DNA of 23,596 nt, from positions 1 to 23,596 of the IMG/VR virus record IMGVR_UViG_3300031568_000004. One strand, given 5' to 3'. This document shows positions 1 through 23,596 of this stretch, in pieces. The notes beneath the pieces were generated by a model. The model saw nothing but the letters and a program-made list of their open reading frames with translations, was not told the DNA's origin and searched no databases. This stretch comes from a virus. Each line of letters begins with the position of its first letter. The first letter of the stretch is position 1. Both the position numbers and the translations under genes were made by a program.

Positions 1-217
1 CGTAGTTGTCGCCGTAGACAACTTTGAGCGCGCTCAACCGCTGGTGACCGTCGTAGACTTCGTTGTCTGGGCCTACGACGATCATCTGCACCTGCCCGTA
101 ATCGCGCCAGGAGTCCAACAGTCGTTGCGCAGCGCGCTTGGTGATCTGACGCGGATTGTGCTCCCACGGCTTAAGGTCGCGCAGCTTGACGCGCTCATTC
201 GTCCACGACAGCGACAT
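1..217 (-). CDS. ParB-like nuclease-fold protein (C-terminus beyond window)
   Basis: Leftward gene starting at the ATG at 217 and running off the left edge; 72 residues are visible. The segment around residues 16-23 (LKPWEHNPR) and the motif DGHQR at 56-60 match the N-terminal ParB/Srx-type domain, where the canonical motif is GERR. The H-Q form is common in phage proteins that fuse this domain to a DNA methyltransferase or use it alone as a nuclease-like or NTP-binding module. Whether a methylase follows cannot be seen. The start lies one base after the stop of the upstream small gene, so the two are translationally coupled. Confidence 0.72.
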   Translation of the reverse strand, partial: MSLSWTNERVKLRDLKPWEHNPRQITKRAAQRLLDSWRDYGQVQMIVVGPDNEVYDGHQRLSALKVVYGDNY

Positions 218-218
218 G

Positions 219-407
219 CTACTTCGCCCTGAAAGATTCCATCGCCTGTTCGAGCAGCTCAAAAGCGCGCTGGTGACGCTCCAGGTCGCGCTTGAGCGCC
301 TGAATCTCGTTTCGCAGCGCGCGAATCTCCGCAGCTTGCTTAGCGGTCACCGAAGCCAGCAGCAGAGCGGAGACGGCGAACAACGCAGAGAAAGCGTCCA
401 TGCGCAT
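219..407 (-). CDS. small membrane-anchored coiled-coil protein, spanin/XhlA-like position
   Basis: The product has 62 residues. Residues 5-22 are hydrophobic (AFSALFAVSALLLASVTA) and can form one N-terminal membrane segment or uncleaved signal. The rest is a charged helix rich in R, E, K and Q with heptad-like spacing. This layout resembles inner-membrane spanins and other small lysis accessory proteins, and the gene follows a holin-like gene directly. No lipobox or Cys is present, so it is not an outer-membrane spanin. The lysis role is inferred from topology and neighbourhood. Confidence 0.5.
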   Translation of the reverse strand: MRMDAFSALFAVSALLLASVTAKQAAEIRALRNEIQALKRDLERHQRAFELLEQAMESFRAK

Positions 408-761
408 TCAGTGGTCTTTCTTCAGGAGCTTGGCTAGGTTCTCCGGCAGCGGTATGCCTAGTTCGTGCAGGCTGGCGACGATGCGACCGATCAGCGACGC
501 TTCGATGATGAACCATGTCGCAGTAGCAACAGCCTGTAGCCCAAGTTCATCTGCGGTAATACGAATGCTGACGTAGGCGACGATGTAGGGTAGCAGATGA
601 CGCCACAAAAAGTTTGCCAATGCCGGCAAGTGGAAGTCACTGTTGCGGATGCTCGCGGCCACGGCGAGCGCGGTGTTGACCAGAATCGAGGCGGCGATGA
701 ACTGCACCTCAGGCAGTTCGGCGATGTATCTGAGAAAGGTCTGAACCTGTACGATGTCCAT
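408..761 (-). CDS. holin-like membrane protein
   Basis: The product has 117 residues and about three hydrophobic segments, near residues 21-38, 51-68 and 77-98. The tail is positively charged (KLLKKDH). Size, topology and basic C-terminus fit a phage holin, which permeabilises the inner membrane at the end of infection. The stop is directly followed by the small membrane/coiled-coil gene. No specific holin family is recognised and no endolysin lies in the window, so this rests on topology and position. Confidence 0.55.
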   Translation of the reverse strand: MDIVQVQTFLRYIAELPEVQFIAASILVNTALAVAASIRNSDFHLPALANFLWRHLLPYIVAYVSIRITADELGLQAVATATWFIIEASLIGRIVASLHELGIPLPENLAKLLKKDH

Positions 762-772
762 GCCCTGATTTT

Positions 773-787
773 ACCTGTATTACAGGT
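773..787. promoter_or_regulatory. 15-bp palindrome upstream of holin-like gene
   Basis: ACCTGTA-T-TACAGGT is a perfect 7-bp inverted repeat with one central base, in the 29-nt gap between the phosphoesterase stop and the holin-like start. Neither strand has a T tract after it, so it is not a standard terminator. It could be an operator, or a short hairpin near the holin ribosome binding site. Confidence 0.4.
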
Positions 788-790
788 GGA

Positions 791-1645
791 CTATGGCTCA
801 ACGTCAAGCGAGAACTCGGCGACAAGCCGGCGCGGGGTGCGAGTGACGGTCAAGCGTCCCCACACGCAACCGTACATGCGAGGGGGCTTACCGGTGCGCG
901 CAGAGTAACCGCGCTCAGCGTAGTCATCCAGGTACGAAGGGCAGCGGATGTGCCATGTGTGCGAGCGGCGCGGCATGCCGCTTCCAGAGAGTTCTTCGCG
1001 CGCGACCGGGAGAACGTAGCAGTCGTGCGTATGGCCCTGCACGATGACATCAGCGGAGATATAGCTTTGCATGCGTCGCGTGTCCAGCGTGCCAAAGCTC
1101 ATCATTGCACCTGAGCCACTGCCGTGCGAGTAGCGAATCGTAAGCGTGCCAACGCGCGGGGTGCTGGTGTGCACCGTCAAGCGAACCCATCCAGCATATG
1201 GCATCGCAATGCACTGCGAGCCGCGCTCGCGTAACGCAGCAGCCATACGGTCAGTGAGCGACGTGCCGTAGTGCTGCAAGACGCTTTGCTCATGGTTGCC
1301 CATTGCCAGCATCGCAAAGTGGCCAGCGTAGGGCGCGTAGCGCTCAACGGCGCGGTTAACGAGCACATCGAAGTACTCATCGCGCTTGTATTGGTCGGCG
1401 AGGCCGGAGTAAGACGCGCGTGGGTCACCTTTGCCCTGCATTGCATCGAACAAGTCGCCGAAGTCCAGGACGATGGCGTTTCGCTCGCGCGCGAGTTCTA
1501 AGTGGCGTAATTCAAGCGAGGAACGCTGGGCGGGGTGGTCGTGATGGCGGTCAGAGGAAAGCAGAAGGTAAATCTCTTCGCCTTGACGCAAGGTTGCGTC
1601 AATCAAAAGCACGTCAGGTGCACGCCGGCGTAAGGACCAGTGCAC
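791..1645 (-). CDS. calcineurin-like metallophosphoesterase
   Basis: This is a metal-dependent phosphoesterase; phage members are thought to act on nucleic acid or nucleotide phosphates, but the substrate is unknown. From the GTG at 1645 the protein has 284 residues. The metal-site motifs occur in the family's order: DRHHDH at 32-37, DFGDLFD at 61-67, GNHE at 116-119, a lone His at 174 and GHTH at 204-207. An in-frame TTG at 1705 would add 20 residues, but those codons cover a perfect hairpin and a TATAAT box. The shorter start VHWSLRR also looks like the usual N-terminus of this phage family. No Shine-Dalgarno precedes the GTG; a TATAAT ends six bases upstream, suggesting a leaderless message. 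Confidence 0.85.
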   Translation of the reverse strand: MHWSLRRRAPDVLLIDATLRQGEEIYLLLSSDRHHDHPAQRSSLELRHLELARERNAIVLDFGDLFDAMQGKGDPRASYSGLADQYKRDEYFDVLVNRAVERYAPYAGHFAMLAMGNHEQSVLQHYGTSLTDRMAAALRERGSQCIAMPYAGWVRLTVHTSTPRVGTLTIRYSHGSGSGAMMSFGTLDTRRMQSYISADVIVQGHTHDCYVLPVAREELSGSGMPRRSHTWHIRCPSYLDDYAERGYSARTGKPPRMYGCVWGRLTVTRTPRRLVAEFSLDVEP

Positions 1646-1651
1646 GCGGGG

Positions 1652-1657
1652 ATTATA
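1652..1657 (-). promoter_or_regulatory. -10 box (TATAAT) of a probable leaderless promoter
   Basis: A perfect TATAAT on the minus strand is separated by six bases (CCCCGC) from the GTG of the phosphoesterase, so transcription would begin at or next to the start codon. No good -35 is visible at 16-18 bp. Confidence 0.4.
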
Positions 1658-1673
1658 TCTGCCAGAAACAGCA

Positions 1674-1697
1674 AACCGCCCGGTAGCACGGGCGGTT
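1674..1697. terminator. perfect 9-bp hairpin between nuclease and phosphoesterase genes
   Basis: AACCGCCCG pairs with CGGGCGGTT across a 6-nt loop. On the minus strand it lies after the nuclease stop and is followed by a moderately T-rich stretch (TGCTGTTTC), so it could be a weak terminator. On the plus strand it is followed by AAAGGAGG and an ATG, the same arrangement as the intercistronic hairpins of the rightward operon. Confidence 0.4.
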
Positions 1698-1732
1698 CGC
1701 CGCAAAGGAGGAACAGATGAGCCTGCGCAATG

Positions 1733-2047
1733 TTACTCGAGACGCTCACCGTCGTCAAGCAAAGCGAGCAAATCGCGCTCCAGCTGGCCAAGCTGATGCG
1801 GCGCGTAACGCAGCACTCGCCAGCCGAGCACGACCGCGCGGTTGTATTTCTCCAGGTCCGCGAGATAGCCGGTCGGTCGCACGTGGCGGCCACGCACCCA
1901 CACGCCACCTTCGATCTCGACGGCGATCTTCAGGCTCGACCATGCAAAGTCGAATCGCCATCGACGTTCGGGGTCGAAACGGTACTCGCATTCGGGCGCG
2001 GGAAGACCGAGCTTGTGCGCGATGACTGAGACCTTGAGGAAGGACAC
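1733..2047 (-). CDS. PD-(D/E)XK-type endonuclease
   Basis: From the GTG at 2047 the product has 104 residues. The core reads RFDFAW (D33), then VEIEGG (E44, E46), then a conserved-looking basic and aromatic stretch including H55, K67 and LGWRVLRY. This is the pattern of small phage PD-(D/E)XK or Vsr-like nucleases. The frame is open to an upstream start at 2134, but the extra 29 residues look non-natural and the family usually begins just before the LGLP-EYRF segment. A TATACT box on the minus strand lies just upstream of 2047. Likely role: DNA processing or resolution during replication or packaging, inferred. Confidence 0.7.
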   Translation of the reverse strand: MSFLKVSVIAHKLGLPAPECEYRFDPERRWRFDFAWSSLKIAVEIEGGVWVRGRHVRPTGYLADLEKYNRAVVLGWRVLRYAPHQLGQLERDLLALLDDGERLE

Positions 2048-2203
2048 TGATAGGTGGCAGTATAACAGCGAAGGTTCGGCGTAGGCCCGATCACGATTGC
2101 CCCCAGAAACGCACAGGAAGGCCCTAGAAGCCACGTTTTACGGTCGCGGGTATCCAGATACCTGGGCAGGCCAAAGGACGCCAAAAATCGGCATCTGGAT
2201 GAG
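2048..2203. other. noncoding gap upstream of nuclease gene
   Basis: This gap lies between the zinc-ribbon stop and the preferred nuclease start. It holds an inverted repeat GGTATC-CA-GATACC (2149-2162) and a minus-strand TATACT (2059-2064). No convincing -35, terminator or RNA gene is seen. Confidence 0.4.
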
Positions 2204-2452
2204 TTATAGGCCGCGTTCCCCGGGGCGTCGGCGTGCCTTGCCGACGCATGAATAGCACACGCCCTCGACCGTCGCGCCTAACTGCGGCGCGTCGTACGGC
2301 CAGCGCTCCGGCAGCTTCCATCCGCGCACGGTCTCAGCATTCGGCGAGCGCGCGACGGTCGTGTAGCCGCACTGCCGACAGCGAACGAGAAGAAGCGGGC
2401 GGCCAGGGACAACAGGGATGTCGTCTCGGTAACCGGGGAAACTAACTGGCAT
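2204..2452 (-). CDS. small zinc-ribbon protein
   Basis: The product has 82 residues from the ATG at 2452, which overlaps the last 11 bases of the helicase gene. Two CxxC pairs (C25/C28 in CRQCGY, C66/C69 in CYSC) predict one zinc ribbon, followed by a basic tail (GKARRRPGER). Such proteins often bind DNA or a replication partner. The overlap with dnaB suggests coupled translation and a replication-linked role. The function is not known. A longer in-frame start at 2518 was not chosen because it lies deep inside the helicase gene. Confidence 0.6.
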   Translation of the reverse strand: MPVSFPGYRDDIPVVPGRPLLLVRCRQCGYTTVARSPNAETVRGWKLPERWPYDAPQLGATVEGVCYSCVGKARRRPGERGL

Positions 2453-3752
2453 CAAACACCTCCGCAAACGAAGCCTTGGCAGGACAAAAGCCAAGTTGTA
2501 GCCTTCCGACCGCTCCATGGCGATTCTTGCGGATTTGGACTTCGATTGTGCGCACGGGCGGCGGGTTCAGCACATCGCTAACGTCAGCGCGCTCAAGCAC
2601 GACGAGCGCATCGGCGTGTTGCTCGATGGCGCGCGATTCGCGCACTTCACCTGCGTCGTTGACCTGTGAGCCGGCGACGATGGACATGCCGAGCCGACCG
2701 GCCAGCGTCTTGAGCGTGAGCGCCACTTCCGCCACTTCCTGCTCGCGGCTTTGATCGCGGCGCGTGCGACCGTCCACGAGCTGGATGTAGTCCACGACGG
2801 CGAGCTTCGCGCCACGCAGCGAATGATGGCGCAGAAGGTGGCGTAGCTGGCTAACGGAAATGCCAGGCCGGTATTCGATGGCAATCGGCATCTTGGCAAT
2901 CTGGTCAGCGGCGTCCATCAGCCGGCGGCGCTGTTCAGCGCGCGTGCGTTCGTCCAGCGCAAGCACGTTTGCTGGAGATAGGCTGATGCCGGCGTGACGG
3001 CTGAGCATCACGCGGCAAACTTCCGGCTCGCTCATCTCGCACGAGACGATGACGACGGAATGGCCAGCTCGCGCAGCAGTTAAGGCTGTCTGAATCATCA
3101 GCGTAGTCTTTCCAGCTCCAGGCTTGCCGGCGACCACGGTCAGCCGGCCAGGACATAGGCCACCCAGGATGCGGTCAAGCGCACTCAGACCGGTGGGCAT
3201 TCCAGGCAGCCGCTCGCCTGCGCTGTCGTAGTCAGCGACGCAGTGAAGAAGCGCATCAGAGAGCGTCACGGTCTCGCGCTTGCCGGTCGTTAGCGCAGAT
3301 AGCCGGTCAGCAGCGTAAGTGGGCAGATCGTCACGCCCTTGATGGGCGGCTTCTGCGATCTCCTGCGCGATGCGCAGTGCTGTTCGGCGTTGCCAATCGC
3401 GGTACACGATCTCCGCGTAGTGACGAACGTGAAGCGCAGTTGGCACGACGCAGCACAATTCAGCGATGTAAGGCTCGCCGCCTACATCCTCTAGGTGACC
3501 TTTCACGTGCAGTTCGTCAGATAGAGAAAGAAGGTCAACCGGAGCGCCACGAGCAAACAGAGACAGAAGCGCTTCAAAGATGTGCTGGTGGCGCAATTCG
3601 TAGAAGTGTTCGGGCCTGAGCAAGTCGGCCAGAACTGCCAGAGCTTCAGGGTCAATGATGGCTGAGCCTAGCGCTGATTGTTCGGCTTCCTCGCTGTAGA
3701 TGGGGGTGATGTCGATAGGATGTGGCTTAGTTCCGTTTTGGCTTGCGTACAT
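2442..3752 (-). CDS. dnaB: replicative DNA helicase, DnaB type
   Basis: This is the hexameric 5'-3' helicase at the replication fork. With the ATG at 3752 the protein has 436 residues, close to the usual DnaB length. An N-terminal DnaB domain (roughly 15-130) is followed by the RecA-like motor with Walker A GKPGAGKTT (209-217), Walker B VVDYIQL (319-325) and GSQVN (about 361). The ATG has AGAGGAGGAG-like sequence just upstream, while another in-frame ATG at 3779 lies further inside the previous gene. The start overlaps the initiator gene by 26 bases, an O-then-helicase order like lambda O/P, but with a self-encoded helicase instead of a loader. Confidence 0.93.
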   Translation of the reverse strand: MYASQNGTKPHPIDITPIYSEEAEQSALGSAIIDPEALAVLADLLRPEHFYELRHQHIFEALLSLFARGAPVDLLSLSDELHVKGHLEDVGGEPYIAELCCVVPTALHVRHYAEIVYRDWQRRTALRIAQEIAEAAHQGRDDLPTYAADRLSALTTGKRETVTLSDALLHCVADYDSAGERLPGMPTGLSALDRILGGLCPGRLTVVAGKPGAGKTTLMIQTALTAARAGHSVVIVSCEMSEPEVCRVMLSRHAGISLSPANVLALDERTRAEQRRRLMDAADQIAKMPIAIEYRPGISVSQLRHLLRHHSLRGAKLAVVDYIQLVDGRTRRDQSREQEVAEVALTLKTLAGRLGMSIVAGSQVNDAGEVRESRAIEQHADALVVLERADVSDVLNPPPVRTIEVQIRKNRHGAVGRLQLGFCPAKASFAEVFDAS

Positions 3753-4656
3753 ATCCTCCTCTCTCCTCATCGTAAACAAGTTCGTATTCGTTCTGTACCG
3801 AGCGGACGGCTTGCAGGTTGATCACAGCGCCCGGCCAGGTGCAAATCAATCCGGCTTTGCGCGCTTCTTCGCGCGCAGCCCTGAGGCGCGCCTCATCGCA
3901 GCGCAACTCGTGCAGCGTCTCAGCAGCCTTCGCCCAGCGCTTTTTCTCGCCCCTGGTCGGAGAGACTCCGAAGACACGGGCAAAGGCGAGGCACTGGGCT
4001 TCTAGATGGGGTGGCAGTGACCATGCGCGGATGGTGCGCTCGGCTGGGTCGCAGCCATCCAGCCGGTCAAGCACGTGGTCGAGATAGTCGCGGGTCTTGC
4101 CGTTCGCGCTTTCGCGTGAGTGAGAGAGCGCGCGCGAATCGCGCGCGCCCTCTCTTTCTTTCTTTTCTTTCTCTTTATTTTGTGGGTGCAGAAACTGCAC
4201 TACCTGCGGTGCACTTTCTGCACTAACAGTAGTGCAGTGGTTGCACTGCTCATTGTCACCTAGTGCAGTAGTTGCACTAGCTATCGGTGCAAATTCTGCA
4301 CTTCTGGTAGTGCAATCAGTGCACTTGTCGCCTCCTTTCAGCTCATCCGACGTTGCACCTTTTGCACTAGCAACCGGTGGCATGACGCACTTGTAGGACG
4401 CCGGCTTGTTGCCTTCCGCGGGTTTTGTCTGCACAACTAATCCGCGTTTCATTAGCCCTCTCAGCCCAGCGATCACACTATGCCTTGCAAGTCCTGTTAT
4501 CTTCTCAATCTGAGACAAACTAATCTCGTCGCTCTCCTTCTGCCAGCCTACCGTTTTGCGCAAGATAACAATAAGAACCTTTGTCTCTGCGCCCGACAGT
4601 TCTGATAAATACTCGTCAACGTAGATGTTAGGAAGTGCTGTGAAAGGTTCCATCAT
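3727..4656 (-). CDS. replication initiator, phage O-type winged helix, with origin inside the gene
   Basis: The product has 309 residues. Residues 1-90 form the phage replication protein O N-terminal domain: a winged helix beginning FTALPNIYVDEYL, with ELSGAETKVL and the recognition region SLSQIEKITGL. Residues about 97-157 are a low-complexity linker of T, S, A and E whose codons are the origin iterons. Next comes a K/E-rich tract (about 158-170) encoded by an AT-rich purine run, then a C-terminal domain with many charged helices that probably contacts the helicase. This is the lambda O arrangement. The start follows the stop of the short paralogue directly (TGA-ATG), with AGAGGA upstream. 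Confidence 0.85.
   Translation of the reverse strand: MMEPFTALPNIYVDEYLSELSGAETKVLIVILRKTVGWQKESDEISLSQIEKITGLARHSVIAGLRGLMKRGLVVQTKPAEGNKPASYKCVMPPVASAKGATSDELKGGDKCTDCTTRSAEFAPIASATTALGDNEQCNHCTTVSAESAPQVVQFLHPQNKEKEKKEREGARDSRALSHSRESANGKTRDYLDHVLDRLDGCDPAERTIRAWSLPPHLEAQCLAFARVFGVSPTRGEKKRWAKAAETLHELRCDEARLRAAREEARKAGLICTWPGAVINLQAVRSVQNEYELVYDEERGGYVRKPKRN
4122..4154. repeat. GC-rich hairpin at the origin edge
   Basis: A perfect 9-bp GC-only stem (GCGCGCGCG with CGCGCGCGC) has a 3-nt loop AAT. It is extended by a one-base mismatch and five more pairs (GAGAG with CTCTC). It abuts the AT-rich tract and the iterons, so it may be part of the origin, although the segment is also coding. Confidence 0.5.
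4151..4184. other. AT-rich polypyrimidine/polypurine tract, probable DNA unwinding element
   Basis: The plus strand here is almost only T and C, ending in CTTTATTTTGTG; the minus strand is an A/G run. It stands out in a GC-rich genome and lies next to the iterons, as the AT-rich unwinding region does beside the lambda origin iterons. It encodes the K/E-rich tract of the initiator. Confidence 0.65.
4186..4367. repeat. replication origin iterons (seven GTGCA-N5-TGCAC palindromes)
   Basis: Seven copies of the interrupted palindrome GTGCA-N5-TGCAC start at 4186, 4209, 4232, 4263, 4287, 4310 and 4353; the last has T for the first G. Most starts are 23-24 bp apart, about two helical turns, so bound dimers would sit on one face of the DNA. 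The five central bases vary while the arms are kept, which indicates protein binding rather than codon choice. Location inside the O-type gene matches lambda-like origins. The likely binder is the gene's own winged-helix domain, inferred. Confidence 0.88.
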
Positions 4657-4944
4657 TCAATCCTCTGGCATGACGCACTTGTAGGACGCCGGCCTGATGC
4701 CCCTTGCGGCTTGCGTCTGTACAACCAGCCCGCGTTGAATCAGCCCTCTCAGCCCAGCGATTACGCTCTTCCTGTCGAGACCAGTCATCCTCTCAAACTG
4801 AGACAAGCTAATCTCGTCGCTCTCCTTCTGCTCACCAAATGTTCTGCGCGTGATGGCAAGAAGGACCTTTATCTCTGCGCCAGACAGTTCTGCTAAATGC
4901 TCGTCAAAGTAAACGTTTGGCACGAATGTGTATTCGTCTCTCAT
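4657..4944 (-). CDS. short O-type winged-helix protein, paralogue of the initiator N-terminus
   Basis: The product has 95 residues from the ATG at 4944, which has AGGAG seven bases upstream. It matches the first 90 residues of the downstream initiator almost motif for motif (ELSGAE, QKESDEISLSQ, SVIAGLRGL, RGLVVQ, PASYKCVMP) and then stops. It therefore carries the DNA-binding domain without linker or helicase-binding region. It could compete for the iterons and limit initiation, or bind another site. DNA identity extends into the 3' ends of both genes, so this is a tandem duplication. No function is proven. Confidence 0.75.
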   Translation of the reverse strand: MRDEYTFVPNVYFDEHLAELSGAEIKVLLAITRRTFGEQKESDEISLSQFERMTGLDRKSVIAGLRGLIQRGLVVQTQAARGIRPASYKCVMPED

Positions 4945-4972
4945 CGCTCCTCTCCTGGTATGACGCACGTGG

Positions 4973-4981
4973 TGGTATAAT
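4973..4981 (+). promoter_or_regulatory. extended -10 promoter, rightward, in the gap upstream of the rep genes
   Basis: TGG-TATAAT is a perfect -10 with the extended TGn motif. The -35 at 17 bp (TCCTGG) is poor, as is usual for extended -10 promoters. It points against the replication genes, with a predicted start near 4988. Confidence 0.45.
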
Positions 4982-4989
4982 CAAGGCGC

Positions 4990-5014
4990 ACCTCCTCTTT
5001 TGGTAGCTGGAGGT
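4990..5014. repeat. inverted repeat ACCTCC-N13-GGAGGT
   Basis: The arms are six perfect base pairs. On either strand the GGAGGT arm is a Shine-Dalgarno-like sequence that the hairpin would hide. No solid gene starts just after it on either strand. Confidence 0.4.
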
Positions 5015-5021
5015 TTCGTTG

Positions 5022-5070
5022 CCCCGGATACCGCCCCTTCCCCAAGAGTCAGGCAGCCGGGGTTTGCTTT
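5022..5070 (+). terminator. possible terminator of a short rightward RNA
   Basis: CCCCGG (5022-5027) pairs with CCGGGG (5057-5062) across a 29-nt loop and is followed by TTTGCTTTT. With the extended -10 promoter at 4973 it would delimit an RNA of about 80 nt in the noncoding gap. The long loop makes it weak. Confidence 0.3.
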
Positions 5071-5222
5071 TAATCCTCAGCAATCGCCTTCAGGACCAAA
5101 ACACGGATGTAGTCCGAGATTCGGCGGTATTCCCGCGCCGCCGCGCGCTCGATCGCCGCCCGCAGCGATGCGCCACAGCCTCGATCTCGTCCGAATACTG
5201 TAAGCCTGCTAGGCGCTCGCAC
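5070..5222 (-). CDS. ribbon-helix-helix DNA-binding protein, overlapping upstream gene
   Basis: From a GTG at 5222 the product has 50 residues: a short strand (SRLTVFG), helix A (ASLRAAIERAAAREYRR) and helix B starting SDYIRVLVLKA. This is the Arc/CopG-type ribbon-helix-helix layout with the typical ISDYIR turn. Most of the gene lies out of frame inside the end of the 5090-5386 gene. AAAGGAGG lies further upstream and is well spaced for an ATG at 5211-5240 in another frame, which yields only seven codons, so the start is uncertain and a frameshift is possible. It could be the regulator of the divergent control region. Confidence 0.55.
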   Translation of the reverse strand: MRAPSRLTVFGRDRGCGASLRAAIERAAAREYRRISDYIRVLVLKAIAED

Positions 5223-5386
5223 GACACGACATACCTCGTCCTCCTTTGAGTCTTCGTGGGCCACATGTACTTTGCGGCCTGCTCGGCATTGGATGCGAGC
5301 AGGTAAAGCCTGCATCGCTCAGTACCAACGACTGCATCAAACGATGCGCAATACAGAAGGTTTTGGGGATAGTGGTTGTGGTTCAT
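5090..5386 (-). CDS. hypothetical protein
   Basis: The product has 98 residues. The start MNHNHYPQ has AAAGGAG seven bases upstream and overlaps the previous stop as ATGA, so initiation looks real. Residues 1-75 (with LYLLASNAEQAAKYMW and a central R/V-rich strand) look natural. The final 25 residues are R/S-rich and read over the ribbon-helix-helix gene in another frame, so the natural end may be altered by overlap or frameshift. No family is recognised. Confidence 0.55.
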   Translation of the reverse strand: MNHNHYPQNLLYCASFDAVVGTERCRLYLLASNAEQAAKYMWPTKTQRRTRYVVSCERLAGLQYSDEIEAVAHRCGRRSSARRRGNTAESRTTSVFWS

Positions 5387-5694
5387 CTGTTTCTCCTTTC
5401 GCTTTGTGGCAGGTGATCTGCCACGAGTTCACGCTGTAGCGGCCATCGCGCGAGATACCAGGTGACGCCGTTCGACTCGACGACCTCGCGTTGTGGTTCA
5501 CACGCAATGATGATGAATGCTTCGCGCGCGAGCGTGATGACCAGCGCGATGTCGTCGGCGTCTGGCTGGTGGTCGGCGAGACCGATGGCTAGGTATTCCC
5601 GCGGCTGATAGCTGAGCGCTAGGCCGGGAACGACAAAGCCCTTGAGCGGACGTTCTGTTTGAAACGCTCGCTCAAGGGCGTTCGCTGAGATCAT
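5383..5694 (-). CDS. hypothetical protein
   Basis: The product has 103 residues of mixed alpha/beta appearance, with hydrophobic strand-like segments (GFVVPGLALSY, AFIIIACEP). There are no recognised motifs. It overlaps the ribbon-helix-helix gene upstream by 23 bases and the next gene by four (ATGA), so it belongs to the leftward operon. The ribosome binding site is weak (AAAGCGACC), consistent with coupling to the upstream gene. Confidence 0.55.
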   Translation of the reverse strand: MISANALERAFQTERPLKGFVVPGLALSYQPREYLAIGLADHQPDADDIALVITLAREAFIIIACEPQREVVESNGVTWYLARWPLQRELVADHLPQSERRNR

Positions 5695-5869
5695 GGTCGC
5701 TTTGCGTCTCGAGTCGCTCCAAAGCGAACTCGATTAGCTCGCGCGCAAGCTGGCTGATGCTGATGCGCCGCGCTCGCGCGAGCGCTTTGATGCGCTCTTT
5801 ATATCCTGGGCTGATGTAGCACGTCAGCATGTGCTTCTTCTCGATATGCTCTTGTTCCCAGTTCCTCAT
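5672..5869 (-). CDS. ribbon-helix-helix repressor-like protein (CopG/Arc type)
   Basis: The product has 65 residues. After 13 charged residues come the strand MLTCYISPGY, helix A KERIKALARAR and helix B SISQLARELIEFALERLE, the ribbon-helix-helix fold. These are small dimeric DNA binders that contact operators through the strand. It is the first leftward gene from the divergent control region, and a palindromic site with the half-sites ATACCGC/ATACAGC sits six bases before its ATG. Autoregulation and control of the rightward promoter are likely but inferred. An internal ATG at 5830 would give the minimal fold and has weak GAGAAG upstream, so the start is not settled. Confidence 0.7.
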   Translation of the reverse strand: MRNWEQEHIEKKHMLTCYISPGYKERIKALARARRISISQLARELIEFALERLETQSDHDLSERP

Positions 5870-5874
5870 AGTAT

Positions 5875-5889
5875 GCGGTATGATACAGC
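5875..5889. promoter_or_regulatory. left operator candidate
   Basis: GCGGTAT-G-ATACAGC is an inverted repeat (6 of 7 positions) directly upstream of the repressor-like gene. It overlaps a minus-strand TATCAT that could be its -10. Its half-site ATACnGC is shared with the palindrome at the rightward promoter, with the halves in the opposite order. Confidence 0.5.
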
Positions 5890-5911
5890 ACTGTTTGGTT
5901 CTTCGATTGAG

Positions 5912-5932
5912 TTATCCACAGGTTTATCCACA
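5912..5932 (+). promoter_or_regulatory. two perfect DnaA boxes
   Basis: TTATCCACA occurs twice in direct repeat, at 5912-5920 and 5924-5932, 12 bp apart. This is the strongest consensus DnaA box of bacteria. They lie between the two divergent transcription units and more than 1.5 kb from the iterons, so they may link phage promoters to host DnaA or form an auxiliary origin element. Confidence 0.75.
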
Positions 5933-5977
5933 AGCCGAGACCAAAACTTAGAGTTTCATGAGAATGTCGCGCGCCCC

Positions 5978-6005
5978 TTGACAAGCAGATGCGGGCGAAT
6001 ACAAT
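5978..6005 (+). promoter_or_regulatory. main rightward promoter, sigma-70 type
   Basis: TTGACA (5978-5983), a 16-bp spacer and TACAAT (6000-6005) lie ahead of the rightward operon, with a predicted start near 6012. The consensus is strong, so transcription without an activator is likely, limited by a repressor at the overlapping palindrome. Confidence 0.82.
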
Positions 6006-6017
6006 ACTGCGCAGTAT
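6004..6017. promoter_or_regulatory. right operator: perfect 14-bp palindrome at the transcription start
   Basis: ATACTGC-GCAGTAT overlaps the end of the -10 box and the predicted start of the rightward promoter, an ideal place for repression. The half-site resembles those of the left operator candidate. Confidence 0.6.
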
Positions 6018-6039
6018 CCTAGAGAAAGGAGGAGAACAG

Positions 6040-6372
6040 ATGAAGACGCGAGAAATCCTATCAGCATTCGGTTTGCAGTTGTGGCGCTCCTATGGCCGGT
6101 GGTTCGCTTGTCGGCCCACTGAAGGGCCTGCCTTCGCTGAGCATTCAGCGAAGAGCACGCGCGAACTGGTGGAGATGATCGTTCCCCCGCCGCCGGTCGT
6201 GCTCTCTCCCAAGGCGATTGAGTCTTGGGCAGAAGAGTGCGTCCCATCGGCGTATGGCAAGGTGAATCCGGACGCCCTCGCCAAGGCAGCGTTCGCGGCC
6301 TACGGGCTGTTCCCTAGCCCGGAGGCTCTCGGCATATTCGCTGATGCAGTGCGCGCCTGGAAGCGTGAGTAG
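6040..6372 (+). CDS. hypothetical protein, first gene of rightward operon
   Basis: The product has 110 residues from an ATG with AAAGGAGG ten bases upstream, so the start is secure. It contains a proline run (VPPPPVVLSP) between an N-terminal helical part and a C-terminal helical part (ALAKAAFAAYGLFPSPEAL). No family is recognised. As the first gene of an operon with a strong promoter it may be an early host-directed protein, which is inference. Confidence 0.65.
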   Translation: MKTREILSAFGLQLWRSYGRWFACRPTEGPAFAEHSAKSTRELVEMIVPPPPVVLSPKAIESWAEECVPSAYGKVNPDALAKAAFAAYGLFPSPEALGIFADAVRAWKRE

Positions 6373-6388
6373 CAGTGTTCGAGTTATC

Positions 6389-6422
6389 GTCCCGGCGCTC
6401 ATCACGAGACGAGCGCCGGGAC
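6389..6422 (+). other. intercistronic hairpin with 12-bp perfect stem
   Basis: GTCCCGGCGCTC pairs with GAGCGCCGGGAC across a 10-nt loop, between the stop at 6372 and the next ribosome binding site. No T tract follows, only AAAAGGAGG. This suggests mRNA end protection, an RNase III-like processing site or translational insulation rather than termination. Confidence 0.6.
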
Positions 6423-6436
6423 AAAAGGAGGATGAG

Positions 6437-6829
6437 ATGAACGAGAAGATGAACGAAACCATGACTCTAGACGACCTGATTCGACGTGGCGTTGAAATCC
6501 GCGAGAAGCGGATCGCCGAGGAGAAAGCACGAATAGCTGCGTTTTATGAGCAGCTAGCGAGCGAGAGTGCGGAACGCGAACGCGAGATTCGCGCTCTTCT
6601 TCCCCCGCCATTGAATGAACTCTCAAAAGTAGATGTGGGAGTGAGACACGCGCACATCTACATTACAGAGCCATTCCCTGGAAAGGGGAAAGTGGTGATT
6701 TACGCATCGAAGAAGGATGAACAGTGGCACTTCCTTGAGCATGAAGCATATAACCCGGATGGATACTATCTCAAGTTCCCAACTCTCGAAGAAGCCGTAG
6801 CACATGCGGCCGGAGCACTGGAGATTTAG
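6437..6829 (+). CDS. hypothetical protein with N-terminal coiled coil
   Basis: The product has 130 residues from an ATG with AAAGGAGG five bases upstream. Residues 8-55 are strongly charged and helical (IRRGVEIREKRIAEEKARIA), likely a coiled coil. Residues 70-130 look like a small alpha/beta domain with alternating strand patterns (KVVIYASK, WHFLEHEA). No family is recognised. The stop is two bases before the start of the annealing-like gene, so the two are likely translated together and may be functionally linked. Confidence 0.62.
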   Translation: MNEKMNETMTLDDLIRRGVEIREKRIAEEKARIAAFYEQLASESAEREREIRALLPPPLNELSKVDVGVRHAHIYITEPFPGKGKVVIYASKKDEQWHFLEHEAYNPDGYYLKFPTLEEAVAHAAGALEI

Positions 6830-6831
6830 CC

Positions 6832-7503
6832 ATGAGTGATCTATCCCCTACTCCCACCCCTTCTGTAAGCGTCCTCGAACGTGTCCTTGTCTCCGGCGAT
6901 CTCGCTGGTCTGAACGAATCGCAGCGCATCGAGTACTACAAAGCAGTCTGCGAGTCGCTCGGCTTGAACCCGCTGACCCGTCCGTTCGAGTATCTCAGGT
7001 TGAACGGTCGCCTGGTTTTGTATGCCACCCGCGCGGCAGCCGACCAACTTAGAGCAATCCACGGTATAAGCATCCTGGATGTGCGGATCGAGCAGAAAGA
7101 CGATCTGGTCATCGTTACCGTTCGCGGTCGCACTCGTGATGGGCGCGAAGACGTGGAAGTTGGTGCGGTGTCTGTTGCTGGCCTGCGCGGTGATGCGCTG
7201 GCCAATGCGCAAATGAAAGTGCTGACCAAGGCCAAGCGCCGTCTCACTCTCAGCTTGGCCGGTCTCGGCTGGCTGGATGAATCCGAAACCGAGACAATCC
7301 CCGGCGCTCAGCGCGTTTCTGAGCCACAGCTCGCGCCAGCGCCAGAAGTCCAGGAGCTACGCCAGCAGCTAGCAGAGCGCGCAAGAGAGCTCCCCGCGGA
7401 TTCCCCGCTGCGCGCCCAAGCGCGCGAGGCGTGGAAATCAGGCGATGCTGATGTGATGAGAGAAGTGCTCGTGATGATAGAAGGAGGAAAGCAAGATGAA
7501 TAG
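6832..7503 (+). CDS. RecT/annealing-like phage recombination protein
   Basis: The product has 223 residues. Residues 28-75 (YYKAVCESLGLNPLTRPFEYLRLNGRL-type pattern, then LYATRAAADQLR) and 115-150 (DALANAQMKVLTKAKRR, LSLAGLGWLDE) are a conserved phage module that I associate with RecT-like single-strand annealing proteins. The LGLNP...PF...NG core and the late TKAKRR-T segment occur in that order there. The C-terminal 60 residues are helical and charged and may recruit a partner. No exonuclease gene is adjacent. The family call comes from memory of the pattern, and an unrelated conserved phage protein is possible. Confidence 0.5.
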   Translation: MSDLSPTPTPSVSVLERVLVSGDLAGLNESQRIEYYKAVCESLGLNPLTRPFEYLRLNGRLVLYATRAAADQLRAIHGISILDVRIEQKDDLVIVTVRGRTRDGREDVEVGAVSVAGLRGDALANAQMKVLTKAKRRLTLSLAGLGWLDESETETIPGAQRVSEPQLAPAPEVQELRQQLAERARELPADSPLRAQAREAWKSGDADVMREVLVMIEGGKQDE

Positions 7504-8074
7504 CCAGAAAGTGGAGATGCTTCGCACAATCAATGCCATCGAAGCCACAATTTGCCCGTCGGCAGACAGCATCGCGATGCTTGTCGCTGCCCTCACAGCG
7601 ATGGGCAGCGGCGAGACTGTTCAACGCGCTCTGTACCGCGCGGAGAGACGCGCCCCAAATGACGTGATCAAGGATGCCGAAGAGCTGATCGATGTTCTCT
7701 TCGAGATCGGCGAAGGTGTGATCGCGCTCAAGCTTGAGCGCCGCTTAGCCGAGCTTAGAGAGGGTCAATCATCAGACGCAATTGCCGGCTTATGGGAGCT
7801 TGTCGATCTGCTGCCCCACGATGCCTATATGGCGTTCGGGTTCGCTGTGGAGTCGGCCCAAATTCGCTGCGGAGAGCACCCGAATCCGCAGGAGCTTCTC
7901 CGGGATATCGATTTCGACCGCGAGGGGTTTAGGTTTGGTCCGGCATGGGAGTTCTGGGGCGAGCGCGCGCCGGAGGCGATAAAGGTAGCGCGCGCAGCGT
8001 TCATTGCCGCGCTGCTTCACGCCGCCGGACTAGGAGACGAGCCCGAATATCCCGAATCGCTTGCCGATTACTAG
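7496..8074 (+). CDS. hypothetical protein
   Basis: The product has 192 residues, mostly helical and acidic. The ATG has AAGGAGG nine bases upstream inside the end of the previous gene and overlaps it by eight bases, so translation is coupled. There is no membrane segment or cysteine motif, and no family is recognised. A hairpin with an 11-bp stem follows the stop. Confidence 0.6.
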   Translation: MNSQKVEMLRTINAIEATICPSADSIAMLVAALTAMGSGETVQRALYRAERRAPNDVIKDAEELIDVLFEIGEGVIALKLERRLAELREGQSSDAIAGLWELVDLLPHDAYMAFGFAVESAQIRCGEHPNPQELLRDIDFDREGFRFGPAWEFWGERAPEAIKVARAAFIAALLHAAGLGDEPEYPESLADY

Positions 8075-8084
8075 TTCAATCGCT

Positions 8085-8111
8085 GCCGGTGGCGCTGAAC
8101 GCGCCACCGGC
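8085..8111 (+). other. intercistronic hairpin with 11-bp perfect stem
   Basis: GCCGGTGGCGC pairs with GCGCCACCGGC across loop TGAAC, between two genes and just upstream of AAGGAGGAATAAATG. It has the same architecture as the hairpin at 6389. No terminator T run is present. Confidence 0.6.
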
Positions 8112-8132
8112 TAAACAAAGAAGGAGGAATAA

Positions 8133-8504
8133 ATGACGGTCACAATTCTTTTGAACTCTGCGATGATGCCCGATGAGGGCCTTTACATCCTGCGGCGCGT
8201 AAGCCGCGAATTCTTCGCTGAGTTGATTGCCGACGCTTATAGGCAAGGCCATCTACAGAGTTACGTTGGTTATGCCGAGACTGCTCGGCACATTGAGAAC
8301 ATCTCCGGTGTGCCGATAGAAGTTAACAGGTCAGCTACGCAGTTGCCGGACCAGGCACTGATCGCAATATGCAAGCTCAAGTACCGAGTCGGCGACCCGG
8401 CCACGAAGGGCCGGCTACAGCCCGGCGACGAAGACTATGAGTACTTCGTCGCCACCTATGACCGCGATCACATGCGCTGGAGGGTTTGCGATGAACAGAG
8501 TTAG
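8133..8504 (+). CDS. DUF1874/STIV-B116-like protein, AcrIII-1 ring-nuclease family
   Basis: Members such as SIRV1 gp29 bind and cleave cyclic tetra-adenylate, the second messenger of type III CRISPR, and so act as anti-CRISPRs. This 123-residue protein has the family layout: N-terminal strand ILLNSAMM, a helix, the SYVGY--TA motif at 43-51, then GVPIEVNR (59-66) and a strand at 74-80. The family's catalytic histidine falls in a GH--TA motif at residue 47; here residue 47 is tyrosine (GYAETA), with a histidine at 53. The family arginine at 66 is kept. The C-terminal part (YRVGDPATKG, EDYEYFVATY) suggests a divergent subfamily. It may bind the messenger without cutting it, or have another job. 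The start has GAAGGAGG upstream. Confidence 0.6.
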   Translation: MTVTILLNSAMMPDEGLYILRRVSREFFAELIADAYRQGHLQSYVGYAETARHIENISGVPIEVNRSATQLPDQALIAICKLKYRVGDPATKGRLQPGDEDYEYFVATYDRDHMRWRVCDEQS

Positions 8505-8760
8505 TTACGCATACAGTTATCCACGTTTGGAGTTGGAGCAGGTGTTCAAGATAAAGAGAGCAAAGAGCCTGGTAGAAGCAGCCAGGTTTATCGAATACTG
8601 CTTCGCGCCTGGGCACACGAGCGAGCCGTTTGTGCAGCTAGTGGAGATCAGGGAATCTCAAGGAAAGACGAGCTACATAGTAGTCGCGGAGTGGATACCA
8701 CGCTACAGGGTTTGGCTAAGCCCGTTAAAAGCAGCTGGCTTTGAGCCTGCGAGATATTAA
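8491..8760 (+). CDS. hypothetical protein
   Basis: The product has 89 residues from the ATG at 8491, six bases after GGAGGG and overlapping the DUF1874-like gene by 14 bases, so the two are coupled and may work together. It is a compact alpha/beta sequence (SLVEAARFIEYCF, SYIVVAEWIPRY). No family is recognised. Base use is slightly more AT-rich than in the neighbours. Confidence 0.6.
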   Translation: MNRVSYAYSYPRLELEQVFKIKRAKSLVEAARFIEYCFAPGHTSEPFVQLVEIRESQGKTSYIVVAEWIPRYRVWLSPLKAAGFEPARY

Positions 8761-8763
8761 GGC

Positions 8764-9087
8764 ATGAGAAATAAATCTGTCGGTCATAATATATCGCTTC
8801 GCACTTTACGCGAAGCGATCAAAGCCGCCCGGCTAGCAGACCTGCCGGTAGCCAAAGCGCTGAAGGCTCTTGCCGATATGCCTGATGCAAGAGCCTTCCA
8901 GCTCAAGCCAGACGCGCTCCGCCGGATGCTGCTCGAAAGCCTGCCCGAACAGTATGCCATCGTTCTGTTTGAGCGCGCAGGATACCGCGTCAAGATACCG
9001 CTTGCTGACCTTGCGTATTTGGCGCGCCACGATGAAACGTTAGCCGAGATTGTGGTCTCGGTCATTCTGTATCTTGATAAGGATTAG
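8764..9087 (+). CDS. hypothetical protein
   Basis: The product has 107 residues, helical, with alanine/leucine-rich repeat-like helices (TLREAIKAARLADLPVAKAL) and a C-terminal segment LAEIVVSVILYLDKD. AAGG lies four bases before the ATG. It sits two bases upstream of the AAA+ ATPase gene and may be an accessory of the ATPase/VWA pair. No family is recognised. Confidence 0.6.
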   Translation: MRNKSVGHNISLRTLREAIKAARLADLPVAKALKALADMPDARAFQLKPDALRRMLLESLPEQYAIVLFERAGYRVKIPLADLAYLARHDETLAEIVVSVILYLDKD

Positions 9088-9089
9088 TT

Positions 9090-9920
9090 ATGTTTGCAAG
9101 CTGGTACACCCCCCGCCCGTCCGACCGCCTTGTGGCGCGTCTGTTGACTGAGCGAACAGATGACGGCGTGCGCGCGTGCATCATCACAGGCGCGCCTGGC
9201 GTAGGCAAGACATCGTTTGCCCGTGCGCTCGCCGAAGGCATGGGTGGGCGGCTGGTCGAGTACTACGCCCACCACTGGACTTCGGATGAGGACATGTTCC
9301 TAGCGGTCGATCCAGCGCGCGTCGCGGCCATTGCCGGCGGCCACGATATGCCGCTGGCCAAAACGTACCGCCGTGGCGCGCTGCTGCGTGCTACGCTGCT
9401 GTCGCGGCGCTTTCCCGTCGTCCTGCTCTTAGATGAGTGGGACAAGTCGCCTGAGCACTGCGACGCGCTGCTGCTGGAGTTCTTACAGTCCGGCACTGTG
9501 CACGGTCGCCACGGCGAGCGGTGGCAGGCAAACACGCAACAGCTCGCCGTGGTCATCACCAGCAACGGCCTGCGCGAGCTTATCGAGCCGCTCCAGCGGC
9601 GGTGTTTTCGGTACGAGATGCCATACCTGCCGCCGGAAGTAGAGTCCGATGTTCTTCGCAAGGCCACTGGCGCGCCCGTCGGCGCGATCAGGTTAATCGT
9701 AAAGGCGATGAGCCTGATTCGTGCCAACGGTCGTTCGTCGCCTTCCTTGCAGGAAGGGATGATGCTCCTGCGGGGGATGGCACTAGCCAGCAAAGTGGAT
9801 GACGTGCGCTTGCTCGTCCGCGGGTATTTGATCAAGGATGCTCAGGACGAAGGTGCGTTGAAGTCCTTAGGTGATCTTCCAGTTCTGTTGTGGGGAGAGT
9901 GGCGGCGTGGCAGTAAATAA
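9090..9920 (+). CDS. MoxR/CbbQ-type AAA+ ATPase
   Basis: The product has 276 residues. Walker A is GAPGVGKTS (34-42), Walker B is VVLLLDEWD (110-118), sensor 1 is VVITSN (to 159) and arginine-finger candidates are R170 and R171 in PLQRRCFR. A C-terminal helical lid follows. MoxR-type ATPases remodel target complexes together with a VWA-domain partner, and the next gene encodes one, overlapping by 14 bases. In phages this pair is uncommon; possible targets include a metal-dependent enzyme or a host or phage protein complex. The enzyme class is clear from motifs, the substrate is not. Confidence 0.85.
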   Translation: MFASWYTPRPSDRLVARLLTERTDDGVRACIITGAPGVGKTSFARALAEGMGGRLVEYYAHHWTSDEDMFLAVDPARVAAIAGGHDMPLAKTYRRGALLRATLLSRRFPVVLLLDEWDKSPEHCDALLLEFLQSGTVHGRHGERWQANTQQLAVVITSNGLRELIEPLQRRCFRYEMPYLPPEVESDVLRKATGAPVGAIRLIVKAMSLIRANGRSSPSLQEGMMLLRGMALASKVDDVRLLVRGYLIKDAQDEGALKSLGDLPVLLWGEWRRGSK

Positions 9921-11283
9921 GAAGGCCATAATACTTAACCCGTTGCGCCAGCCTTACGTCCTGCAAACGATGGCAGGGCGTCAGCGCATGACCATTTCTA
10001 TTGACGGTATAGAGCTGAATCTGTTTGTGGATGTTGCTGGCGACGTGTGGGCTTACGCCGAAGTCGTAACGCCTGCAATACAGCGCTTCTTATCGCGTAT
10101 TCCTCTCGCTCCTGCTGACGACGATTTGTCGTCAGCAGGAGCGAGCGCGGATGCGCTTGCGCGGGACGAGCAATCGTCCCGTGAGCCTAAGGGGTTGTGT
10201 TCTCTAGCGGATGCTAGTGAGAGCACTAACTCCTCGGCTGGGGATGGCGAACCCCAAGCAGAATCACCCTGTGATTCTGCTGGCGATCCAGAGTCGCCCC
10301 CTGAGAATCAGGGCGAGGATTCGTCCTCGAACGGCCAAAGCCGGGACTCTGAGACCGCCGAACAACATCCGGGTAGCGCCTCGTCGTCGGGCGACGACGA
10401 CGCCGAGGAGAGCGTGCCGGATGGCCAAGCGGAGCGCGATGCTTCTGCCGCGGCGTCGCACGCGGCAGAGGAAGCCACCAGCGGGGCGCTGGATAGCGAT
10501 GCTGTTCAGCAACGGTGCGGTGACGCCGTTCTGGCCGCTGGCGACGGTGCGCCGGCGTCGGAAAACATCCGGCGCACTTTCATCTCAAAAGCTCAGCTAT
10601 CGCGCGTCCCCAAGCCTCAGCACGGCGGCGCGTTTGCGCAGTTCGCCGACGTTGAGCTGGACCGCGCGATGATTGCTCGCGCGCGCCGCGCGTTTCGGCG
10701 CATGATTCTGGGCGGCGAGACGAAGCCAGGGCCGCGCTGGAACGCGCGCGCCATTGCAGTTAAGACCGCAGGCTACCTGCGGTCGTGGACAGTGGATGAC
10801 CGCCGACGCGAGTCGGGCCGACCGGCCTTGCTCATCCTGCCCGACGTGTCGGGCAGCATGGGGAAGCTCGCGCGCAGCGTCATTGCCTTTGCCGTCGCGT
10901 GCTACGGCACGCTCAGTGAAGGCGACATCGTGTGCGTGTCGCACTCAAACGCTGTTCCAATCGAGTACATGCCTGATAGATTGTCGGGCATGAACTACGA
11001 GCAGATTATCCAGCAGCGCAACGTGCGAGCTATCGTGATCGCAGCAGATCACGATGGTGAGAACACGTTCCTTGAACTTTCCCACCTTGTGCCGCGCGTG
11101 TACTGGTTGTCTCCATTCGGGTGCAACGACATGGAGCGCCCGCGCATCCGCGACACGCGCAAGGTGCTGGCCGACTGGCCAGAGGACATCCAGCGGCGAG
11201 TGATATACGCCGACGGATGCGGCGATCCAGACAGTTGCTTGACAGCAATGGAGATGATGATACAATTGGGGGTGCGTAACTAA
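9907..11283 (+). CDS. CobT-like protein with C-terminal VWA domain
   Basis: The product has 458 residues from the GTG at 9907, placed by its 14-bp overlap with the ATPase gene. Residues 1-66 form a small N-domain and 67-224 an acidic, serine/alanine-rich low-complexity linker. Then comes a VWA domain with the metal-ion site LPDVSGSMGK (DxSGS at 313-317). This architecture (linker plus VWA, next to a MoxR ATPase) is that of cobaltochelatase CobT and related complexes. Its linker DNA is a chain of hairpins (see 10105-10577). The final codons GTG CGT AAC TAA overlap a hammerhead ribozyme, whose cleavage point lies before the stop codon. Confidence 0.82.
   Translation: MAVNKKAIILNPLRQPYVLQTMAGRQRMTISIDGIELNLFVDVAGDVWAYAEVVTPAIQRFLSRIPLAPADDDLSSAGASADALARDEQSSREPKGLCSLADASESTNSSAGDGEPQAESPCDSAGDPESPPENQGEDSSSNGQSRDSETAEQHPGSASSSGDDDAEESVPDGQAERDASAAASHAAEEATSGALDSDAVQQRCGDAVLAAGDGAPASENIRRTFISKAQLSRVPKPQHGGAFAQFADVELDRAMIARARRAFRRMILGGETKPGPRWNARAIAVKTAGYLRSWTVDDRRRESGRPALLILPDVSGSMGKLARSVIAFAVACYGTLSEGDIVCVSHSNAVPIEYMPDRLSGMNYEQIIQQRNVRAIVIAADHDGENTFLELSHLVPRVYWLSPFGCNDMERPRIRDTRKVLADWPEDIQRRVIYADGCGDPDSCLTAMEMMIQLGVRN
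10105..10577 (+). repeat. chain of tandem perfect hairpins inside the VWA gene linker
   Basis: Consecutive inverted repeats of unrelated sequence cover this stretch: 10105-10145 (18-bp stem, 5-nt loop), 10144-10157, 10162-10181 (8 bp, GCAA loop), 10204-10217, 10239-10256, 10257-10281 (11 bp, 3-nt loop), 10282-10298, 10299-10313 (6 bp), 10314-10329 (6 bp, TTCG loop), 10332-10343, 10381-10400 (8 bp), 10441-10475 (12 bp with bulge), 10478-10492 (6 bp), 10500-10511, 10511-10530 and 10547-10577 (9 bp). Short loops of GNRA and UNCG type argue for folding as RNA. The chain matches the low-complexity linker (residues 67-224) exactly. Confidence 0.85.
10764..10784 (+). repeat. perfect 9-bp hairpin in VWA coding region
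   Basis: GACCGCAGG pairs with CCTGCGGTC across loop CTA. Similar hairpins follow at 10837-10856 (8 bp, over the metal-site codons), 10897-10912 (6 bp with a C(TACG)G loop), 10968-10992 (9 bp with one G-U) and 11032-11055 (9 bp perfect), so the hairpin density continues past the linker into the folded domain. Confidence 0.65.
11239..11266 (+). promoter_or_regulatory. promoter for the ribozyme-CRISPR RNA
   Basis: TTGACA (11239-11244), a 16-bp spacer and TACAAT (11261-11266) have the same hexamers and spacing as the main rightward promoter at 5978. It lies inside the last codons of the VWA gene. Predicted initiation is about 6-7 bases after the -10, at 11272-11273, exactly where the ribozyme begins. 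Confidence 0.72.
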
Positions 11284-11361
11284 GACGACCTGTTGCTTTC
11301 AAAAGTCAGATAGACTATCAGGTCTACTTAGTCTGATGAGGGGTGAATCCCCGAAACGCAC
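11272..11361 (+). ncRNA. type III hammerhead ribozyme
   Basis: The full core is present: CTGATGA (11333-11339), stem II GGGG/CCCC with loop TGAAT (11340-11352) and GAAA (11353-11356). Stem III is GTGCGT (11272-11277) with ACGCAC (11356-11361), a perfect 6 bp. Stem I is ACTAAG (11279-11284) with CTTAGT (11327-11332), then a 2x2 internal loop, then GACCTG (11287-11292) with CAGGTC (11319-11324). The cleavage triplet is GTA (11276-11278), so self-cleavage is predicted between 11278 and 11279. Stem III is the open stem, making it type III. The 5' strand of stem III and part of stem I lie in the last VWA codons and stop, so translation to the stop codon would disturb folding. Confidence 0.93.
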
Positions 11362-11363
11362 TT

Positions 11364-11421
11364 TATCCCGCCTGAGGGTCTAAGAGAACAAACGACTATC
11401 CCGCTTGAGGGTTTTTGAGAA
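11364..11421 (+). repeat. two direct repeats 33 nt apart between ribozyme and array
   Basis: Copies start at 11364 and 11397 and match at 21 of 25 positions, beginning TATCCCGC and including TGAGGGT and GAGAA. Each can form a small hairpin (CCC with GGG). They fill the space where a CRISPR leader would be and may be protein-binding or structured RNA units. Confidence 0.65.
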
Positions 11422-11425
11422 GTCA

Positions 11426-11607
11426 AGTTCCACGCTTCTGTAAGTGTGGCCCCTTTGAAGCAGCGACGACGCGGCCCGCAGGGACTGGGCGGAGATACGT
11501 TTCCACGCTCACAAAAGCGTGGCCCCTTTGAAGCGAGCGCGAGTTGTTAGAAGTGCTGCAGGCAAACAAAGTTTCCACGCTCACAAAAGCGTGGCCCCAT
11601 TGAAAAG
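11426..11607 (+). CRISPR. mini CRISPR array, three repeats and two spacers, no cas genes
   Basis: Repeats of about 36 nt start at 11426, 11499 and 11571 (spacing 73 and 72), leaving unrelated spacers of 37-38 nt (11461-11498, 11534-11570). Each repeat has a 7-bp stem CCACGCT/AGCGTGG with a 6-nt loop and ends in TTGAAG or TTGAAA, like the ATTGAAAC end of type I/III repeats. That orients the array with the upstream promoter. The first repeat differs at 8 of 36 positions, five of them in the loop and one in the stem that keeps pairing as G-U. The third differs near its end and is followed directly by a terminator. Spacer targets cannot be determined here. Confidence 0.82.
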
Positions 11608-11611
11608 ACAT

Positions 11612-11649
11612 GCGCCCGGTACTACTACAGTACCGGGCGCGTTTTGTTT
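11612..11649. terminator. strong intrinsic terminator, probably bidirectional
   Basis: GCGCCCGGTACT pairs with AGTACCGGGCGC (12 bp, loop ACTAC) and is followed on the plus strand by GTTTTGTTT. On the minus strand the stem is followed by ATGTCTTTTC. It separates the rightward operon and array from the convergent leftward structural operon ending at 11667. Confidence 0.9.
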
Positions 11650-11666
11650 CGTTAGAGGAGCACTCG

Positions 11667-12137
11667 CTATCGCCTGCCCAGATAAACCAAACGAATGTCA
11701 ACCGTCTGCAGCGTGAAGCTCCCTGTGCCACCAGTGTTCACAACGTATATCTGATAGTTCGCGCCGCCAGATGGAACGTTCACCAACCGCGTGCCGCCGG
11801 CAGCAAACGCGAACCCTGCGTGCAGGTAGTACGGCTGAACGGCCAACCCCCACTCGTGCAACGGCGACGCCTGCCGCATCAACACGCTGAGATTCCCTAT
11901 GCCGGTCGCGTTGCAGACAACATTGACCAGGAATCCGATAATGCCCGCCTGCTTGATTCGCAGTGCCTGCGCCGCTGAAACATACTCAAAGATGTTGCCC
12001 GATACTTCGCTCAATCCCGGAATCGCCAGCGTGATGTTGCCGCCCGCTGGAACATTCACCGAACCACTCCAGGTTGCCCGCGCTGTCGCAGGCACAAAGC
12101 TATCCCCTCTTTCCAGCAGGTCTATGCGCTCATTCAT
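11667..12137 (-). CDS. putative distal tail or head surface structural protein
   Basis: The product has 156 residues, rich in G, A, V, T and N with strand-like alternation throughout (NITLAIPGL, YQIYVVNTGGTGSFTLQTVDIRLVY), so it is probably all-beta. It is the last gene of the leftward structural operon and starts with a 4-bp overlap with the hub-like gene, where phages often encode tail tip or receptor-contact proteins. No specific family is recognised; the structural role is inferred from position and composition. Confidence 0.5.
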   Translation of the reverse strand: MNERIDLLERGDSFVPATARATWSGSVNVPAGGNITLAIPGLSEVSGNIFEYVSAAQALRIKQAGIIGFLVNVVCNATGIGNLSVLMRQASPLHEWGLAVQPYYLHAGFAFAAGGTRLVNVPSGGANYQIYVVNTGGTGSFTLQTVDIRLVYLGRR

Positions 12138-13195
12138 ATTTGCACCACCCCCACTTCAGCACTCGAAACCTGTCCACCAGTGACCACGTAGCGCTCGCTC
12201 ACCACATGCGCTATGCCGGTGCATCTCTGGTTATCCCCAGCAACGAGGAACACCTGATCTCCAAGCCGCGGCATCGCCTGTGAGTAAGCTTGCCCCGACC
12301 CGGCCTCAACCGGTCGCCAGCGCATAAGCGCAGCTTGCGCTGCTGCTGACGTGCCGGTCGCCCGGCCATCGAGCCGGCCTTCCCAGTAGGTCCAGGAATT
12401 GAACAGACCACGAGCCGCGCGCGCCCTGGTTACGTCCCTGTCCTGGCCGTGCCCGTATCCCAGAGCCACTCCTGCGCTTGGCTGGCTTCGGTCATAAACC
12501 CATGCCTCGTACTTGATAGAGCTGGCCCAGCGCGGGCGAAACAAGCTATTGCGCGGCAGACCATGAGCAAACACCAGAGCGATGGATGGTTCGACGCCGT
12601 AGTTGCCCGTCGCATCTTTCGCTGCGCACCATCGCCCGCACTCAAACCACCACACCAGCGGGAAACCCTGCGCATGCGCCAACCGCGTGATCTCCTGTGC
12701 AGCTTCGAGCCGCGACGCCCACGCGAACGACGTGTTGACGTTCACGCTCGGCGGCACGTTGTCCGGCGTAATGATCCAGTAATCGCGGAAGCTGAGCGAA
12801 AAAGAATGCACTGGCACGTACTCTATCGGCCTAAGCGAGCGCAAAACCCCCGCAGCCGCATCGCCGCTCCACTGCGCATCGCTTGTGCCTGCGTACCTCT
12901 CAGGGTAATAGTCGCGCAGGTAGCGAAGGAACGTCTCGCCGCGAAAGACGTAATAGGTATTGCGCCGCTCAATCGCAGTGACGAAGTAGTACTCCCTGCG
13001 GTCGGGCAACATCACCAGCAGCACGTCTCCGTATGCGCTAAGTTCATAGCTTGGCGCACGCACGCTTATCTCCAGCTCGCACTCCGCTACTTCCATCGCG
13101 CGCCGCTCGAACGAGCCGCTGAGTGCTATCGCGCCAGTGCGCGTTCCTGGACTTCTAAGCGACGTTAACGCAAGTATTACTTCAGCGCCAATCAT
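12134..13195 (-). CDS. tail hub/baseplate-like protein (siphovirus Gp37-like)
   Basis: The product has 353 residues, following the Dit-like gene with a 14-bp overlap. The N-terminal half alternates strands with aromatic-rich motifs (YYFVTAIERRNTYYVFRGETFLRYLRDYY). The C-terminal part contains a late segment GDQVFLVAGDNQRCTGIAHVV typical of tail hub proteins that end in a small beta domain. Position after tape measure and Dit, and length, fit the ReqiPepy6 Gp37-like or short Tal-like group. It would sit at the tail tip below Dit. The identification is based mainly on gene order. Confidence 0.55.
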   Translation of the reverse strand: MIGAEVILALTSLRSPGTRTGAIALSGSFERRAMEVAECELEISVRAPSYELSAYGDVLLVMLPDRREYYFVTAIERRNTYYVFRGETFLRYLRDYYPERYAGTSDAQWSGDAAAGVLRSLRPIEYVPVHSFSLSFRDYWIITPDNVPPSVNVNTSFAWASRLEAAQEITRLAHAQGFPLVWWFECGRWCAAKDATGNYGVEPSIALVFAHGLPRNSLFRPRWASSIKYEAWVYDRSQPSAGVALGYGHGQDRDVTRARAARGLFNSWTYWEGRLDGRATGTSAAAQAALMRWRPVEAGSGQAYSQAMPRLGDQVFLVAGDNQRCTGIAHVVSERYVVTGGQVSSAEVGVVQI

Positions 13196-14945
13196 GCTTG
13201 TACCTGTTGAGAGCGACGTTGACCGACGGCACGCTTCCGCCTACCGCGAACCAATAGCGATTGATCGCTTCGTTTATTGACCCGCTAAACATGCGCTCGT
13301 AACGCGTGCCCGGAAGTGGTATGACCGTTCCTCCGCCGTGATATTTCGGCTCGTAATTGGCTGCCTGGACTTGCGGATCAATCACTTCTCCTAGGATTTC
13401 CGTGTCCACCTTACTGTAGCAACTGAACACAGGGAGAGCAAGACCGGCCAACCGCGGCACGATCTCCGCCGTCGCGCCGGTATTAGCAATCGTGCTGACG
13501 TCCACTGTTAGTGGTGTCCACACATTAGCTGTCGTGGCGTAACCTATGCACATGAGATTTCCAACCCGTCGTACAGCAAGACTATTCACACTTGCTGTGA
13601 ACAGCGGCATCGCTGTTCCATCATCACCGAGTCGAAACGCCTTTCTCGGCTCGCTAGTGGAGAACGTGAAGCGCTCCACAGCGCAACCGTCTTGCACGCC
13701 GCCGACGAGCGCCGTCGGGTAGGCATATGGCACGATGCCGCCTAGATTCCTTAAACGACACAGCGTGTTGAACGTGCGTCCAGCATGAATCCAGGAATCA
13801 GCGCAGATGGTCACGTCATCAATCGCCGACGATTGGTTAATCTCGAGCGGTCCCCAGGTAGACGCGCCCTCTGCGACATAATAAGGCGCGACCTGACTGC
13901 TCCACACTACGACCCAGCTTTGCGAAGGCGACGCCGCGCGATATGCAATCGCGACGCCGATATTGTCTCGAAGTAGCACGTCGCGGATTCTCCCGCCGCC
14001 CGGGAAGATAACGCTGCTTGGGAACGGAGAGAACGTGTTGGTGATGACCCCGTTAACGTCGGTGATGACCATTCCTGCTAAGCCGGTCGTAGTTTGGTAT
14101 TGGCTGAACTCGCCTACCGATGCATACTGGTCGCCAAATCTCCTGACGCGAAACGGCGCGCCGTTAAATAAACCCAAAACCGTTGGGGCTGAAGAAGGGT
14201 AGGTAAACCGCACCAACTGATTCGCGCCTAGCGCTACCGCCAGGATGTTTCCATCATGCGCCACGCATCCGCGCAATCCGGTCGAGCCTGTTACCCAACC
14301 AATAAGCGCAGCCGCGCCGCCCGTAGCAGGCGCGCGCCAAACCTGTGTAGTGGTGAAGATGATCCACTCGTTTGAGGCTGGTCGGTAGTCAATGTTGGTG
14401 ATTGCATCCGTGATTCCGGTAATCGGTGCAAAGGTCATCGTGCTCAAGTTCACCACGAAGGCATTTCCGGTCAGCGTGTTATTAGATGAAACGACCGTGT
14501 TGATTAACTCTCGCCAGTAAACGCTGCGACACGCAAAGCGTAACGTGACTGTGGCGCGGTACTGGTCGTCCTCAAATTGCGCGCTCATTTGCTCAAGTAT
14601 GACACCTTGGAGACTCCACGGATCGGTAGCTTGCGCTCTAACGCGCAATACCAAGACCGGTGGCTCGTTACTTCTCCAGCGCGTATGCGTTTCAAGCTCT
14701 CGTATTGCCGCGTGCAGGTTCGACATGCTCGTTCCTTGCACGTCGAGCACGATGACGATGCGCCTTGCGCGTCCCTGCTGGCCTATCAGAAGCGTGCGCC
14801 CACCAAGCGCATCGCGCGTGAGTGCCTCGACCTCGTCCATCAGGTCGCCTTGGAAGTCTCGCAATACCCAAGAGTATTGCCCTGGCACGTTGCGATAGTG
14901 CAGTGTGGTTAGCGTGGATGATCCTCGGAATAGTTCTATCTCCAT
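13182..14945 (-). CDS. distal tail (Dit)-like protein with large C-terminal beta-repeat region
   Basis: The product has 587 residues. The first 160 resemble the N-domain of siphovirus distal tail proteins: an early strand pair, then RRIVIVLDVQG, a helix with AAIRELETH, and a strand set ending in TLRFACRSVYW. After that come about 350 residues of short strands with recurring V-A-x-x-G-N-I/L-L and WxxPxT-like segments reminiscent of propeller blades, then a closing Dit-like tail (KYHGGGTVIPLPGTRYERMFSGS, split over two strands). It follows the tape measure gene with a 10-bp overlap. The inserted region could bind host surface sugars, inferred. Confidence 0.6.
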   Translation of the reverse strand: MEIELFRGSSTLTTLHYRNVPGQYSWVLRDFQGDLMDEVEALTRDALGGRTLLIGQQGRARRIVIVLDVQGTSMSNLHAAIRELETHTRWRSNEPPVLVLRVRAQATDPWSLQGVILEQMSAQFEDDQYRATVTLRFACRSVYWRELINTVVSSNNTLTGNAFVVNLSTMTFAPITGITDAITNIDYRPASNEWIIFTTTQVWRAPATGGAAALIGWVTGSTGLRGCVAHDGNILAVALGANQLVRFTYPSSAPTVLGLFNGAPFRVRRFGDQYASVGEFSQYQTTTGLAGMVITDVNGVITNTFSPFPSSVIFPGGGRIRDVLLRDNIGVAIAYRAASPSQSWVVVWSSQVAPYYVAEGASTWGPLEINQSSAIDDVTICADSWIHAGRTFNTLCRLRNLGGIVPYAYPTALVGGVQDGCAVERFTFSTSEPRKAFRLGDDGTAMPLFTASVNSLAVRRVGNLMCIGYATTANVWTPLTVDVSTIANTGATAEIVPRLAGLALPVFSCYSKVDTEILGEVIDPQVQAANYEPKYHGGGTVIPLPGTRYERMFSGSINEAINRYWFAVGGSVPSVNVALNRYKHDWR

Positions 14946-16951
14946 CCTAGCCGCCTCATCAGTTCGAAATCACTCATCACACCCTGCGACGATGCAGCAT
15001 TTACGTTGAGCACGTAGTTGTTCGTCACGTTCTGCGTCGTCTGCTGTTGCTGCTGACCGCCTGCGCCAAACGGAAGGCGAATACTGCTAAGGGCACTGCT
15101 CACCGCTTGCGCCACGTTCAGCCCAAGGTTGCGCACGTTGAGCAGTGCATTGTTGATTCGCTCGATGAAAGACAACACGCCGGTCAGGTTGACGCCAATC
15201 AGGTTGCCAACCGTCTCCACTGCGCCTCGTATAGCAGTCGTCACCAATTCACGCAGGTTATTCACGCTGTCGCCGAGATAGCGGAAGAACCCGTCCACGT
15301 CGCCGCGCAGCAGTGCAGCAATAGCGCGGATGAATGAAGCAAGGGCTTGTAACGCTTCTCTAATCACAGCGCCGAATGTGCGAGCGAAAGTGAGCAGCGC
15401 ATTGCCAATCTGAGACACCAGCGGTGCAAGAGCACGCAGGATGTTTTGAATGTGCGGCGCGAGTGCAGCGAACAGCTCGCCGATGGCGTGTAGTGCGTCC
15501 TGTGCTACCGGCTTAAGGTCAGCAAACACTTCGCCGAGAGCCCGGACTCCCTGCTCAGCAAGTTTCTGTATCTGGCCGCCGATGTCTTGCACGACCGGAG
15601 CGATGGTCGCGCCAAGTACAGCCAGTCCAGCAAAAAGCGGTTTAAACATCCGGCCTAGCTCCTCTCCGGCCATGAGCGCCAAATCGACAAAAGCCGAGAA
15701 GTCAATCTGCCCCACCACGTCTCTCACCAGAGCGAAGGCTTCTGCGAGAAAGCCACCTATCTTCTCGCCAAGGTCTTCGACGAACTGAATAACCCGGTCG
15801 TTTGTCAACAGGTCGGCAATAGTGAACCCCACCTGTGCCAGAATCGGCAAGAGCTTCTCGCCGAACGATAGGCCGAGCGTCTCGACAGCGTTGGTAAGCG
15901 CCTCTTGCGCGCCTTTCAGCCCGCGCATGCGAGCCTCGGCTAGCTCGGTTGCTGCGTTCGCTTTTGTGACCGCTCGATACATCTCGTCGTAAGCGTCAGC
16001 GCCTGCCATGAGCACGATGTTCGCGGCGCGGATAGCATCTGACCCAAACACAGTTGTGAGGATGTAGTTGCGCTCTTCTTCGGTGAGCGCCGATAGCTTG
16101 CTGGCAAACTGCGCAGTGAGGTCGCGCAGCGGAAGCATCCTGCCTTGAGCGTCGGTCAGGCTGATGCCAAGGCTGTTCAGTTTCTCCTTCGCATCCTTCG
16201 TCGGCGCGACCAAGCGCAGGAACATCGTCTTGAGCGATGTGCCGGCATCGCTTCCCTGAATACCAGCGTTCGCTAGCATCGAGAGCGCAGTAATGGTCTC
16301 TTCGATGCTCCTGCCACTCATCGCAGCAACTGCACTCGCCATCTTTAATGAGTCAGCCATGCCAGTTACATCTGCGGCGCTCGCGTTGGCCGCAGCAGCC
16401 AGAAGGTCAGCTACTCGAACAGCCTGATCTCCTGCCAGTCCGAAGGCGTTCAGCGCGCCAGCCACAATCTCAGCCGCGCGCGCAGCATCAAGTTGGCCAG
16501 CAGCAGCTAGTTGCAGCGAACCCTTTGCCGCAGCCATGCTTTGCTCAACCGATAGACCAGCTTTCGCTAGCTCGGTCATTGCCTTCGCCGCATCGAGCGC
16601 AGATGCAGCAGGGATGGTTACATCTGCGCCAAGCTGTTTCGCAAGCGTTGCCACCTGGCGCATCTGCTCGCCGGTCGCGCCGCTCACAGCTTGCAAGAAG
16701 TTGAGTTCGCTCTCAAGCTCTGCGGCCTTACTGACCGCTCCGCCAATCGCGCCGGAGAGCGCACGCAAGCCGTCCTGGATGACGTTCGCAGCGAGGAAGC
16801 CCGCGGCTGAAGCGAACGCGGTCTTGAGCGCATCGCCAAGCCCGAAGCTCTGCTTTTGCAGCCTGCCGATGTCGTCAGATACACCGGCCAGTGCACGCCG
16901 AAAGTCTCGCGCGTCGCCGGTAATCTCGATGCGAATCTCACCGTCCGCCAT
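14936..16951 (-). CDS. tail tape measure protein
   Basis: This protein sets tail length and is ejected during infection. It has 671 residues. The N-terminal third carries the TIGR01760-type pattern (AKQLGADVTIPAASALDAA, LSMLANAGIQGSDAGTSLK, LTDAQGRMLPL). The rest is long alanine/leucine helices with hydrophobic stretches (LFAGLAVLGATIAPVV) that can form membrane segments. By the usual 0.15 nm per residue, the tail would be about 100 nm. The start has GAGGA upstream and overlaps the end of the frameshifted chaperone by 14 bases. Confidence 0.93.
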   Translation of the reverse strand: MADGEIRIEITGDARDFRRALAGVSDDIGRLQKQSFGLGDALKTAFASAAGFLAANVIQDGLRALSGAIGGAVSKAAELESELNFLQAVSGATGEQMRQVATLAKQLGADVTIPAASALDAAKAMTELAKAGLSVEQSMAAAKGSLQLAAAGQLDAARAAEIVAGALNAFGLAGDQAVRVADLLAAAANASAADVTGMADSLKMASAVAAMSGRSIEETITALSMLANAGIQGSDAGTSLKTMFLRLVAPTKDAKEKLNSLGISLTDAQGRMLPLRDLTAQFASKLSALTEEERNYILTTVFGSDAIRAANIVLMAGADAYDEMYRAVTKANAATELAEARMRGLKGAQEALTNAVETLGLSFGEKLLPILAQVGFTIADLLTNDRVIQFVEDLGEKIGGFLAEAFALVRDVVGQIDFSAFVDLALMAGEELGRMFKPLFAGLAVLGATIAPVVQDIGGQIQKLAEQGVRALGEVFADLKPVAQDALHAIGELFAALAPHIQNILRALAPLVSQIGNALLTFARTFGAVIREALQALASFIRAIAALLRGDVDGFFRYLGDSVNNLRELVTTAIRGAVETVGNLIGVNLTGVLSFIERINNALLNVRNLGLNVAQAVSSALSSIRLPFGAGGQQQQQTTQNVTNNYVLNVNAASSQGVMSDFELMRRLGWR

Positions 16952-17114
16952 GCTTCCTCATCGCGCGCTTCACTTGGCGCGCCTTCTCACGCTCGTACTC
17001 GCAGGCAGCCTCAGCCCAGAAAAGCGACAACTCTCGTTCTAGCACCCACGGCGGCACGCCCCACGTCTCGGCAAGGTGGAGCAGCAAGGTCACTCGGTCA
17101 CGTTCGTAACCGCT
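16938..17114 (-). CDS. tail assembly chaperone, -1 frame extension (gpT-like part)
   Basis: After the slippery site the -1 frame stays open for 58 residues (starting SGYERDRV, then LHLAETWG, PPWVLEREL, FWAEAACEYE) and stops inside the start of the tape measure gene. The sequence is clearly protein-like and resembles the T-part of lambda gpG-T-type chaperones (aromatic, Trp-rich, charged helix). With the first 69 residues of the upstream frame it makes a 127-residue fusion. Independent start at a GTG at 17093 (51 residues) is an alternative. It coats the tape measure during tail assembly, by analogy. Confidence 0.75.
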   Translation of the reverse strand, partial: SGYERDRVTLLLHLAETWGVPPWVLERELSLFWAEAACEYEREKARQVKRAMRKHGGR

Positions 17115-17320
17115 AAAGGGGTTGGCTCTCCTGCGATATGTTTCACCACGTCCACCAGCTCGTTGAACGACAACTCGCGCGTGTCAACCCCGTAGTTCTC
17201 AAGCGCGCGCGCGATAGCCATCAGGTCGCCTTCAGCGATGGTGACTTGCAGGCGCGCGTACTCCATGAAGCTTCCTGGCGCGTTGCGGTCAATTCGACGA
17301 ACTTTTGTCAGGTCAATCAT
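17090..17320 (-). CDS. tail assembly chaperone (gpG-like part)
   Basis: The product has 76 residues, acidic and helical (SFMEYARLQVTIAEGDLMAIARAL, shown in two helices; FNELVDVVKHI). It lies between the tail tube and tape measure genes, exactly where siphoviruses encode the G/GT chaperone pair. The start overlaps the tube gene stop by four bases. Seven codons before its stop lie CCT TTA preceded by C, a -1 slippery heptamer that leads into the 16938-17114 frame. Confidence 0.75.
   Translation of the reverse strand: MIDLTKVRRIDRNAPGSFMEYARLQVTIAEGDLMAIARALENYGVDTRELSFNELVDVVKHIAGEPTPLAVTNVTE
17114..17120 (-). promoter_or_regulatory. -1 programmed ribosomal frameshift site C-CCT-TTA
   Basis: On the minus strand the heptamer CCCTTTA is in the right phase (C_CCT_TTA) of the chaperone frame and fits X_XXY_YYZ. 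It lies seven codons before the zero-frame stop, and the -1 frame beyond it encodes a plausible protein. Confidence 0.72.
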
Positions 17321-18267
17321 GGCAATGTCGCTACACCGTTTATGGTGCGAATCTGTAGCCAGTTGTTCAGGGGAGCAGCCACCAGCGCTTTGAACGTTAG
17401 CTCAACGGTCATGTTGCCGTCGCGGTCACCGAATAACTCGACCGGCTCGCCAATCAGACCGACAAAATCAACCCGAAGCTCGCGCGTGTTGGCTGTCTCC
17501 ACGAAGTTGGCGCGGATGTTGCGCGCAACGCGATCTGTCAGCAGCGCGTCCACCCAAGCTTTGGCGGTCGCATTAAACTCCGCGGTGATGCTCATCTGCG
17601 CTTCCCAGCGCCCTTGGCCCCAGTCAAGGGGCTGCGAACCCTCAAACATCTTCAGATGCCGGTTAGTGTTAATGCTCAGCTCGGCCTCTATCACCGTGCC
17701 CGGTATCTGAGTCGTGCCGTGGGCTGTGCCGACGTTGTCCATGAACCACGATGCGTGCCTTGACAAAACCGGCGTCACGATGCGCGTCGGCAGAGAACCG
17801 GTCAGCGCATTCGCCTGCACCACTCTCCCGATGAACGCCCAGCTCTCGGTCACCCCGGCGTTCGCCTCGTAGCGCAGCGTCCACTCTCTTATGATGCTGC
17901 CGACCACCCTGTACTCCGCACCTGTCGTGCCATACTCCATCGTGTAAATCTGGGGTGCGGCATATGCCGTAATCGGCGCATTGAAGGTGCGCGAGCCGCC
18001 GCTTGGTGCAACCGGCCCGAACAAACCGAACAGGCCGTAGAGAATGTCCTCGTACGTGGTCTGAAGCTCGATCTCGCCTTCGGCATGGCGTTGCGAGACG
18101 ACGACAAGATCGCTCACCGAGCGGCCCAGTTCCTCAACCACCGCGTCATTGTGGTTGATGGTGACGCTCCCGTCCTTCACACCACGCAAGATGGACGTGG
18201 CAGCGACCGGCGTCGCAAACGCTGTCTGCTGACCTAGTTGAACTCTACGAAGATGGGTTGCTGGCAT
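17317..18267 (-). CDS. major tail tube protein
   Basis: The product has 316 residues with the beta-rich pattern of phage tail tube proteins: an N-terminal arm (TSILRGVKDGSVTINHNDAV in part), repeated strand pairs (GEIELQTTYEDILYGLFGLFG region, MEYGTTGAEYRVVG), and a C-terminal strand set ending with DRDGNMTVELTFKAL. It stands immediately upstream of the chaperones and tape measure, the standard place. It polymerises to form the tail shaft. GAGGAG is found about ten bases before the ATG. Confidence 0.82.
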   Translation of the reverse strand: MPATHLRRVQLGQQTAFATPVAATSILRGVKDGSVTINHNDAVVEELGRSVSDLVVVSQRHAEGEIELQTTYEDILYGLFGLFGPVAPSGGSRTFNAPITAYAAPQIYTMEYGTTGAEYRVVGSIIREWTLRYEANAGVTESWAFIGRVVQANALTGSLPTRIVTPVLSRHASWFMDNVGTAHGTTQIPGTVIEAELSINTNRHLKMFEGSQPLDWGQGRWEAQMSITAEFNATAKAWVDALLTDRVARNIRANFVETANTRELRVDFVGLIGEPVELFGDRDGNMTVELTFKALVAAPLNNWLQIRTINGVATLP

Positions 18268-18442
18268 CTTCTATCTTCTCCTCTTCTCTTCTACTGTATA
18301 AGCTGAGCAGAAACCTGATTTTGTAGCCATGAGCACGTGCGAGATGTATAAGCTCTTCTTTAGCTAACGAGCCATAGGGCAGGCCAGGGTAATACACCCC
18401 CCGCCACTTCTCCGGCTTCGGTTCGTAGATCACTGTGCTCAT
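18245..18442 (-). CDS. small hypothetical protein in the structural operon
   Basis: The product has 65 residues. A proline- and aromatic-rich N-terminus (YEPKPEKWRGVYYPGLPYG) is followed by a basic helix and an acidic tail. It begins with a 4-bp overlap (ATGA) with the upstream gene and overlaps the tube gene by 23 bases, so it is coupled to both. No family is recognised; probably a small tail assembly factor. Confidence 0.55.
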   Translation of the reverse strand: MSTVIYEPKPEKWRGVYYPGLPYGSLAKEELIHLARAHGYKIRFLLSLYSRREEEKIEDASNPSS

Positions 18443-18849
18443 ATCTTCTCGATTACTCTTACCGCGATGCTGATGCTCAGGTAATCCGTGCCCGCTAGCG
18501 TGTAGATGCTCGGCTCGTCAGCGTCCACGCTGGCAACGTGATCCACCTGACCGCCTAGCGTGATGTCGTCCGTGATCTTTGTCATCACGTCGTCGGCCAG
18601 CGTGTAAAGCGCTGACTGCTGAGACGTTGTGACGCCCTGCGCGATAGGCGAGTGCACAATGCGCACGCGAACCAGCGTCTCGATGCGCACCAGCGCATGT
18701 GCGTGTTGGCGGCGGTTCTCACTGATCGGCGTCACCAAAGCCATAGGCAGCGCAGGCGTGTTCGCGCTCATCGGCACGGTCGTGTAGGCCGCAACGATTC
18801 CCGGCACAGCAGCGACCACGGCATGCACGGCATTAACGGCGCTCAACAC
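18439..18849 (-). CDS. putative tail terminator / tail completion protein
   Basis: The product has 136 residues. Position between the head-tail connector and tail tube, length and pattern (an N-terminal helix, then strands such as ALVRIETLVRVRIVHSP and a C-terminal DYLSISIAVRVIEKI strand) fit the tail terminator group that closes the tail at the head-proximal end. It overlaps the connector gene by seven bases. The assignment is by gene order and fold impression. Confidence 0.55.
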   Translation of the reverse strand: MLSAVNAVHAVVAAVPGIVAAYTTVPMSANTPALPMALVTPISENRRQHAHALVRIETLVRVRIVHSPIAQGVTTSQQSALYTLADDVMTKITDDITLGGQVDHVASVDADEPSIYTLAGTDYLSISIAVRVIEKI

Positions 18850-19391
18850 GGCATCACCTCAAGCACAACGTATGGGTCAAGCATCTGCGCGATGTCACTC
18901 GGCAAGCGAGTACTCAGCGTGTTCAGCCCTTCTTGGCCCGTCACATCGAAGACTTGCGCATCCTTTGCACGGTACATCCAGCTCGCCAATCGAATGCAGA
19001 TTTGCACGATGTCGTCTGGCGGGGCTGCGGTGAAACCCCATTGCCCCGTCACGTCTGCGGTGTATTCGATGCTCCACGAAGGCGCATCGGTCTTGATGCG
19101 CAGCAACCTTGTCGGCGGGTCAAACGGCGCGAAGTCTGATGGCAACAGGGTGTCGCCTTCGTCGGTCACGACCTGCGTCAGCGCGCGCAAGTCGTCCGGC
19201 AGGAAAAACACGTCCCGGACGATGTGTTCCCGGCGAATCTTCTTCGTCGCGGTTGACGCAGTGAATCGCCTGCCGGTGTAGCGGTCAATGGCTGCTGACG
19301 CGGCGTCTATCAGCCGCGTCAGCAGCGCATCTTCGCTTGTCCCGGTGATGCCGAGGTATTGCTTTGTCTGAGCGAGTGTCGCGTAAGCCAT
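18843..19391 (-). CDS. head-tail connector protein, gp6-like
   Basis: The product has 182 residues beginning MAYATLAQTKQYLGI, then LLTRLIDAASAAIDRYTGRRF. This helical opening with the IDAAS-x-x-I-x-x-Y/W-x-GR-x-F pattern is the hallmark of the HK97 gp6 / SPP1 gp15 adaptor family. A strand-rich insert and a C-terminal helix follow. It forms the ring beneath the portal that joins the head to the tail. The stop of the upstream gene and this ATG share a base. Confidence 0.78.
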   Translation of the reverse strand: MAYATLAQTKQYLGITGTSEDALLTRLIDAASAAIDRYTGRRFTASTATKKIRREHIVRDVFFLPDDLRALTQVVTDEGDTLLPSDFAPFDPPTRLLRIKTDAPSWSIEYTADVTGQWGFTAAPPDDIVQICIRLASWMYRAKDAQVFDVTGQEGLNTLSTRLPSDIAQMLDPYVVLEVMPC

Positions 19392-19777
19392 CAGTCAACG
19401 ATGGTTGTAGTAGACAACTTAGCAGGCGGATTGTCGCGCGCCACAGTGCCGATAAAAACGACGGTGACCGTGGCAGTACCGTTCACCACCGCGCGAATCC
19501 AGCGGTGACCGTCCGGCAGGTCCTCGTCACGCACGTTGATCACGCCTTCGCTGTTTGCGGCGATGCTGGTGATGGACTTGCCCGTAAGGTTGGTGAACGT
19601 GGTGTTGTCGGCGCTACTCTGGATGGTGAAAGACGGCGGCGTTGTGGCCGCGCCAACGACACACACGGCGGCGACGCCACGCAGCAACTGCATGTCCACG
19701 CTGGTTGTGTTCGTCGAGCCGGTGATTGCTTGCGCTGGCAGACGACCAGCGATATTCAGAAAGTCGGTCGGCTTCAT
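19391..19777 (-). CDS. small structural protein, probable head decoration
   Basis: The product has 128 residues, threonine/alanine-rich and all-beta in appearance (FTIQSSADNTTFTNLTGK-type strands, ATVTVVFIGTVARD). AGGAGG lies five bases before the ATG. It lies directly after the capsid gene, where phages often place a decoration or minor head protein. No family is recognised, so the role is inferred from position. Confidence 0.5.
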   Translation of the reverse strand: MKPTDFLNIAGRLPAQAITGSTNTTSVDMQLLRGVAAVCVVGAATTPPSFTIQSSADNTTFTNLTGKSITSIAANSEGVINVRDEDLPDGHRWIRAVVNGTATVTVVFIGTVARDNPPAKLSTTTIVD

Positions 19778-19786
19778 GTCAACCTC

Positions 19787-21691
19787 CTACTGTAGTCTCA
19801 CAAACGGACTCACTTCCACGTTCGTCCCGATGTACTTTGCCTTGTCCACTACGCGCGGCGTGCCGTCGGCGTACACCGTCAAGCGATACGCTGTCTGGTC
19901 GTACTCGAAGTAGGCATCTGCGCTCGCGGCGATCTCGATGTCGCGCACCAACTGGACGGCGTACATCGAGAAGTCGGCCAGTAACACGTCACCAGCAGTG
20001 CCTAGCGTGTTGACCTTCTCGGTCAAGATGACCGGGATTCCCATCAGCGTTCCCGCGATGCCTTCCTGCCAGTTCGGTTGCCAAACGGGAGTGTTGCCAA
20101 CTGAGAACTGGACGAGTTGCGGCAGCACGGTCGGATGGATCAACCACACCGCGCGACCGAGCGAGCCCGGCATCAAGCGCTCCAACATCTTTGCCGCGTC
20201 AACCGGCTTGAACTGGTTGGCGGTGTCGCGCGTCACGCTTACCAGCGCTTGCGCATTCAGCACACCGAGTGGCTCGCCTGCGCCGTTACCACGGATGAAG
20301 TAGTAATCCAGGTAGTCCGAAGCGCTTTCAGCCAAGATGCGCCTGATTTGCGCGTCAAACGTGGTGCTGGCCAACATCCGGTTGCTGACGCGAACGATGC
20401 CGGCCATCGTCAGCGCGCGCAAGGTGTACTGCTTGAAGGCTGGCTCGGTCTCGGAAATCGCGCTGTTCTCGTTCGCCCAGGTGAACTTCACGCCGCCATA
20501 CCAGGCGAACACACCGGATGCGCCCTTGCTGAGGTCAACGACTGGCTGGCGAATCGTGCCGGGCGCGTCGGTGACGAAAGCACGCGGCAGAACGATGGAC
20601 TGCTCACTCACAGCGGTCAATAGGTCGGGGAGTAGCGTCTCCGGCACGAGATAGCCCCCCGACGGGCCAGAACCCGTGCCTAGCGCCTTAATCGCATCGT
20701 AGTCCTTGCGCGCCACGGCGCTCATGAAGTCGCGCAAGGTTATGCTCTTGGTCTCAGTCACAAACATGTGAATCTCCTTCGCCACGCCCTTTCGCGCATC
20801 CGCCTTGCCTTCGTCGGCGGTGACGACCGCCGCAGGCTTGACCTCTGGACGCGCAATCGAGCGGATAGCTTCGACAATCTCGACGCCGAGCGTGCGAGGC
20901 TCAGCGGGCGTTGGAGTCAGCGATACCTCAACGATAGGCCATCGCTCGATCTCGCCTGTGCTCTTGCGGGAAACAAGGTGGCCAGGCGCGCCAGTGCTCA
21001 TGCCAAGCGCGCCTTGCTCAGCTAACTGGCGCACGAGCTCGATGTACTTGCTGTGCCGGTCAAGCTCGGCCATGACCAGCACGCCAATGTCGTCAGCATC
21101 CATGCGCTCTACGCGCCCGATCACCTTAAGTCCTACGTCAGGGTGAATGCCATGCTCGTAGAGGAGCGGCGGGTTGCTCAAGCCGAGAAGCTCCGACCCG
21201 AAGTCAGTCTTGCACGTGAAATGCTCGCCGTGCAAGTCGCGCCCGCCGAAAACGACCGCGTAGCCTTCAGCGTATAACTTGCCTTCCTGCTCATACACCT
21301 TCACAGCGAACGAGCGCGTCTCTGTCTCCTGTTTCTGCTTACCCAGCAGCTCTTCGAGCACCTTACGCGCCTGCGCGAGTAACTCTTCTGGCGCGTCAAT
21401 TCCCCCGCGCGCGCCATTCACGGCAGCCAGCGCAAAGCGCATGCCGGATGTGACCAGCCGCGGCTCGCCGTCCACGATGTCGCCACATGGCGCAACCAGG
21501 TCGCCTTTAGTCGCAGACTCGTCACGGCGGAAGAGAAACAAGCGCGCGGCGCGGTCGAGCGCCTCATTGCGCAAGTCCTCTTCGGCGTCGGTCTCGTATC
21601 CGGCCCACGATAGGATGCGTTCGCGCGAGGCGTCACCGTCCCACTCGTCGCGCTCAACAACAGGAAGGTCAATGTCAAGCGTGAATCTCAT
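19787..21691 (-). CDS. fused prohead protease and HK97-fold major capsid protein
   Basis: The product is a single 634-residue frame. Residues 1-118 are an accessory N-domain seen in some phage proteases. Residues 125-275 are the U35-type prohead protease with EGYAVVFGGRDL, catalytic His180 in LLYEHG and Ser232 in LGMSTG. Residues 280-308 form a linker. From residue 309 the HK97 capsid protein follows (ALGTGSGPSGGYLVPETL, an E-loop and P-domain region, and FIRGNGAGEPLGVLN). The protease would cut itself off during maturation. An internal start for the capsid part is present at 20767 with AAGGAG. The ATG overlaps the upstream stop as ATGA. Confidence 0.92.
   Translation of the reverse strand: MRFTLDIDLPVVERDEWDGDASRERILSWAGYETDAEEDLRNEALDRAARLFLFRRDESATKGDLVAPCGDIVDGEPRLVTSGMRFALAAVNGARGGIDAPEELLAQARKVLEELLGKQKQETETRSFAVKVYEQEGKLYAEGYAVVFGGRDLHGEHFTCKTDFGSELLGLSNPPLLYEHGIHPDVGLKVIGRVERMDADDIGVLVMAELDRHSKYIELVRQLAEQGALGMSTGAPGHLVSRKSTGEIERWPIVEVSLTPTPAEPRTLGVEIVEAIRSIARPEVKPAAVVTADEGKADARKGVAKEIHMFVTETKSITLRDFMSAVARKDYDAIKALGTGSGPSGGYLVPETLLPDLLTAVSEQSIVLPRAFVTDAPGTIRQPVVDLSKGASGVFAWYGGVKFTWANENSAISETEPAFKQYTLRALTMAGIVRVSNRMLASTTFDAQIRRILAESASDYLDYYFIRGNGAGEPLGVLNAQALVSVTRDTANQFKPVDAAKMLERLMPGSLGRAVWLIHPTVLPQLVQFSVGNTPVWQPNWQEGIAGTLMGIPVILTEKVNTLGTAGDVLLADFSMYAVQLVRDIEIAASADAYFEYDQTAYRLTVYADGTPRVVDKAKYIGTNVEVSPFVRLQ
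20765..20779 (-). promoter_or_regulatory. internal ribosome binding site and ATG for free capsid protein
   Basis: Inside the fused gene, AAGGAG is followed by six bases and ATG (residue 309, MFVTETKSITLR). This would start a 326-residue capsid protein in the same frame (19787-20767). It explains how capsid subunits could outnumber protease. Confidence 0.65.
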
Positions 21692-22116
21692 TTCTTCAGC
21701 TCCCGCTCGATGATGCGCGAGAACTCGCGCGTCACGGCGCGATTGTAAACCAGTTTACTTGCTTCTTCGTCGGCGCGTTTCCAGCCGCGATCTCGATGGA
21801 ACGGCTGTTGTGCTCGCCCGAACACGAACGCGGCATAGCGCGCCTTGTTTCGCACAACCACCTGCGCGCTGCTGGTCGGCGTGACGAACCACTGCTTCGC
21901 CAACCAGCCCGTTCGCCGATACGGCAGCCGGACGTTCGCCAGCACGTACCTGCGCTGTCGCTCGCTCTTCCAGCGGATGCGCATCCCGGGCTTTCTCGGC
22001 GGATACACGTTCACGTTGTCGCGCAGCCGGTAGCCCAAGAAGAGCAGCGCAGGCGTGAGATCGAGTTGGCCGCGAAACACGCGCGGCAGTTTTAAGCGAA
22101 CAATGGTGTTACTCAT
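21688..22116 (-). CDS. HK97 gp10-like head-tail or minor tail protein
   Basis: From the ATG at 22116 the product has 142 residues: a strand-rich, very basic sequence (KPGMRIRWKSERQRRYVLA, YRRTGWLAKQW) with a C-terminal helix (VTREFSRIIERELKK) like gp10-type joining proteins. AAGGAG lies upstream within the arginine-rich tail of the portal-MuF gene, and the start overlaps its stop as ATGA. An earlier in-frame start at 22236 was rejected because it lies in the portal-MuF coding sequence. It is placed before protease/capsid here, which is not the usual place for gp10. Confidence 0.55.
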   Translation of the reverse strand: MSNTIVRLKLPRVFRGQLDLTPALLFLGYRLRDNVNVYPPRKPGMRIRWKSERQRRYVLANVRLPYRRTGWLAKQWFVTPTSSAQVVVRNKARYAAFVFGRAQQPFHRDRGWKRADEEASKLVYNRAVTREFSRIIERELKK

Positions 22117-23596
22117 CTGCGGCGTCTCCTTGATTGTTCTAGCGTCGTCCAGCACCGGCAACTGACGTGAGCCGGCGGCAGCTCGTCCCAGCCATCGCCT
22201 TGTTCGCGCCCATCGCGGGGTGCGCATATCGGGCACACGCGCTCGTCAGCAGCGGTTCGCCACACGTGGACGAGCGATAAGCCGGACTCGCTGAGTATCT
22301 GCCTTGCAATGTCCGTTCCCTGCGAGTAAGCGCGCGTAACTTCTGTCGTGGCGATCATCTCAGCGCGCTGCCTACCGAACATGCGCGCGATGCGATCAAC
22401 GAGCATCTCGCGCGTCCAGCCTTCAGCGCGCGCACGGGTGAATAGCTCACTTAGTCGCTTTCTCGTGGTCTCGTTAATCCCATGGACAAGCTCGTAGCTG
22501 TAATCCTTCGCCCATTGCGACGCAAAGTCGTACGCACGCTCCACATCTGCGAAGGACGACGACGATAGCATCGCAGCAGTGGCTTGCTCAGTGGCAACAG
22601 CGAGCAACAGAGACTCGGCGTACGCACGCGCTTTCTTCTCGAAGCCTTGCTCATCGTAGCTCAGATCGTCTAACGAGATTGAGTCCTCAAGCACCTGGAG
22701 CATCTGCGCCGCGAGTTCCTCACGCTCGCGGTCAAGCGGCGGTTCGACGCGACGCGCCTTCGCTTCTACAAAGCGCGCGAAGGCAAACGGCGAATGGCCA
22801 AGGTCGGCGAGTGACTTGACCGCGCGAACCCACGAATCCGGCAGGTCACGCGGGAAGAAGTCGGCAAGTAACGTCTTGCGCGCCTCGCTCTTTCGTCGCC
22901 ACTGGTCAAGTTCGCGCAGCGCAGATTGCGTCACCATGTCAATCGGCTGCTCTGTCTCGAACCCCAGCATCTGGCGCGCTTCTTCGCGCGTCACCAGGCC
23001 AGCCTGGTACAGATCAATGATGCTCTTGCGCTGCGCGCCCACATCCTCAGCCAGCGCTTCGATATCATCGTAGTTGATCGTCAGCCCCAGTGCTTCTGCG
23101 ATCAACTCGGCGTCCGGCAATACAGTGTCGCGCCAGAATGAGATACGATGCTCAGCGGCGGTAGCGTAATTGGCCGCGTCCGCGAGCATCGTGACGGGCA
23201 CGCCGAAGGCAGCGCTGATGCGCCTTAACGCCATCTCGTCAACCTGCGCCATAGCGAGCTTGTCGAGCGCTGGTATGTCCAGCGGTTTGATCTGCATGTT
23301 ACGCCGGAGCACGAGTGCTCGCCATGCGTTGCGCACACCGGCTGTGAGCTTCTGCCACGTCGTGCGCAAGGCTTCAGCATCAGCGTCGGTCAGCGCACCT
23401 TCCTCTGGCGTGATGATGAGTGGTGGAAGTGCGCCCTGCTCAAAGAAGGCGCGCGTGAACTGCTCGGCTGCCAGCGCAGTAGACGCACTGGTCTCGGCGA
23501 CCTTCAGCGGCGCGAGTCCCGGCCCGATGTCGCTCGTCGGAGACCAAGTGTGCGCATAGATCACCTGGTCAGGCTGGTAGCGGCGCGTGAACTGGC
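22113..23596 (-). CDS. portal protein fused to a MuF-type minor head domain (N-terminus beyond window)
   Basis: The frame is open to the right edge; 493 residues are visible. The first ~210 are the C-terminal half of an HK97-type portal (QVIYAHTWSPTSDIGPG, FGVPVTMLADAANYATAAEHR, then the helix AALVTREEARQMLGF-like segment). After a helical linker, the last ~120 residues form a MuF domain: TTEVTRAYSQGTDIARQ, then VCPICAPRDG and HVSCRCW, the Cys/His pattern of this family. The portal is the DNA gate of the head, and MuF proteins are packaged beside it. A very basic RRRRR tail ends the protein. Confidence 0.88.
   Translation of the reverse strand, partial: QFTRRYQPDQVIYAHTWSPTSDIGPGLAPLKVAETSASTALAAEQFTRAFFEQGALPPLIITPEEGALTDADAEALRTTWQKLTAGVRNAWRALVLRRNMQIKPLDIPALDKLAMAQVDEMALRRISAAFGVPVTMLADAANYATAAEHRISFWRDTVLPDAELIAEALGLTINYDDIEALAEDVGAQRKSIIDLYQAGLVTREEARQMLGFETEQPIDMVTQSALRELDQWRRKSEARKTLLADFFPRDLPDSWVRAVKSLADLGHSPFAFARFVEAKARRVEPPLDREREELAAQMLQVLEDSISLDDLSYDEQGFEKKARAYAESLLLAVATEQATAAMLSSSSFADVERAYDFASQWAKDYSYELVHGINETTRKRLSELFTRARAEGWTREMLVDRIARMFGRQRAEMIATTEVTRAYSQGTDIARQILSESGLSLVHVWRTAADERVCPICAPRDGREQGDGWDELPPAHVSCRCWTTLEQSRRRRR

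Follow-up and report, generated by a model that had tools for sequence, protein, structure and literature searches.

The window (the whole 23,596-nucleotide stretch analysed) is a 23.6-kb IMG/VR virus record. On one side of it, ORF calling and a protein scan identified DnaB, replication protein O, AAA+ and VWA-like genes; the opposite side carries those for portal, capsid, tape-measure and tail. Between the VWA-like gene and a convergent gene lies a non-coding unit (positions 11239-11650) made up of a promoter, a hammerhead ribozyme, two hairpins, three repeats with two spacers and a terminator (Table 1). The preliminary description of a compact unit of ~410 bp lacking a cas gene agrees with these results, as all the parts lie where they had been placed and no cas genes were detected among the window proteins scanned. 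The TTGACA-16-TACAAT promoter matches at 11 of 12 positions. The terminator is also present and strong, but its stem is longer than the 12 bp originally described. The 3' end of the VWA-like gene contains the promoter and overlaps the ribozyme. The AAA+ gene followed by the VWA-like gene forms a MoxR/VWA-like pair in the phage (9090-11283) with a low-complexity, acidic middle third; the VWA-like protein has no match in PHROG or Pfam.

Table 1. Coordinates of the unit and its neighbouring genes in the window.
Feature	Position	Strand	Remarks
AAA+ ATPase gene	9090-9920		partner of the VWA-like gene, which follows it
VWA/MIDAS-like gene	9871..11283	+	ORF call; DxSGS motif read by eye
Sigma-70-type promoter, TTGACA-16-TACAAT	11239..11266	+	extended -10 (TGA precedes); hexamers conserved in relatives
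Type III hammerhead ribozyme (putative)	11272..11361	+	begins at predicted +1; predicted cleavage 11278/11279 (GUA^A)
Hairpin 1, ATCCCGCCTGAGGG	11365..11378	+	CCC-GNNNGA-GGG; pairs invariant in five phages
Hairpin 2, ATCCCGCTTGAGGG	11398..11411	+	CCC-GNNNGA-GGG; within GACT/AGTC in array-bearing phages
Repeat 1	11426..11461	+	degenerate, with AG start and loop TTCTGTAA; Cas6 cut predicted after 11453
Spacer 1	11462..11498	+	37 nt
Repeat 2, GTTTCCACGCTCACAAAAGCGTGGCCCCTTTGAAGC	11499..11534	+	most canonical copy; cf. type I-G array repeats of L007/L009
Spacer 2	11535..11570	+	36 nt
Repeat 3	11571..11606	+	terminal; handle mutated to TTGAAAA
Intrinsic terminator	11610..11650	+	stem 13-14 bp, T-rich tail
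Convergent gene	11667-12137	-	

The putative ribozyme displays the features of the hammerhead class, the conserved core CUGANGA...GAAA...UH and three stems, and consists of the elements GUGCG-U-A^A, CUGAUGA, stem II GGGG/CCCC and GAAA-CGCAC. Stem III is formed by GUGCG/CGCAC plus a U-A pair, the cleavage triplet is GUA, and the order is that of type III, open at stem III. Stem I (ACUAAG/CUUAGU) is extended by GACCUG/CAGGUC past a 2x2 internal loop. Energy minimisation returns the hammerhead fold (z = -3.0), which is retained in the 388-nt transcript, with base-pair probabilities still above 0.5 at 60 C. A type III descriptor search gave one match in the window, one in each of five relatives and none in 300 simulated windows, with no match elsewhere in the loci scanned, cellular I-G loci included. 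The core bases are all kept in the six phages, and the paired cells across the six hammerheads amount to 98.5%, versus 22-44% with the partners slid. Two compensatory changes were observed, one in a stem I pair (A-U/G-C) and one in a stem III pair (G-C/U-A). Because the covarying pairs number only two, the structural support rests chiefly on conservation; shuffle control (a) was modest, the covariation score being reached by 12 of 500 shuffles. The Rfam hammerhead covariance models gave no match even at permissive thresholds, only chance miRNA, snoRNA and leader matches being returned. Thus, the assignment as a hammerhead is founded on core, fold and conservation, and the long stem I insertion is a likely reason for the missing Rfam match. 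On this evidence the type III hammerhead claimed to start at the predicted +1 appears to be in place, with a predicted cleavage site. A circular RNA or retrozyme-like use was discounted in view of the single hammerhead per phage with no second copy.

The claimed array of three repeats and two spacers is present in the same orientation, which is consistent with the promoter and the terminator, and the repeats are 36 nt each. They belong to the type I-G (formerly I-U) family, GTTTCCACGCT-loop-AGCGTGGCCCCWTTGAAGC. A whole-collection scan of GTDB contigs found this family in four contigs of three MAGs, three of which contigs (L008, L009 and L010) hold type I-G genes, including Cas3g, Cas8g, Csb1, Csb2 and Cas4-Cas1. 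The exact phage repeat was not found in any GTDB contig, indicating that the host is absent from the collection or that its repeat differs. The repeats of Synechococcus OS-A/OS-B' do not match that of the phage (PMC2612747). A coding role of the array was rejected: the overlying ORFs are short and run across repeats, the phages differ in the VWA 3' end and the hammerhead fold is kept. The loop of repeat 1 (window 11426-11461, CTTCTGTAAG) approximates the reverse complement of the middle-repeat loop of the related phage L019 (L019:5883-5918, CTTACAGAGG), a relation that would result from inversion of the stem-loop at its site.

The combination of promoter, hammerhead, hairpin and terminator occurs once each in five further IMG/VR phage contigs, behind the same VWA gene. 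The sample numbers of the relatives (3300031517, 3300031767, 3300031776 and 3300031950) may stand for phototrophic mats of Yellowstone. Four of the six units, those of the window, L016 (= L004), L018 (= L005) and L019 (= L006), contain an array at the same place and of the same repeat family, with repeats of 34-36 nt and spacers of 35-37 nt. The adjacency of ribozyme and repeats is thus seen in four phages, the window included, which speaks for the preliminary description, since its lack from every relative would have counted against that description. L016 and L018 carry one spacer each and L019 and the window two each, and all six spacers are unrelated. Repeat 1, with its own loop, and the last repeat, with its mutated handle, are conserved in all four arrays, so the spacer turnover is confined to the stretch between them. 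The type I-G repeats, the conserved position, the unrelated spacers in four phages and the lack of a detected cas gene support the presence of a genuine mini-CRISPR array in the phage unit.

The remaining two units lack the array. L022 has the promoter, hammerhead, twin hairpins and terminator as in the window, and no repeats; in L027 the promoter and hammerhead are followed by a single hairpin and another terminator. A further contig, L028, has the same VWA gene yet neither the -10 nor the hammerhead. The retention of the ribozyme in L022 and L027 indicates that the hammerhead is the hallmark of a small phage RNA, to which the array belongs as an optional module, and a mutual need of ribozyme and array was dropped for the same reason. 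As read from these sequences, the shared role of the ribozyme is one that concerns the small RNA itself, not the array. Of the two direct repeats reported between ribozyme and array, both copies are present, but they are really hairpins that are found also in the array-less relatives. In the VWA tree L022 groups with L019 and L018 with the window, yet the L022 ribozyme is closest to that of L018; this disagreement indicates that module and gene have been reshuffled. The -10 is TATAAT in L018, L022 and L027, whose VWA genes stop earlier, at the TAA within this hexamer. At 11278-11283 of the window, and likewise in L016, the predicted cut interrupts the final sense codon of the VWA gene; a cleaved read-through mRNA would thus lose its stop codon in both. 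With four variants that have the array and two that do not, the role of the ribozyme can be told apart from that of the array.

Comparison of the relatives also bears on two readings in which the array has no function of its own. The unit might be a decaying, functionless remnant, a captured fragment of host CRISPR next to an inactive ribozyme-like fold; the first and last repeats are degenerate and no targets were found in the collections searched. However, the phages retain the ribozyme core, the promoter, the repeat stems and the terminator though the adjacent VWA protein is only 73-85% identical among the relatives, and the hammerhead shows compensatory changes, all of which makes this reading very improbable. 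Alternatively, the ribozyme could be a generic transcript separator that splits VWA read-through from a structured small RNA, with the function residing in the CCC-GNNNGA-GGG hairpins and the array travelling as a passenger. L022 and L027, in which promoter, hammerhead, one or two hairpins and terminator occur without an array, fit such a role, and gene-flanking prophage hammerheads are known (PMC3088659). It is nevertheless doubtful, since a promoter belonging to the unit stands at the ribozyme and most of the RNA may therefore not derive from the operon, and since the array found at the same site in four of six phages would be left unexplained.

The reading that we prefer, at even odds (a probability of about 0.5), is that of a phage small-RNA gene with a built-in two-spacer type I-G mini-array that would borrow the host Cas6g/Cascade, and whose ribozyme would leave a hairpin-capped 5'-OH end. 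Transcription from the phage's own promoter would start at ~11272, as judged from the promoter spacing, within the first stem III bases, and would stop at the terminator. The 5' strand of the hammerhead would thus consist of the first transcribed bases, and the predicted cut would remove ~7 bases together with the 5'-triphosphate, leaving a 5'-OH closed in the 12-bp interrupted stem I hairpin. The hammerhead may also sever the array RNA from VWA read-through mRNA. The host type I-G Cas6 (Csb2) is expected to cut after the GGCCCC of each repeat (after 11453, 11526 and 11598), which would yield two crRNAs that bear TTTGAAGC handles, together with an upstream fragment protected by the repeat 1 stem-loop at its end. 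The crRNAs would load the host I-G Cascade; their targets would most likely be competing viruses or plasmids, and they may in addition be rivals of the anti-phage crRNAs that the host makes itself. Competitors are proposed as targets because of the analogy with SPV1/SPV2, whose mini-arrays have the same position and different spacers (PMC6858448). The preliminary description had the ribozyme trim the array RNA to a 5'-OH end or free it from read-through mRNA. The anatomy fits both actions, but a ribozyme that serves the array specifically does not fit L022 and L027; a host Cas6 cut at the first repeat would probably free the guides even without the ribozyme.

In RacrIF1 RNA, a 5'-OH end is reported to confer more stability than a 5'-PPP end, inhibition comes from the product upstream of the Cas6 cut and a non-targeting crRNA inhibits too (PMC10651486), which makes the use of a ribozyme plausible with or without spacers. 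The same observations favour a Racr-like RNA anti-CRISPR, in which the repeats would chiefly sequester host Cas6/Cas7, the ribozyme-trimmed 5'-OH upstream fragment with the repeat 1 stem-loop would be the active part, and the spacer content would be minor. All four arrays conserve repeat 1 together with its particular loop, which is consistent with this possibility, as is the outcome of the spacer searches. No protospacers of the six spacers were found in eight related phages, nor in INPHARED, nor in two IMG/VR scans with merged pairs of spacers, as exact 26-28-mers for four of the six (all but L004_s1 and L006_s1); these searches recovered only the spacers themselves and chance matches. However, one repeat suffices for a decoy, yet two or three repeats flank full-length spacers here, and the spacers turn over among the phages while the repeats stay, suggesting that the spacer content is used. 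An anti-CRISPR acting mainly through its repeats is therefore a possible reading that we hold to be somewhat unlikely. All six spacers (window, L016, L018 and L019) open in frame 0 straight after the repeat, which suggests sense-read protospacers in coding regions but could be chance.

The mini-array reading can be compared with four known systems. Virus-borne mini-arrays, such as those of SPV1/SPV2 of Sulfolobales and of phages, similarly have 1-2 spacers, no cas genes, a conserved position and spacers that differ among relatives (PMC6858448, PMC11656645). Host-like leaders precede the SPV arrays, whereas the phage unit has type I-G repeats behind a 5' hammerhead and hairpins, and no reciprocal targeting was found among the phage units. 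With Racr and solitary repeat units the unit shares a phage promoter, a CRISPR-repeat mimic, the lack of cas genes, a small RNA and a would-be stabilised end on the product upstream of the Cas6 cut. However, a Racr is a solitary spacerless repeat behind a promoter, whereas the phage arrays have two or three repeats, real spacers and an initial ribozyme; in the Racr work a hammerhead appears solely as an engineered construct (PMC10651486). As in known prophage and phage hammerheads, the core lies in a phage intergenic region (PMC3088659), but its position is the predicted +1 of a non-coding RNA that continues into a CRISPR array, and it has a long stem I interrupted by a 2x2 internal loop and no Rfam match. 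The repeat family and the spacer length are those of type I-G CRISPR-Cas arrays, which differ in that the phage-borne array has 1-2 spacers, no cas genes and a hammerhead (none in the cellular I-G loci scanned). Consistent with the earlier claim of novelty, the open-access literature searched yielded only engineered uses and prophage hammerheads, and no CRISPR array transcript with a hammerhead of natural origin. The unit thus joins a putative self-cleaving ribozyme to a CRISPR guide array, a pairing not met before in that literature, and extends mini-arrays to type I-G. A phage hammerhead also gains a concrete candidate job, providing a hairpin-capped 5'-OH end on a counter-defence RNA.

The twin hairpins allow a broader, speculative reading, which is unlikely to be right: a composite anti-defence RNA in which the hammerhead would give a 5'-OH hairpin-capped RNA, the CCC-GNNNGA-GGG hairpins would be mimics of a repeat used by a second CRISPR system, and the I-G repeats would occupy Cas6g and supply guides against competitors. 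The second system would have a CTATCCCG...GAGGGATTGAAAC repeat; TATCCCGNNNGAGGGATTGAA was not found in 297 genomes from the phylum to which L008 belongs. If this were true, two CRISPR systems would be affected by one phage transcript with its 5' end set by a ribozyme.

A candidate solitary-repeat RNA was also noted in an unrelated siphophage, immediately upstream of the capsid gene (L023:13440-13491, minus strand). It consists of a promoter, the CRISPR-repeat-like copy CTATCCCGATGGAGGGATTGAAAC, the hairpin ACTATCCCGCTTGAGGGAT as second copy, and a terminator. No cellular array with a repeat of this type was found within the limited set searched. The first copy ends in ATTGAAAC, which suggests mimicry of the repeat of a second system. 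The second hairpin is identical to L016 over 19 nt.
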